Under the pieces are notes generated by a model. The model was not told the DNA's origin. It was given only the letters and a program-made list of their open reading frames with translations, and did not search any database. Below are positions 1 to 64,000 of a DNA stretch of 64,000 nucleotides, piece by piece. The translations under genes and the position numbers were made by a program. Numbering within the stretch: the stretch's first letter is position 1; each line of letters begins with the position of its first letter. The stretch comes from Candidatus Poribacteria bacterium (lineage in GTDB: Bacteria; Poribacteria; WGA-4E; WGA-3G): contig JAJEET010000019.1 of the NCBI GenBank assembly GCA_022820835.1, positions 1 to 64,000 on the forward strand. Reading direction: 5' to 3'.

Positions 1-144
1 TTTTTCACACTTTCTGTAAAAAAATTTTGTGTGTGGAGGTATTTTATCACAACACCCCTGACTTCCATATACTTTTTCTATCAACACCCTTTCAACACCC
101 TTTCAACACAACACATAAAAAGAAAATGGGGGTAAATGAAACCA

Positions 145-480
145 TTATAACAAAGTGCTTGCGTTAAATCCCAAAAACCGCATGGTACAAAAGTATCGGA
201 AAGACGTGCGTCGTGTCCTCCGAATGTTGACAATCCTGCCTGAAACGGGGTAGCAACCGAAAATTTCGACTAAGCAAGGCGGATGCGTATGGCGCATACT
301 ATAATCGCGCACTGGCGAAGTACTTCCTCGGGTTAGATAAAGCAGCACACGGCGATGAAGAGGCAGCCATACCGCTCTATCAATCAGCGATAGCAATTTG
401 AAACTGAACAAGGAAATGCCGCCGAAGCAGAAAAATTATATCAAGAAGCGATAGCTGACGTTTTAGACCCAGATAAGGAG
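145..480 (+). pseudogene. Degraded TPR-protein remnants
   Basis: Translated fragments in different frames look like TPR pieces: KVLALNPKNRMVQKYRKDVRRVLRMLT, ADAYGAYYNRALAKYFLGLDKAAHGDEEAAIPLYQSAIAI*, TEQGNAAEAEKLYQEAIADVLDPDKE; no continuous ORF. Confidence 0.55.
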
Positions 481-487
481 ACACATC

Positions 488-1768
488 ATGAAAAAGAAAA
501 AAGATAGGTCGTTAAGACAGATAATTGAAGACAATAAACAGTCTATTGTTTTTTTTCTAACAGAGCCTGACCTTAAAAAACCCACTGTATTCTTCTCAAC
601 AGACGACGGGCCAACAATTAACCTTGCTTCGACAACCGGATTCTTTGTGGCACCCGACAAGATCGTGACGACTATTGACGCGTTATCCAAAGCTCTCAGT
701 ATTGCCGCATTTTCGGCGGTTTCTTTTCAAAAGGCATTCAACAGTAGCAGGAATCGGTCTTCCCGTAGACGTAAGCGCAACCAAATTCTTGTGCCAAATG
801 AGGACGTTCTGGAAGAGTACACCATTGAAGGTGTTACTGCTTATGATACGAAAAATAACCTTGTGCTCCTCAAAATCGAGGAGACAGGGGTACCATTGCC
901 GTTGGGTGATAGCGATACCGTTGAGGTAGGCGAGACCGTTTATGCAATTGGAAACCAAGATGAACCAAGATGTGCAGGCGCGGCAGGTTATCTTCAGAGC
1001 AGATATAGAGATGATAGGTGGCTTCATATAAGAATCGACTTCTCTGGTGCGGGCAGTGGCAGTCCCGTCCTAAACAACAAGCAAGAAGTTGTCGGTGTGT
1101 TTGCTTACGCGACGGGTTCCGCTGCGGGGGATAGTCGTTCAATAATGGGGACAGCTGTATCTTCAAATGTGCTTCAGGAACTCCTCGCTAATGCAGGAGA
1201 GGTTATCTGGTTGGATGAGTTCCAGGCGGACCCCCGCGTACGCGCCTATGCTTTGGAAGCACGAGCGGACGAAAAGATGTCAGAACGAAATAAAAATAGG
1301 GGTGCGATAAGAGACTATAACGCCGCTCTGAAACTCAACCCAGACTTGGTTGAAATCTACTCTAAACGAGGTATCGTAAAACTCCGCCTTGGGAAACTCG
1401 GAAGTGCTATTAAGGATTTTGATAAGATGATTGAAATTAATCCGGAACATATCTTCGCCTACAACAATCGGGCATCTGCAAAAGGTAATCTTGGAGACGA
1501 ACAGGGGCTACTTGAAGATCTCAATAAAGCGATAGAAATTAACCCTGAGTATGCAATCGCACACGTTAATTTGGCAGAGGTCAAAATTCACCTCGCCGAA
1601 GATAAGGCGGATGAAGGAGACATCGGTGAGTCAAAACGATATTATCAGGCGGTCATCAGCCATTCTGCCAAGGCACTTAAGTTAGATCCGAGAAACCCGT
1701 TAGCAGAGAGACAACGTAGACGAGCTCAGGATGCCCTTCGGATGTTGAAGTCGCAGCCTGAAGTTTAG
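488..1768 (+). CDS. Trypsin-like (degenerate) protease domain plus TPR protein
   Basis: Collinear with the neighbouring trypsin-TPR protein (GFFxxPDKIVT, EGVTAYD, PLPLGxSxTVxxGETVYAIG, GSGSPVL) followed by TPRs; His and Asp of the triad appear substituted. Confidence 0.8.
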   Translation: MKKKKDRSLRQIIEDNKQSIVFFLTEPDLKKPTVFFSTDDGPTINLASTTGFFVAPDKIVTTIDALSKALSIAAFSAVSFQKAFNSSRNRSSRRRKRNQILVPNEDVLEEYTIEGVTAYDTKNNLVLLKIEETGVPLPLGDSDTVEVGETVYAIGNQDEPRCAGAAGYLQSRYRDDRWLHIRIDFSGAGSGSPVLNNKQEVVGVFAYATGSAAGDSRSIMGTAVSSNVLQELLANAGEVIWLDEFQADPRVRAYALEARADEKMSERNKNRGAIRDYNAALKLNPDLVEIYSKRGIVKLRLGKLGSAIKDFDKMIEINPEHIFAYNNRASAKGNLGDEQGLLEDLNKAIEINPEYAIAHVNLAEVKIHLAEDKADEGDIGESKRYYQAVISHSAKALKLDPRNPLAERQRRRAQDALRMLKSQPEV

Positions 1769-1865
1769 GCATAGTCCTCTGTGCAGGCACACTAACGGTA
1801 GCGGACTGTGGTGCAATTGTAATCGTTTTTGGGTTTCTCATATTCAGACCCGGGGGATTTCTCTC

Positions 1866-4253
1866 ATGAAACCTAATAAAAAATGTCTATTGAGTCTTTT
1901 CACTTTAATTTTTGTGTTCGTCCTCTCATGTGCGCGGGTGCAGAACGTTTCTGACAAACTGCCAACGCTGACAGCGGAACTTGCATCCGAAAAAGGTAAA
2001 ACTTCAGTCGTCCGCATTACGGGCGGAAACCTGATGAGAATAGGTGCAGGCAGCGGGTTCTTCATCCAACCCGATAAGATTGTAACGAACCTTCACGTCA
2101 TCGCGCGTCCGGGCCCCATTTTCGCGAAACTCAGCGGTGAGGACACAATTTGGATGGTCGAAGGTGTCACAGCGTACGATCTGGAGAACGACCTCGTCGT
2201 TTTGAAGGTTATGGGTGAAAGTCTCCCGCTCCCGCTCGGCAGCAGCGAAACTGTTAAAAAAGGTGAAACCGTTTACGCCATAGGCTACCCGGGCGGCGGA
2301 GAATATAAACTCACGGAGGGAACCGTACAAAACAGCCACTATCAAAATAAATGGCTCCAGACGACAGCCGATATTTCCAAGGGGAACAGTGGCGGTCCGA
2401 TGCTCAACGGCAACGGTGACGTTATCGGCATCAGTACTGCTGTGGACGATTCCTATAGTTATGCTATTCCGTCGGATACGCTCAAAACCTTGCTCTCTGC
2501 GTCTACGGAGGTTGAACCTCTGGCGGCGTGGTACAAACAGAAGCGTATTCGTGCGTATAGTTACCACGAGCGCGGTGAGGATAGATACAGCGATAAGCAG
2601 TATAGAGCCGCGATAGATGACCTCAATAAATCTATTGAGTTGGATGCCGAATATACACGGGCTTACGCGGCGCGCGGGTACATGTCGTCACACTACGGCG
2701 AGACGATTGTCAAGTATGGACGCATCGCTGATGCGCGACAACACTACCTCACAGCGATTGAGGACTATACGGAGACTATCAAATTAGATGCAGACGGCGA
2801 CGAGAACTATAACGGTCGCGGGCATACATACTGCCACTACGGTGAATACGAAGCCAATCAGGGGAATACAACGGAGGCGCAAAAACAGTATCTCGCGGCA
2901 ATTGAGGACTATACCAAAGCCATCAAATTGGATTCGGATGACAGTAGAAATTACAGCGGTCGCGCCTGGGCAAAGTCGCTCTTAGGGGAATTGAACGTTC
3001 AACAGGAAGAGCTCGGCAAAGCGCGAAAACAGTATCTCGCAGCGATCAAGGATTATACCAAAGCCATCAAATTGGACCCTGAAGACGATACAAACTACAA
3101 AGATCGTGGATGGGTGAAATACCTCGTCGGGGAATTGCGAACCGAGCAGGGGAAGACCGACGACGCACAGAAGTTTTATCAAGCGGCGATCGCTGATACC
3201 GAGCAAGCCATTCAACTCGATGCCGACAGAGCCAGTACCTATCATACCCGTGGTGTTGCGAGGGCTGCGCTCGGCGAATATGACGGCGCAATAGCGGATT
3301 TCGATACCGCTATTGAACACGATTCCGATTATACTGAAGCGTATCGCAGCCGCGCGGAAACGAAGCAGGCACTCGGTCAAGGAGAAGCAGCAAAGACAGA
3401 TTTTTTGAGATCGAAACAGTCTGTCGGTAAAGGCATCGTACCGTCACAGGAATTGGAAAACGCAGCAACCGAAATGGTACACATCCCCGCAGGTGAATTC
3501 CAGATGGGCAGCAATGAAATCACAGCAGCGATGCCCAGACACACCGTCCATCTTGACGCGTTCTATATCGACGCTTATGAGGTGACGAACGCACAATTCA
3601 AGGCGTTCATCGATGCGAATCCTGAGTGGCGCAAGAACAACATTCCGAGTGAATACCATAACGGTAACTACCTCAAACTCTGGGCAGGGAACGACTATCC
3701 GAGAGGGAAATCGAATCATCCGGTTGTCTATGTGAGTTGGTACGCAGCGATGGCGTATGCGAAATGGAAAGGCAAACGGCTTCCGACGGAAGCAGAATGG
3801 GAGAAAGCAGCGCGCGGCGGCATGACAGGTAGACGCTATGTCTGGGGTAATTCCCGTCATCCGGGTAAAGCGAACTATGGGTATTACGGGAAACACACGC
3901 GTCCCGTCGGGAGTTATCTACCGAACGGATACGGTTTGCACGATATGGGTGGGAATGTATGGGAACTGTGTTTGGATCGATATGATAGGAATTTCTACAG
4001 TCGGTCTCCGAAGGAGAATCCGGTTGCTGGTGTCCCGGATATTGAGGCGTTGATGGGAGATTTCACAAGTGTCAAGACCATACGCGTATCGCGTGGCGGT
4101 TCATGGAACACGCGCAGCTCTCCCGCGCAAGCGGCGAGTCGTGGGAATGATAAACCGACGAACACGAACAGTTGGCTCGGCTTCCGTTGCGCAAAAAGTG
4201 CTACGCCTCAGCAAAATACCGAGGCAGTTCCCTCAACTGACGATTTGAAATAA
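1866..4253 (+). CDS. Secreted trypsin-like serine protease with TPR repeats and C-terminal SUMF1/FGE-like domain
   Basis: Signal/lipoprotein-like N-terminus; TNLHVIA, ENDLVVLK, GNSGGPML triad motifs; TPR array; EMVHIPAGEFQMGS...EVTNAQF...RLPTEAEWEKAARGG...GGNVWE...RGGSW...GFRCA. Confidence 0.9.
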   Translation: MKPNKKCLLSLFTLIFVFVLSCARVQNVSDKLPTLTAELASEKGKTSVVRITGGNLMRIGAGSGFFIQPDKIVTNLHVIARPGPIFAKLSGEDTIWMVEGVTAYDLENDLVVLKVMGESLPLPLGSSETVKKGETVYAIGYPGGGEYKLTEGTVQNSHYQNKWLQTTADISKGNSGGPMLNGNGDVIGISTAVDDSYSYAIPSDTLKTLLSASTEVEPLAAWYKQKRIRAYSYHERGEDRYSDKQYRAAIDDLNKSIELDAEYTRAYAARGYMSSHYGETIVKYGRIADARQHYLTAIEDYTETIKLDADGDENYNGRGHTYCHYGEYEANQGNTTEAQKQYLAAIEDYTKAIKLDSDDSRNYSGRAWAKSLLGELNVQQEELGKARKQYLAAIKDYTKAIKLDPEDDTNYKDRGWVKYLVGELRTEQGKTDDAQKFYQAAIADTEQAIQLDADRASTYHTRGVARAALGEYDGAIADFDTAIEHDSDYTEAYRSRAETKQALGQGEAAKTDFLRSKQSVGKGIVPSQELENAATEMVHIPAGEFQMGSNEITAAMPRHTVHLDAFYIDAYEVTNAQFKAFIDANPEWRKNNIPSEYHNGNYLKLWAGNDYPRGKSNHPVVYVSWYAAMAYAKWKGKRLPTEAEWEKAARGGMTGRRYVWGNSRHPGKANYGYYGKHTRPVGSYLPNGYGLHDMGGNVWELCLDRYDRNFYSRSPKENPVAGVPDIEALMGDFTSVKTIRVSRGGSWNTRSSPAQAASRGNDKPTNTNSWLGFRCAKSATPQQNTEAVPSTDDLK

Positions 4254-4259
4254 AACGGG

Positions 4260-4283
4260 TAGGCGCGCTTTGCAAGCGCGCCT
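4260..4283. terminator. Bidirectional hairpin terminator between convergent genes
   Basis: TAGGCGCGCTTTGCAAGCGCGCCTA-type near-perfect palindrome between the 4253(+) and 4294(-) gene ends. Confidence 0.7.
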
Positions 4284-4293
4284 ATCAACAGAG

Positions 4294-5025
4294 CTACCCT
4301 TCTGCTTTTAACTTTCGGACTTCCTCTCTGGCACTTTGGAGGAGGTGCAACGTACTCGGAAAGAGCGCATAGAGTGCCTCGTAGTAGGCAAGGTATTCGT
4401 CTTCGTTGCCTTTGATTCTAAAGCCTCCAAACATCATTTTTGTCTCTCCCGCAACCACAATATCGACCTCCGGAATATCCCCAAACTGATGGACTAACTT
4501 CTCTCTGTAAATTTTGGCAAACAGTTCGGGATCATCGGTCTCCTCCATCAGTTTATCTTTCAGAAATCCGTCAAGATACTTCCGATTCGACTCGTTCGGC
4601 CAAAGAACATATCGTGCTTTGGCATAATTAATCAGTTCGTCAAGGGTTGTGATGAGTCCCCCGGGTGTCAGCAATTGTTTTCGTCGACGTTCCGCGACGA
4701 TATGAACGGCTGGAATGTTCCCGAATTGTTGGACGAGTTGTGCATGGAAATATTTGGCGTGTCGCTCAGGATTTTTCTCCTGAATCCAGTTATTGGGCAG
4801 TTCTAACTGCATCAGTTCCTGAACTTCTTCATCGCTGATGTCGTAGGTGAGATCACTGGTATCATAGAGGTCGTTTGGCAGGACAATTGGCTCTGGCGAT
4901 TCCGTTGCGTCCGGAGCTACCGAAACTGACGATTTCCTACCTTCAGGGTCTCCACAGCCAAGAAAGAAAGACAGACTGAAAAGACATACAAAAGCGGTCA
5001 AGCCTAAAAAATATCTTTTCACCAT
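4294..5025 (-). CDS. Hypothetical lipoprotein
   Basis: N-terminal LTAFVCLFSLSFFLGCGD lipobox-like signal; no family recognised. Confidence 0.65.
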   Translation of the reverse strand: MVKRYFLGLTAFVCLFSLSFFLGCGDPEGRKSSVSVAPDATESPEPIVLPNDLYDTSDLTYDISDEEVQELMQLELPNNWIQEKNPERHAKYFHAQLVQQFGNIPAVHIVAERRRKQLLTPGGLITTLDELINYAKARYVLWPNESNRKYLDGFLKDKLMEETDDPELFAKIYREKLVHQFGDIPEVDIVVAGETKMMFGGFRIKGNEDEYLAYYEALYALFPSTLHLLQSAREEVRKLKAEG

Positions 5026-5122
5026 TGTTCGGTTCTCCTTAGAAAAATAAAAGTGTGAAACGATTATAACATCAATTTCATAAATGATTCAAGAAGTTTT
5101 TGTCAGATGTCAGAAATTGCGT

Positions 5123-5151
5123 TTGACTTCCATAAAATTCTGTGCTATAGT
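5123..5151 (+). promoter_or_regulatory. Sigma70-type promoter
   Basis: TTGACT (5123-5128), 17-nt spacer, TATAGT (5146-5151), 6 nt before ATG 5158. Confidence 0.65.
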
Positions 5152-5157
5152 AGTCTC

Positions 5158-7200
5158 ATGCAAGAAGCATTGCTCAGCGTACAGAACCTCAAAACCTATT
5201 TTCGCACGCCAGACGGACTTGCCCGTGCCGTTGACGGCATCTCTTTCGAGATTGCGCCGAACGAGATTTTCGCGCTTGTCGGTGAGTCGGGGTGTGGTAA
5301 AAGCGTCACCGCGCTGTCTGTGATCCAACTCGTCGCGCAACCTGCCGGTTTTATCGCAGGGGGTGCCATTAACTATAACGGACAAGACATCACGCGTCTG
5401 CCAGAAGTCGAGAAACGGAAGATTCAAGGGAACGACATCGCCATGGTGTTCCAAGAACCGATGACCAGCCTGAACCCGGTTTTCACTATCGGTAGCCAGA
5501 TTTCGGAGGCGATCCGACAACACCAGAACCTCCGCGGTACTGCTGCACGGAACGCCGCTATTGAGATGCTTGATCTCGTCGGTATCCCTGAACCCGCTGC
5601 GCGTTACGATGAATATCCGCACCAGATGTCCGGCGGAATGAAACAGCGCGTCATGATTGCGATGGCGCTCTCCTGCCGTCCGGGGCTCCTCATCGCCGAT
5701 GAACCTACAACCGCGCTGGATGTTACGATACAGGCACAGATCCTCGAACTCATCCAACGCCTCCAGCAAGAATTGCAAATGGCGGTGCTACTGATTACAC
5801 ACGATTTAGGGGTTGTCGCGAACATTGCTGACCGTGTCGCTGTGATGTACGCGGGGAAGATCGCGGAGATGGGGACATGGGAGCAGCTCTACAAGACCCC
5901 GCAGCACCCGTACACCGTCAAGCTCCTGGAATCGACACCGGCTCGCGATAAACGCGGCACACAATTGCACACGATTACTGGTAGAGTTCCGAAAGCCACC
6001 GAATATAGCGACGGCTGCCGATTTGCCGATCGTTGTCCGACGGTCATGGACGGCTGCGAGACGATTCCACCTACATTGCACACTGTAAATGGGAGTGAAC
6101 ATCACGTCGCCTGCCATCTCTACAACTCCGAACCGCCTTTTAATGTTAAGATAGAGGGTGCTGCGAAATTGGAACTCGAAACGGATGCTGAGAAAATAGA
6201 AACGCCTCCGACACAGGCAGAAGGCACACAGTCGCAGCTTCAGGTGAAAGACCTATGTGTCCACTATCCGATTCAGAAGGGAATTTTTAAACGGACAGTC
6301 GGTTACGTCTATGCGGTTGATGATGTCACGCTTGATATTCCGCGCGGCAAAACGCTTGCACTCGTCGGTGAATCCGGTTCTGGAAAAACTTCCTTCGGTA
6401 AAGCCATCCTCCGGTTAGGCGTGCCTGTTAAAGGCGACCTCGTCTATGACGGTGTTAACATCGCAACTACCACGCGTCAGCAGATGCACCCCTATCGGAA
6501 ACGGATGCAGATTATCTTTCAGGATCCTTATGCATCCCTCAATCCTCGGATGACCGTCGGTGCCATTATCCAAGAAGGGATGCAGGCACACGGTATCGGT
6601 GAATCGGTTGACGAACGCGAGCATCGGGTCGCAGAACTGATGCAGCGTGTCGGTTTATCGCCGGATATGGTAACGCGCTACCCGCATGAGTTCTCTGGGG
6701 GTCAGCGGCAACGCATCGGTATTGCACGCTGTCTCGCTGTCGATCCGGAGTTCATTGTCTGCGATGAGGCGACGAGTGCGTTGGATGTGTCTGTCCAAGC
6801 GCAGATACTGAATTTGCTAAAATCGCTACAGAACGATTTTAATCTTACGTATCTCTTTATCACACACAATCTTTCCGTTGTCGAGTATTTCGCCGATGAG
6901 GTAGCGGTGATGTATCTCGGCAGAATCGTTGAGCGTGGCACAACAGAGGAGATTTTCGATTCACCGAAGCATCCTTATACGCGTGCCCTTCTCTCTGCTG
7001 TTCCGAAGATGGATCCGCAGACCGGCGTTGAAAAGATTCGGTTAGAGGGTGACGTGCCTTCACCGATCAATCGTCCATCTGGTTGCTACTTCCATCCACG
7101 CTGTCCAGAAGTTATGGCGGTGTGTGCGGACGAATACCCAGACGAAACGCTTTTCACAGAAACGCACTCATGCAACTGTTATTTGTATCGAGACGCATAG
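5158..7200 (+). CDS. Fused dual-NBD peptide/nickel ABC transporter ATP-binding protein (DppD-DppF type)
   Basis: Two Walker A ([20 protein letters not shown]), two signature motifs ([16 protein letters not shown]), oligopeptide-transporter C-terminal motif (CxFxxRCP / CYFHPRCPEV) twice. Confidence 0.93.
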   Translation: MQEALLSVQNLKTYFRTPDGLARAVDGISFEIAPNEIFALVGESGCGKSVTALSVIQLVAQPAGFIAGGAINYNGQDITRLPEVEKRKIQGNDIAMVFQEPMTSLNPVFTIGSQISEAIRQHQNLRGTAARNAAIEMLDLVGIPEPAARYDEYPHQMSGGMKQRVMIAMALSCRPGLLIADEPTTALDVTIQAQILELIQRLQQELQMAVLLITHDLGVVANIADRVAVMYAGKIAEMGTWEQLYKTPQHPYTVKLLESTPARDKRGTQLHTITGRVPKATEYSDGCRFADRCPTVMDGCETIPPTLHTVNGSEHHVACHLYNSEPPFNVKIEGAAKLELETDAEKIETPPTQAEGTQSQLQVKDLCVHYPIQKGIFKRTVGYVYAVDDVTLDIPRGKTLALVGESGSGKTSFGKAILRLGVPVKGDLVYDGVNIATTTRQQMHPYRKRMQIIFQDPYASLNPRMTVGAIIQEGMQAHGIGESVDEREHRVAELMQRVGLSPDMVTRYPHEFSGGQRQRIGIARCLAVDPEFIVCDEATSALDVSVQAQILNLLKSLQNDFNLTYLFITHNLSVVEYFADEVAVMYLGRIVERGTTEEIFDSPKHPYTRALLSAVPKMDPQTGVEKIRLEGDVPSPINRPSGCYFHPRCPEVMAVCADEYPDETLFTETHSCNCYLYRDA

Positions 7201-7380
7201 TAAATTAACGTGAGTTCAATGCTAAAAATAAGAAGGATGTGCCTGTCTATGTGGATATGCGCGGAGATACAAGGCAAATAAGACCAAAGGACGCAGCTTG
7301 AAACGAAGTGGAAAGCGATTCTACGGGAAAGAACATGAAACTCTATACTCACTTCAACGAACCGCAAGGTAAATTAAAAT

Positions 7381-9273
7381 ATGGCGAAAATCAAAATACT
7401 TTCCGCAGATGTTGCCAACAAGATCGCCGCTGGCGAAGTCGTCGAGCGCCCGGCTTCCGTCGTTAAGGAACTGATCGAAAACGCCGTTGACGCAGAAAGC
7501 ACCTCTATCCGCGTCGAAATCCGTGCAGGCGGTAAACGGTTGATCCATGTCTCTGATAACGGTGTCGGCATGGCACGTGAGGACGCGCTGCTCGCCTTGG
7601 AACGTCACGCCACGAGTAAGGTGAGCCGTATCGAAGACCTTGAGCATATTCAGACGTTTGGGTTCCGCGGTGAAGCGTTGGCGAGTATCGCCTCTGTCTC
7701 ACAATTTGAACTCCTCACCCGTACTGCCGATGCACTTGAAGGAACGAAGGTTAACGTTGACGGCGGTGTTTTCCGTTCCGTACAAGAGAGTGGTTGTTCT
7801 CCTGGCACCCACATGTCGATTAACAACCTCTTTTACAATGTCCCGGCACGCCTGAAGTTCCTCAAGACCGATACCACTGAGATGAATCATGTCACAAATC
7901 AGGTAACGTGGGCTGCACTCGCGCATCCGAATATCCATTTTGCGTTGACGCACAACGGTAGGACTATCCACGATGTACGTGCCTGCGATTCGCATCTGGA
8001 GCGGATACGTCTGCTCTACGGCAAAGAGTTCGCTGAAAACCTTATTGAGTTTACGGAGGAACTCCCCGAACTGAAAATATACGGTCTACTCGGGAAACCG
8101 GAATTCACGAAGGCGAATCGCGAATACCAACTCTTTTTTATGAATCAGCGCCCGATCCGGAGCCGGATCATCGGCGCAGCACTGAAAGAGGGATTCGACG
8201 CGATGGTTGCCAAAGACCGGCAGCCTGTAGCACTCCTTTTCCTGACATTGGACCCGGAGGCGGTCGATGTCAATGTCCATCCTGCTAAGATTGAAGTGCG
8301 GTTTCGGAACGAACGGACGATTTATAGCGGTATCGTCCGTATGCTCCGCAACGCGCTCCATAAAGCGAAGTATATCCCCAAAATCGAGACGCCTGTAGAA
8401 CCGACACAGACTGAGGCAGGCACTGAAAATAGTGAGACGCACGTATCGCAACGGGTGCCTACGCCGAGTTCAACATCCGTTTCGGGTAGGGGACACCCCA
8501 CAACGCCGGTAAACCGTACACAACGGACATACACGCCACCTGTCCGGACACAGAGACCGGTGGCAGACACCGGACAGGAGACTGAAGATGCTACTGAAAC
8601 TTCGGGCGTACAAGTCTCACCCACACCGACTGAAACCGTCGTCCAACCCCCACAACAGGAGATTCCAGATGGCGTAAATCTGAGTCTGCTCGACTTTGAA
8701 AACGTCCAACTCAAGGCGAATCTCTTCAAAACCTATATTGTCGCTGAGGCGGGAGATAAAATCTTCTTCATTGATCAGCACGTCGCTGCTGAGCGTGTGC
8801 TTTATGAACGTTTCGTCAACCAGATGCAAGCCGACGGGATTCCTGTGCAGGGGTTACTGTTGCCTGTCACCTTGGAGGCGACACCGCAGCAGCTCAGTGC
8901 CTTAAAAGTTCACGGTGCCATCTTCAGTAAACTCGGTTTTGATCTGGAAGAGTTCGGCGGAAACACGATCCTGATTCGTGCGATCCCGTCACCACTCCCG
9001 ACCCGAGTCTCGGCACAGACGGTTACGGACCTATTGGACAAACTCCCGGAAGAACCGCATACCGACGTACAACTCCCGGAAGCGATTGACAACGCTTTAA
9101 TCACAGTCGCGTGTAAATCCGCTGTCAAAGCAGGCGATACGCTGGATATGAAGGAGATGGTGAATCTCATCAAGGAGTTATCGCAGGCGAAACTCCCGTT
9201 CAATTGTCCACATTCGCGTCCGATCATCGTCGAGATGGGGCGCGATGAATTAGAACGCCGCTTCCATCGGTAA
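7381..9273 (+). CDS. mutL: DNA mismatch repair protein MutL
   Basis: IKILSADVANKIAAGEVVERPASVVKELIENAVDA, GFRGEALASIASV, C-terminal dimerisation domain with FIDQHVAAERVLYERF. Confidence 0.97.
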   Translation: MAKIKILSADVANKIAAGEVVERPASVVKELIENAVDAESTSIRVEIRAGGKRLIHVSDNGVGMAREDALLALERHATSKVSRIEDLEHIQTFGFRGEALASIASVSQFELLTRTADALEGTKVNVDGGVFRSVQESGCSPGTHMSINNLFYNVPARLKFLKTDTTEMNHVTNQVTWAALAHPNIHFALTHNGRTIHDVRACDSHLERIRLLYGKEFAENLIEFTEELPELKIYGLLGKPEFTKANREYQLFFMNQRPIRSRIIGAALKEGFDAMVAKDRQPVALLFLTLDPEAVDVNVHPAKIEVRFRNERTIYSGIVRMLRNALHKAKYIPKIETPVEPTQTEAGTENSETHVSQRVPTPSSTSVSGRGHPTTPVNRTQRTYTPPVRTQRPVADTGQETEDATETSGVQVSPTPTETVVQPPQQEIPDGVNLSLLDFENVQLKANLFKTYIVAEAGDKIFFIDQHVAAERVLYERFVNQMQADGIPVQGLLLPVTLEATPQQLSALKVHGAIFSKLGFDLEEFGGNTILIRAIPSPLPTRVSAQTVTDLLDKLPEEPHTDVQLPEAIDNALITVACKSAVKAGDTLDMKEMVNLIKELSQAKLPFNCPHSRPIIVEMGRDELERRFHR

Positions 9274-9297
9274 GTTAAGGTTTTCAGTCATATAGGA

Positions 9298-9355
9298 TAG
9301 CACTTACACAGCGCGTTCATAAGTCCCCCTGATAAGGGGGATTTAGGGGGTTTAA
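9298..9355. repeat. Interspersed CACTTAC...CCCCCTGATAAGGGGG element
   Basis: GCACTTACACAGCGCGTTCATAAGTCCCCCTGATAAGGGGGATTTAGGGGGTTT; related sequences at 34546-34675 and 55226-55282. Confidence 0.6.
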
Positions 9356-9403
9356 AATAAAATTTATCATCACGTGCTTTGTGTATGTCCTAATAGGAGA
9401 AAA

Positions 9404-10081
9404 ATGATTAAGCCCATTATCGCTGTCTGCTCCGTTTTTACAGTTTATGCCATCTTGACCAGTTACAACGGCGTGCCGATTGACCACGATCACGCTCTCG
9501 TGTTCATCATCGCACACGATGAGGGTGTCAACGATGCCGACAATTACGCCGGTATCATGCAGAAAAAGTGGGAGATATGGCGTAGCAAACAGGGCGATAT
9601 CCGCCATCTACCGAGGTATGTCCGAGAACTCGCTGGCGACCCGACACTCAATCCGCTCAAGGACCCGAAAGTCGATATTACCATCATCAAACGCTATTAC
9701 TATGACACACTCCAAAGAAAGTGGTACGCGTGGGACATCCATCCCGCACTCCAACTGATTTATGCCGATTTCGCTACACTGGTCGGGAGAGAGGCAGTCA
9801 AGGAGGTACAGAGACTCGTAGGCGTTGAAGCGGATGGTCAATGGGGGATGGGCACGGCGGATGCTGTTCGAGCGTTCAATGCCGACTTTGAAGCGAAACG
9901 TTCTCAGAACCCGGACTACGCGTGGAAGGTGTTCCTCCAATTTGATGCCCAAAAACGTGCCGTTTTCCGATCGTTAGCAAAGGCGAATCCAGAGAAATAT
10001 GCCGATCATCTTGAGAAGTGGCTCAAACGCTCGGACGACTTGAAGACCTATATGCAACCGGTTTTGACGGGGAAAAAATGA
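9404..10081 (+). CDS. Putative GH108-like / PG_binding_3 peptidoglycan-active protein
   Basis: AGGAG RBS; N-terminal signal anchor; VFIIAHDEGVNDADNYAG resembles the GH108 N-terminal motif; VQRLVGVEADGQWGMGTADAVRAFN resembles a peptidoglycan-binding repeat. Confidence 0.55.
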   Translation: MIKPIIAVCSVFTVYAILTSYNGVPIDHDHALVFIIAHDEGVNDADNYAGIMQKKWEIWRSKQGDIRHLPRYVRELAGDPTLNPLKDPKVDITIIKRYYYDTLQRKWYAWDIHPALQLIYADFATLVGREAVKEVQRLVGVEADGQWGMGTADAVRAFNADFEAKRSQNPDYAWKVFLQFDAQKRAVFRSLAKANPEKYADHLEKWLKRSDDLKTYMQPVLTGKK

Positions 10082-10109
10082 TAGGCAGTACTGTGCTGTC
10101 ATAGGATGA

Positions 10110-10322
10110 CTATAGAATTTCTTTCGTCTCTATAGGTTCACCAGCGTGTCGGGTTAGGTATTCAAGGACTTCCGCGTGCATTTTCTCTATCTCTGCCCGA
10201 TACCCACTTGAAACAAGAGAAAATTCTTCAGGGGTGGCTTTAACCCGCAATTGCAAGAGCAGATTTTGGAAGTACGCTATGCGTTGTTGACTTGTTTTGA
10301 GTTCTTTATCATCGTGAATCAT
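10110..10322 (-). CDS. Small hypothetical protein (70 aa)
   Basis: Intact compact ORF RIAYFQNLLLQLRVKATPEEFSLVSSGYRAEIEKMHAEVLEYLTRHAGEP; plausible coding composition. Confidence 0.55.
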   Translation of the reverse strand: MIHDDKELKTSQQRIAYFQNLLLQLRVKATPEEFSLVSSGYRAEIEKMHAEVLEYLTRHAGEPIETKEIL

Positions 10323-10807
10323 ATTATCTGTATGGATGTATCAGCACACGGAATGTACCTACTACTGTAACAGTTATTTTCAAGTGTATAAGTCCTATAT
10401 TTAATATCGTAACCTAATCTCTCCTCGTTTTTCAAGGCGATCTGGCTCTATGTTAGGGCTATTTAGTTTTCCATTTTCGATTGCTTTTTGATCCCCAAGT
10501 CTGATAGTTGTAGTTTTGTGGCATACCCATAAATGTCAATTTATAGTGAATCGGAAAAATAAAGAGACACTTTTCATCCCAGGGTAGGTTCGGTTTCCTA
10601 ACCGAACCGGCGCGGAGTGTCCTATGGATTCTAAACTTTACTATAGTAACGCAAGTTGCCACCTATTTCACACATAGCACTCCGCTGGAGTGCAAGACGT
10701 TGATATACCTTTTTCTATAGACATTTCACCCCTCTGGGGTGGGGAAAGCGTCTGAAAAACTGTGTTGAAACCTGCAAAAGTTGTTAGTAGCAACTTGGGT
10801 TATAGTA

Positions 10808-11050
10808 CTGTAGGTTGGGTTGAACGGTGTTGAGAAAGTATATGTCGGGGTGCCAATACCCTCAAATTCAACTTGTCGTCCTATACATCTAAAAACGCAG
10901 TGAAACCCAACTTGAGACCCTTAGGTACCCAGAAACCGCCAAGGTGTTGGGTTTCTCTCGGTTTTCTGTTTGACATGCCATCTCTGGGGCGGGCTGAGTC
11001 TTGTGTTACTTTTCAGCGTTTTGGGAGTATCCGTTCAACCCAACCTACAG
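10808..11050. repeat. MITE/REP-like intergenic element with perfect 20-bp inverted ends
   Basis: CTGTAGGTTGGGTTGAACGG (10808-10827) and its exact reverse complement CCGTTCAACCCAACCTACAG (11031-11050), with nested AAACCCAAC...GTTGGGTTT inside. Confidence 0.75.
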
Positions 11051-11317
11051 GACGATACGGTTTTTCTTCTTAAATTGACACCTATAGGGCAGTTTTGCGG
11101 CGTACCTATAAGTGTCAATTTTTAAAAGATAACCGTCTCGGTCCCCAGGACCGGTAGGCCTTGATAAGGGGTATAAAGGGGGTTGCGACCTGCATTCCAA
11201 CCGAACCGGATCCTACGTGGAAACCTCTTCAGTCGCGTAGCGATGGAATGTTTATAGCAGCGTGTGACTATAAATCATCCTGATTGGCTTTTAGTTCCAC
11301 TTTTTTCATAATTAGTC

Positions 11318-12604
11318 CTATCCCTCTGCCAACAGAATCCGCTCAACTCTCTCTTTCGCCTGCTCCACAACGGCATCGGCTTCTTGTTGCAGTTGTCTAA
11401 CCCGATTACGGGTATTAGTGATATAGTCAGCGATTTCAGTCTGCTTCTCAATTGGCGGCTTAGGGATGATTAACTCCTTAAAGAACTCGTTTGAAACCCT
11501 TTGCTGTCCGGCGGAACCCGTGAAATGCAACGCAGCATGTTCTCGTAAAGACTTCAGGCGTAACAACGCGTGAATGTAATGAATATTTATCCCCTCCAAC
11601 GCACTGAAAACATGAAACTCCGTCGAACCGCATCCGATACCTTCTTTCAAGTTATTAACAACAGCAGATTTACCGTTCTCCATACACGGCGTAATTTTTG
11701 CCCAAATCAGATCATTGTCTCTAAATCTTGTGTATCCCTTTGCCTCCGCTACCACTTTGCGTAGTGATAGATCAGCCTCTCCGTATTCGGCTGAAACTTT
11801 TTCCATAGGTACAAAAGTTATGCTTGTGTCTGGTTCATATCCAGAAAAGGAAGTCGTTGGGTTAATAAGGACGCAATTTTGAAACTTTTCCATCGGATAG
11901 GTTTTCGTATGCAGCGAGTAAACCTGATAATACATCTCTGGATCAAAACGTCGTCCAAACATGTCACTGGATGTTGTGGTGAAAATACGATTTTCAATAC
12001 TATTTTCTTTCTGTTGTGGCTTTTCAATCCCCAATTCTGCCAACACATAGTCATCAATCGAATCCAAAAGCGTGGCTGCTTTTTGTTCCTTTTGCTTTTT
12101 CTGTGCATAAGCAGATCGCATAAAACTAACGATGTGGTTTTGAATGTTTGAAGGTGGCAAAATGACGCGGATGGATTTTAGAGCAGTTTGGCTGATTTCA
12201 GGAATAACTGCACCATTGTTATTCTGAAAAAACTGAGACTGTCCAATCTGACTTCTCAAAAGTGCTTCAAGATATTCCGGTCTAATTTTAGTCGTATCCA
12301 AACTGACTTTGAAGATGTGGGAACTCAGGATAGCATCTCTAATTTCGTCTTTAATGACCGATACTAATCCTAAAGAACCAGAGCGGGAAATTAGAAAAGA
12401 ATCACTTGTTAACCTTACTTTGTCGGGAATTTCTTCAATATCCACATATCGCGGATTATCATTTTCAATGCCATGTGCCCCCAAATCTGAAACCCGCAAA
12501 TACCTATAGCCACTTTCCGAGTATGTTCGGATTTCTACACCGTTTTTCAAATCGGTTATTACGCTGGAAAAGGGGATAATCGGATAGCTGCTCGCTGATA
12601 GCAT
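11318..12604 (-). CDS. hsdS: Type I-like restriction-modification specificity subunit (two TRDs)
   Basis: Two half-repeats: IPFSSVITDLKNG...YRYLRVSDL...LPPSNIQNHIVSFM and EKFQNCVLINPTTSF...KPPIEKQTEIADYI, each followed by coiled coil. Confidence 0.9.
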   Translation of the reverse strand: MLSASSYPIIPFSSVITDLKNGVEIRTYSESGYRYLRVSDLGAHGIENDNPRYVDIEEIPDKVRLTSDSFLISRSGSLGLVSVIKDEIRDAILSSHIFKVSLDTTKIRPEYLEALLRSQIGQSQFFQNNNGAVIPEISQTALKSIRVILPPSNIQNHIVSFMRSAYAQKKQKEQKAATLLDSIDDYVLAELGIEKPQQKENSIENRIFTTTSSDMFGRRFDPEMYYQVYSLHTKTYPMEKFQNCVLINPTTSFSGYEPDTSITFVPMEKVSAEYGEADLSLRKVVAEAKGYTRFRDNDLIWAKITPCMENGKSAVVNNLKEGIGCGSTEFHVFSALEGINIHYIHALLRLKSLREHAALHFTGSAGQQRVSNEFFKELIIPKPPIEKQTEIADYITNTRNRVRQLQQEADAVVEQAKERVERILLAEG

Positions 12605-12708
12605 CTTGTGGAAGTCACGATACTGAGGCTGATGAAAATGGGAATCAATCCGTTTGTTGATTGTCTCGCCCCGATAGGTGAGGAAAATTTGATTTTCCCT
12701 ATCAGGGC

Positions 12709-14976
12709 TTACGAGAAAAAATCCGGGTTCTCAACGAATTTTCGGTATTCTTCGCAGATCGTGTTGAGGTCGTTAACATCGTCTTTCCGTCCTGTTGCGT
12801 CGTAGCCGATACGCTCAGCAATCGCCATGAAGATCGGATCATTGGCGTTTTCTCGAACCCACTCGCGGATGTCCTCTGTGTTCTTATCTTCCCATTCCTC
12901 TTTTACAACGTCAATCTGTTCTTTATATCCTGCCTTGATTTCGCTTTCCCATTCCGGATCGGCTGCTGCTTTGAATGCCGCTTTATATTCCTTCTCCAGC
13001 GCGTTCAGTTTGGCGGTCTGTGCTTTAAGTTCCACGCGGGCAGTTTTCGCGTTGAACAATTCAAATTCTGTGGTAGGTGTGGACTCAATTTCTGGGAAGA
13101 AGAAGGCACTGAGTCTTTGAACCGTTTTCGTTGGCGTTTTGGCAAGTTTCTGATTTAAGGCATCAATACTGTCCAAAATAGCCATGAATTGCTGCCGATA
13201 AGTTTCTGTTACATCGACTTGTGCTGGCGAACCTTTTGCGATAATAGACTGTCGTTCATCTTCAAGTGCGTCAATCCGGGGGACATAGATCGCCTCGTTC
13301 TTTTTGGTAATCTGATTGATAGCGGCTTGATAGGTTTCATATTCCTGCTCCGAAAACTTGCGGAGGAACAGAATAGACGTTTTGACACCGGCACCGTAAT
13401 GCGAGAAAGCGATCTGTGGGAGCGAGACGACAGCGAGGATTTGGTAATGCCGTTCGATGTAATCGCGGACATCTTGCAGTGAGGAATTCGTCAAAATTCC
13501 ATCCGGTAGAATAATTGCGAGTTTCCCAGTCTCCCATTTGAGAAAATCAAAACAGCGTTCGAGAAACAGAATTTCAGTCTTTCGAGAAGTTTTTCCTTTA
13601 CCAAGTTCATAGTTTTCAAGATAAGGCAATTCTGTCTTTTTGATGTCTGCGCCGAAAGGTGGATTCGTAAGGATGACATCAAACTTGTCTTTTCCAAAGC
13701 CTCTATGTTGGTTGTAAAGTGTATCAAAATCGACAAGTGCATCATTGCTGATGACGTTGCTATGTCCGTCATCATGGATAATCATATTCATTTTTGCGAC
13801 GCGGGCAATGGAGTCGTTGACCTCTATACCGAAAAGCCGATCCTTTGCAAAATCGTGCCAATGGGTATAATGTTCGGGAGTGCCTTCGGTGTAGAAATCA
13901 GATGCCTGTTTTCGGATATAATCCATGGCGTGTAGCAAAAACCCGCCGGAGCCGCAGGCGGGATCCAGGATGAGTTCTTCATGGTGCGGTGTAACCATGT
14001 CAACCATAAACTCAACGACTTCGCGTGGCGTAAAGAACTGTCCGATTTCGCCTTTGAAGAAATTGCCTAAGAACCGTTCAAAGGCAACGCCTTTCACGTC
14101 CAAATCGGTCTGGTTGAGGCTAATTCCTTGCAAGTGGTTGACGACAGAGAACAGTCGGCTTTCATCAATTTCAATATCTTCTGTGAACACCTCTGGGTCT
14201 TGTATTTTTGCCTCTCGGTAGAGTCTGTTAATTCGATTTGCGACGGACTTTGCCCTCTCACGCGTCTTAATTTGAAAATCGTAAGGTTCACCGTCTCGTC
14301 GTGCTTTCTTTTCATCTCGAATTTTGATAAAGAGAATTTTGGCGAGTTCATCAAACGCGTCAGTTGGGGTGAGTCTGCCGCCTTGCCAGAGCGTTTGGTG
14401 GCATTTTTCAAGAACACGGATAAGGTCGCCCCTGTCGATGATGGATAGTTCCCAATTCGGATCTCCCTTTCTATATCGCCATTCCTCAACTGTGTCATAT
14501 CTAATCGGTGGTGCAGCGATAATATTTTCGGAGCGTTCACCCGGCTTATGGTTTTTGACATCAAAAGCTCTACGCGTCCTTCCAGCAACAACAACAGCGT
14601 AGTGTCCACTGAGAGAATTACAGTTTCCAAAAACTTGTTCAATCGCTTGATCGAATTCTGCCTCAGAAGTTTCGTCCTTTTTGCACTCAACGACAATAAA
14701 AGGATTTTTCTTTTCATCGTCTTGGAAAACGACGATGTCGGCTTGGTCAGACGGTGTTCTGCGTGGAACGCGAACCTCTAAATCTATTCGGTTTTCGGGG
14801 TATTGAAAAAGTTCGATGAGTTCGACGTAAAATTTTGCGCGGACCTGTTCTTCGGGGTTGGTAAATCTATATTTTTTGTCGGGCGCGATATAGCGAATAG
14901 TTGTCTGTTCATTGAGGAATTCAATATAGCCTTTTTGTTCGCCGATGTGGAGGAAGTCTGTTGGGTCGTTTCTCAC
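12709..14976 (-). CDS. N-6 DNA methylase with N-terminal HsdR_N-like PD-(D/E)xK nuclease domain
   Basis: Nuclease motif RTPSDQADIVVF...FIVVECKK; methylase motifs LDPACGSGGFLLHAM and VILTNPPFGADI. Confidence 0.92.
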   Translation of the reverse strand: MRNDPTDFLHIGEQKGYIEFLNEQTTIRYIAPDKKYRFTNPEEQVRAKFYVELIELFQYPENRIDLEVRVPRRTPSDQADIVVFQDDEKKNPFIVVECKKDETSEAEFDQAIEQVFGNCNSLSGHYAVVVAGRTRRAFDVKNHKPGERSENIIAAPPIRYDTVEEWRYRKGDPNWELSIIDRGDLIRVLEKCHQTLWQGGRLTPTDAFDELAKILFIKIRDEKKARRDGEPYDFQIKTRERAKSVANRINRLYREAKIQDPEVFTEDIEIDESRLFSVVNHLQGISLNQTDLDVKGVAFERFLGNFFKGEIGQFFTPREVVEFMVDMVTPHHEELILDPACGSGGFLLHAMDYIRKQASDFYTEGTPEHYTHWHDFAKDRLFGIEVNDSIARVAKMNMIIHDDGHSNVISNDALVDFDTLYNQHRGFGKDKFDVILTNPPFGADIKKTELPYLENYELGKGKTSRKTEILFLERCFDFLKWETGKLAIILPDGILTNSSLQDVRDYIERHYQILAVVSLPQIAFSHYGAGVKTSILFLRKFSEQEYETYQAAINQITKKNEAIYVPRIDALEDERQSIIAKGSPAQVDVTETYRQQFMAILDSIDALNQKLAKTPTKTVQRLSAFFFPEIESTPTTEFELFNAKTARVELKAQTAKLNALEKEYKAAFKAAADPEWESEIKAGYKEQIDVVKEEWEDKNTEDIREWVRENANDPIFMAIAERIGYDATGRKDDVNDLNTICEEYRKFVENPDFFS

Positions 14977-15066
14977 TTGTGTATACCTGCTGCTTGGATA
15001 GGAATTAATACGATTGTAGATGCTTTGCGGTTGTTTGTCAAGTCGAAAATTCGCTGAAACTTAATG

Positions 15067-15095
15067 TTGCCAATAACTCACGTAAGTGCTACAAT
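15067..15095 (+). promoter_or_regulatory. Sigma70-type promoter
   Basis: TTGCCA (15067-15072), 17 nt, TACAAT (15090-15095), upstream of AAAGGAGG and GTG 15161. Confidence 0.5.
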
Positions 15096-15160
15096 GTATG
15101 CGTGTAATACATATCCACTTCGACCTTTTCACCCGTAATAATAAAAGGAGGCGTGCAACG

Positions 15161-16154
15161 GTGAAATGTTCTTACCCGACATTCCTTGGCGTTTGCGTTG
15201 TGAGTGTTGCGCTTTTGGTTTTGACGGCTCTACCGAGCGGAGCGGCAAGTTTTTCAGGAAGGGTTATCAATAAAGCCGGGCAACCCGTTTCTAACGTTAT
15301 CGTAGGCTTCTCGTCATTCGCAGGCGAGATGCCCCAAACCGGCACCACAGACCTGAACCTATGTTCCCACCCACGCAACCGAGCGAGACAGACGCAACAG
15401 GCGCGTTCTCAATTACTGACATCGCTGCGCCTGCAGTCCATACACTTGTATTACTGCCTGAACATGAAACAGAATACGAATTTCAGAGCATCAAAATTGA
15501 CGGCGTAACCTTTCGTCTTGATCCACAGAGGCACCGCTGGCAGAGAGGCGGGTTTCCTTTCATGATTGAAGAGGGGGCAGATGTTAAGGACATAGAGATA
15601 ACCGTCCGACTTCGGATGCGTATCCGCGGGCGCGTCCTTTCCGCGGATGGCACGCCGCTGACGCTGAAGTTGAAGCCAACTTGCCTGTCCCACCGCCGGT
15701 GGTGAAGCCAACGAAAAGCGTGTGGGTGATTAATCCCGCGAACGGTCATGCATACAAAAGAATTCAGTGTGCCGATTGGCACGATGCGCAACAAAAGGCG
15801 ATTGAGGAGGGCGCGCATCTCGTCTCGATCAATGACGAAGCCGAGCAGCACTGGCTTCAGCTCATTTTTAGAGTCCACACCGCATGGATCGGGCTTACCG
15901 ACGTGGAAAAGGAGGGCGAATGGCAGTGGGATAGTGGGGAACCTGTTACCTACACCAACTGGGCAGTCCGACCGATTTTTCCTGATAGACTTCCAGACAC
16001 AGAAAAAGACTATGTCGTGTTCACTTTCAGAGATGGTGAATGGCAGTCTGTTGGTCCCGGAAGCCCTTTCTGGCGGATGACGCGAAAGGCAATCATAGAG
16101 AAGGACGGGTTGGTTTCTAAAACACCCGCTACTAAAGAGACTGCTGATGAGTAG
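15161..16154 (+). pseudogene. Frameshifted secreted protein: carboxypeptidase-regulatory-like fold plus C-type lectin-like domain
   Basis: Three consecutive partial ORFs in three frames (15086-15508, 15361-15705, 15681-16154): signal peptide and SGRVINKAGQPVSNVIVGF, then TDATGAFSITDIAAP...IRGRVLSADGTPL, then CTL-like NGHAYKRI...WIGLTDVEKEGEWQWDSGEPVTYTNW. Confidence 0.75.
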
Positions 16155-16253
16155 GCTAACGGGTGTGTAAAATGTTTGACAGTGGACGACTTCCGCGTTT
16201 TTGTCGAATATGTGGGTCGCTGCTATCTTTAACCCTATAATGGCAGCAATTTA

Positions 16254-18152
16254 ATGAAAGGTATTGTAGTGAAAACGACGAGTCTATTCCTCACCACTGT
16301 GTTTTTAACTTTTGCATTCTTGCCACTGAACGCGCCTGCTCAAGATTACAACACATGGGGTTTACCTGAGGGTGCGATAATGCGCTTCGGTAAAGGTGGA
16401 TTCACTGGAAATATCGCTTTCTCACCGGAAGGCACCCAGCTTGCGGTTGGAAGTGCGATCGGGATTTGGATTTATGATGTCCGTCTTGGTAAAGAGAAGG
16501 AACGGTATCTGATCGCAGAACATATTAGCGCAATCGACACTATCGCGTATTCACCGGATCCTACTATCATCGCCAGCGGACATCAGGATGGAAACTTGAA
16601 ACTGTGGAACGTCATCACGGGAGAAAACATCGTTACACGCTCAGGACATACAGACATTATCAATTCCGTAGCGTTTTCACCCGATGGGCAGACTGTTGTA
16701 ACTGGGAGTAGAGATAATACCGTCGGTGTGTGGAATGCACGGACAGGTGCCCTCAAATCCATACTTACAGGACATTCAGGTTACGTTACTTCAGTTGCCT
16801 TTTCCCCGGATGGTAAAACATTCGCTTCCGGCAGTTTCGACAAAACAGTCCGATTGTGGGATGCACATACCGGGGAACTCAAAACGACGCTGAATGGACA
16901 CACAAAACAGATCTTTGCTGTCGTCTATTCTTCGGATGGCAACACGATTGCCTCTGGTGGATTCGATAGCACTGTTCGATTGTGGGATACGGACACTGGG
17001 CAGCATAAGATTACACTCATGGGACACACAGACGGTATCCGAACGGTTGCATTTTCCCCGGATGGAAACACGGTTGCTTCTGGGAGTTGGGATAGTACAG
17101 TCCGATTGTGGGATACACATTCTGGGCAGCATAAAAATACCCTGGGCGGACATAAGGTGCTTGTTGACTCCGTCGCCTATTCTCCCGATGGAAAAGTGAT
17201 CGCTACCACCGGTGCAGACGAAACGCTCCGGTTATGGGACGCAAAAACAGGAAAACAAATTACGGTTTTCAGTGGACATATATGGTCAATAACTGCTGTT
17301 GCCTATTCTCCAAACGGAAATACCGTCGCCAGTGGTAGTTTTGCTGAAGGAAGTGGGACACTACAATTGTGGAACGCACGCACCGGCGAACTCAATGCTA
17401 CACTCAAAGGACATACGCGTGGAACGTTTGCTGTCGCGTTTTCTCCCGATGAAAAAATAATCGCTTCTGGCGGAAGAGATAATACGGTGCGATTATGGGA
17501 CGTACATACCGAAGCACATATCGCCGAATTTACCGGACATACAGACAATATCTATGCCGTAGCGTTCTCACCCGATGGAAAGACTGTTGTAACTGGAAGT
17601 AGAGATAATAAACTGCTATTGTGGGATGCTCAGACAGGTGAACACAAAATGACATTAGAACATGAGGATCCGGAGAGGTCAATAGCGTCGGTCGCGTATT
17701 CACCGGATGGCGGGACACTCGCAAGCGCAAGTGCGGACACTACATTGCGGTTGTGGGATACGCATACAGGAGAACACAAGGTAACATTGAAGCATAATGG
17801 TTCGGTTACATCTGTCGTCTATTCACCGGATGGAAATACGATCGCTACTGGATTTTTCAGTATCAACAATCCCTCTGTACGATTGTGGGACGCGCAAACA
17901 TTTGAACACATCGGCACACTCACTGGACATACAGATGTGGTTCGTTCCATAGCATATTCTCAAGATGGCACCCTGATCGCCACTGGCAGTCAAGACAAAT
18001 TGGTACGGTTGTATCATGTACATACCCAACGTCACGTCGCTACATTCACAGGGCACACACAAGGAGGACCTTCAGTTGTGTTTTCTCCGGATGGAAACAC
18101 ACTTGCCAGCGCAAGCGCGGATGGGACGATTCTCCTGTGGAAGATCCGTTAG
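16254..18152 (+). CDS. Secreted WD40 repeat protein (14 repeats by eye)
   Basis: Signal peptide, leader QDYNTWGLPEGAIMRFGKGG, then GH...VAFSPDGxTxASGSxDxTVRLWD repeats. Confidence 0.93.
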   Translation: MKGIVVKTTSLFLTTVFLTFAFLPLNAPAQDYNTWGLPEGAIMRFGKGGFTGNIAFSPEGTQLAVGSAIGIWIYDVRLGKEKERYLIAEHISAIDTIAYSPDPTIIASGHQDGNLKLWNVITGENIVTRSGHTDIINSVAFSPDGQTVVTGSRDNTVGVWNARTGALKSILTGHSGYVTSVAFSPDGKTFASGSFDKTVRLWDAHTGELKTTLNGHTKQIFAVVYSSDGNTIASGGFDSTVRLWDTDTGQHKITLMGHTDGIRTVAFSPDGNTVASGSWDSTVRLWDTHSGQHKNTLGGHKVLVDSVAYSPDGKVIATTGADETLRLWDAKTGKQITVFSGHIWSITAVAYSPNGNTVASGSFAEGSGTLQLWNARTGELNATLKGHTRGTFAVAFSPDEKIIASGGRDNTVRLWDVHTEAHIAEFTGHTDNIYAVAFSPDGKTVVTGSRDNKLLLWDAQTGEHKMTLEHEDPERSIASVAYSPDGGTLASASADTTLRLWDTHTGEHKVTLKHNGSVTSVVYSPDGNTIATGFFSINNPSVRLWDAQTFEHIGTLTGHTDVVRSIAYSQDGTLIATGSQDKLVRLYHVHTQRHVATFTGHTQGGPSVVFSPDGNTLASASADGTILLWKIR

Positions 18153-18203
18153 TTGTATGCTGAATCTACCGACAATGCTGAATTCTGAAAAGAGATATTT
18201 TTG

Positions 18204-20078
18204 ATGAAAACGACACGCCTCTACCTTATCACTCTATTTTTAACTTTCGCACTCTTGCTACTGAACGCGCCTGCTCAAGATTATAACACATGGGGTTTAC
18301 CGGATGGTGCGACAATGCGTCTCGGTAAAAGTAGAAGAACAGGAAATATCGCTTTTTCGCCGGATGGTACGCGGCTTGCAGTCGGCAGTGCAATCGGGAT
18401 TTGGATTTACGATGTCCGTCCCGGCAAAGAAAAAGAACTTGACTTGCTCAGAACCGATACTGGGTCAATCCAATCTATCGTATATTCTCCGGATGCCATC
18501 ATCGTTGCGAGTCGCGGTAACGATGGAACAGCGCAACTGTGGGATATCGTCACTGGTGATCAAAAAATAACGCTTGAAGGACATACGGACGTTATCTATG
18601 CTTTCGCGCATTCTCCAGATGGTGAGACGCTCGCGACTGGCAGTCGAGACGAGACGGCACGTTTATGGGATGCCCAGACAGGTGAACACAAAACCACGCT
18701 TGAAGGGCATACAGATCGTGTCTCTTCTGTGACGTTTTCTCCCGATGGAAACACTGTCGCAACTGGCAGTTTTGACAACACGGTGTTGTTATGGGATGCC
18801 CAGACAGGTGAACACAAAACGACATTAAAAGGACACACGGCACTTGTTAATGCTGTGGTGTATTCTCCGGATGGTAAAACGATCGCGACTGGAAGTCGTG
18901 ATAGCACAGTGCAATTGTGGGATGCGATCACGGGGCAGCACAAAAAGACACTGAGACGACCCACGGATGGTGTCCAGACCATAGTGTATTCGCCGGATGG
19001 TAAAACGATTGCGACTGGGAATTCGGACAGCACAGTGCAATTGTGGAGTGCCTACGGACGGCATAAGACCACACTCAGAGGACACACGGCTCTTGTCTAT
19101 TCCGTGGTATATGCGCCAGATGGGAAAGTGCTTGCGACGGCAAGTGCAGACGACACGATACGGTTATGGGACGCAACCACAGGAAAACATATTAAGACGC
19201 TCTCAGGACATACACGCTCAATAGCCGCCATCGCGTATGCCCCGGACGGAGGAACTATCGCCAGTGGTGGTTTCACTGAAGGGAGAGGGACATTACAGCT
19301 CTGGAACGCGCAAACAGGCGCGCACAAAACCACGCTTTCAGAGCATGTGCGTGACATCTTTGCTGTGGCGTATTCGCCGGATGGAAAAATGATCGCGACG
19401 GGTGGTAGGGATGGAAATGTGCGACTGTCAAACGCACAAACTTGGGAACACATTACCGCACTTACAAAACATACGAGTTTTATCTATGCCGTATCATTTT
19501 CTCCGATTGATCGCACGCTTGCCACCGCCAGCCGCGACAAGACCGCACGCCTGTGGGACGCACAATCTGGAAAACAGATCGCTACGCTGGAGCATGCGGG
19601 TTCGGTTCTCTCTATAGCGCATGCTCCCGATGGGACAACACTCGCGACCGCGAGTATCGACTCGCCAGTACGCTTGTGGGACCCACAAACAGGAGAACAT
19701 ATTACGACTTTCCCCGAATATCAGGGTTTGATCCTATCAATCGCTTATGCCCCGGACTCGGAAACGCTCGCTATTGGAATTTTCAGCGACAACACTCCCG
19801 TAGTGCAGTTACAGGATGTGAGCACCGGAAAACAGATCGCTACACTCCCTGGACATACAGGTATTATCAAGTCTATAGCATATTCTCGTGATGGTACTAA
19901 AATAGCGACTGGCAGTGATGACAAGACAGTAAGGTTGTGGGATGCGAAAACAGGAACGCACCTTGCCACGCTCTCCGGACATACGGGAGGCGTTACTTCT
20001 GTCGCATTCTCCCCAGATCGAAGCACTGTCGCCAGTAGCAGTGAGGATGGCACAATTCTCTTGTGGAAGATACGTTAG
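18204..20078 (+). CDS. Secreted WD40 repeat protein (14 repeats by eye), tandem paralog
   Basis: Same leader QDYNTWGLPDGATMRLGKSRRTGNIAFSPDGTRLAVGSAIGIWIYDVRPGKEKE, then WD40 repeats. Confidence 0.93.
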   Translation: MKTTRLYLITLFLTFALLLLNAPAQDYNTWGLPDGATMRLGKSRRTGNIAFSPDGTRLAVGSAIGIWIYDVRPGKEKELDLLRTDTGSIQSIVYSPDAIIVASRGNDGTAQLWDIVTGDQKITLEGHTDVIYAFAHSPDGETLATGSRDETARLWDAQTGEHKTTLEGHTDRVSSVTFSPDGNTVATGSFDNTVLLWDAQTGEHKTTLKGHTALVNAVVYSPDGKTIATGSRDSTVQLWDAITGQHKKTLRRPTDGVQTIVYSPDGKTIATGNSDSTVQLWSAYGRHKTTLRGHTALVYSVVYAPDGKVLATASADDTIRLWDATTGKHIKTLSGHTRSIAAIAYAPDGGTIASGGFTEGRGTLQLWNAQTGAHKTTLSEHVRDIFAVAYSPDGKMIATGGRDGNVRLSNAQTWEHITALTKHTSFIYAVSFSPIDRTLATASRDKTARLWDAQSGKQIATLEHAGSVLSIAHAPDGTTLATASIDSPVRLWDPQTGEHITTFPEYQGLILSIAYAPDSETLAIGIFSDNTPVVQLQDVSTGKQIATLPGHTGIIKSIAYSRDGTKIATGSDDKTVRLWDAKTGTHLATLSGHTGGVTSVAFSPDRSTVASSSEDGTILLWKIR

Positions 20079-20087
20079 TTATAAAAA

Positions 20088-20113
20088 ACGGGCGGATTTT
20101 TAAACCCGCCCGT
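20088..20113. terminator. Bidirectional terminator hairpin
   Basis: ACGGGCGG-atttttaaac-CCGCCCGT between convergent genes; A/T-rich runs on both sides. Confidence 0.75.
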
Positions 20114-20130
20114 AAAGAAAAAAGAAAAAG

Positions 20131-22014
20131 TTACAGAACCCACACTGCCATCTTGCCAGTACCACGATTGCACCACGCATAATACGGAATAGCCGTAACG
20201 TCTATCTGCTTTGCTGACGGTGCCGTGAGATAAAGATTATCTTCCCACTCGGCATCGTTTAGGACGCTGCCCGTACCACGGATAACCGTCACACCGCCTA
20301 ATAGATCGCTGTTGAAGGTTGTCTCCAGTGCATTGTTATCGGCGAGAGACAGCGTCTGGAAAGCACCGTCGCGGTTGTCTGCCTCTTCAAAGCAATAGAC
20401 GAGTGGACCGCGTCGTAAGGCAGAGCGTCCGAGGTTTTCTCTCACGAGTGGATGCGCGTGGACACGTGTAACAGGCATAGACAACTGAAGTTCCACGCGA
20501 TCGCCGGCGCGCCATTCCCGTGTGATAGCGAGATAGCCAGCGGTGTTTGGCTGTGAGGTGTCCACTTCACCGTTGATACACACTTCAAATTGATCGCACC
20601 ACCCCGGAATCCGAAAATTCAGCGTGAAATGCACCGGTCTTGTCGGCGTAATTGTCAGGGTTACGTCGCCTGCCCACGGGTAATCGGTTTCCTGCATCAG
20701 TCGGATAGGGACGTTCCCTGCGACGAGCGCATCGGCGGTACTACCGACGTAGAGGTTCACATAGATACCGTCGTCCGATTCCGCATAAATATACTGTCCG
20801 ACAGAGGCGAGGAGTCGAGCGATATTCGGTGGACAGCAGGCACATCCGAACCATGCGTGTCGATGTCTATCCCCGTGGCTCGCTAACGGGTTCTGGTAGA
20901 AAAAACCGGTGCCATCAAGCGAGATACCAGAGAGTGCCCCGTTGTAAAGTGCTGTCTCCAGAACATCCACAAAACGGGATTCTTCACGGAGCAAGAACAT
21001 CCGATGTGCCCAGAATATCAGTCCGATTGAGGCGCACGTCTCGGCATAAGCGGAGAAATTAGGCAGTTCATAATCCCGTGTGAACCCTTCGTTGTGTCCT
21101 GACGGACCCACACCGCCGGTGATATACAGCCGTTTCCCGACGTTCTGCCAGAGTGCTTCCAATGCGTTTGTGATAGCGGAATCATCGGTTTCATAAGCGA
21201 TATCGGCGGCTCCGCTGTAGAGATACATTCCCCGCACGGCGTGTCCGACACACTCTGTCTGTTCCTGTATCGGGAGATGTGCTTGTGCATAAAATCCCTC
21301 ATATTTTCCGTCGCGCGTGAAGTGGTGTTGGTATGCACCGAGTCCTCCCGGAAGGTCAGGGTTCTCTAATTCTTTCTCAAAAATTGAAGGCGAGTGTCCA
21401 CGTCGGGTGACAAAGTATTCCGCGAGTGCCATGTAGCGCGGTTCACCGGTTGCACGCGCCAACTTCACGAGTGCGAGTTCGATGCCTTCATGACCGGGCA
21501 GCCCGTCTCGTTTGCCGGGTCCGAAGGTGTTATCTATCAGATCCGCGAACCGACACGCAACGTCTAACAGCGTCTGTTTTCCTGTGGCTTGATAGTGTGC
21601 GACGGCTGCTTCAAAGAGGTGTCCGGCGCAATAGAGTTCGTGCATCATACCGAGGTTCTGCCACCGTTTCGTCGGTTCAACCAAGGTGAAGTAGGAGTTC
21701 AGGTAGCCGTCGGGTTGTTGACTCGCTGCGATCTTTGTGATGACTTCATCCAGTTCCGCTTCCCATTCTGGATTCGGATGTGTCCAGAGCGTATACGCTG
21801 CCGCTTCTACCCATTTGTGGACATCGGAATCGTTGAAGAAAATCCCTTCAAAATCCCCGGGCATTAAGCCAGCGGCTTTCGCGAAGTTATCAATCCTGCC
21901 GGTTGTCCGGCACTGCATGAGTTCGTGTGGAATCGTCGCCTCGGAATTCGTTTTCTGGCGTGGTGCCCAGAACCGGTCATGAATCGAGACAGCCGTGAAT
22001 GGAAGTGCTCTCAA
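20131..22014 (-). CDS. GH127/DUF1680 family beta-L-arabinofuranosidase-like glycoside hydrolase
   Basis: VSIHDRFWAPRQKTNSEATIPHELMQC, FNDSDVHKWVEAAAYTL, GHAVRGMYLYSGAADIAYE, ACCPPNIARLLASVGQYIY, LRRGPLVYCFEEADN. Confidence 0.92.
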   Translation of the reverse strand: MRALPFTAVSIHDRFWAPRQKTNSEATIPHELMQCRTTGRIDNFAKAAGLMPGDFEGIFFNDSDVHKWVEAAAYTLWTHPNPEWEAELDEVITKIAASQQPDGYLNSYFTLVEPTKRWQNLGMMHELYCAGHLFEAAVAHYQATGKQTLLDVACRFADLIDNTFGPGKRDGLPGHEGIELALVKLARATGEPRYMALAEYFVTRRGHSPSIFEKELENPDLPGGLGAYQHHFTRDGKYEGFYAQAHLPIQEQTECVGHAVRGMYLYSGAADIAYETDDSAITNALEALWQNVGKRLYITGGVGPSGHNEGFTRDYELPNFSAYAETCASIGLIFWAHRMFLLREESRFVDVLETALYNGALSGISLDGTGFFYQNPLASHGDRHRHAWFGCACCPPNIARLLASVGQYIYAESDDGIYVNLYVGSTADALVAGNVPIRLMQETDYPWAGDVTLTITPTRPVHFTLNFRIPGWCDQFEVCINGEVDTSQPNTAGYLAITREWRAGDRVELQLSMPVTRVHAHPLVRENLGRSALRRGPLVYCFEEADNRDGAFQTLSLADNNALETTFNSDLLGGVTVIRGTGSVLNDAEWEDNLYLTAPSAKQIDVTAIPYYAWCNRGTGKMAVWVL

Positions 22015-22039
22015 AATTTTTCCCTCGCTTCAATTAATA

Positions 22040-22735
22040 TCAGCGACTTTGCACGCTAATCTGTTCAAACGCTGCTTCGGGTAAATAGTCTCCTAACACT
22101 TTGCGAATGTCGAGTTCCGAGAGTTTTCGTGGCGTGATTAAGATACATTTGTTCCGTGAGATCCTGCTCCAAGAAGCCTCAAAATCAGTGAAAGTCAATC
22201 GTCGTTTGTTGAGATTAGACGGATTTTCGAGGTATATTTCACCCAATTTGTTGTTGTATTGCGTTATCGGCAAGACTTCCGGTGTCCGTCCCTGAAATTC
22301 GACCATAACAATCGGTGCCCACCCTTTTGCAACAAATGCTTTCAAGATATCGAACGAACAGTTGGCGACGATTGCACTGTGTTGCACCTGGCGGCGGGAT
22401 GTGGCATGAAAATCGTCAAGACCGCCTCTGCTACTCACGCGGACGCGTTCTTTGAAAGCGTTTCTGAGGTAAGGCAGTTTCTCTAATTGGATGGTAGCAC
22501 TTTCAGGTAAGTTGGCTTGGCTTTGGCTGGATTGTGTCGGTGTTGTCGTCCGCTCGGCAGCGGCGAGTGCCGATTCAGGGATGTGGTATTGTCCTTGCGG
22601 TGGCGGACCGCAATTGATTGCCAGAAGCACAAAGACAAGCGAGGCGACACAGGCGCGCACAGTTGAAGATAAGGTAGAAGAGTTGTTCAGGAGTGCCTGA
22701 CGGACTTCCTTTAAAAAAGACAGATGGCGTTTCAT
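22040..22735 (-). CDS. Lipoprotein with peptidase-C39-like domain (possible)
   Basis: SLVFVLLAINCGPP lipobox; FDILKAFVAKGWAPIVMVEFQG...VLPITQYNN..GEIYLENPSN is C39-like in pattern. Confidence 0.45.
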   Translation of the reverse strand: MKRHLSFLKEVRQALLNNSSTLSSTVRACVASLVFVLLAINCGPPPQGQYHIPESALAAAERTTTPTQSSQSQANLPESATIQLEKLPYLRNAFKERVRVSSRGGLDDFHATSRRQVQHSAIVANCSFDILKAFVAKGWAPIVMVEFQGRTPEVLPITQYNNKLGEIYLENPSNLNKRRLTFTDFEASWSRISRNKCILITPRKLSELDIRKVLGDYLPEAAFEQISVQSR

Positions 22736-22795
22736 AAAATTTTTCCTCCTTGCATATAGAAACGCTATGCATGAGAAACGGTTTACAACTGATAG

Positions 22796-23815
22796 TTAAT
22801 CGATCTTAACCGAAACCTCGCGTTTCTCTCTCCATGATTCCACAATCGCTTCGGTAATCCGTAACGCTTGTAACCCGTCTCTCCCTGTCGGTGCAGGCGG
22901 TCGGTCGGCGAGCAGATCGTCAACGAGTGCTGCCATCCGTAAAGCGAATGTCCCGTTAAAAGCGAGTTGTTCATCTCTAAAAATGGAGGGGCGGTATTCT
23001 TCAACGATTTGGTTATCGCGTTTCATCAAGGTCGCGCGTGTGAGTACATTATCAACCGTGATTTCGCCATCGGAACCGCAGATTTCGAGGTGTTCAATCG
23101 GGTGGATGAAATCGCTATCCCAACTTGCGAGCAATGTCGCGACGACTTCCGTTTCATATCGGAGCGAGATCGCCATGCTGGTGTAGCATGTATCCTCGCC
23201 ATCGCGTGCTTCATGTTTCCGTGGCTTCGCCATTTGCGCGCAAACAGCAACAACTTCGCCGCCGAACCAGCGGAGCAGGTCAATCGCATGCGTCTCAAGT
23301 TCGTAAAGTAGATAATATTCGCCTTTCCAAGTTGAAGCGGGACCGCCTTGCGATAATTTCATATCTAAGTAATACGTCTGTCCGATAGCACCGGCATCGA
23401 ACCAGTGACGCGCTTGAACGTATCCGGGCGCGAAGCGACGATTATAGTCAATAGCGAGGTGAACGCCTTTCGCTTCAGCTTTCGCGACCATCTGTTCTGC
23501 TTCGTCAATGTAAAGCGATAGTGGTTTCTCAGAGATAACGTGTTTCCCAGCTTCGAGACACTCCATCACAGGTTCAAAGTGCAGATGGTCAGCGGTTACG
23601 ACATCTACAAGGTCACATTCTTCATTGTCAAGCATTTCCTTGATGGATGGGTACCATTTTGCGATGCCGAGTTCTTGGGCACGCGCTTGCGCTTTAGCGG
23701 TATCTATATCACAGACTGCTACCAATTCTGCCCCTGGATGTTGAAGATAGCCGAGTTGATGCAGACGTCCTACGCCACCGCACCCAACTGCTGCGACTTT
23801 CAGTTTTCCTGCCAT
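22796..23815 (-). CDS. Gfo/Idh/MocA family oxidoreductase
   Basis: MAGKLKVAAVGCGGVGRLHQLGYLQHPGAELVAVCDID; EAGKHVISEKPLSLYIDEAEQMV. Confidence 0.93.
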   Translation of the reverse strand: MAGKLKVAAVGCGGVGRLHQLGYLQHPGAELVAVCDIDTAKAQARAQELGIAKWYPSIKEMLDNEECDLVDVVTADHLHFEPVMECLEAGKHVISEKPLSLYIDEAEQMVAKAEAKGVHLAIDYNRRFAPGYVQARHWFDAGAIGQTYYLDMKLSQGGPASTWKGEYYLLYELETHAIDLLRWFGGEVVAVCAQMAKPRKHEARDGEDTCYTSMAISLRYETEVVATLLASWDSDFIHPIEHLEICGSDGEITVDNVLTRATLMKRDNQIVEEYRPSIFRDEQLAFNGTFALRMAALVDDLLADRPPAPTGRDGLQALRITEAIVESWREKREVSVKID

Positions 23816-24008
23816 AATCATACGCTCCTTTACGCGCTGGGCGCGTCGCTCACACAATGCGCTACAACCAAAGTTCTCATCAGACCAAACGAAGCTATCT
23901 TTTAATATATCTTGGAAGTTCCCGTTTACAAAGTATAATATACCATGCACATAATAATTATCAAGTGAAATTTTTCGTAGTTCTTCTGAACCCGAAAAAT
24001 TGAAGTTA

Positions 24009-24037
24009 TTGCGTTGCCAATGTGTTTGTGTTATACT
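24009..24037 (+). promoter_or_regulatory. Sigma70-type promoter
   Basis: TTGCGT (24009-24014), 17 nt, TATACT (24032-24037), upstream of ATG 24073. Confidence 0.45.
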
Positions 24038-24072
24038 GTTTTACATCACAGACTGTTGGGGGAGTGTGCCGA

Positions 24073-24489
24073 ATGAACTGTCCGCGCTGTAAGCAAAAAG
24101 ATGCTGTTAAAAATGGGAAGGCGAGAGGGAACCAACGTTATAAATGCAAAGCCTGCGGTTTTCAGTTTACACGTCTGACGACTCGCGGGAGACCTCCGTG
24201 GCAGAGAGCCTTGGCTGTCTTCTTATACTGCCGTGGGATTTCTATCAGTGATATCGCGCGAATGTTCTCGGTATCACCGAGTACGATCTTCAAGTGGATC
24301 CGAAAATTTGGTTCCGAACGCACCCCGTTACCGGCATCCGAGGTAGAAGGTGCGACGCTCCTTAGCGAGAGTGAGATAACCGCATATCTGAAAAAACAGA
24401 GCGAGGACGGAGAATCTGGAAAGATCTTCGTCGTGATACCGGAGGATGTGTCAACAGAGAATGTAGTGGTCGGAATTAAACGCGATTGA
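24073..24489 (+). CDS. IS1/IS1595-type N-terminal zinc-ribbon plus helix-turn-helix protein (stand-alone)
   Basis: MNCPRCKQKDAVKNGKARGNQRYKCKACGFQFT zinc ribbon; RALAVFLYCRGISISDIARMFSVSPSTIFKWIRKFG HTH; no DDE domain. Confidence 0.8.
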   Translation: MNCPRCKQKDAVKNGKARGNQRYKCKACGFQFTRLTTRGRPPWQRALAVFLYCRGISISDIARMFSVSPSTIFKWIRKFGSERTPLPASEVEGATLLSESEITAYLKKQSEDGESGKIFVVIPEDVSTENVVVGIKRD

Positions 24490-24522
24490 CCAGAAATCGT
24501 CTGACATACAATTTGATTTGTC

Positions 24523-24552
24523 TTGACAATTCTCAATCATCTGTCTTAGAAT
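24523..24552 (+). promoter_or_regulatory. Sigma70-type promoter
   Basis: TTGACA (24523-24528), 18 nt, TAGAAT (24547-24552); AGGAGG at 24561. Confidence 0.55.
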
Positions 24553-24581
24553 TAAAGAGCAGGAGGTTAAAAAATTAACTT

Positions 24582-25364
24582 ATGAAAACCGTAAAAATGA
24601 GTTTTGGCTTATATGTTACGCCGAAGTTTGAAAATGTTATCACGTATAGTGCCGGTGTTTGTCTGCTGCTGTTCCTCTTCGCAGGCGTTGCAGCCGCAGC
24701 GGATTCGTTTGGCGACCCGTTTGAAGGTAACGATTTGAAGAATCCGAACTGGAAATGGCAGAACGAACCCCCGAAATGGGATGTCGGTGAAACACGTGAA
24801 AATTATCTCTATATTGACAGTGAACCCAACCGAAACCTCTGGGCAACAGACGCATCTCACTTCCTATATCAGGAAACCGATACGGATATGTTTGATGTCG
24901 AAACCCGCTTCTTCGCCAAGTGGGATACCAGTTCTGGCGTTAATGGACTCGTCGTGAAAAGTCCGTCGGATGATAACTGGGTAACCATCAAATTCTGGTC
25001 GCGGGATGCGGGAGCGAAAGGTCATATCCAGTATCAAACCAAGCAAGCTGGGATGGGACCGCCTGATATCCAGTGGAGATTTGGGGATTGGGGTGACATC
25101 GAAATGGCACTCCGACTGAAAAAAGAGGGCGATACTTACACTGCTTGGTATAAAGCAGCGGAAGATAAGGATTGGATGGATATTGGACAAGGGGACTTTG
25201 AACTCACACCACCGTTATGGCTCGGTATTTATGCCGGTGTCGCCGCAGGTGATGGGAGTTTGGAAGTCGAATATGAGTACTTCAAAGACAACCTGAACCC
25301 GTTCCCCGTTGAACCCGGTGGCAAAGCCACAACAACTTGGGGGGCTGTCAAGTCCCAGTATTAA
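24582..25364 (+). CDS. Secreted DUF1349/concanavalin-like protein ending in TTTWGAVK motif
   Basis: Signal peptide AGVAAAADSFGDPFEG; WVTIKFWSRDAG.., GIYAGVAAGDGSLEVEYEYFK; C-terminus GGKATTTWGAVKSQY. Confidence 0.7.
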   Translation: MKTVKMSFGLYVTPKFENVITYSAGVCLLLFLFAGVAAAADSFGDPFEGNDLKNPNWKWQNEPPKWDVGETRENYLYIDSEPNRNLWATDASHFLYQETDTDMFDVETRFFAKWDTSSGVNGLVVKSPSDDNWVTIKFWSRDAGAKGHIQYQTKQAGMGPPDIQWRFGDWGDIEMALRLKKEGDTYTAWYKAAEDKDWMDIGQGDFELTPPLWLGIYAGVAAGDGSLEVEYEYFKDNLNPFPVEPGGKATTTWGAVKSQY

Positions 25365-25367
25365 AGG

Positions 25368-27233
25368 ATGGGCAAACACATGCGGTACCGTCTGATAATT
25401 TTTTTCATGTTCTTTGGTGTCTCCGCACTCGCCGCATCCACCTTCAACGATGTCAGTCTCACCGCAAACGTCTATCAGCGTGAAACACCCGTTGATACGG
25501 AATCCGGGGCCTGGTGGGGTCCCGGGACCGCCGCTGTTGATTTTGACAACGATGGCTGCTGGCTTGATATCTTCGTGGTTGGCGATGGCGGCTTGCCCAA
25601 CGCGCTTTATCTCAATAACGGCGACGGAACCTTCACCGACGTAGCAGCCGAGGCAGGGGTTGCAAACACGCCGAACGGACGCGGCTGCGTCTGGTTCGAC
25701 TATAACAACGACGGTTGGCGCGACCTCTATGTAACCTGCGATGGTCCGAACTTCCTCTTTGAAAACAACGGTGATCGCACATTTACCGACGTTAGCGAAT
25801 ACGCAGGCGTTGCCGACGAGAAGCACGGCACGGGTCCCGTTGTCGCCGATTATGACCACAACGGGTGGTTGGACATCTATATCGCGAATTGGGGACGAGC
25901 ACCTTCTCTCCTGAATCCGAACCCGCCACCGAAAACGAACGTCCTCTACCGAAACCGTGGCGACGGCACTTTTCAAGAAGTTACAGGTATCGCTGGTGTT
26001 GACGACGATGGCATCGCTTGGGGCGCAATTTTCTTTGACTACGACGGCGATACTTGGGCTGACCTGTTCGTCGCAAACGATCACGGACCCGATAAACTCT
26101 ATCGCAATAGAGGCGATGGCACCTTTGCCGATGTTTCAGAACAGTCCGGCATCGTAACCGAAGTCAACGGCAGACCGACAGGCGCGATGGGACTCTGCGT
26201 CGGCGACTATGATAACGATACAGATTTAGATTTTTTTATCACCAACTACGATGCCGATCTCCTCTGGCGAAATAACGGGGACGGGACCTTCACGAATGTC
26301 GCTGAAGCCGTCGGGGTCGCAAACGAAGGTGTGGGGTGGTACGCCAGTTTCGTCGATTTTGATAACGACGGTTGGCGCGATCTCTACGTCGTCAACGGCG
26401 ATGTTGATGGTTCACAGAAGACCAACCGCAACCGCCTCTATCACAACCAGAACGGACACTTTGTTGACCGTGCAGAAGCACTCAACGTTACTGTTGATGC
26501 TGTCGCACGCGGTGCGACCACCGGTGATTTTGATAACGATGGCGATGTCGATTTCTATGTCGTCAGCAACACCGGCAACACGCTTCTTCAAAACAATCTG
26601 GATCGTGGCTTTCCGAATTCTAACCATCGACGCATCAAAATTAGGTTGATCGGCACAGCAAGCAACCGCGATGGCATCGGCACACGCGTAACAGTGAAAA
26701 TCGGTAACCAGGTTCAGACGCAGGAGTTAATCTGCGGTACCGGCTTTTTGGGCAGTGATAGTTTAGAACTCGAATTCGGTTTTGGTCCTGAATCGTATCA
26801 ATCGGGTTCCATTACCTTGGCGTGGCCCTCCGGGATTGTCGAAACTTATCATCGGTTCAGCTATGGTGGGGATGTCTATATCTTTACGGAAGCACGTAAT
26901 GTCGTAACAGCGGTTGAAGCGACAGGTAAGAAGACCACAACATGGGGAAAGATTAAGGTTGCCGAGGTCTTCCAGAACTATCCGAACCCGTTTAATCCCG
27001 AAACTTGGATTCCGTATCAACTCTTCGAGTCTACCGATGTCCATATCTCAATCTATTCGCAAACCGGTGAACTGGTTCGCGATTTCGATCTCGGACATCA
27101 GAAGCACGGCGAAAAGACCCTCTATTGGGATGGCAAGAACCGGGATGGCGAACCTGTCGCCAGCGGTATCTATTTCTACCAGTTCCGAGCAGGCAATATC
27201 GAAAGCGTTCGGAAAATGTGGTTAATGAAGTAG
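25368..27233 (+). CDS. FG-GAP/VCBS repeat, ASPIC/UnbV protein with FlgD-like (T9SS-like) C-terminal tail
   Basis: Repeated DFDNDGxxDLYVxN / NNGDGTFTDVAEAGV; SNRDGIGTRVTVKIGNQVQTQEL; tail VFQNYPNPFNPETWIPYQL...LYWDGKNRDGEPVASGIYFYQFRAGN. Confidence 0.9.
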   Translation: MGKHMRYRLIIFFMFFGVSALAASTFNDVSLTANVYQRETPVDTESGAWWGPGTAAVDFDNDGCWLDIFVVGDGGLPNALYLNNGDGTFTDVAAEAGVANTPNGRGCVWFDYNNDGWRDLYVTCDGPNFLFENNGDRTFTDVSEYAGVADEKHGTGPVVADYDHNGWLDIYIANWGRAPSLLNPNPPPKTNVLYRNRGDGTFQEVTGIAGVDDDGIAWGAIFFDYDGDTWADLFVANDHGPDKLYRNRGDGTFADVSEQSGIVTEVNGRPTGAMGLCVGDYDNDTDLDFFITNYDADLLWRNNGDGTFTNVAEAVGVANEGVGWYASFVDFDNDGWRDLYVVNGDVDGSQKTNRNRLYHNQNGHFVDRAEALNVTVDAVARGATTGDFDNDGDVDFYVVSNTGNTLLQNNLDRGFPNSNHRRIKIRLIGTASNRDGIGTRVTVKIGNQVQTQELICGTGFLGSDSLELEFGFGPESYQSGSITLAWPSGIVETYHRFSYGGDVYIFTEARNVVTAVEATGKKTTTWGKIKVAEVFQNYPNPFNPETWIPYQLFESTDVHISIYSQTGELVRDFDLGHQKHGEKTLYWDGKNRDGEPVASGIYFYQFRAGNIESVRKMWLMK

Positions 27234-27243
27234 GAAAAAGAAT

Positions 27244-27357
27244 AGCCGTCAGCCGTCAGCCATCAGCAAAGAGAGGTTAGTTTAATCAAAATCTCTTATT
27301 GCTGTCAACCGATCGCCGACAGCCGATAGCCATTCTTGCTGACAGCCGATAGCCAAA
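27244..27357. repeat. Heptamer-like repeat element with CAGCAAAGAGA/TCTCTTATTGCTG core
   Basis: GCCGTCAGCCGTCAGCCATCAGCAAAGAGA...TCTCTTATTGCTGTCAACCGATCGCCGACAGCCGATAGCC. Confidence 0.7.
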
Positions 27358-27386
27358 TGGATTCAGGCTCGAAATGGAGGCGAAAA

Positions 27387-27632
27387 ATGACTTTAATAGT
27401 AGAAAAAGGGAAAATAAGCAATGGACACATTGTCCTATCTAAACCTCTTTCCTTACCGGAGGGTACTGAAGTACGCGTACAGATAGAACCGATTGACACT
27501 GGCGATACTCAAAACACAGCAGCAAAAGAGAACGAGGATTTTGCCAATCAGCCTTTCTTCGGGATGTGGGCAGATCGGGAGGATATGCGCGACAGTGTCG
27601 CATGGGTGCGAAAACAGAGAGAAAGATGGTAG
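27387..27632 (+). CDS. AF2212/DUF104-like antitoxin-type small protein (orphan)
   Basis: MTLIVEKGKISNGHIVLSKPLSLPEGTEVRVQIEPID...FFGMWADREDMRDSVAWVRKQRERW. Confidence 0.6.
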   Translation: MTLIVEKGKISNGHIVLSKPLSLPEGTEVRVQIEPIDTGDTQNTAAKENEDFANQPFFGMWADREDMRDSVAWVRKQRERW

Positions 27633-27641
27633 TTTGCGGTT

Positions 27642-27718
27642 GGCGATCAGTAAGAGATATCTGATTAAAGCAGGCGTCTCTTGACTGATAGCCGATAGCT
27701 GATGGTTTCCGATAGCCA
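27642..27718. repeat. Heptamer-like inverted repeat element, second copy
   Basis: GGCGATCAGTAAGAGA (27642-27657) pairs with TCTCTTGACTGATAGCC (27677-27693), followed by GATAGCTGATGGTTTCCGATAGCC. Confidence 0.7.
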
Positions 27719-27719
27719 A

Positions 27720-28610
27720 ATGAAAAATATATTTTTTAGATGGTGGGGATGCGGTGCGTTTGACGTTCGCTTTGGCGACATCAACATCGCCTTCGATCCA
27801 TACCTTTTCAATCAGAACTTAGCAGATGCGCAGCCGATATATGACTATATCTTCATCTCCCACGAACATTTCGATCACTGCCATCCTGTTACTTTGCGGA
27901 AGTTATGTCGCGGCGAGCGTTTTAAGAAACTGTTCGTCAATCCCGGATGCATGACACCCGCGCAACCGATCGCCGAGAAATATGGCGATGCCGCATTTGA
28001 ACGCGATCTACCCATCACCAAGCATGTGCCTGCCGATAAAGTACAGGTTCTCTACCCGAAACATCTCAACGAGGATCAAGGGACATCGCGAGCGTTTCAA
28101 GGTTCTGATACGCTCAACCTCGGCGATATTCAGGTCGAAACGATTGAAAGCGGCGAGAACCAGACCCCAGATTTACCGACAAACGGTTATCTTATAACAC
28201 ACACAAAAAAGAACATCTCAATCTTACATACCGGCGATTTGCACGAACCGTACCCGGCGTTGGAAAACCTACGCGGTAAGGTTGATTTCCTGATTCACAT
28301 GAAACTCGGTATCGGTGCTGGGCTTGCACCGCGACTGATGACGTTGATAGATTTGATCCAACCGCGTTTCGTGATACCGACGTATTATCGAACCGATCGG
28401 AAATCCGATCCTATTCCAGAGGGACACTGGCCCCCGAACGTCACCGATGAAATGGCGTTTATTGAATCGATGCGTGCCACTATTGGCGATAAAACACAAC
28501 TCCTCCCGTTCACTGCCGGTATAGAATACGAAGTAAAGATGCCAGAGAAACAGGTCATCTGGAAATGGGAATGGTTCAACACATGGGATGTTCCACCCTG
28601 GCGCGAATGA
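27720..28610 (+). CDS. MBL-fold metallo-hydrolase (UlaG-like)
   Basis: WWGCGAFDVRFGDINIAFDPYLF; HEHFDHC; ILHTGDLHEPY; VIPTYYRTD. Confidence 0.85.
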   Translation: MKNIFFRWWGCGAFDVRFGDINIAFDPYLFNQNLADAQPIYDYIFISHEHFDHCHPVTLRKLCRGERFKKLFVNPGCMTPAQPIAEKYGDAAFERDLPITKHVPADKVQVLYPKHLNEDQGTSRAFQGSDTLNLGDIQVETIESGENQTPDLPTNGYLITHTKKNISILHTGDLHEPYPALENLRGKVDFLIHMKLGIGAGLAPRLMTLIDLIQPRFVIPTYYRTDRKSDPIPEGHWPPNVTDEMAFIESMRATIGDKTQLLPFTAGIEYEVKMPEKQVIWKWEWFNTWDVPPWRE

Positions 28611-28674
28611 AACTTGAAGATACAATTTCGCCCTGCCATTCTAAGATACGCTTACAAGCAAGGAGTTACCACAC

Positions 28675-30765
28675 ATGAAACGGACACGTTTTCTGATTTT
28701 GACGGTGTTTTTTTGCTTGATACTATTTCAAGCGAACGCCTCTGCACAGGATTATACCCAATGGCATTTACCAGACGGTGCCAAAGCGAGACTCGGAAAA
28801 GGCACAATAACCGGAAATGTCCAATATTCTCCCGATAGCAGCCTCATCGCAGTTGCCAGCTCCATCGGTGTCTGGCTTTACAATGCCGAAACGCATGAAG
28901 AGGTTAACCTACTCATCGGGCATACAGATGCGGTGTCTGCTGTCGCCTTTTCACCAGATGGTCAGACGCTTGCAAGCGGAAGTTATGATGGAACGATCCA
29001 GTTGTGGAACCCACACACCGGTGAACTGAAAACGTCGCCCGAAGGACACAACCGTGGTATTACATCCCTCACGTTTTCGTTACAGAACGATATCCTTGTG
29101 AGCGGCAGCGCGGACAGAACTATTCGATTATGGAATGTGAAAACAGACAGCTACATAACAACCCTCAGTAGACATACAGGACCGGTCACTTCGGTTGCAT
29201 TCAGCCCAGATGGACTTATACTTGCCAGTGGGAGTGGACATAGAGACTACACAATCCGCCTATGGAACATGAATGATCTACGGAATGTACAGGATCAGCT
29301 TCACCTCGGTGCCCTCATCGGGCACGGATTAGGTGTCACTTCGGTTGCATTCAGCCCAGATGGCGAGACGCTTGCAAGCGGGAGTTGGGACACCACCGTT
29401 CGGTTATGGGATTTACAGACCCTTGAAAACGAAGCAACCTTCACTGGATATATGAATGGTGCCGTCTCCGACACCGGGCACACGAGAGGTGTCACTTCTG
29501 TTGCGTTTTCGCCAGATGGTCGAACACTCGCCAGCACAAGTGAAGATAAAACGATTCGATTGTGGGATCCTGACATGCGGTACACCAAGGCAACCCTCAC
29601 GGGGCATTCAGCTTCAGTTACCTCCATTGCATTCAGTTCAGATGGGCAGACGCTTGTCAGTGCCAGTGATGACCAAAGCATTCAGTTTTGGGATTATGCC
29701 ACTTTTGAACATAAGTCTACTATCACTGGACATATTTCCCCGATTAATGCGCTCGCGTTTGCCCCTGATGGACAGGTTTTGGCAAGTGGAGGCGACGGCA
29801 TGGCAATTCGTTTGTGGCACACAGATGCCGGGCAGCTTCAGAATACACTCATTGGACACGAAGGACGCATCTTTTCTGCCGCGTTTTCGCCAGATGGCGG
29901 AACCCTCGCCAGTGGCGGAGCGAAACCGGATACAGCAATTCGATTGTGGGATGTACACGCTCTCCAACCTAAGACCCCTATCATAAGCCATAAACATGGT
30001 GTTGAGTCCGTCATGTTTAGCCCAGATGGTAAAACGCTTGCCAGTGGAAGTTGGGACAGCACCGTTCGATTGTGGGATGCTGATACAGGTGAACACAAAG
30101 CGACTCTCAAAGCCGGTACCAATGTCTATTCTGTTGCGTTCAGCCCGGATAGTCGCACGCTTGCCAGTGACGGGCAAAACAATACAATTGGCTTGTGGGA
30201 TGTAGAAAGTGGAGAACGCCAAGCAGTACTGATAGGGCATTCGCGCCCTGTTGATTCTGTTGCGTTCAGCCCAGACCGGGTTACGCTTGCCAGCGGCAGT
30301 CGCGATAAAACAATTCGATTGTGGAATACACAGACAGAGCAACCCGATAGGATCCTCACTGGACATACAAATCGAGTCAAATCTATTGTATTCTTCCCAG
30401 ATGGTAAGACCCTCGCCAGTGGCAGTTGGGATAACACAATTCGGTTGTGGGATACACAGACGGGGCAGCTCCAAAATACCCTCATGGGTCATACGGCTTT
30501 TATCAACACGCTTGCACTCTCGCGGGATGGCAGCACACTTGCCAGTGGTAGTGAGGATGGTACGATTCTTTTATGGGAGTTCCCACCTTTTGTCCCTGAG
30601 AGAGTAGGGGATGTCAACAGTGATGGCGTCGTGAATATCCAAGATTTAGTACGGGTCGCCTCGAATTTCGGACAAACTGGTCCAAATCCGGCAGATGTTA
30701 ACGGTGATGGTATTGTGAATATTCGGGACTTGGTGCTGGTCGCTTCTCAATTTGATGATAATTAG
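28675..30765 (+). CDS. Secreted WD40 repeat protein (14 repeats by eye) with C-terminal type I dockerin
   Basis: Signal peptide, AQDYTQWHLPDGAKARLGKGTITGN leader, WD40 repeats, then GDVNSDGVVNIQDLVRVASNFGQTGPNPADVNGDGIVNIRDLVLVASQF. Confidence 0.92.
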   Translation: MKRTRFLILTVFFCLILFQANASAQDYTQWHLPDGAKARLGKGTITGNVQYSPDSSLIAVASSIGVWLYNAETHEEVNLLIGHTDAVSAVAFSPDGQTLASGSYDGTIQLWNPHTGELKTSPEGHNRGITSLTFSLQNDILVSGSADRTIRLWNVKTDSYITTLSRHTGPVTSVAFSPDGLILASGSGHRDYTIRLWNMNDLRNVQDQLHLGALIGHGLGVTSVAFSPDGETLASGSWDTTVRLWDLQTLENEATFTGYMNGAVSDTGHTRGVTSVAFSPDGRTLASTSEDKTIRLWDPDMRYTKATLTGHSASVTSIAFSSDGQTLVSASDDQSIQFWDYATFEHKSTITGHISPINALAFAPDGQVLASGGDGMAIRLWHTDAGQLQNTLIGHEGRIFSAAFSPDGGTLASGGAKPDTAIRLWDVHALQPKTPIISHKHGVESVMFSPDGKTLASGSWDSTVRLWDADTGEHKATLKAGTNVYSVAFSPDSRTLASDGQNNTIGLWDVESGERQAVLIGHSRPVDSVAFSPDRVTLASGSRDKTIRLWNTQTEQPDRILTGHTNRVKSIVFFPDGKTLASGSWDNTIRLWDTQTGQLQNTLMGHTAFINTLALSRDGSTLASGSEDGTILLWEFPPFVPERVGDVNSDGVVNIQDLVRVASNFGQTGPNPADVNGDGIVNIRDLVLVASQFDDN

Positions 30766-30813
30766 GTGCCACAGTAACCGAGGAAAAAATCGAAAATTTG
30801 GAGGACAATTGAC

Positions 30814-31839
30814 GTGTCAACAAACCGACGCCTTCGAGTCGCTTTCTACGGCTGTGGTAACTTCGCGAAACGGACGCGTATTCCAAACCTGTTGCAAACT
30901 GATTCGGTCGATATTGTCGCTGCCTGCGATAGCAATTTACAGGCGGCAGAAGGGATCGCTAAAGAATTCGAGATTCCAAGTGTCTATCACAGCGGGAATG
31001 GCGGCGCATATAAAATGCTTGACGCTGAAGCCATTGATGTGTTATACTCTATCGTGCCGGCATACGTACGGACAGATGTCGAAGTGACTGCGGTAGAAAA
31101 AGGAATCCACTTATTTAGCGAGAAGCCGCAGGCAATCACGATGCGGGTTGCGCGTCGCATAGACGACGCTGTTCAGCGATCCGGTGTTATCAGCACCGTC
31201 GGTTTTCGTGAAAGGTATCGTCCGATTTTTCAGGAGGCACGCCGGTTTTTGGCGGACAAGAACGTTGTTCATATCCGTTTCCAGAGTTTCGGCGGGTTGC
31301 CGCCTTCAACAGATGATGGTGGTGCCAAAACGTGGTGGGCAGAGATGGACAAGTCCGGTGGTCGCGCTTTAGATTGGGGTGTCCATGCAACGGATTACAG
31401 TCGGTTCATGACAGGTTTGAATGTCGCGCGCGCGCAAGCCTTCTATTGTGAGCGATCGGTTTACGCAACCGCGTTGTCCTCAAGTTTTAACTACTGTTTT
31501 GACAATGGAGCTACCATGACGCTCAGTTTCGTCTCAGCCGGTTCCAGTCCGAAGAACGAACCGTGGTTTACGGTCTTTTATGAGGGTGGATGCCTCGAAA
31601 TTTACCGGTATGATCGGATTGAGGTGAACGGCGAGGTCCTCTATAAAGCGGACGAATTTGATCCGTGGTTAGAGCAGGATAAGACCTTTGTCCGCGCCGT
31701 ACAAAGCGGCGATGCGAGCCTTCTTCAGAGCGATTATCATGATGGGTTGTTCTCTTTAGCCCCTGTTCTGGCTGGTTGGGAATCCGCCCGACGTAACGGG
31801 GAATGCATGAATATCGCATCATTCATGGATGAAGTATAA
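30814..31839 (+). CDS. Gfo/Idh/MocA family oxidoreductase
   Basis: LRVAFYGCGNFAKRTRIPNLLQTDSVDIVAACD; KGIHLFSEKPQAITMRVARRI. Confidence 0.92.
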   Translation: MSTNRRLRVAFYGCGNFAKRTRIPNLLQTDSVDIVAACDSNLQAAEGIAKEFEIPSVYHSGNGGAYKMLDAEAIDVLYSIVPAYVRTDVEVTAVEKGIHLFSEKPQAITMRVARRIDDAVQRSGVISTVGFRERYRPIFQEARRFLADKNVVHIRFQSFGGLPPSTDDGGAKTWWAEMDKSGGRALDWGVHATDYSRFMTGLNVARAQAFYCERSVYATALSSSFNYCFDNGATMTLSFVSAGSSPKNEPWFTVFYEGGCLEIYRYDRIEVNGEVLYKADEFDPWLEQDKTFVRAVQSGDASLLQSDYHDGLFSLAPVLAGWESARRNGECMNIASFMDEV

Positions 31840-31867
31840 TTTAAACAGACGTATGCACTCCTTCTGC

Positions 31868-31890
31868 AGTCGGGGTTTGTAACCCCGACT
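31868..31890. terminator. Hairpin terminator
   Basis: AGTCGGGGTT-tgt-AACCCCGACT perfect 10-bp stem downstream of the oxidoreductase gene. Confidence 0.6.
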
Positions 31891-31944
31891 TCTGTAGGCG
31901 TGTGATTAATTATAGATTTAAGAAAAATAAATGGGGATTAAAAT

Positions 31945-32160
31945 ATGGATGCCAGATTGAAAAAGATTCAGATTACACCGATGAAATTTGATAAGGAGGG
32001 CGCGATGCAGCGAGAAGAATTCGCCACACTTACCCTCGAAGTACCCATGGACAGTACAGCGCAACGCGCTGCTATTATCCAGTTGTGTGAGCTCCTTGAT
32101 CAAGAATGGGTTATCGTTGATGTTGAAGGTAAAAACATTGTGGCTGTCAGTACCGCCTAA
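31945..32160 (+). CDS. Small hypothetical protein (71 aa)
   Basis: Intact ORF MDARLKKIQITPMKFDKEGAMQREEFATLTLEVPMDSTAQRAAIIQLCELLDQEWVIVDVEGK. Confidence 0.55.
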   Translation: MDARLKKIQITPMKFDKEGAMQREEFATLTLEVPMDSTAQRAAIIQLCELLDQEWVIVDVEGKNIVAVSTA

Positions 32161-32162
32161 TT

Positions 32163-32270
32163 TAATAGTTATAAGTTGTTAGTTATAAGTTGTTGGTTAA
32201 AAGGGGCACGTAACGCAATCAAAAACCTCTTAACTTATAACCTCTTAACTTATAACTTATAACCTTAAAA
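32163..32270. repeat. Inverted array of AGTTATA-type heptamers
   Basis: TAGTTATAAGTTGTTAGTTATAAGTTGTTGGTTA ... TTAACTTATAACCTCTTAACTTATAACTTATAACC around a ~30-nt spacer. Confidence 0.75.
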
Positions 32271-32274
32271 AAAT

Positions 32275-33417
32275 ATGAAAAAGAAATGGCTTTTTACACC
32301 CGGTCCCACACCGATCCCGCCTGAAGCATTGTTGGCGATGGCGGAGCCGATAGATTACCATCGCAGCAAAGATACCGTCGCTTTAATTAAAGATATTCTT
32401 GATAAACTTAAACACGTCTTCCAAACTGACAATGATGTCCTCTTTCTAACATCATCGGGGACCGGCGGTATGGAAGGCGCAGTTGCCAACTTACTGTCTC
32501 GTGGGGATAAGGTGATTGTCGTCCGAAGCGGTAAATTCGGGGAACGGTGGGGTGAGATTTGTACCGCTTTCGGTGTTGACATCGTACCTATTGACGTAAA
32601 GTGGGGAGATGCTGTCGATCCGCAAGTCGTGGAAACCCTCTTAACTGAACACCCGGATGTCAAGGCGGTTTACGCAACACTCTGTGAGACTTCAACCGGT
32701 GTTCTACACGATATTGAGGCATTGGCGCGCCTGACCCGGGTTCGCCCAACGCTTTTGATCGTTGACGCTGTCAGCGGGCTCGGTGCTGACGATTTACAGA
32801 TGGACAATTGGGGTGTGGATGTTGTTGTCTCTTGTACGCAGAAAGGGTTGATGACACCCCCCGGTCTGGCGGTCGTGGCACTCAACGAACGCGCGTGGGA
32901 GGCAGTCTCGCGCTCGGATCTCCCGAAATATTACTTCGATTTTCGCAAGGCTTACGAGACCGGATTAGCAGGTTCTGTCCCCTATACACCCGCAGTAACA
33001 CTACTTACCGCACTTCAGGGTGCGTTGACCCGTATCTGTGAGGAAGGTATCCGCAGGACGATTGCGCGCCATAGTCGTTTAGCTGAAGCGACGCGGCATG
33101 CTGTTAAAGCGTTAGGGTTTACCCTCTTTGCTACATCACCGGCGAATACCGTAACCGCAATCCAGCTACCAGAAGAAATCGATGGAAAAGCGTTTCTCAA
33201 ACTGATGCTCGACAAATATGGTATCACTTATGCTGGTGGTCAGAGCCAGTTAAGTGGTAAGATCATCCGGATCGCCCACCTCGGTTGGGTGGATGAAAAC
33301 GACGTTATCGTCGCTATTTCCGCGTTTGAGCGAGGTCTAATCGAGATCGGTTGCGATATTCCACTCGGCGCGGGCGTTACCGCCGCACAAGAGGTTTTTA
33401 CAAAATGGACCTCGTAA
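32275..33417 (+). CDS. Class V PLP-dependent aminotransferase (alanine-glyoxylate aminotransferase-like)
   Basis: FTPGPTPIPPEALLAMAEPIDYHRSKD; TSSGTGGMEGAVANLLSRGDKV; VSCTQKGLMTPPGLAVV (PLP Lys); GITYAGGQSQLSGKIIRIAHLGW. Confidence 0.93.
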   Translation: MKKKWLFTPGPTPIPPEALLAMAEPIDYHRSKDTVALIKDILDKLKHVFQTDNDVLFLTSSGTGGMEGAVANLLSRGDKVIVVRSGKFGERWGEICTAFGVDIVPIDVKWGDAVDPQVVETLLTEHPDVKAVYATLCETSTGVLHDIEALARLTRVRPTLLIVDAVSGLGADDLQMDNWGVDVVVSCTQKGLMTPPGLAVVALNERAWEAVSRSDLPKYYFDFRKAYETGLAGSVPYTPAVTLLTALQGALTRICEEGIRRTIARHSRLAEATRHAVKALGFTLFATSPANTVTAIQLPEEIDGKAFLKLMLDKYGITYAGGQSQLSGKIIRIAHLGWVDENDVIVAISAFERGLIEIGCDIPLGAGVTAAQEVFTKWTS

Positions 33418-33528
33418 AGTGGAGTTCGGTATAAGAAAAATTGAACCCTTCTGCCCCGGAAGGTTCAACTTGTGCCCAACAATCAATAATTAATTTTATT
33501 ATATTCTTGGGCATAAAAGGAATTAATT

Positions 33529-34536
33529 ATGAAAACAGCATGCTTGTCATTTCTCACACTATTTTTGACTCTTGCAATACTTCTGCCGGACACACTTGCA
33601 CATCCACGCGATGATGCTAAAGCTCGCCTCAGTATAGGTAGTGCGATGGAGGTAATCTATTCTCCAGATGGTAGTCTGATTGCGGCAGCGAGTTCTGCCG
33701 GTATCTCGATATATCATGGACATTCGGGTAAAAAACTTTATATGCTCACCGGACATGTGGATACAGTCAACAGCGTCTGTTTTTCACCAGATGGAAGAAC
33801 TATTGTGAGTGGAGGCTTCGACAAAACTGTCCGTCTATGGGAGGCCAACACTGGACAGCACCTGAAAACTTTCATTGGACATATAGAGGCAGTCAACAGT
33901 GTGTGCTATTCACCGGATGGAAAAACTATCGCCAGTGCCGGCCAGGACAACGATGTGTGGTTATGGGATGCTGATACCGGACAGCACCTGAAGACTTTCG
34001 TAGGACATACAAACGATATCAACAGTGTCTGTTTTTCACCAAATGGAGCAATTGTCGCCACTGCCAGTGGGGATTATATGGATAGTCAGGACCACACAGT
34101 CCGTCTATGGGATGCCGACACCGGAAAACACTTGAAAACGCTCACAGGGCATACATGGGCAGTCTTCAGCGTGTGCTTTTCACCCGATGGAAAAACCATC
34201 GCTTCTGCCAGTGGAGACGAAACAGTGCGGTTATGGGACGCTACTACCGGAAAACATCTGTATACTCTTGATAAGTCGCATAAATCTGCTGTCAACAGCG
34301 TGTGCTTTTCGCCAGATGGAAAAATTATTGCTACTGCCAGCGGTATGCTAATTGATGAACATTCCCCTGAGAGTGATGACAACAAGATTAGGTTGTGGGA
34401 TGCTGCTACAGGACAACACTTGAGAACCCTTATAGGCCATAGCGTATGGGTCAACAGCGTCTGTTTTTCACCTGATGGAGAAACTATCGCCAGTGCCAGT
34501 TCGGATGGCACCATTCGCCTATGGGATGTCGAATAA
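33529..34536 (+). CDS. Secreted WD40 repeat protein (7 repeats by eye)
   Basis: Signal peptide; seven GH...VNSVCFSPDGKTIASASGDxTVRLWDADTG repeats. Confidence 0.92.
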   Translation: MKTACLSFLTLFLTLAILLPDTLAHPRDDAKARLSIGSAMEVIYSPDGSLIAAASSAGISIYHGHSGKKLYMLTGHVDTVNSVCFSPDGRTIVSGGFDKTVRLWEANTGQHLKTFIGHIEAVNSVCYSPDGKTIASAGQDNDVWLWDADTGQHLKTFVGHTNDINSVCFSPNGAIVATASGDYMDSQDHTVRLWDADTGKHLKTLTGHTWAVFSVCFSPDGKTIASASGDETVRLWDATTGKHLYTLDKSHKSAVNSVCFSPDGKIIATASGMLIDEHSPESDDNKIRLWDAATGQHLRTLIGHSVWVNSVCFSPDGETIASASSDGTIRLWDVE

Positions 34537-34545
34537 CCGAAATAG

Positions 34546-34675
34546 GACTTACGCACTTCCTCATAATCTTGGAGTCTATCTCGTAAGTACCGGTTGGCAT
34601 GTATTGAAAACAACTTTTGATGAGAAGGTAGATTAACTGCAAGTCCGCCTGATAGCGGATTTAGGGGTTTCTTCT
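34546..34675. repeat. Interspersed GGACTTACGCA...CCTGATAGCGGATTTAGGGG element
   Basis: GGACTTACGCACTTCCTC ... AAGTCCGCCTGATAGCGGATTTAGGGGTTTC. Confidence 0.6.
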
Positions 34676-34676
34676 T

Positions 34677-35951
34677 ATGGCTGAAACGACACTTTTTGAT
34701 GCCTCGTATGAACAGCGAAAAAGGCCGTTGCTAACCCAAACGTTGGAACGGCTCCGTCCGATTTATAGTCAGTCGGAGTTGGACTTTTTACGTATCGACA
34801 GTATGAGCCGCGAAGGATTGGCACAACGTTCCGGGCGCGGGTTTGTCAATCGAGATATTCTTGAAACGGTACTCGGCAATTTGCTGGAATGTGTCGCACC
34901 GGGGTCGCACAATGCACCGCATCTCGAGCACCAGAGACGCGAACTCACTGAGGCAATCGAAGAGGTGGCAGACCAGCTCTATGCAATGGTTGCACAATCC
35001 TTTTTGGCTGTTAAAGACGAAACACCACTTGATACTGCGCTCGAAACCGCCTTTTCACTTCTCTGGGAACTCCCATGGTTTAAAAGTCGAGCACTCTGGA
35101 ATCGTTTCGCTTCTCTCAAAGACCCGGCTGTCTGGGATGCGTATCTTCTTCACACCGGTATTTCACGAGAAAAACTCGCAGCCATCGATTTCCGATCCCA
35201 AATTGATACGGCAATTCAGGAACGCACCTTTGAACCGTATCAAGACTTTCTCGGCACTCTGAATCTCGCCAATGTTTTGGGCTATCAGCTCCAGTTGGTA
35301 GGGAGTACGTACCCAGGGTGGCGTGTGCTGTTTTATCATGATGTCGCGCACGCACTAACACGGAGTGAACCGCCCAAAGAGAGTCCAGACATCCAGAGAG
35401 TCCCTGTCCCCTTGTTGCCGCGCGCTATTTCCGAACTTGCTGGCCGTTACTACCAAGCCGATTTGCACCCAGAAACGCAGATCGGTGATGCCAATTTCCT
35501 TGAACACCCGCATCGCGGTGTAACCACCGGTCAAACAGGAATTATCGGTTCTGGATGCGTCATCTATCCGAGCACATTTGGTGGTTTGAGTGTCAAAGTC
35601 AAACAACGGCATCCTGTCATCGGTGACTTTGTTGAAGTCGGTACCGACACCAGCCTTCTCGGACCCGTGCGGATTGATGACCACTCCACCATCGGCACGA
35701 ACACTGAAATTTATGGGTTCGTTGAAATTGCGCAGCGGTGCCGTATCGGGTCGTCTGTTGTTATCGGAACGATTCGCGGTGCCTCGGATCATCCAGGACG
35801 GATTTATATCGGAGATGAAGTGCGAATCGGCGATGGAACGGTTATTGAAAACACATCAGAGATGGACCTGATTATACCGAATCGCGCCCAGATCCCGGCG
35901 CGAAGCCATGTTGCTAATGATGGTTTTGGATTCCCGCGGTACATTGTCTAA
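34677..35951 (+). CDS. Serine acetyltransferase-like hexapeptide-repeat protein
   Basis: FYHDVAHALTR; LPRAISELAGRYYQADLHPETQIGDANFLEHPHRGVTTGQTGIIGSGCVIYPSTFGG with left-handed beta-helix repeats. Confidence 0.8.
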   Translation: MAETTLFDASYEQRKRPLLTQTLERLRPIYSQSELDFLRIDSMSREGLAQRSGRGFVNRDILETVLGNLLECVAPGSHNAPHLEHQRRELTEAIEEVADQLYAMVAQSFLAVKDETPLDTALETAFSLLWELPWFKSRALWNRFASLKDPAVWDAYLLHTGISREKLAAIDFRSQIDTAIQERTFEPYQDFLGTLNLANVLGYQLQLVGSTYPGWRVLFYHDVAHALTRSEPPKESPDIQRVPVPLLPRAISELAGRYYQADLHPETQIGDANFLEHPHRGVTTGQTGIIGSGCVIYPSTFGGLSVKVKQRHPVIGDFVEVGTDTSLLGPVRIDDHSTIGTNTEIYGFVEIAQRCRIGSSVVIGTIRGASDHPGRIYIGDEVRIGDGTVIENTSEMDLIIPNRAQIPARSHVANDGFGFPRYIV

Positions 35952-35989
35952 ATAGCAGATTCTCTGCCGTATGCCTAAAGGAGATAAGA

Positions 35990-36412
35990 ATGAAAAACAT
36001 CATGGATATGGAAACCTCTGAAGCCGTTGAACTTCTACAAATTCTCGTGAATGACCAGATTTTTGCTGCACGCGAGCGGCTTATCGGCTTGCTAAACAAA
36101 TCGCCTTCATCTGAGGATCAGGAGCAGCTTGAGATAGAGTTTCGCGAATTTTACTGCGGTTATGAAAGTCTCGCGTTCTTTCTTGAGACCTACGAGGCGG
36201 ATCCCCTTGAAGGGCTAGCACCGCACACATCAATCGCCAAAGAACTAAAACGGCAACGTGAGTACATCCTCGCCAATCGGAAGACGACGCTTGACGAACG
36301 GATGGCGAGACGCTCTGGTGCCTATATGATCAGCGACTCAATACGAAAAAAAAAATCTCGGAACTGCCACCAGACGAATATCGACAGTTGTTGTGGAGGC
36401 TCGTCAACTTAG
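35990..36412 (+). CDS. Putative RelE-associated partner, first repeat half
   Basis: VELLQILVNDQIFAARERLIGLL...IEFREFYCGYESLAFFLETYEADPLEGLAPH; homologous by eye to the next ORF; ends after an A10 tract. Confidence 0.6.
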   Translation: MKNIMDMETSEAVELLQILVNDQIFAARERLIGLLNKSPSSEDQEQLEIEFREFYCGYESLAFFLETYEADPLEGLAPHTSIAKELKRQREYILANRKTTLDERMARRSGAYMISDSIRKKKSRNCHQTNIDSCCGGSST

Positions 36413-36675
36413 AACTTTTCTCTGTACGTGAACGTTTCCTTGTGTTGTTGGAGCGGAAGGTGCCACTCCCGGAATTAGATGTTGTGTTCAGAGAGTTTTT
36501 CGTCGCCTACGAACTTTTGGAACTTGCATTGGAAGAATACTACTATGATCCGGATGATGGATTGGAATTGCGGCCGGAGGTTCTTGAGAGGCTTGAGCAA
36601 AGTGTGGCGGACATTGAAGCAGGCGGTAAGACTTATTCAATAGAAGAAGTCTTTGATGAGTCAGAAAGAGCATAG
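36388..36675 (+). CDS. Putative RelE-associated partner (antitoxin candidate), second repeat half
   Basis: LLWRLVNLELFSVRERFLVLL...VFREFFVAYELLELALEEYYYDPDDGLELRPEVLERLEQSV; immediately upstream of RelE. Confidence 0.6.
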   Translation: MLWRLVNLELFSVRERFLVLLERKVPLPELDVVFREFFVAYELLELALEEYYYDPDDGLELRPEVLERLEQSVADIEAGGKTYSIEEVFDESERA

Positions 36676-36677
36676 TT

Positions 36678-37025
36678 TTGTATACTTTGCTGTACTCTCC
36701 ACGTGCCCGATCTGATCTACAGCGTTTGGATCCTTCAATAGCCCAACAAATTCGCAATAAGTTAGAATGGCTCTGTGAAAATTGCGACAAGAAACGACAT
36801 AAGGCACTGAAGGGTAGACACAAAGGGAAATTTACTTTAAAAATAAATGATTACCGCGCCCTTTATACCTTTGATAGAGGGACACGCGTGCTAACTGTCC
36901 ACGAAGTCGGGCACCGCAGTAAAGTTATTAGGTGTCATTGTACCGACAGTTATTCTACGCAAGCTTTCATCAGAATAGGAAAATATGGAAAAAATACAAC
37001 GCGCGCTCATCAGCGTCTACGATAA
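36678..37025 (+). CDS. RelE/ParE family toxin
   Basis: YTLLYSPRARSDLQRLDPSIAQQIRNKLEWL...HKALKGRHKGKFTLKINDYRALYTFDRGTRVLTVHEVGHRSKVIR; TTG start; 3' end overlaps purH. Confidence 0.85.
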   Translation: MYTLLYSPRARSDLQRLDPSIAQQIRNKLEWLCENCDKKRHKALKGRHKGKFTLKINDYRALYTFDRGTRVLTVHEVGHRSKVIRCHCTDSYSTQAFIRIGKYGKNTTRAHQRLR

Positions 37026-38550
37026 AACTGACCTTTTAGATATAGCCACTGCGCTCACGCAACGCGGCGTAGAAATCCTCTCTACCGGCGGCACGGCACA
37101 ACACCTTCGGGACGCAGGAGTTGACATCGTTGATGTCTCTGACTATACCGACTTCCCTGAAATGTTGGACGGTCGAGTGAAAACGCTCCACCCAAAAATC
37201 CACGGCGGACTCCTCGCTGAACGTGATAACGCCGAACACAATGCACAAACGGAAACGCACGGTATCACCCCAATTGATATGGTAATATGTAACCTGTACC
37301 CGTTTAAAGCAACCGTCGCGAAACCGGATGTGACACTTCCCGAAGCGATTGAGAACATTGACATCGGCGGTCCCACGATGATTCGTGCGGCTGCGAAAAA
37401 TTATCGGCACGTCGCAGTCCTCACGAATCCGAGTCAATACCCACAAACTATCGCTGATTTAGACGCGAACGACGGATGCCTTTCAGAAGAACAGCGATTT
37501 GAATTGGCAAAGGCAGCATTCACACAGACCGCACAGTATGATACAGCAATCGCTGCCTACCTTGTAAATCAAGGCGTGGAGTCGGATGAATTTGCTGATA
37601 CCCTGATGCTCCGTTTCAAGAAAGAGCGTACGCTCCGTTACGGCGAAAACCCGCATCAACGCGCCGCTTTCTACAGAACTGAAACCCCTCCAGGACCCTC
37701 CGCAGCGTGGGCAAACCAACTCAGTGGACAACCGCTCTCTTTTAATAACCTCCTTGATTTAGAAGCCGCTTTAGAGATCGTCAAGGATTTTAAGACGCCA
37801 GCGTGTGCAATTATCAAACATAATAATCCGTGTGGACTCGCGACTGCCGACACCGTAAAAGATGCCTTCATAAACGCATTGGAATGTGATCGAACCTCTG
37901 CTTTCGGTTCAATTATCGGGTTGAACCGCAAAGTAACAATCCAGACGGCAAACACCATTCGCGAGGCAGCACAGGCAGGCGTAAAGATTGATGCGATCAT
38001 CGCACCGAGTTATACCGAAAAAGCGTTGCGTGCGTTGTCGCGTGTCAAACGCCGTCCTATTCTTGAAGTTGGGGCGTTATTAGCCGCGGAACCTGTCCTG
38101 CAGGTTCGCAATATCACCGGTGGTGTCCTTGTCCAAGATCCCGACATCCACGAAATGGAAGCAGATGCGTTACAGGTTGCCACCAAACGTTCACCTACAG
38201 ATGATGAAATAAAATCGCTGCTGTTCGCGTGGAAGGCGTGCAAACACGTCAAATCCAACTGTATCCTGCTGGCGCACGGCACACAGAGCGTCGGTATCGG
38301 AGCGGGGCAGATGAGCCGCGTGGATGCCGCTATCATCGCCATCCGAAAGGCAGGCGAAAAGGCAAAGGGTGCAGTGTTAGCCTCGGATGCGTACTTCCCG
38401 TTTCCAGACGGTGTTGAGATTGCCGGTGAAGCAGGCATCACTGCGATTATCCAACCGGGAGGTTCTGTCAACGATGAACCTGTGATTGAGACCGCGGACG
38501 CTTACGGCATGACGATGGTGCTAACGGGGGTCCGCCATTTCCGGCATTAG
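36985..38550 (+). CDS. purH: Bifunctional AICAR formyltransferase/IMP cyclohydrolase
   Basis: [110 protein letters not shown]. Confidence 0.97.
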   Translation: [521 protein letters not shown]

Positions 38551-38696
38551 TTGTGTTAGCGTGGGTCGCTCTTGCACGTTTATACAGAAAATTGGACATC
38601 TGACAATTTTTATGATATTCTGTGCCAAGAAAAATACGACAACGCATCGCGGACGTGAGGAAAGCCGGTTTCATTGATATAGAAGGGGTTTCAGAG

Positions 38697-38942
38697 ATGA
38701 TTGAAAGTGCAAAATACATCAAAATCGTTGAATGGTCAGACGAAGACGAATGCTTCATCGGATATTGCCCCGGGATCATCGGTCCGTGTTGCCACGGCAC
38801 TGATGAAATCGAGGTTTATCGCCAACTCTGCGAGATTGTTGAGGAGTGGATAGAAATTTTTCATCGCGACAACGAGGCACTTCCACCACCAACTATCGGT
38901 AAAAACATTGCGGAATTTTTGAACGGTAGAGGTAAGCACTAA
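38697..38942 (+). CDS. HicB-like antitoxin-fold protein
   Basis: YIKIVEWSDEDECFIGYCPGIIGPCCHGTDEIEVYRQLCEIVEEWIEIFHRDNEALPPPT. Confidence 0.75.
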   Translation: MIESAKYIKIVEWSDEDECFIGYCPGIIGPCCHGTDEIEVYRQLCEIVEEWIEIFHRDNEALPPPTIGKNIAEFLNGRGKH

Positions 38943-38952
38943 GGAGAAGAAA

Positions 38953-39258
38953 ATGAAAACGTATACATTTCAGGCTGTCATAGAAGAGGACGAGTGGCTT
39001 GACGAGCGAATTAAAGACCCTGTTTGGAGGGCTTATATTCCTGGTTTAGAGCATAAAGGTGCTTCAAGTTGGGGGTATACCCAAAAAGAGGCACTACAGA
39101 GTCTGCAAGACGCGGTGGACCTCCTCTTTGAATATCTATCGGAGCAGGGAGAAGAAATCAATCTTGATTCGCTCTTGCGGCATCAAGAAGAGGGTTCTTC
39201 CGAATCTTGTTCACAGATTCAGGTTAGCGATGTGCCCTTAATTGTTGTAACAATCTAA
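38953..39258 (+). CDS. hicB: HicB family antitoxin
   Basis: YTFQAVIEEDEW..DPVWRAYIPGLEHKGASSWGYTQKEALQSLQDAVDLLFEYLSEQGEEI, directly upstream of hicA. Confidence 0.8.
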   Translation: MKTYTFQAVIEEDEWLDERIKDPVWRAYIPGLEHKGASSWGYTQKEALQSLQDAVDLLFEYLSEQGEEINLDSLLRHQEEGSSESCSQIQVSDVPLIVVTI

Positions 39259-39259
39259 T

Positions 39260-39508
39260 ATGGCTATCAATTATAGGCGATTACGTTCACTCAGGGCACG
39301 AAAATTGATACGCGCTTTAAAACAGGATGGATTTTATGAATTCAGAAGAAAAGGGGTCCTCCGCTTTTTTGCGCATCCAGATGGACGGACAACAACCATC
39401 CATCTCCATAACATGGGACAAACTTTTGCCATTGGTACGCTTAAAGTTATCATTGAAGAGCAAGCAGAGTGGACAGAGACAGACCTTGAACGTCTTGGAC
39501 TGCTTTAA
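39260..39508 (+). CDS. hicA: HicA family protein, active-site His missing
   Basis: RARKLIRALKQDGFYEFRRKGVLRFFAHPDGRTTTIHLHNMGQTFAIGTLKVIIEEQ; GSHxxF replaced by GVLRFF. Confidence 0.85.
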   Translation: MAINYRRLRSLRARKLIRALKQDGFYEFRRKGVLRFFAHPDGRTTTIHLHNMGQTFAIGTLKVIIEEQAEWTETDLERLGLL

Positions 39509-39592
39509 TCAAAACTAAACTGTGCAGCACGCAACAACGACGCGCAGAACTGATAGAAACCCTTTTTATCGCGCGCAAGCAAAATTAAAAAA

Positions 39593-40753
39593 ATGGCGAC
39601 AACATTAACACTCCCACCCACAATAATCACAGGGGCAGGTGCGTCTGGGAACGTCGGTGAACAGGCGAAACAACTCGGCGCAACGCACGCACTCATCGTA
39701 ACCGACCCGGGTATCGCTAAGATCGGATACGCCGACCAGATTGCCCAGAATTTGCAGGATGCGGGGATAGCGTCCTCATGCTTTTCGGATGTCACACCCG
39801 ATCCGACCCTACAAAACGTGCAGGATGGACGCAAGCAATACACTGACGAAGACTGTGATGTCATCGTGAGCGTCGGTGGCGGAAGTGCAATCGACTGCGG
39901 AAAAGGTATCGCCATGAAATTGACGAACAGTGACGATTTCGTTGATTATATGGGTGTCGATAAAATTCCGAATCCGGGCGCACCCCTAATCGCGATACCG
40001 ACAACAGGCGGCACAGGTAGCGAAGTCTCCAAGGTTACTGTTATTACGGATACTGAGCGGAATGTTAAGATGATGCTCAGTAGTGCTTGTCTGTTGGCAC
40101 ACGTTGCAATTGTTGATCCGATGTTGTCCCTGACAACGCCGCCGCATCTAACTGCAGCGGTCGGCGTTGACGCGTTGACGCACGCAATAGAGGCGTACAT
40201 CTCCAAACGCGCGCAACCCATCACCGACGCACTCGCACTGAAGGCAGTTGAGATGATTTCCGGATCGCTACGGCAGGCGTGGGCAGACGGAGAGAATATC
40301 CCCGCACGCACGGATATGATGATCGGTGCCTCTATCGCAGGCATGGCGTTCAGCAATTCCTCTGTCGCTTTGGTTCACGGGATGTCGCGTCCGATCGGGG
40401 CGTATTTTCACGTTCATCACGGATTATCCAACTCAGTGCTGCTGCGCGATGTAATGGCATTCAGTGTCGTCGGCGCACCGGCGCGTTTCGCCGACATCGC
40501 ACGTGCCATGGGTGAACCGATTGACGGGTTATCTCCGATGCATCAGGCAGACGCAGCGGTTACTGCCGTTGAACGACTCGTCACCGACATTCAGATGCCG
40601 CGACTCGGTGAGATTGATAAAATTGACAGGGACAAATTCGAGAATGTCATTGAACAGATGGCAGCGGATGCCATTGCAAGCGGAAGTCCTGCGAACAATC
40701 CGCGTCAGGCGACTGCTGAAGAAATCGTTGCTCTATATCGTCAGTGTTTTTAA
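39593..40753 (+). CDS. Iron-containing alcohol dehydrogenase
   Basis: VSVGGGSAIDCGKGIAM; AIPTTGGTGSEVSKVTVITD; VDALTHAIEAYIS; LVHGMSRPIGAYFHVHHGLSNSVLL. Confidence 0.95.
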   Translation: MATTLTLPPTIITGAGASGNVGEQAKQLGATHALIVTDPGIAKIGYADQIAQNLQDAGIASSCFSDVTPDPTLQNVQDGRKQYTDEDCDVIVSVGGGSAIDCGKGIAMKLTNSDDFVDYMGVDKIPNPGAPLIAIPTTGGTGSEVSKVTVITDTERNVKMMLSSACLLAHVAIVDPMLSLTTPPHLTAAVGVDALTHAIEAYISKRAQPITDALALKAVEMISGSLRQAWADGENIPARTDMMIGASIAGMAFSNSSVALVHGMSRPIGAYFHVHHGLSNSVLLRDVMAFSVVGAPARFADIARAMGEPIDGLSPMHQADAAVTAVERLVTDIQMPRLGEIDKIDRDKFENVIEQMAADAIASGSPANNPRQATAEEIVALYRQCF

Positions 40754-40774
40754 CCATAGGGGGTTTTTGCTTGG

Positions 40775-41449
40775 GTGTTTCTTCCAGGTCTCTTCGTTCG
40801 ATACCAAGCACATACCAGAATTTTGAAACTTGATAAAACACCATTATCGCACACCTCAATCCTTAGAAGAGTCGTCTTAACGTTTCTGTTGTGCCTATCA
40901 CTCGCCGGATGCGAGACTTCTGATGTTTTGTTCCCCGATAGCAGCGCAGCCATTTATTACGGCACAATTGATAGTATCAACAACGTCTACGATGGCGATA
41001 CTATCCAAGGTGTGGCGATCCTAATCTATCGGTTCGATTCACCGATACTGGAGACGAACGAAGCGCAGTTGATGCTCTGGCCCGGTATTGAGCGTCGTGC
41101 CGACGGTATTTATAGTATCACGGACATCAGGATAGCAGGGATAGATACGCCTGAGAAGCATCCGAACCGTGGTGACCGTACCGAAGTCTCACTTCAACGG
41201 GAAAAAGAACGTGCCGTAGCTGCAACAGAATTTCTCAAGCAACTCCTCCTTGAAAGCAGTGGAGATGATAGCACCCTTGGATTCGTAATTCAGAATCCGC
41301 AACCGGATAAGTATGCTGGACGGGTTATCGCGGATGTGCTATGTGTCAAAGACGGTCTGTTTATTGATGTTGCTGAGGCGTTGCTGGATGCTGGACACGC
41401 TGTCGTCTATGATGGCGGCACAAAAACGCACGATTGGGGTGCAGAATAG
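40775..41449 (+). CDS. Thermonuclease (SNase)-family lipoprotein
   Basis: LCLSLAGCETS lipobox; VYDGDTIQG; DIRIAGIDTPEKHPN; YAGRVIADVLCVKDGLFIDVAEALLDAGHAVVYDGG. Confidence 0.82.
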   Translation: MFLPGLFVRYQAHTRILKLDKTPLSHTSILRRVVLTFLLCLSLAGCETSDVLFPDSSAAIYYGTIDSINNVYDGDTIQGVAILIYRFDSPILETNEAQLMLWPGIERRADGIYSITDIRIAGIDTPEKHPNRGDRTEVSLQREKERAVAATEFLKQLLLESSGDDSTLGFVIQNPQPDKYAGRVIADVLCVKDGLFIDVAEALLDAGHAVVYDGGTKTHDWGAE

Positions 41450-41466
41450 ACACAAAGGAATGAACT

Positions 41467-42426
41467 ATGAACAGACTTAAAATTGTCGTCCCGGGTGATT
41501 CACCCCCGCAAATCCAAGGTTCACCGCATCTCGAACGCCTGAAACCCTACGGCGATGTTGTGCTCTACACCGACCGACCCGAAACGCCAGAAGAGAAGAT
41601 CCGACGTGCTGAAGGTGTGGACATCCTCATTAACTCGCGCGGAATCGTCAAGTGGCCCGCAGAAATCCTACGTCAACTCCCCAAACTCAAGTTGATTTCG
41701 CTCTGCTCCATCGGAACGGATATGATTGGACTTGAGGAAGCGAAGGCGCGCGGCATTACTGTTTGCAATCAACCCGGACGCACCGCGCCGGTCGTCGCGG
41801 AACACGGGTTCGGGCTGATGTTCGCACTCGCCAAACGTGCAGCGTTTCTGACTGCCTCGATGAAGGCAGGCGGATGGCCCCGTATGGACAACATCTACCT
41901 GCAACGGAAAACTTTAGGAATTGTCGGCACCGGGCATATTGGAGCAGAGATGGCACGTCTCGGACGAGCCATCGGGATGGACGTTATCGCGTGGACCTAC
42001 AACCCTTCAGCAACGCGCGCTGAGACGTTAGGTGTTCGGTTTGTTGAATTAGACGAACTTCTTCAGACTGCCGATGTCGTGAGTCTGCACGTCAAGTTAA
42101 CACAGGAGAGTCACCACCTGATCGGTGAACGGGAATTTGGGTTAATGAAACCGGGGATGCTTCTCATCAACGTCGCACGTGGCGGTGTGCTTGACACCGA
42201 CGCACTCATCCGCGCACTGAACAAGGGACACCTCGGCGGGGCTGCGATTGATGTCTATGACCAAGAACCGATCCCGGCGAACCATCCACTTTTAGCGTGT
42301 GAACAGGTGATTCTGACACCACACTGTGCAGATATGACCCCCGAAGGGGTCGAACTCCTGAACGAGGGTGCCATAGACAATATCATCGCTTTTCTGGAAG
42401 GTAACCCGCAAAATGTTGTTGTTTGA
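41467..42426 (+). CDS. D-2-hydroxyacid dehydrogenase
   Basis: LGIVGTGHIGAEMARLGRAIGMDVIAW; LLINVARGGVLDTDALIRAL; GGAAIDVYDQEPIPANHPLL. Confidence 0.94.
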   Translation: MNRLKIVVPGDSPPQIQGSPHLERLKPYGDVVLYTDRPETPEEKIRRAEGVDILINSRGIVKWPAEILRQLPKLKLISLCSIGTDMIGLEEAKARGITVCNQPGRTAPVVAEHGFGLMFALAKRAAFLTASMKAGGWPRMDNIYLQRKTLGIVGTGHIGAEMARLGRAIGMDVIAWTYNPSATRAETLGVRFVELDELLQTADVVSLHVKLTQESHHLIGEREFGLMKPGMLLINVARGGVLDTDALIRALNKGHLGGAAIDVYDQEPIPANHPLLACEQVILTPHCADMTPEGVELLNEGAIDNIIAFLEGNPQNVVV

Positions 42427-42440
42427 GGTTTACGTTGACA

Positions 42441-44618
42441 ATGAGAGAAAATCGGGCAGAAACCCATATAGTTAAAAACATCGGTGTTGATACGGGTGGC
42501 ACCTTCACCGACATCGTGATGCGTATTGACGGTGACCTGTTTACCCACAAAGTCCTCTCCACACCGCAAAATCCAGCACTTGCTGTCATACAGGGTGTCC
42601 GTGAAATATTACATCTGCACCATACCGATGCTGAACATCTCGAAATCGTCCACGGCTCGACTGTTGCAACCAACGCACTCCTTGAACGCAGAGGAGCACG
42701 CATTGCTCTCGTCACAACGAAAGGTTTTGAGGATGTTTTAGAGATAGGCAGACAGACGCGCCCGTCACTCTACGATTTTTTTGTTGAGCGTCCGGCACCG
42801 CTCGTACCTGGTGACAGACGGTTTGGTATATCGGAGCGGACGCTACACACAGGCGACATCCAAACCGAGATTGAAACCACCGATTTGAATGCCCTCGCAT
42901 CCGAACTCGCGACATTGGAATTGGATGCCATCGCAATCTGTTTCCTTTTTGCCTACGTTAACCCACAAAACGAGCAGATTGTTGCATCGCACCTCGCGGA
43001 GCTTGGGATACCGATTTCATGTTCACACGAAGTCCTACCGGAGTACCGTGAGTATGCACGTTTCAGTACGACCGTCGCGAATGCATACATCCGTCCTACT
43101 TTGGAACGACATCTTTCCACACTGACAGATTCTGACTTGTTGTGCACTTTTAACGAAACCGTAGCGCGTAATGAAACGGAGTGCGGCTCGAACACGAAAA
43201 ACCTTGATAAACAAGCAGCCGATACTTACCCGCAAGGAAAAATTAAAAAATCGTTTCGATTGATGCTCTCCAACGGGGGCTGTGTTTCTGTGAAAAACTT
43301 TGAAGCTGCTGGTATTCGAACGGTTCTTTCGGGTCCCGCAGGCGGTGTCCTCGGTGCGTATCAGATCGCCAAAACTGCTGGCTACGACCAGATCATCACG
43401 TTTGATATGGGGGGCACTTCAACGGATGTGAGTCTCTGTAATAATGGTATCTCGCTTACGACGGAGAGCACGATTAGCGGGCTCCCGATCAAGGTGCCGT
43501 TGATTGACATCCATACTGTCGGAGCAGGCGGCGGCTCTATTGCAACTGTGGACGCGGGGGGCGCGCTGCGTGTCGGACCGGAGAGTGCTGGTGCAGACCC
43601 CGGTCCGATCTGCTACGGGAATAGTGGGTCAGATATTACAGTAACCGACGCGAACCTCTTCTTGGGACGTATCGCTGCGACCCAGTTTTTAGGCGGTGCG
43701 ATGTCGCTTGATACCGATAAAGCCAAGACTTATATCGAAAAATTTGCGTCTCGGCTCGGTATCCCCGCACTGCAAGCCGCTGACGGTATCCTCAAAGTTG
43801 CCAACGCAGCGATGGAACGTGCGATCAAGGTCATCTCCGTTGAACGTGGGTTTGATACACGCGATTTCACGCTCGTCTCTTTTGGTGGTGCGGGCGGTTT
43901 GCACGCCGCGTTTATGGCAGAAAACCTCGGCATCGGAACGGTTCTGATTCCACCAAACGGTGGTTTACTCTCCGGTTACGGCATGTTATTTGCGGATGTC
44001 GTCAAAGACTACTCGCAGACGGTGCTGCGGCGGTTTTCAACGGACAGCGAAACGCTTGTTGAAGCGTTGAACACTGGGTTTAACGAACTCTTAACCCGGG
44101 CCGAAAATGAGATGAAAGCGGAAGGGTTTCTCGCGGAGCAACTGAAAATTGACCGTTCACTTGATATGCGGTATGAGGGGCAATCTTATGAACTCAATAT
44201 CCCGTATTCTACCGAGAGGCATGACTATTCAAACGCAGTGGAGACGCTCATTAAAAGTTTCCACGCTGCGCACGAGCAGCGGTTCGGTTACGCGCGGACC
44301 AACGCACCAGTTGAAATCGTGAACCTCCGACTGACAGCCACCGGCGAAACCGACAAACCGTCTATTCAACCGTTGCCGATTGCCGATGCTGATGCGTCTG
44401 AGGCGTTTACCGGTCAAAGTCTTGTCATGTTTGACGGTGAGGCACTCCGCACCGATTTTTATCGCCGCGAGGCATTGCGCCCCGGCAACCAAATCTCGGG
44501 CCCCGCAATTATAACAGAATTCAGCGCGACGACTGTCCTACCCCCCAATTTCTCCGCCGTTGTTGATACGTATCAGAATCTTGTTTTGACCAGAAAATTG
44601 AATGTCTCTGAACAGTAG
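42441..44618 (+). CDS. Hydantoinase/oxoprolinase family protein (HyuA-like)
   Basis: IGVDTGGTFTDIVMRIDG; VHGSTVATNALLERRGARIALVTTKGFEDVLEIGRQTRPSLYDF; FDMGGTSTDVSL; GAGGGSIATVDAGGALRVGPESAGADPGP. Confidence 0.95.
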   Translation: MRENRAETHIVKNIGVDTGGTFTDIVMRIDGDLFTHKVLSTPQNPALAVIQGVREILHLHHTDAEHLEIVHGSTVATNALLERRGARIALVTTKGFEDVLEIGRQTRPSLYDFFVERPAPLVPGDRRFGISERTLHTGDIQTEIETTDLNALASELATLELDAIAICFLFAYVNPQNEQIVASHLAELGIPISCSHEVLPEYREYARFSTTVANAYIRPTLERHLSTLTDSDLLCTFNETVARNETECGSNTKNLDKQAADTYPQGKIKKSFRLMLSNGGCVSVKNFEAAGIRTVLSGPAGGVLGAYQIAKTAGYDQIITFDMGGTSTDVSLCNNGISLTTESTISGLPIKVPLIDIHTVGAGGGSIATVDAGGALRVGPESAGADPGPICYGNSGSDITVTDANLFLGRIAATQFLGGAMSLDTDKAKTYIEKFASRLGIPALQAADGILKVANAAMERAIKVISVERGFDTRDFTLVSFGGAGGLHAAFMAENLGIGTVLIPPNGGLLSGYGMLFADVVKDYSQTVLRRFSTDSETLVEALNTGFNELLTRAENEMKAEGFLAEQLKIDRSLDMRYEGQSYELNIPYSTERHDYSNAVETLIKSFHAAHEQRFGYARTNAPVEIVNLRLTATGETDKPSIQPLPIADADASEAFTGQSLVMFDGEALRTDFYRREALRPGNQISGPAIITEFSATTVLPPNFSAVVDTYQNLVLTRKLNVSEQ

Positions 44619-44652
44619 CTTGGATTCACTGAGCCACATCCGGCATCGATTT

Positions 44653-45393
44653 TCAAGGTGTGGTATCTGCTGAATTGAATTTGACGATTTCCTCCCAAAG
44701 CATGTTACCTTCTGCATCACAATATTTCCCGATGAATTCAGCAGTAAACTTGTTGACGACTTTAGCGTACTCTCGCATAAACTGTTCATTCTTTTCTTTC
44801 GCTTGATGTCCTAAAGGTTCAATGATGTCAGTGTATAGGTTGGCATCACCTGAAATGAACTCCCAAAATTTTTGTCCGCACAACTTCAAGTAATCCCCTT
44901 TATCCGGTTTTTGATCTTTTCCGTAGCAGCATCCATTGATCGCAACAACATTCGTCAACGATCTATTGGTGCCGAGGATTCGTTTAGCTTTCTTGAAGTT
45001 ATCCCGCAACTTTGCGACTTGGCTGCTATTTCCCCAATTGGGTCCAGATTTGATTGATACAATGTATCTTATATTATCTTTTTCAAACTCTAAATCAATT
45101 CCCTCTGCTGCAGATTTCTGACCGCCGTAGACTTGTGAACAGATAAAAATGGCAAGTTCCTCCAGAAATCCACCAAAAATTGTCTCTTCTTGCGAAGATA
45201 GATGAGCATTGAGGATAAATGTCACGAAATCTTGTGCGGTGTTAATATCTTTTGCCTTGAATAGATAAGGATTTTTTCGCTTGACAATATTCAGCAGTTT
45301 CAATTTTTGGAGGCTGTCCAACCTCTTCTGATGAAAGACTTGAATGTTCGCTGCAACATAGTCAGTGATCTCCTGTTGTGTAATGGACTGCAT
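44653..45393 (-). CDS. PmeII-like type II restriction endonuclease
   Basis: GGFLEELAIFICSQVYGGQKSAAEGIDLEFEKDNIRYIVSIKSGPNWGNSSQVAKL; overlaps upstream MTase. Confidence 0.75.
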   Translation of the reverse strand: MQSITQQEITDYVAANIQVFHQKRLDSLQKLKLLNIVKRKNPYLFKAKDINTAQDFVTFILNAHLSSQEETIFGGFLEELAIFICSQVYGGQKSAAEGIDLEFEKDNIRYIVSIKSGPNWGNSSQVAKLRDNFKKAKRILGTNRSLTNVVAINGCCYGKDQKPDKGDYLKLCGQKFWEFISGDANLYTDIIEPLGHQAKEKNEQFMREYAKVVNKFTAEFIGKYCDAEGNMLWEEIVKFNSADTTP

Positions 45394-46231
45394 TTTGATC
45401 CTCTTCAAATAACTGATACTGTGTCAACTTTATATTTTCTCGTGCGAGTTGATAATACTCTGGCAAAATTTCAATACCGACGGAATTTCTCAACAACTTT
45501 TGGGCAACTTGACACGTCGTACCAGAACCAGCAAACGGATCAAGCACCCAATCATTTTCTTTCGTAAACAACCTTATAAACCATTCAGGCAGCGACTTAG
45601 GAAAGACGGCACTGTGTTTGCGATTTCCTGTTTCCGTTGCTAAGTGCAAAACGTTCGTTGGGTATGCCATCTGTCGGTCCACCCAATTAGAGACGTTCTT
45701 CCCAAATCCGCTCCCGACTTTCGAGGTATCCCGACTCTGGTCTGTCTTGCTGAGATTTTTCAACCTTTTCTCTGCCCAATCGCCCATCGGCACCATCACT
45801 GCCTCTTGATACATATTGAACTTTCTACTTTTATTAAACTGCAAACATCTCTCCCAAGCATCTCTGAATCGGTTTGGCCATTTGCCCGGATAGCAGTTCT
45901 TCTTGTGCCAGACAAACTCCTCTGTCCATAACCATCCTTGCTTTTTCATCGCAAGTATCAATTCGATAACATAAGTATGCCGTTCTCCGTCAACAGCTTG
46001 CTCTTTGATATTTAGAATGAAGGTGCCAGATGGCTTGAGGACCCTTAAAAATTCTTCAGCACGAGGCGTAAACCAAGCGACGTATTCATCTGGACTGATT
46101 CCACCATACGTTTTGGATCGACGGTCCGCGTACGGTGGAGAAGTCATAATCAGGTCGAATGAATCGTCCGCAAAATTGGCGAGGACCTCCAAACAGTCCC
46201 CAAGATAAAGGTCCGTTTTTATTTTTGTCAT
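45362..46231 (-). CDS. Site-specific DNA methyltransferase (beta class, TSPPY)
   Basis: DLYLGDCLEVLANFADDSFDLIMTSPPYADRRSKTYGGI; WVLDPFAGSGTTCQVAQKLLRNSVGIE. Confidence 0.92.
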   Translation of the reverse strand: MTKIKTDLYLGDCLEVLANFADDSFDLIMTSPPYADRRSKTYGGISPDEYVAWFTPRAEEFLRVLKPSGTFILNIKEQAVDGERHTYVIELILAMKKQGWLWTEEFVWHKKNCYPGKWPNRFRDAWERCLQFNKSRKFNMYQEAVMVPMGDWAEKRLKNLSKTDQSRDTSKVGSGFGKNVSNWVDRQMAYPTNVLHLATETGNRKHSAVFPKSLPEWFIRLFTKENDWVLDPFAGSGTTCQVAQKLLRNSVGIEILPEYYQLARENIKLTQYQLFEEDQNAVHYTTGDH

Positions 46232-46433
46232 CCAATAATCTGCCTTTGTCCGAAAGTGTTTTATAGCATAATACCACGCTTGTAAAGGGAAGTCAAGCGG
46301 AAAAACTTTACACACCCATTCGCAAATTCCTTGACACAGCGTATCGGGTTTGATATACTTTCGATTGGCAGAAATCGTCAAGAAGCAGCTCGCTGCTACA
46401 AGAATTAAAACCAATATCGCGTTATCTAAAGAT

Positions 46434-46532
46434 TAGGTCAGTAACCCCCCGCTAAAGCATGGGGGCTTGTGCGAAGCGGATGCCAACCGTTCACTCCACG
46501 AGTTAAACTATTGACTACCGTAATAACATATC
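46434..46532. mobile_element. IS200/IS605-like end or TnpB-associated RNA-like remnant (candidate)
   Basis: GTCAGTAACCCCCCGCTAAAGCATGGGGGCTTGTGCGAAGCGGATGCC hairpin-plus-tail resembles IS605-family subterminal structures; no tnpA/tnpB nearby. Confidence 0.35.
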
Positions 46533-46643
46533 GCAATATCAGAGGCGTGGCAGCCTCAAACTATGATGAAATGGAGGACGGCTTCAAGAAACGCACATCT
46601 ATTAGCAATCGCATCCTATTTAACCGCAAGGAAAATGTAAAAA

Positions 46644-47837
46644 ATGAAGATCACAGATGTTAAAACGATTTTGACAGCACCTAACGGGATTCGGCTTGTT
46701 GTTGTTAAGGTCGAAACGAGTGAACCCGGTTTATATGGACTCGGCTGTGCCACATTTACACAACGCCCACTCGCCGTGGCAACAGCAGTCGATGAATATC
46801 TCAAACCCTTCCTTATTGGAAAAGACCCTGCGAACATAGAGGACATCTTCCAGACCAGTTTTGTCAGTTCCTATTGGCGAAATGGACCCGTGTTGAACAA
46901 TGCACTCAGCGGTGTGGACATCGCCTTGTGGGACATTATGGGTAAACGCGCCAACATGCCTGTCTACCAACTGCTCGGCGGTAAATGCCGTGAGGCCGCG
47001 ACGCTTTATGCACACGCAGGCGGCGGAACTTTCGAGGAGGTAGAGCAGAGCATCCGCCGGTATATGGAGCAAGGCTATCGCTATGTCCGCGCCCAGGTGG
47101 CGATACCGGGGTATTCGACGTATGGCGCGGGCGGTGGGAAACGGAGTTCGCCTGCTTTTGAACCGACCCCTTATGTCAACACCATCATCAAACTCTTCGA
47201 TCATCTGCGCACAAATCTTGGTGATGAAGTGGAACTTCTCCACGATGTCCATGAACGGATCCCTCCGATCCAAGCCATTAATCTCGCCAAAGGACTTGAA
47301 CCATATAACCTCTTTTTCCTTGAAGACCCATTTGCCCCTGAAGATGTTGACTATTTCCAACTGATGCGTCAGCAGACAAGCATCCCTATCGCGATGGGTG
47401 AATTGTTCAATAATCCGAATGAGTACGTCCATCTTATCAAGGATCGGCTCATCGACTTTATCCGTGTGCATATCTCACAGATCGGCGGTATCAGTCCGGC
47501 GCGTAAACTCGCAGCGTTCTGTGAATTCTTCGGTGTCCGCACGGCGTGGCACGGACCAGGCGATGTCTCACCCATCGGACATGCCGCTAACGTTGCGTTG
47601 GACCTGGCATGTTATAACTTCGGCATTCAAGAGCAGCACGTCTTCGGAGACAACACGAAAGAAGTGTTCCCCGGCTGCCCAGAAATTCGGGACGGCTGTT
47701 TTTGGGCAAGCGAGGCACCAGGACTCGGTATTGATGTCAACGAAGAACTCGCTGCCCGATTCCCGTTTCCTGAACATCCACTCAATGGCGGTTGGGCACC
47801 GGTGCGCCGGATGGATGGCACAGTCATCCGGCCTTAA
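46644..47837 (+). CDS. Enolase-superfamily mandelate racemase/RspA-like dehydratase
   Basis: YLKPFLIGKDPANIEDIFQTSFVSSYWRNGPVLNNALSGVDIALWDIMGKRANMPVYQLLGGK; LLHDVHERIPPIQAINLAKGLEPYNLFFLEDPF; HGPGDVSPIGHAANVALDLA. Confidence 0.95.
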   Translation: MKITDVKTILTAPNGIRLVVVKVETSEPGLYGLGCATFTQRPLAVATAVDEYLKPFLIGKDPANIEDIFQTSFVSSYWRNGPVLNNALSGVDIALWDIMGKRANMPVYQLLGGKCREAATLYAHAGGGTFEEVEQSIRRYMEQGYRYVRAQVAIPGYSTYGAGGGKRSSPAFEPTPYVNTIIKLFDHLRTNLGDEVELLHDVHERIPPIQAINLAKGLEPYNLFFLEDPFAPEDVDYFQLMRQQTSIPIAMGELFNNPNEYVHLIKDRLIDFIRVHISQIGGISPARKLAAFCEFFGVRTAWHGPGDVSPIGHAANVALDLACYNFGIQEQHVFGDNTKEVFPGCPEIRDGCFWASEAPGLGIDVNEELAARFPFPEHPLNGGWAPVRRMDGTVIRP

Positions 47838-48061
47838 CTCATAGTAAAATCTGAAAAATAAGTTTACACTTATCGCATCAACTTTGTAGCATAGAAAACT
47901 GTTGTTTTCCTGTGACGGTATAAAAAGCGACTTCACAGGCCGCGCTTCCGATACGAGTATCCAAATAATTATTGGAATCTACTATAAATACTTGAAATTC
48001 GCCGGAAACCCGCTTGCAACAACGGCAGCAAGCGGAGCAGAAACCCAATAATTTTAAAAAT

Positions 48062-49719
48062 ATGAAACCTATTGTTTGTGTTGTTTTTCTCTTCTGTGCA
48101 AGTTTCGTGAACGCTGAGATTCGGTTCACACGTGTGACCGATGCAGCAGGTATCCAGTTCCGCCATTTTAACGGCGCGACAGGCGAAAAACATCTCGTTG
48201 AGACGATGGGTGGCGGGGTCGCTTTCTTCGATTACGATAACGACGGTCATCTGGACATCTATTTCGTCAACGGGGCACCCCTCACCGTAGGAGGGGTTTC
48301 TAACCCCGATGCCTCACAACCCATAAATCGGCTCTATCGGAATAACGGTGCCGGTGCCTTTAGCGATGTGACACAACATGCTGGTGTCGGTGATACTGGC
48401 TACGGCATCGGCTGTTGCGTCGCCGATTACGATAACGACGGCAACAGCGACCTTTTCGTTACCAACTACGGCCAGAATCTCCTCTATCGAAATAATGGCG
48501 ATGGCACTTTTACGGATGTGACGACCGAGGCAGGCATCGTCAGTGAACCGCGCTTCTCAGCCGGATGCGCCTTCGCAGATTACGATAATGATGGGTGGCT
48601 GGATCTGGTTGTCGTCAACTATGTCGCTGTTGACTTGAAAACTGCCCCGGATTGCTCACAAGCAGGGATACCGGCGTATTGTCGTCCGGAAGATTTCGCA
48701 CCGGAACCGGATGTTCTGTACCGGAACAACGGCGACGGCACCTTCACCGATGTGACACGGAATGCCGGCATCGTCTCACTCGGTAGGGACTCGGTGCAAT
48801 CTGGACAGATGTCGATAACGACAGTCGGCTCGATCTTTACATTGCCAATGACCGAGAACCGAACTTCCTCTATCGAAATAACGGGGACGGTACGTTCACA
48901 GAACTCGGTGAGTTGCACGGTATTGCACGCAACGAACACGGCGATGTTGAAAGCAGTATGGGTATTGATACTGCGGACACCGACAACGATGGCGATTTTG
49001 ATGTTATCCTCACGCATTATCAGGCTGAAACGAATACGCTCTATCAAAACGACGGAAACGGTATCTTTTGGGACATCACCGCGCAGAGCCATTTGAGTGA
49101 GCCGACGCTCCTACCGTTGGCGTGGGGCACCAGCTTCGTTGATTTTGATAACGACGGTTGGTTAGACCTCTTTTTTGCCAACGGACACCTCCACGATAAT
49201 ATCGCAGAATTGGAGGAGATCGGGGTTTACAAACAACAGAATCAACTGTTCCGCAACCGAGGCGACGGGGTCTATACAGATATTTCGAGTCTATCTGGTG
49301 AAGGGATGTTGATAGAGAAGTCCAGCCGTGGCACTGTTTTCGGAGATTACGACAACGACGGTGATCTGGATGTCCTTGTCACGAATATTAACGATACACC
49401 TGACCTACTCAGAAACGATACGCCACCGGTTCATCGCTGGTTAGGCGTTAAACTCATCGGAAACCAAAAGTCGAACCGCGACGGAATAGGGGCGAGGGTG
49501 ACGCTTCAAAACGGCGACACGCGCCTGCTCCGAGAGGTGAAGAGTGGTGGAAGTTATCTCTCCCAGAACGCACAACAGCTGTTGGTCGGGTTAGGCACCG
49601 CAGATCAGGTTGATCGGGTGATTGTGCGCTGGCAAAGCGGTATTCAGGATGTCATTGAAAATGTGAAATGCAATCAGGTGTTGACAATTCGAGAGGGAGC
49701 GGGTATTATAATTGATTAA
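48062..49719 (+). pseudogene. FG-GAP/ASPIC-UnbV (CRTAC1-like) secreted protein, single frameshift
   Basis: Two ORFs in adjacent frames; reading continues (GLGAIWTDVDNDSRLDLYIANDREPNFLYRNNGDGTFTELGELHGIARN) if one G is added in ggtaggg near 48784; ends with UnbV RDGIGARVTLQNG. Confidence 0.8.
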
Positions 49720-49782
49720 GTTGTTAATTGAACGAGGTCGTTGTACCTCCATTTTCCAATAATCTTCATGGAGGAGAGTCTA

Positions 49783-50583
49783 ATGGATAAGAGGTTCTTT
49801 GTTACGATCCTTACGTTTATAGTAGCGTTTATGCTCACTGCAACTCCGTCTGTACTCGCGAAGGTTGACCCGGCAGATCTTGTCGGCATGTGGCTGTTTG
49901 AAGAGGGCGCGGGCGATGTCGCTAAGGATACTTCCGAGGCAGGAAACGATGGTACCATTGTGGGACCGAAGAAATGGCGTGACGGGAAATTCGGACGCGC
50001 ACTGGAGTTTGATGGTGCCGGTGTTTATGTAGAGGTAGAATCCAACGATAGTATTACGCTTGAAGAATTGACGATTGTCGCATGGGCGAATCTGGAACCG
50101 TCGCAAGGCACGCGTTGGCAATCTATCATGATGCGCGGTCAGAATCCACGGAACTATTTGTTGGCTGTTGATAAGGACAGTCAAACCCTACAACTCAGTA
50201 TTACCAAAGGTGCCCCTGGGGCATGGGGAGGGCCGACCGGTGGGCCTGTCATCACAGGTGACGGATGGCATCATCTTGCCTGCGTTATCGGTGAAGATGC
50301 CGGATTGGTTATCTACACCGATGGTGAGGAGGTCGGCAAGCAACCGTACGCAAAACCGAGTCTTGATGCCGATCCAGGTCGGATGCGGATTGGAGACGGA
50401 TCAAACGGTGGCCACCAGTGCGAAGGCTTGCTTGACGAGGTCGCGCTCTTCAATGTTCCGCTTGAACAAGACGATATCAAAGAGATCATGGAAGAAGGAC
50501 TTGAAGGCGCAACAGGCTTGTTGGCAGTGGAACCCGAAGATAAGTTGGCAACAACATGGGGGAAACTCAAGACAGGTTTATAA
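49783..50583 (+). CDS. Secreted LamG-domain protein ending in ATTWGKLK motif
   Basis: Signal peptide; DLVGMWLFEEGAGDVAKDTSEAGNDGTIVG...YVEVESNDSITLEELTIVAWAN...MRIGDGSNGGHQCEGLLDEVALFNVPLEQDDI; VEPEDKLATTWGKLKTGL. Confidence 0.88.
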   Translation: MDKRFFVTILTFIVAFMLTATPSVLAKVDPADLVGMWLFEEGAGDVAKDTSEAGNDGTIVGPKKWRDGKFGRALEFDGAGVYVEVESNDSITLEELTIVAWANLEPSQGTRWQSIMMRGQNPRNYLLAVDKDSQTLQLSITKGAPGAWGGPTGGPVITGDGWHHLACVIGEDAGLVIYTDGEEVGKQPYAKPSLDADPGRMRIGDGSNGGHQCEGLLDEVALFNVPLEQDDIKEIMEEGLEGATGLLAVEPEDKLATTWGKLKTGL

Positions 50584-50584
50584 C

Positions 50585-50748
50585 GCAGTTATCAGTTATC
50601 AGTTAACAGTTACGAGTTACCAGTAAGAAAGTTGCTAAGTGTACTAAAGTTAAGAAGTTGAAAAGAAATCTCTTTAAACTTTACAGACTTTAGAACACTT
50701 TACGGACTTCTTTAACTGGCAACTGGCGACTGGCCACTGGCAACTGCT
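50585..50748. repeat. Inverted heptamer-array element with nested hairpin
   Basis: CAGTTATCAGTTAACAGTTACGAGTTACCAGTAAGAAAGT ... ACTTCTTTAACTGGCAACTGGCGACTGGCCACTGGCAACTG; internal AAGTGTACTAAAGT / ACTTTAGAACACTT. Confidence 0.75.
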
Positions 50749-50757
50749 AATGTTTTT

Positions 50758-52176
50758 TTATTTTTCTCGTTGGCGGATCTCTTGTAGCCCTTCACGGTAG
50801 ATCGGATTGTCGGGGGCGAGTTCAATCGCCTTTAAAATAGCCGTCTCTGCCGCGTCGTCTTTCCCGACCTTGTAGTACAGCCACGATAGGGTATTGTAAT
50901 ACGGCGCGGAATCTGGAGACAGTTCCGTCGCTTGGCGTGCTAATTCAACTGCTTTTGCCAAATTCCGATCGTGTTGACCGTACAGATAGGCGAGACCGTG
51001 GTGTGCTACTGCATCTTCTGGGGCAAGTGCAATGGCGCGTTCGTAGTGTGTCTCTGCAGCGTCGAACTGACGGTTTGCGGTGTAGAGCGTGCCGAGCAGC
51101 GTCAAAGTTTCTGGCACATTAGCGTCAATCTCAAGTACGCGGTGGAACTGTTTTAAAGCGTTCTGTCCATCTCGGTTTTGCATATAGGCGATACCGAGAT
51201 TGTGGTACACCTCCGCTGTCTCTAAACCGAGCGCAACGGCACGTTTATAGTGTGTGATCGCTTGCGTCGTGTCTCCTTGATCCGTTGCGATTCTGGCGAG
51301 TCCTGCGGCTACCTGTGCTGTGTGGGTATCTGATGTACTGTATCTCTTAACCCGATTGAACGTTTCGGTGGCTGCGTCATATCTTTCGTATTTGAGATAG
51401 ATATTCGCGAGTGTGAGTAGTGCCTCGGTTTTCTCATCGGTATCGGCGACGAAAACCGCCTCAAGGTGTTTCTGGATCTCCGTATCCACTACTTTTAATG
51501 CTCGAAACCGCTGCATCGCCTTTTCGGCTTCCGGTATATTTCCAATTTGTCGGTAGCATCGGGAAAGTTGGTAATAGGCATTCGGCATTAAAGCAACGGT
51601 TTTCTGATACGTATCAATTGCCGCTTGCCAATCCTGTTTGCGGCTATAGAGCACGCCGAGGTGGTAGTAAGCATCGGCAAAATTAGGGTTTTCGGTAACG
51701 GCTTGTTGTTGCGCGGTGACCGCTTTCTCAATCTCTCCACGTCCGGCATAGATACTGCCGAGGTTATGATACGCCTCAGCGACCCCTGCCGTGCCTCGTT
51801 TTACCACTTCGGTATATAATCTGATCGCTTCGTCAAAACTACCTTGTTGGTAAGCGATGTATCCCAACCCTAACAACGCTTGTGACATTGTGATCTCGGT
51901 GTCAGCGTTGTGTTTTTCATTTCTATCAAAGCGCAGCGCGCCCTGATAGGCGCGGGTCGCTTCCGTGTAACGACCGAGTTGCGAATAGGCATACCCTAAA
52001 CGTGCCAACGTTTTGCCATTTTCCTCAGCACTGATAAAGTTGCGGATGGCTTCTTCGTAACTTTCCTGTTGGAGTGCCGCTTCTCCGAGTTCATAAGCGT
52101 TTTGTGCAACAGCGAGATACCCACCTAAGACATGGAGACACAATATAATAGATAGCCAACGCAGTAAGATTCTCAT
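50758..52176 (-). CDS. TPR repeat protein
   Basis: Consecutive TPR units (AEAYHNLGSIYAGRGEIEKAVTAQQQAVTENPNFADAYYHLGVLYSRKQDWQAAIDTYQKTV...). Confidence 0.92.
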   Translation of the reverse strand: MRILLRWLSIILCLHVLGGYLAVAQNAYELGEAALQQESYEEAIRNFISAEENGKTLARLGYAYSQLGRYTEATRAYQGALRFDRNEKHNADTEITMSQALLGLGYIAYQQGSFDEAIRLYTEVVKRGTAGVAEAYHNLGSIYAGRGEIEKAVTAQQQAVTENPNFADAYYHLGVLYSRKQDWQAAIDTYQKTVALMPNAYYQLSRCYRQIGNIPEAEKAMQRFRALKVVDTEIQKHLEAVFVADTDEKTEALLTLANIYLKYERYDAATETFNRVKRYSTSDTHTAQVAAGLARIATDQGDTTQAITHYKRAVALGLETAEVYHNLGIAYMQNRDGQNALKQFHRVLEIDANVPETLTLLGTLYTANRQFDAAETHYERAIALAPEDAVAHHGLAYLYGQHDRNLAKAVELARQATELSPDSAPYYNTLSWLYYKVGKDDAAETAILKAIELAPDNPIYREGLQEIRQREK

Positions 52177-52202
52177 TGCTATTTCGCCTAATGAAAGTGT
52201 GT

Positions 52203-53111
52203 CTAATCGAATCCTAACCGTTTTACCTCTGTCTGGAGGGATATTCCCGTCTTTTCGCGGACTTGCTCTTGGATATACGCGACTAACTTCAGCACATCCT
52301 CTGCGGTCGCGTTGTCAATATTGAGGATAAAGTTCCCATGCACCGTGGACACCTCTGCTCCGCCAATGCGATAGCCTTTCAATCCGCTAATGTCTATCAG
52401 GCGTCCAGCGGAATCGTCGGGCGGATTCTTGAACATACATCCCGCATTTTCTTCGACGAACGGTTGCGTTTCGGTTTTCTGCTTAAAGAGCGTTTGCATC
52501 CGTTCCGTGATGGTGTCAACATCTCCGGATTCAAGTGCCAGCGTTGCACCCGTAACGCAGAAATAGGTATCCAAACTACTGTGTCGGTATTCAAAGCGCG
52601 CTTCGTCGTGTGTCAAGGTAATAAGTTCGCCGCTATCGTCCATGACTGTAACGTTTCTAACGACATCTCCGAAACTGCTCCCCCATGCGCCGGCATTCAT
52701 AATCAGCGCGCCACCCACGGAGCCGGGGATACCGAGTGCGAATTCCAAACCGCTTAAGCCGTGTCTTGACATCGTTTTCGAGAGCCGCGGTAGTGAGAGC
52801 CCCGCACCGACGGAGATGACGTTCCCGTTTATCTCCAGTTTCGCTAACGCACCGACTAATCTGATACTGATACCCTTGAAACCGGTATCGCTTACCAGCA
52901 GATTAGACCCACGTCCGATAATAGCAACCGGTACATCCCACTGTTTGTGGAAACGTGCCAACGCTGCCAATTCGGACATCGTGCTGACTTCAATATAAGC
53001 GGTCGCTTCACCGCCGATACCAAAGTGAGTGTGCTTTGCAAGCGGTTCACTGAATCGGATCCGTGAACTGGGTTGTGTGATGATTTCCGACACAGCATCT
53101 TTCCAATCCAT
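52203..53111 (-). CDS. murB: UDP-N-acetylmuramate dehydrogenase
   Basis: PLAKHTHFGIGGEATAYIEV; IIGRGSNLLVSDTGFKGISIRL; GLEFALGIPGSVGGALIMNAGAWG; ENAGCMFKNPPDDSAGRLIDISGLKGYRIGGAEVSTVHGNFI. Confidence 0.97.
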   Translation of the reverse strand: MDWKDAVSEIITQPSSRIRFSEPLAKHTHFGIGGEATAYIEVSTMSELAALARFHKQWDVPVAIIGRGSNLLVSDTGFKGISIRLVGALAKLEINGNVISVGAGLSLPRLSKTMSRHGLSGLEFALGIPGSVGGALIMNAGAWGSSFGDVVRNVTVMDDSGELITLTHDEARFEYRHSSLDTYFCVTGATLALESGDVDTITERMQTLFKQKTETQPFVEENAGCMFKNPPDDSAGRLIDISGLKGYRIGGAEVSTVHGNFILNIDNATAEDVLKLVAYIQEQVREKTGISLQTEVKRLGFD

Positions 53112-53249
53112 TCTACCCTCCCTTTTTCCTCTATTATTATTTTATCATAGATTCACTGAAGTTACAATTAAATCGCTATAGCGTCTATTCGCGTTACGAT
53201 AAACTTCACATTCCGTTCCAAAATAGGGAGAAAACTGAATATTCCGCTC

Positions 53250-53278
53250 TTGACGAGACCTCGTAAAAGTGGTATATT
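53250..53278 (+). promoter_or_regulatory. Sigma70-type promoter
   Basis: TTGACG (53250-53255), 17 nt, TATATT (53273-53278). Confidence 0.55.
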
Positions 53279-53357
53279 ATTCTCGCCTTGGCATGAGCTA
53301 GTTCCAACAAGGACATACTTTGTCAAACACCCAACAAGTAGGAGAGGAATTTCAGAG

Positions 53358-54278
53358 ATGGCGACACATCATTTCCAACCGACAGTCTATCACACAGCGA
53401 TCGGAGCACACGAACCGATGCTTCATATTGAGAGCGGCGACACTGTTTTCACAACTACTGTGGATAACGCAGGTTTTGATGCCACGGATACACAGGTTAC
53501 CCCGGGCGGTAACCCGCAAACAGGGCCGTTTTTTATCGAATCGGCAGAACCCGGCGATACACTATCTGTCCATTTTGATCGGATTGTTCCCAACCGGAAA
53601 ATCGGACGGACGGCTACCGTCGTCGCGCCGAATGTCCTGGATCCGCACTACGTCGCGTCCGAGATGCCGGAAGGCGGTCGCGCGGAGTGGCATGTGGATG
53701 TAGACAAATGGACAGCGACATTGATGACACCGGAGACGCAGTTGGGTAAACTCACGTTACCACTCGAACCGATGGTCGGCTGTTTCGGTGTCGCGCCACC
53801 GCGCGGTCAAGCGATTTCGACAGCGACCTCCTCTACACACGGTGGCAATATGGACTATCGCGGATTTCAAGAGGGTGTTACCGTCTATTTCCCGGTTTTT
53901 GTCCCCGGTGCGCTCTTTCATCTCGGTGATGGACACGCCGTTCAGGGAGACGGTGAAATCGTCGGGACCGGCGTTGAAATCTCTTTTGATGTGCAGTTTA
54001 CGGTTGAAGTCTTGAAAGGAGAGCGTATCAACTGGCCCCGTGCCGAAAACAGCGATTATATTCTGACAGCAGGCAACGCGCGTCCGTTGGATCAGGCGGT
54101 TCAACACGCTACGACGGAACTCCTACGGTGGTTGGGTGAACTCGGTTTAGAGAAAAGTGCGGCACATATCCTATTAGGGCAAGCTGTGGAATACGATATG
54201 GGGAACGTGTTCGATCCAGCGTATACGATGGTCTGTAAAATCAAAAAGTCTATATTACGCGATATTGGGATTATGTAA
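53358..54278 (+). CDS. Acetamidase/formamidase family protein
   Basis: LHIESGDTVFTTTVDNAGFDATD; NPQTGPFFIESAEPGDTLSVHFDRI; PMVGCFGVAPPRGQAISTATSSTHGGNMDYRGFQEGVTVYFPVFVPGALFHLGDGHAVQGDGE. Confidence 0.93.
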   Translation: MATHHFQPTVYHTAIGAHEPMLHIESGDTVFTTTVDNAGFDATDTQVTPGGNPQTGPFFIESAEPGDTLSVHFDRIVPNRKIGRTATVVAPNVLDPHYVASEMPEGGRAEWHVDVDKWTATLMTPETQLGKLTLPLEPMVGCFGVAPPRGQAISTATSSTHGGNMDYRGFQEGVTVYFPVFVPGALFHLGDGHAVQGDGEIVGTGVEISFDVQFTVEVLKGERINWPRAENSDYILTAGNARPLDQAVQHATTELLRWLGELGLEKSAAHILLGQAVEYDMGNVFDPAYTMVCKIKKSILRDIGIM

Positions 54279-54301
54279 TGTGTTTGGAAGGTGTTATCTG
54301 A

Positions 54302-54844
54302 CTACAGAAGATTCGGATTTGCAGTCAGGATAGGGATTTTCTGAGTTTTAAAATCACCATCGTTTGTTATGAGAGTGAATCCGTCGTTTTTGCAGATTTC
54401 TGTTATGACTTGGTCATTGAAGTCGTAATCACCGGTGGCATAATCATTGAGCAGAGCGTTCACTGGTAGCGTTGTAAACCCACTTTCTATCCGTGCACAA
54501 TGCTTCATAGTCTGCTGAACATGATTGGCAATATCTTGAGCGACTGTCTTGAAATCTGAACTGCTGCGAAAAGTTTTGAAGGTGTTCGGATAGGACGAGG
54601 CATCTCTCCATTTCAACCTAGCGTAAGCATTAACAAATTCTGAAACAACAAGTACATCAATATAAATTCGGCTTTTTGCTCTCAACATACGGTTAAAGAC
54701 GCTTGCGTAGATAGACCTCCAATAGGATCTCGGTTTCGGCGGACCGTACAGATACAACCACATATTAGCATCCAGAAACAATTTGTCTTGTGAGGTGAAG
54801 TTATAGTAACGTACGTCAGATGCCTTGTATGTCATAGTCATCAT
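54302..54844 (-). CDS. PIN-domain protein (putative toxin)
   Basis: KLFLDANMWLYLY, VVSEFVNAYARLKW, DFNDQVITEICKNDGFTLITNDGDF: conserved acidic residues present. Confidence 0.8.
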   Translation of the reverse strand: MMTMTYKASDVRYYNFTSQDKLFLDANMWLYLYGPPKPRSYWRSIYASVFNRMLRAKSRIYIDVLVVSEFVNAYARLKWRDASSYPNTFKTFRSSSDFKTVAQDIANHVQQTMKHCARIESGFTTLPVNALLNDYATGDYDFNDQVITEICKNDGFTLITNDGDFKTQKIPILTANPNLL

Positions 54845-55190
54845 CCTCTAAGACCTCTTGAAATATTTGATTGAATCTTTGGGGGTCTTTAAAATATAAT
54901 TTGACATCGCGAACGACAGATTCCAGCAAGGCAAGATCGGCTGGTGCTATATCTTCCACTTTCAGGAGAGAGCGAATTTCTTCTTCACTGAATGTTTCGT
55001 ACAATTCGCCAACCGCAGCAGTGAGGAAAGCTGTTGTTAGTGCCGTGACATTGTGAAATGAAAGGACGACCTCTTGGTTCCCCCTCAGCGCAGCGTCGAG
55101 GTGTTTATGAACCTTCTGCCCATCGTCGAAGGCGACGCAAAAAGGACTGCCCACGACTTCAAACATGGATATCCTAATATTTTCTGACAT
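54816..55190 (-). CDS. STAS-like DUF4325 protein
   Basis: EVVLSFHNVTALTTAFLTAAVGELYETFSEEEIRSLLKVEDIAPADLALLESVVRDVKLYF; overlaps PIN gene by 29 nt. Confidence 0.75.
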   Translation of the reverse strand: MSENIRISMFEVVGSPFCVAFDDGQKVHKHLDAALRGNQEVVLSFHNVTALTTAFLTAAVGELYETFSEEEIRSLLKVEDIAPADLALLESVVRDVKLYFKDPQRFNQIFQEVLEDDDYDIQGI

Positions 55191-55225
55191 AGTTATCTCC
55201 TTGAAAGATGTCCTTTGTGTTTGTC

Positions 55226-55282
55226 GGACTTACACATTTCCTCTTAAAGTTCCTGATAAGGGGATTTAGGGGCTTAACGTAG
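55226..55282. repeat. Interspersed GGACTTACACA...CCTGATAAGGGGATTTAGGGG element
   Basis: GGACTTACACATTTCCTCTTAAAGTTCCTGATAAGGGGATTTAGGGGCTT. Confidence 0.6.
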
Positions 55283-55437
55283 GGTTACCTGTATCTTTGA
55301 CTTACCTGTTAAATTATATCACAAAAATCTCGAAATTCAAAGAAATAATCAAGAAAAACTTTATTAAGTATAAGCATTTTGGGGTATCCTTTCTACCATG
55401 CTCCCAAAGTTATCTCACAGTCCTTATAACAACCCCT

Positions 55438-56265
55438 CTACGATTTATTCATGTCCAATTCTGCCATAGACCTGAGATTCAATAAGGGGGTCATCACGCC
55501 GCCTGCTGCGGGGATGACGACACCGGTATCGTAAAGTTTCATGGCGGAAATCGTGGCGTGTGCAACGTCTTCGGGGGCACCGGCGCGGACCATAAAGATG
55601 TACCCCTTCTCTGCTGCCTCCTCATAATCCGGGATACGGACGCGCGAGAGGTCGGTATTGATGACACCCGCAGCGATACCGTTGACTTTAATGCCGTGTG
55701 GTGCTAACCGTCCAGCAAAAGCACGCATGCTCATCTCTAACCCTGCTTTTGAGATGCAGTAGGCGGTGCGGTTGTCGGATGCCATTGTGTCTGAGATTGA
55801 AAGTGTATAGATAATACAGCCACGAATCTCGTTTGCGACCATGTAATTCGCGACGCGCTGTGTGAGGAAATGCGTCGCCTTTAGATTGGTGTTGACGATC
55901 AGGTCAAACTGTTCCGGTGTTTCCTCAAGAATATCGGCGATACGGGTGATACCGGCGTTGTTGATGAGGATGTCCACCTTCCCGAAAGCGTTGTGCGCGG
56001 TGTCGAGCAATCTTTCGTGTGAATTGAGGTCGCTGATGTCGGCTTGAGTGATAACCGCTTTCCTGCCGAGTGCCTCTATCTCCTGTTGGACGGATTCGGC
56101 GGCATCACGGTTTTGGTTATAGTTAATTAGCACATCTGCACCTTGACGCGCTAATTCAATGGCGATTGCGCGTCCAATGCCGCGACTGGAACCTGTTACG
56201 ATTGCGGATTTATCTGTGAACGAAACGTCCGTTGCGAAGAATCCGAGGTCTGTTTTTGTTGACAT
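55438..56265 (-). CDS. SDR family oxidoreductase
   Basis: KSAIVTGSSRGIGRAIAIELARQGADVLINYN; DILINNAGITR; YCISKAGLEMSMRAFAGRLAPHGIKVNGIAAGVINTD. Confidence 0.95.
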   Translation of the reverse strand: MSTKTDLGFFATDVSFTDKSAIVTGSSRGIGRAIAIELARQGADVLINYNQNRDAAESVQQEIEALGRKAVITQADISDLNSHERLLDTAHNAFGKVDILINNAGITRIADILEETPEQFDLIVNTNLKATHFLTQRVANYMVANEIRGCIIYTLSISDTMASDNRTAYCISKAGLEMSMRAFAGRLAPHGIKVNGIAAGVINTDLSRVRIPDYEEAAEKGYIFMVRAGAPEDVAHATISAMKLYDTGVVIPAAGGVMTPLLNLRSMAELDMNKS

Positions 56266-56280
56266 GTTGTTTCTCCATTT

Positions 56281-57375
56281 TTAATCTGAGTATGGGTCCG
56301 CAGCATCGCGGAGGGCATCCCCTAAGAAGTTGAAGGCGATGACGACGACAAGCACCGGTACTGCCGGAAAAATGAGCCACGGGTAGTGGAGCAGAACGGT
56401 GACGCGTTGCGCTTCCTCTAATAGCACTCCCCAACTCGTCATCGGTGGACGGATCCCTAAACCTAAGAAACTGAGTGCGGTTTCCCCGAGAATCATACCC
56501 GGTATAGCGAGTGTAGCGATAACGATGATATGGCTATAACACCCCGGCATCAGATGTTTTGTGATGATGTGCCAATGTCCGGCACCGGCAGCGCGTGCCG
56601 CCATCACGAAATCGCTCTCCCGATACGCCAAGACTTTCCCCCGTACCTGCCGTGCCAGTCCACCCCAACGAATGATCGACAAAATAACGGTAATCCCGAA
56701 ATAGATTTGAATGCTCGACCATCCCGGTGGGAGCGCGGCACCCAGAGCCATCCACAAGGGGATGTCCGGGAATGCAGATAAAACCTCAATAACACGTTGG
56801 ATGAGATTATCAACCCAACCGCCCCAATATCCAGATATGGTGCCGAGAATAGAACCGAGGACAATACTTAAAAAGACCCCGACGAGACCAAGCGTCATTG
56901 AGACGCGCGCCCCGTACATAATCCGCGAAAGCAGGTCACGCCCCATCCGATCGGTACCCAACAAGAACATGGGACCTGCGGAGCTGAAAAAATGTCGTTT
57001 TCCGTCGGTATCTTTGAAAAAGAACTCAACCGGATGCCGTTGCCTCATATCCTTGGTGAACTCTAACTCAAGACTCTCTGGATTCCGAACGGACTTCAAA
57101 CCGTAGACGTAGAACCCATCCTTGAGTGAGAAATGTAGGCGTTGCGGGGGGACGTGGCGCAGTCGCATGTTGATTTCGTTGTAGTGATACGGCGCGAAGA
57201 AGTCGGCACCGATGGCAAGCGCGTAAAAGAAAATTAGAATCGCACCGGAAATGACACCCATGCGGTTTTTACGGAACCGTCGCCATATCAGTTGACGGTA
57301 ACTCAGCTGCCCGCCATCTGTCCAAGAGTCGCCTGCCCCTTCAACTGCTTCTGCTGTCTCAATTGTAAGTTTCAT
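56281..57375 (-). CDS. Peptide ABC transporter permease (OppC-like)
   Basis: FLLGTDRMGRDLLSRIMYGARVSMTLGLVGVFLSIVLGSILGTISGYWGGWVD; AARAAGAGHWHIITKHLMP. Confidence 0.94.
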   Translation of the reverse strand: MKLTIETAEAVEGAGDSWTDGGQLSYRQLIWRRFRKNRMGVISGAILIFFYALAIGADFFAPYHYNEINMRLRHVPPQRLHFSLKDGFYVYGLKSVRNPESLELEFTKDMRQRHPVEFFFKDTDGKRHFFSSAGPMFLLGTDRMGRDLLSRIMYGARVSMTLGLVGVFLSIVLGSILGTISGYWGGWVDNLIQRVIEVLSAFPDIPLWMALGAALPPGWSSIQIYFGITVILSIIRWGGLARQVRGKVLAYRESDFVMAARAAGAGHWHIITKHLMPGCYSHIIVIATLAIPGMILGETALSFLGLGIRPPMTSWGVLLEEAQRVTVLLHYPWLIFPAVPVLVVVIAFNFLGDALRDAADPYSD

Positions 57376-57517
57376 ATTTTTTAAATATTGGGTTTCTGCT
57401 CCGATTTTTCCGATAAAAGAACCAAAAACGTAGCTCGTAATGAAATGGAGAGCGGATTATACAATAGCACGTTAAGTGCCAAATCCACTTCATCCAACCG
57501 CAAGGTAATATAAAAAA

Positions 57518-58504
57518 TCATTCATAACGGATCCTCGGATCGACCCACGCCAAGGCTATATCAGCAAACAGGTTGCCGATAACAAGCAGCAGGCTCAACA
57601 TCATAATCAACGTCCCGGCGAGGTAGATGTCCTCGTTCAGTAGACTGTTTAGGAGAATGGGGCCGACCGTCGGCAACCCTAATACGATGGAGACAATCGC
57701 TGAACCCGAGAGAATACCGGGTAGGCTCATCCCTAAAATACTGATAAGTGGGTTAATAGCGATACGAACAGCGTGTTTCGCGACCACGACTGTCTCTTTG
57801 AGTCCTTTGGCGCGTGCGGTTTGCACGAATGGCTGCCCTAAAACATCAAGCAGGTTACCACGCATGATACGCATTAGGCTTGCTGTGCCGTTAATACCGA
57901 CGACAATCACCGGAATCCAGAGGTGTTTGATGAGGTCATTGAGTTTACCCCACGTCCACGGTGCGCCTTCATAGTAAGCCGAGAAGAGTCCAAACAGCGG
58001 TACGCCGAAGATGTCAAACGCGAACACCATCAACGAGAGTGCTAAGAGGAACGCGGGGATTGACATCCCGACGAAACTGAGGAAGGTCAGAAAGTGGTCT
58101 GACCACTGGTATTGATGCGTGGCGGAATAGATACCGAGCGGAATTGCGACGATATAGGTAAAAATGAGCGATCCGATGGAGATGAGGAGCGTAAAGGCTA
58201 TCCTGTCCCATATTAGTTCATCAACTTCACGCTTATACTCGAACGACTCACCGAAGTTTCCACGGACAAAGCCGCTGATCCAGATGAGATAACGTTTCCA
58301 TAACGGTTCGTTCAACCCATAGCGTTCGCGTAATTCTTCGACTTGTGCGAGCGAACTACTATCGCCGAATTCTTCCTCTAACCGTTGGATTTCTCGGTCG
58401 AGGTAATCGCCTTGCGGGAGTTGGATGATAATAAAAGAGATAATAGAAATCGCCAGAAGTGTCGGCACAGCGATGAGACATCGGCGAATGATATAGGTAA
58501 TTAT
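57518..58504 (-). CDS. Peptide ABC transporter permease (OppB-like)
   Basis: (I)ITYIIRRCLIAVPTLLAISIISFIIIQLPQGDYL; YGLNEPLWKRYLIWISGFVRGNFGESF; TARAKGLKETVVVAKHAVRIAINPLI. Start apparently ATA at 58504; first canonical alternative is GTG at 58468. Confidence 0.92.
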   Translation of the reverse strand: MITYIIRRCLIAVPTLLAISIISFIIIQLPQGDYLDREIQRLEEEFGDSSSLAQVEELRERYGLNEPLWKRYLIWISGFVRGNFGESFEYKREVDELIWDRIAFTLLISIGSLIFTYIVAIPLGIYSATHQYQWSDHFLTFLSFVGMSIPAFLLALSLMVFAFDIFGVPLFGLFSAYYEGAPWTWGKLNDLIKHLWIPVIVVGINGTASLMRIMRGNLLDVLGQPFVQTARAKGLKETVVVAKHAVRIAINPLISILGMSLPGILSGSAIVSIVLGLPTVGPILLNSLLNEDIYLAGTLIMMLSLLLVIGNLFADIALAWVDPRIRYE

Positions 58505-58528
58505 GGGTGTATCTCCTTATTATTGGCT

Positions 58529-58585
58529 TGGACCGAAAATATCGTGCCTTCGTCAAATAACATTATTGTCGATATTTTCGATCCA
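58529..58585 (-). promoter_or_regulatory. Intercistronic stem-loop between SBP and oppB-like genes
   Basis: TGGACCGAAAATATCG (58529-58544) pairs with CGATATTTTCGATCCA (58570-58585), one mismatch. Confidence 0.6.
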
Positions 58586-58587
58586 GG

Positions 58588-58694
58588 CTATTGGCTTTCG
58601 GCTTTCAGCAAGAATGGCTTTCGGAAACCATCGGCTTTCGGAAACCATCAGCAAGAGAATCTCTTTGCTGACTGCTGACTGCCGATGGCTAACG
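58588..58694. repeat. Heptamer-like repeat element with CAGCAAGAGAATCTCTTTGCTG core
   Basis: Core 58649-58670 flanked by GGCTTTCGG / CTGACTGCTGACTGCCGATGGC repeats. Confidence 0.7.
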
Positions 58695-58695
58695 G

Positions 58696-60642
58696 CTATT
58701 CCTTAGATATCCAACACTGCTCAGGATAATGGGTTGCTGGCGTAACGATTGCCCACGGACCTAAGATGCCGTCGTTTGGTACGTTGTGAAAATGGTTCGC
58801 GACGACTAATAGCGATGGCGAACGTGCTGCGGAACCGAGGTGAAACGGTCCCTCGTCAATATGGATCTGGACTGCGTCTCGAACATACTGATGCCGTTTC
58901 TTCAGATCGGGTTCGCGTTTAATCTCATCGTATAGATCGAGAAGTTTCTTTAACGGTCCGGTGGGAGGTTCACCCTTTTCACCGCCGGTTTCATACCACT
59001 TCCCTACCTTCGGGTGCCAATACTTCGGGAGCGTTGGAAACACCCAATCCGGATAAGTGAAGAGGTCCATCTCCGCTTCACCGTGCATACTGATTGTGAA
59101 TTTTCCGAGTGTGCGGCGGAGGCTCAATTCAGCACCCGGTGGTGTATAGAGCAAAGTTTTCAATCCGAGTTGCTCCCATCCGTCTTGAATAATCAGCCCG
59201 ATGTCATTTTCTTGGCTGTTAAGGTTGGAACTTGGAACATCCATGAGCATCTCAATCGGTTCACCATCGGGACGCAATCTATAACCGTCCTTATTGCGTT
59301 CTGTGAGCCCCATTTCATCAAGGAGTCGGTTGCCTGCGGCGATATCGAAGTCGGCATCGGCGCGCTTCCACGCCTCAAAGAGCGTCTGTCCGTCATCATC
59401 AGCGAAGTGCCAACCCTCTTGGCTGACGGTTGCGGCTTGCGGTTCGAGCAATCCGCGCCATGCGATCTCGTTACATTTCTCACGGTCGATGCCGTAAGCG
59501 AGTGCTTTTCGGAAGCGTTGGTCTCGGATGAGCTTTCTTAACACGGGGTCAGGTGCAGTCCAGTTAATGAGGATAGCGGGTTGCGCGCCTGCTGTGCTTT
59601 TCCAACGCCGCACCTCATACCCACCTTTCTTCTGACCTTTCAGGTAGAGTGTGAGGTCTCGGAGCTCCATGCCGCGATATTGGCAATCAATCTCGCCAGC
59701 GAGGATTTTAAGCACGCGGACCTGTGGTTCTGGGACTAAACTGGTCTTGATTTTGTCGATGTAAGGGAGTTGCCTGCCGAGTGTATCGACGACGTAGTAG
59801 TACGGATTCCGTTCGAGTTCGACACGGAATCCTCCCTTTTCATATTTCGTTAACCGCCAGGGCCACAGCGTCGGACGTTCCGGGTTCTGGTGCGGTATAT
59901 TCTCCTTCTCAAATTGGATGAAATCGGTGTATTCGGGGTTAGCGTCTGGGTGAAATTGCACCATGTGGTGCTCCGGAATGTTATACTGATTGCACCACCA
60001 AAAACCGGTCGCCAACCAGAGCGGTACGAGCCAGTTGGGACCTGCGAATTTCATCACAATCGTATAATCATCAGGCGTTTCGACCTCCATCGGGATGCCA
60101 TTGACCTTACACCAGACAGGCGGATTGTATGGATGCCGTTCATCGAGACAGAGCTGATAGTAGAACGCAAATGACACTGAGGTATAAGGGTGTCCGTCCG
60201 ACCACTTCACGCCTTTGCGTAGATGTAACGTTAGGGTACTACCGTCTTCGTTAAAATCCCACGATTCTGCCAGTCCGGGTTCCAAACCAGAGGCATCGAA
60301 TTTCCAACGGATGAGCGGGGCATAACCAGCAGTCATCTTCCATGTTCCTAACTCTGGATGCGTGTGAAACCGGTGCCACGTTCCACCGTAGGGACCAGGA
60401 CCTTCATACCCGTCAAAGTCGGTTTTAGCGACGAGAGGGTTCTCTGGTAGCCGTTCCGAAAGCGGTGGGAGTTCGCCTGCGGCGACCTGTTTTGCCCACA
60501 TCGGTGCCTCTTTCGCCGCAATCCCACGCGGGAAATCGGAGGTATCTTCTAACGGGTTTCCCGAACACCCGACGATGAAAATCAGCAAGGGAAGCAGCAA
60601 TTTAATGAAACTCAGCGCACTCGCTTTGTGCATCTCAAACAT
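58696..60642 (-). CDS. ABC transporter family 5 extracellular solute-binding protein
   Basis: Lipoprotein signal LLLPLLIFIVGCSG; LAESWDFNEDGSTLTLHLRKGVKWSDGHPYTSVSFAF; RFRKALAYGIDREKCNE. Confidence 0.94.
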   Translation of the reverse strand: MFEMHKASALSFIKLLLPLLIFIVGCSGNPLEDTSDFPRGIAAKEAPMWAKQVAAGELPPLSERLPENPLVAKTDFDGYEGPGPYGGTWHRFHTHPELGTWKMTAGYAPLIRWKFDASGLEPGLAESWDFNEDGSTLTLHLRKGVKWSDGHPYTSVSFAFYYQLCLDERHPYNPPVWCKVNGIPMEVETPDDYTIVMKFAGPNWLVPLWLATGFWWCNQYNIPEHHMVQFHPDANPEYTDFIQFEKENIPHQNPERPTLWPWRLTKYEKGGFRVELERNPYYYVVDTLGRQLPYIDKIKTSLVPEPQVRVLKILAGEIDCQYRGMELRDLTLYLKGQKKGGYEVRRWKSTAGAQPAILINWTAPDPVLRKLIRDQRFRKALAYGIDREKCNEIAWRGLLEPQAATVSQEGWHFADDDGQTLFEAWKRADADFDIAAGNRLLDEMGLTERNKDGYRLRPDGEPIEMLMDVPSSNLNSQENDIGLIIQDGWEQLGLKTLLYTPPGAELSLRRTLGKFTISMHGEAEMDLFTYPDWVFPTLPKYWHPKVGKWYETGGEKGEPPTGPLKKLLDLYDEIKREPDLKKRHQYVRDAVQIHIDEGPFHLGSAARSPSLLVVANHFHNVPNDGILGPWAIVTPATHYPEQCWISKE

Positions 60643-61594
60643 CCTCCTCGCGTCTGACGAGGGAATCCGTAAATCTGTTCATATCTTCAGAGACACGTTC
60701 AAAAAGTTCGCCAATAGATTTCGCATGCGGTATGGTCATTTCATATCTCAATTCCTTGCCGTAAATGTTAGTGACTTTGTGTCGGAACTTTAAAAGTTCT
60801 TCCAGTTCGCGGCATGTATTTTCGGAGATGACGGGTGGACGTTCTGGTCGCTTTTCTGCCATTTGTGCAAGTAGATTTTTATGCCATTGACTTCCTCTCG
60901 GCACGTGCATATCCACCTCACTGCCAATCCGTTCAAAAATCCGCTCTATACCCATATAGATATCGGCGAGATCTGTAGCGATTGTGTTTTCAATGAACTC
61001 TGTAACATCAATGGGAACCACCTCAATCTTTTCCAATCCTCTTTGAATTCTTTCAAGTGTTCCTTCTATTTTGTCAAGTTCGTCGTTGATGCGTTGTGTG
61101 AGTCTTTTGCGATTCATTTCGTAAATGTCTCCCTCCTCGGTGGGGAAAACCTGTCGCTGTAAGTGTTTGTAAAATGTCTGCCACACGTCTGTCGTATTAT
61201 TGGGGGGCCGCGTCCCTTTTTCGATAGGGATCGCTTGGTGTTTCATTCGTTCTCGGAAAAGCCCTTTCGACGTGTCAAAGTTAACGAAGTCTATTTTGAA
61301 GGGAGCATCGAAATATACAACCTTTCCATAAGCTTTATCGTAGGCATCGTTGGAGAGTCCTGACACAGCGATATCAATATCGGACCTATTTGTGAACGCC
61401 ATCGGATCTGTGAGTGAACCGAAGACAGAGACTTGGGTTGCACCGAACTCTTCGTAGAGCAGTGTTGCTACTTGATATGCAGTGTCCCATGCTCGATGGA
61501 GCAGCCCTTCGTCCATCACGCGACTTTTCCACACTGCTTCCAATCGTTTTCTGCATGCTGCGAGTTCAGTTGGTGAGATTTTTTGCTTTGACAT
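60635..61594 (-). CDS. MNT nucleotidyltransferase-HEPN (HepT-like) fusion protein
   Basis: VSVFGSLTDPMAFTNRSDIDIAV (GS...DxD) in N-half; C-half ELEELLKFRHKVTNIYGKELRYE resembles HepT Rx4HxY with His replaced by Asn. Confidence 0.8.
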   Translation of the reverse strand: MSKQKISPTELAACRKRLEAVWKSRVMDEGLLHRAWDTAYQVATLLYEEFGATQVSVFGSLTDPMAFTNRSDIDIAVSGLSNDAYDKAYGKVVYFDAPFKIDFVNFDTSKGLFRERMKHQAIPIEKGTRPPNNTTDVWQTFYKHLQRQVFPTEEGDIYEMNRKRLTQRINDELDKIEGTLERIQRGLEKIEVVPIDVTEFIENTIATDLADIYMGIERIFERIGSEVDMHVPRGSQWHKNLLAQMAEKRPERPPVISENTCRELEELLKFRHKVTNIYGKELRYEMTIPHAKSIGELFERVSEDMNRFTDSLVRREEDV

Positions 61595-61596
61595 CG

Positions 61597-62631
61597 CTAT
61601 ACTCCTTGCAACTCCAACGTATCACTGAGGTGACAAGCCACCTGAACACCCGTTGCAACCTCTTGAAGTTCCGGGGTCTCCTGTCTACAGATATCGGTTG
61701 CATAACGGCATCGTGGGTGGAAGTAGCAACCTGTCGGTGGATTTGATGGATCAGGGACGTCGCCTTCAAGTCGGATATGCTCACGCTTCCGCTGCGCGTT
61801 CGGGTCGGGGAGTGGTACAGCGGAGATGAGTGCTTCTGTGTACGGATGCTTCGGTGATTGATAGAGCGTTTCGGCATCGCTGATCTCCACAATTTTGCCG
61901 AGGTACATCACAGCGACGCGGTCACTGATGTGTTCAACCACACTCAAGTCGTGTGCGATAAAGATATAGGAGAGTTGAAACTTTTCGCGTAGTTCTGCTA
62001 ATAGGTTGAGAATTTGTGCTTGTACGGAGACATCTAATGCGGAGACCGGTTCATCTGCGACGATGAGTTCGGGTTGGAGGGCTAAGGCGCGTGCGATGCC
62101 GATGCGTTGACGCTGCCCGCCGCTGAAAGCGTGCGGATACCGACGCATATCCTGCGATCTCAAGCCGACAGATTCGAGCAGTTCTACAATCCGATCTTGG
62201 AGTGCCGATCCTTTTTCGGTACGATTGACACGCATCGGTTCGCCGACAATATCTGCTACGGTCATACGTGGGTTGAGAGAAGCGTGCGGGTCTTGGAAGA
62301 TCATCTGGATACGTCTCCGAAAAGGACGCATCTCGCTGTGCGTCAATTTTGCGAGGTCTACCTGTTCTTCTCCGAAAGCGAAACTCCCGCTTGTTGGTGG
62401 AATGAGGCGGAGGATGCACCGTCCGGCGGTTGTTTTTCCGCAACCGCTTTCGCCGACGAGTCCGAGGGTTTCGCCGCGTTGTACGTCGAAACTAATCCCG
62501 TCCACGGCTTTCACATAGCCGACGGTGCGTTGAAAGATCCCTTTCTGTATCGGGAAATATTTTCGGAGGTCGTTCACCTGAAGCAGTTTTGTCTTTTTAA
62601 CTATGGGCATCTGGTCGTCGTTCCACTTCAT
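61597..62631 (-). CDS. Peptide ABC transporter ATP-binding protein (OppF-like)
   Basis: [50 protein letters not shown]. Confidence 0.95.
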
Positions 62632-62731
62632 TTCACGCCCCTTCCCAGTAACGGGCGGGGACCCCGGTGTTCGGTTGATTCTGACGAAACTGGAGATATG
62701 TCCGATTTTGAATTCGTCATTGTTCTGTTTC

Positions 62732-63760
62732 TTATCCTTGTGAGTCTGTGTGGAGCCAACATCGCACAGCGTGTGCGCCATTACCGGTTGTCTTGAGTTC
62801 GGGCATCCGATCACATTCTGGTATCCGATCCGGGCAACGCGGTTGGAATGAACACCCTCCCGGCAGTGCCAACGGATGTGGCACTGTCCCTGGTATAGAG
62901 GGTAATGTTTTTTCGACCGTTCTACCGAGGACCGGGATGGATTTGAGCAAGCCTTGTGTATACGGGTGGAGCGGGTTATAGAAGATGTCGTCAACGCTCC
63001 CGCGTTCAACGACGCGTCCTGAATACATGACGACGACTTCATCAGCGAGGTCTGCGATGACACCGAGGTCGTGTGTGATGAGCATAATCGCCATCCCGAA
63101 TTCCGCTTGGAGTTCCTGCATGAGACCAAGCACCTGCGCTTGGATCGTTACATCAAGTGCGGTTGTCGGTTCATCAGCGATGAGCAGTGCGGGTGAGCAG
63201 CAAAGCGCCATTGCGATCATGACGCGCTGACGCATCCCGCCGGAGAGTTGGTGCGGGTACTCATCAACGCGCTGTATTGGCGCAGGGATCCCGACACGTT
63301 GGAGCATCTTAATCGCACGTTCACGCGCCGTTTTTTTATCGACTTGTTGGTGTAAAGCAACCGCTTCGGCGATCTGGTTTCCAACAGTATAAACAGGATT
63401 AAGCGATGTCATCGGTTCTTGGAAAATGATGGCAATTTCGTTGCCTCGGATCTGACGGATCAATTCGCTCTTCGGTGGTACCTGTGCGATGTTCAACGGC
63501 TCAGCATCGTCGTTACGATAGAACAGGATCTCACCGGCTTCAATCCTCCCCGGGGACGGTACCAATTGGAGTAGCGAGAGACCGGTGATACTTTTTCCGC
63601 AACCGCTCTCGCCGACAACGCCAACGGTCTGTCCGCGTGCAATAGAGAAACTGACATCATTCACAGCGTTTACGATGCCGTCGTCTGTTGGAAAAACCGT
63701 CTTTAAACCGGAAATCTCCAGAAGCGGTTTTTGGTGAGATGTGTTTTGTTCTGATGCCAT
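62732..63760 (-). CDS. Peptide ABC transporter ATP-binding protein (OppD-like)
   Basis: [73 protein letters not shown]. Confidence 0.95.
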
Positions 63761-63798
63761 TCTTTTTTGTTACGCTGCCGATAAACCGACTTTGGGCA

Positions 63799-63827
63799 AT
63801 TATACACAAAAAACGGTTGTGTGTCAA
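63799..63827 (-). promoter_or_regulatory. Consensus sigma70 promoter of the opp-like operon
   Basis: On minus strand TTGACA (63827-63822), 17 nt, TATAAT (63804-63799): exact consensus hexamers with 17-nt spacing. Confidence 0.8.
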
Positions 63828-63914
63828 TCGTTTTGATTTTAGCATGGCTATTGGTTGTTAGTTGTCGGTAGATGCTGATGGCGAATTGGGTGGGGAATAG
63901 GTGGGTATCGTCGT

Positions 63915-63951
63915 AAAAAAGAAGGCAGGCGAGGTAGAGAACCTCGCCTGC
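63915..63951 (-). terminator. Rho-independent terminator for a gene beyond the right edge
   Basis: GCAGGCGAGGT-tctct-ACCTCGCCTGC perfect 11-bp stem followed on the minus strand by CTTCTTTTTT. Confidence 0.8.
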
Positions 63952-64000
63952 TAAAATCTCATTTATAAAATAGGTGTTATAGTTCTGTTTTAATCTGATT

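Follow-up and report, generated by a model that had tools for sequence, protein, structure and literature searches.

A conserved single-chain MNT-HEPN protein of the HepT-like_2 family in a poribacterial opp operon

The locus and the two halves of the protein

We analysed a stretch of 64,000 nts (the window) from a Candidatus Poribacteria bacterium, of the sponge-symbiont type, in which a dipeptide/oligopeptide ABC transporter (opp) operon carries one gene that joins the partners of a toxin–antitoxin system known as two genes (Table 1). The ORF begins with ATG and its residues match exactly those quoted in the sequence-only reading that had singled it out. The oppA start overlaps this gene by 8 nts or, with the second ATG, leaves a 1-nt gap. 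Downstream of the operon we also observed a gene for a 180-aa PIN-domain protein, VapC-like (PF01850, E=1e-6; 54302-54844, minus strand).

Table 1. The MNT-HEPN gene, its domains and key residues, and the neighbouring opp genes (window positions)
Feature	Position	Strand	Evidence or remarks
Single-chain MNT-HEPN gene	60635..61594	(-)	319 aa, ATG to TGA
Nucleotidyltransferase (MNT-like) half, residues 30-128	61211..61507	(-)	weak Pfam/PADLOC matches; AF2, Foldseek to MntA/MNT
GSX11DXD motif, G59-D74 (catalytic D72, D74)	61373..61420	(-)	61/61 homologues
Third catalytic Asp, D102	61289..61291	(-)	60/61 homologues
HEPN domain, PF20797 HepT-like_2, residues 205-311	60662..60982	(-)	Pfam; AF2/Foldseek to HepT
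E217, acidic, HEPN helix 2	60944..60946	(-)	106/107 PF20797 domains
H238, helix-2/helix-3 insert, candidate alternative catalytic His	60881..60883	(-)	103/107, fused and unfused
R252, invariant insert Arg	60839..60841	(-)	107/107 PF20797 domains
R271-H272, start of RX4[H/N/Y]XY	60779..60784	(-)	104/107 and 105/107 PF20797 domains
N276 (AAC), RX4H histidine position	60767..60769	(-)	N/H/Y variable; Asn 31/31 in opp-slot clade
Y278, predicted AMP-acceptor tyrosine	60761..60763	(-)	103/107; two of the other four are gaps
oppF-type ABC ATPase	61597..62625	(-)	directly upstream, 2-nt gap; Pfam ABC_tran + oligo_HPY; conserved neighbour
oppA-type solute-binding protein	58696..60642	(-)	directly downstream; SBP_bac_5 E=4e-52; conserved neighbour
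oppD-type ABC ATPase	62732..63760	(-)	
oppB and oppC permeases	56281..58468	(-)	57518-58468, 56281-57375

The N-terminal half was matched weakly by Polbeta/NTP_transf_2 in Pfam (Polbeta E=1.7e-4, under the cut-off) and by PDC-S09 in PADLOC (2e-5). The nucleotidyltransferase (NTase) motif previously recognized there is present, but its spacing had to be corrected to GSX11DXD, one residue more than the GSX10DXD of MntA; the X11 spacing was found in 82/86 fused proteins. We take D102 to be the equivalent of MntA D71. The C-terminal half matched PF20797 (HepT-like_2) with E=3.2e-27 and 95.2 bits against a gathering cut-off of 27, the whole helical half extending over residues ~153-319.

The AlphaFold (AF2) model, obtained with 60 homologues (pLDDT 87.4), showed an NTase fold and a HEPN four-helix bundle in tandem, with a low-confidence linker at ~130–150 and an insert in the HEPN bundle at ~227–257. 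Foldseek matched the N-terminal half to MntA/MNT antitoxins (7bxo, 8xeo) and the C-terminal half to HepT/HEPN toxins (7bxo_G, probability 1.00, TMt 0.71; TMt 0.79 for the HEPN half alone), AF0298 (2hsb) being also among the fold matches. According to both, the motif of the HEPN half lies at the end of helix 3 of the bundle. The proposed union of MNT and HEPN in a single chain was thus borne out by the Pfam profile for the C-terminal half and by AlphaFold and Foldseek for both halves. A profile search of PDB sequences returned a sole weak match, to HepT (6m6u, E=0.21).

Identification rests on the family profile and not on the motif, since the RHx3NxY codon pattern taken alone is near chance level in the genome of origin (36 matches, 28 in a reversed control). 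A chance motif was ruled out, as profile and fold both match and 58/59 genomes of the family encode a homologue. Homologues that are nearly identical were found in MAGs of Candidatus Poribacteria, and PF20797 is present in 70/85 genomes of the phylum. Concerning a phage origin, we obtained no match in the phage collection and no good viral fold match. The window protein is a genuine, conserved one-chain MNT–HEPN member of a little-studied HEPN family; although Pfam holds this family, the literature searched contained no experiments on any PF20797 protein.

Residues of the HEPN half and the state of position 276

The HEPN half was compared across 107 distinct PF20797 domains. Fused proteins contributed 81 from the window's family and 6 from other families; a further 18, from outside the family, are unfused or not resolved as fused, and 2 are partial. 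From these we defined the conserved set E217, H238, R252, R271-H272 and Y278, which the window protein carries in full. Of the key positions only 276 varies, as N, H or Y. The codon read directly in the window is AAC, within TTC CGA CAC AAA GTC ACT AAC ATT TAC (FRHKVTNIY); the sequence-only reading was therefore right in placing Asn at the RX4HXY histidine position and in describing the Tyr as kept. Position 276 is N62/Y9/H8/other 2 in the 81 fused proteins of the window's family, H5/N1 in those of other families and H12/N4/Y1 in the 17 unfused members that could be resolved.

An Rx4-6H motif is often present across the HEPN superfamily, yet not always. The window protein lacks it (R271-x4-N276, no His at 276-278), whereas R271, H272, E217 and the alternative His, H238, are conserved. 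On the terms that the sequence-only reading had itself set for its refutation, a His elsewhere, it is contradicted in part: H238 recurs in nearly all domains, at an insert position. In some HEPN families without the motif His, such as those of AF0298 and AbiV, the helix-2/helix-3 insert contributes a different conserved His (PMC3710099); H238 is located in this insert. In the Legionella pneumophila HEPN, R98A and H103A of RX4HXY barely affect RNase activity, the work being done by a helix-2 Gln/Glu Mg2+ site (PMC11586414). Class II HEPN/MNT pairs lack RX4H and retain the Tyr, and the AMP acceptor of HepT is Tyr104 (PMC7641770), from which we infer the acceptor role of Y278.

The claim of a 'degenerate' site detoxified by fusion did not withstand these comparisons. 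Asn is common in the family while the other conserved polar residues are near-invariant in the 107 domains. Asn276 also occurs in unfused pairs (RHVVRNVY), with overlapping two-gene pairs of a Gloeothece plasmid and of Poribacteria G070 as examples, His is found in the unfused pairs of Pseudanabaena, Skermanella and Sinorhizobium, and fused homologues of other poribacterial families retain His (RHLFRHTY). Thus Asn is neither a consequence nor a mark of fusion, and MNT–HEPN fusion alone did not cost the RX4H histidine.

A PF20797 tree built with the position-276 column masked requires 10 changes among N/H/Y at this position. A fused His clade groups with the fused Asn clade of the window protein, a provisional placement with support of 83 and long branches. 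As the homologue alignment showed, all 31 members of the opp-slot clade have Asn, and such clade-wide presence rules out a recent mutation of a canonical site. Values of dN/dS were 0.12–0.22 overall and similar in both halves, indicating purifying selection while the gene is retained and ruling out a pseudogene.

Judged from these alignments, N276 is a permitted variant in PF20797 HepT-like_2 and not a lesion, and lack of activity cannot be concluded from it. His at 276 may be the ancestral catalytic state, since it is found in most of the resolved unfused members (12/17). Rather than a toxin that was disarmed recently, the protein is probably a functional and conserved relative of known systems. 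Two fused paralogues in another genome (L058 3976-4932 and 7609-8541, G008) have the FRH..Y motif destroyed, with the NTase motif intact and the frame open; unlike the window copy, these look truly degenerate in their HEPN site.

Copies of the gene and its slot in the opp operon

At 28 loci the gene adjoins oppF and, where the contig extends far enough, precedes oppA; in one genus, one to three copies in tandem lie between oppF and an SDR gene. The match table placed the slot gene in about 29/38 same-genus genomes. In the other nine, oppF is next to oppA, both intact, and the slot gene is absent. Two of these nine empty sites hold an in-frame miniature composed of the first 20–29 and the last about 40 residues, and at a third (L108) the first 20 residues of the gene product have been joined to the signal peptide of OppA. 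The internal deletions at the oppF-oppA junctions of L103, L107 and L108 all preserve the reading frame up to oppA; these in-frame scars, three cases only, may reflect translational coupling.

On a tree of OppF and OppA, presence and absence of the gene need 7 changes, of which at least 5 are forced by well-supported branches. Given the deletion scars, the pattern is most naturally read as repeated loss; that some genomes gained the gene in this slot is less likely, because three of the 'empty' sites hold in-frame remnants. Such repeated loss across same-genus genomes indicates a gene that is dispensable and not addictive, though long established in the opp operon.

The genome of the window encodes five full-length fused copies, the window gene and four on contig C137, plus a short fragment. 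Three of those on C137 (L045, G000) are arranged head to tail at 2921-5739 with 1–4 nt between genes, and the fourth lies nearby at 9339-10280; the four copies read N, Y, N, N at position 276. Similar tandem arrays were observed in several other genomes (L048, L050, L051, L053). The C137 array is directly adjoined by the gene of a 340-aa RRXRR protein (PF14239, E=5e-28; L045 5943-6965, minus strand), presumably IscB/IsrB-like. Two homologues elsewhere, L021 and L035, carry one in-frame stop each (TAA in G034, TGA in G016) and represent pseudogenes or assembly errors.

Relation to known systems and possible functions

The best structural matches are the type VII MntA-HepT systems, for which S. 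oneidensis SO_3165/SO_3166 (PMC7641770) and L. pneumophila (PMC11586414) served as references. Like these, the window protein combines an MNT-type NTase with a HEPN helical bundle, MNT first, and has a conserved Tyr at +2 from the H/N position. It differs in being one ORF instead of two separate genes, in its GSX11DXD (GSX10DXD in MntA) and RX4NXY (RX4HXY in HepT) motifs and in its HEPN family, PF20797 instead of PF01934/PF08780. The Gloeothece plasmid pair WP_013335028/WP_013335027 shares the HEPN family, the E/H/R/RH/Y set, Asn at 276 and, in the partner MNT, GSX11DXD; the PF20797 two-gene pairs are, however, separate overlapping plasmid genes, annotated as hypothetical protein and NTase. 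MNT-HEPN fusions viewed as domesticated toxin–antitoxin systems (PMC3710099; the pAgK84 fusion, PMC2701414) are similarly single-chain and have lost RX4-6H. In contrast to them, the window protein has in its HEPN half every polar residue conserved in its unfused relatives, is lineage-wide in Poribacteria, and occurs in tandem arrays and in the opp operon slot.

Both halves are present, each with the conserved polar residues of its family and each under purifying selection. The reading we favour, at slightly less than an even chance, is a single-chain, type-VII-like MNT-HEPN protein in which Tyr278 is self-AMPylated, the RNA-acting HEPN site silenced and N276 permitted. Its NTase half probably AMPylates its own Tyr278, and would do so with ATP, in cis or across a dimer. 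More tentatively, this modification might keep silent an RNA-acting site predicted to consist of E217, H238, R252, R271 and H272, for which the histidine at position 276 would not be needed. As antitoxin and toxin are one chain, we would expect a stress or defence switch under its own control instead of an addiction module. The PF20797 match, the HepT and MntA folds, the conservation of D72, D74 and D102 and the near-invariant HEPN polar set support this reading, as do the unfused relatives, which are overlapping MNT and HEPN pairs, the drift of position 276 alone, the fused proteins with His and unfused pairs with Asn, the low dN/dS of both halves, the nine losses that left oppF and oppA intact, and the RNase activity kept by the Legionella mutants. 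It is weakened by the His276 of most unfused members and by the L058 paralogues, which are motif-less yet open. We consider it unlikely that this lineage-wide protein of the opp slot and tandem arrays is a one-chain type VII system in the form of a self-AMPylating HEPN ribonuclease with an H238/E217/R271/H272 site.

The favoured reading is weakened, too, by a published generalisation: in HEPNs fused to MNT the RNase residues are typically missing, and these proteins have probably been domesticated as regulators (Anantharaman et al. 2013, PMC3710099), so that motif loss with a regulatory role, the generic idea of the sequence-only reading, was already proposed in 2013. This leads to the main rival, which we regard as possible though rather doubtful: a domesticated adenylyltransferase whose HEPN half, without RNase activity, binds substrate or regulates, and whose NTase modifies another target, possibly linked to peptide uptake. 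The fixation of Asn276 in the opp-slot clade, the conserved place inside the opp operon and the inseparability of toxin and antitoxin in one chain would fit such a protein. A mere scaffold, however, would not be expected to keep the HEPN polar set of unfused pair members; RX4HXY is moreover retained in fused relatives, and nine genomes have oppF and oppA without the gene.

A degenerate toxin that was detoxified by fusion and loss of its catalytic His and is now self-modifying, as first proposed, appears quite improbable. Asn at the His position with Tyr kept, and His as the commoner state in unfused relatives, speak for it, but Asn also exists in unfused pairs and His or Tyr in fused proteins, the site changed repeatedly on the tree, and the RX4H His is not needed in the Legionella enzyme. 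Very improbable, in our estimate, is a non-catalytic HEPN half that binds RNA, blocks translation and is silenced by AMPylation of Tyr278: motif-less HEPN proteins scored toxic in a genome-scale screen, known here through its citation in PMC3710099, yet the invariant polar residues suggest chemistry and not binding alone.

Whether a HepT-like_2 protein is active or dead cannot simply be read off position 276. One-chain homologues found in nature have His (L070, L073), Asn (the window protein) or Tyr (L003:1483–2439) there and provide a ready comparison for the residues behind HEPN RNases. A canonical MntA–HepT pair in two genes (GSX10DXD and RX4HXY) is present on contig C77 of the window's own genome, a useful internal contrast to the fused copies. 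Finally, outside the window, a HepT-like gene (PF01934; L130 1471-1848, minus strand; G000:C21:about 73,100) with the RX4HXY motif RDQIVHAY lies beside two large ORFs, one of them for an AAA-type ATPase, in a possible defence island.
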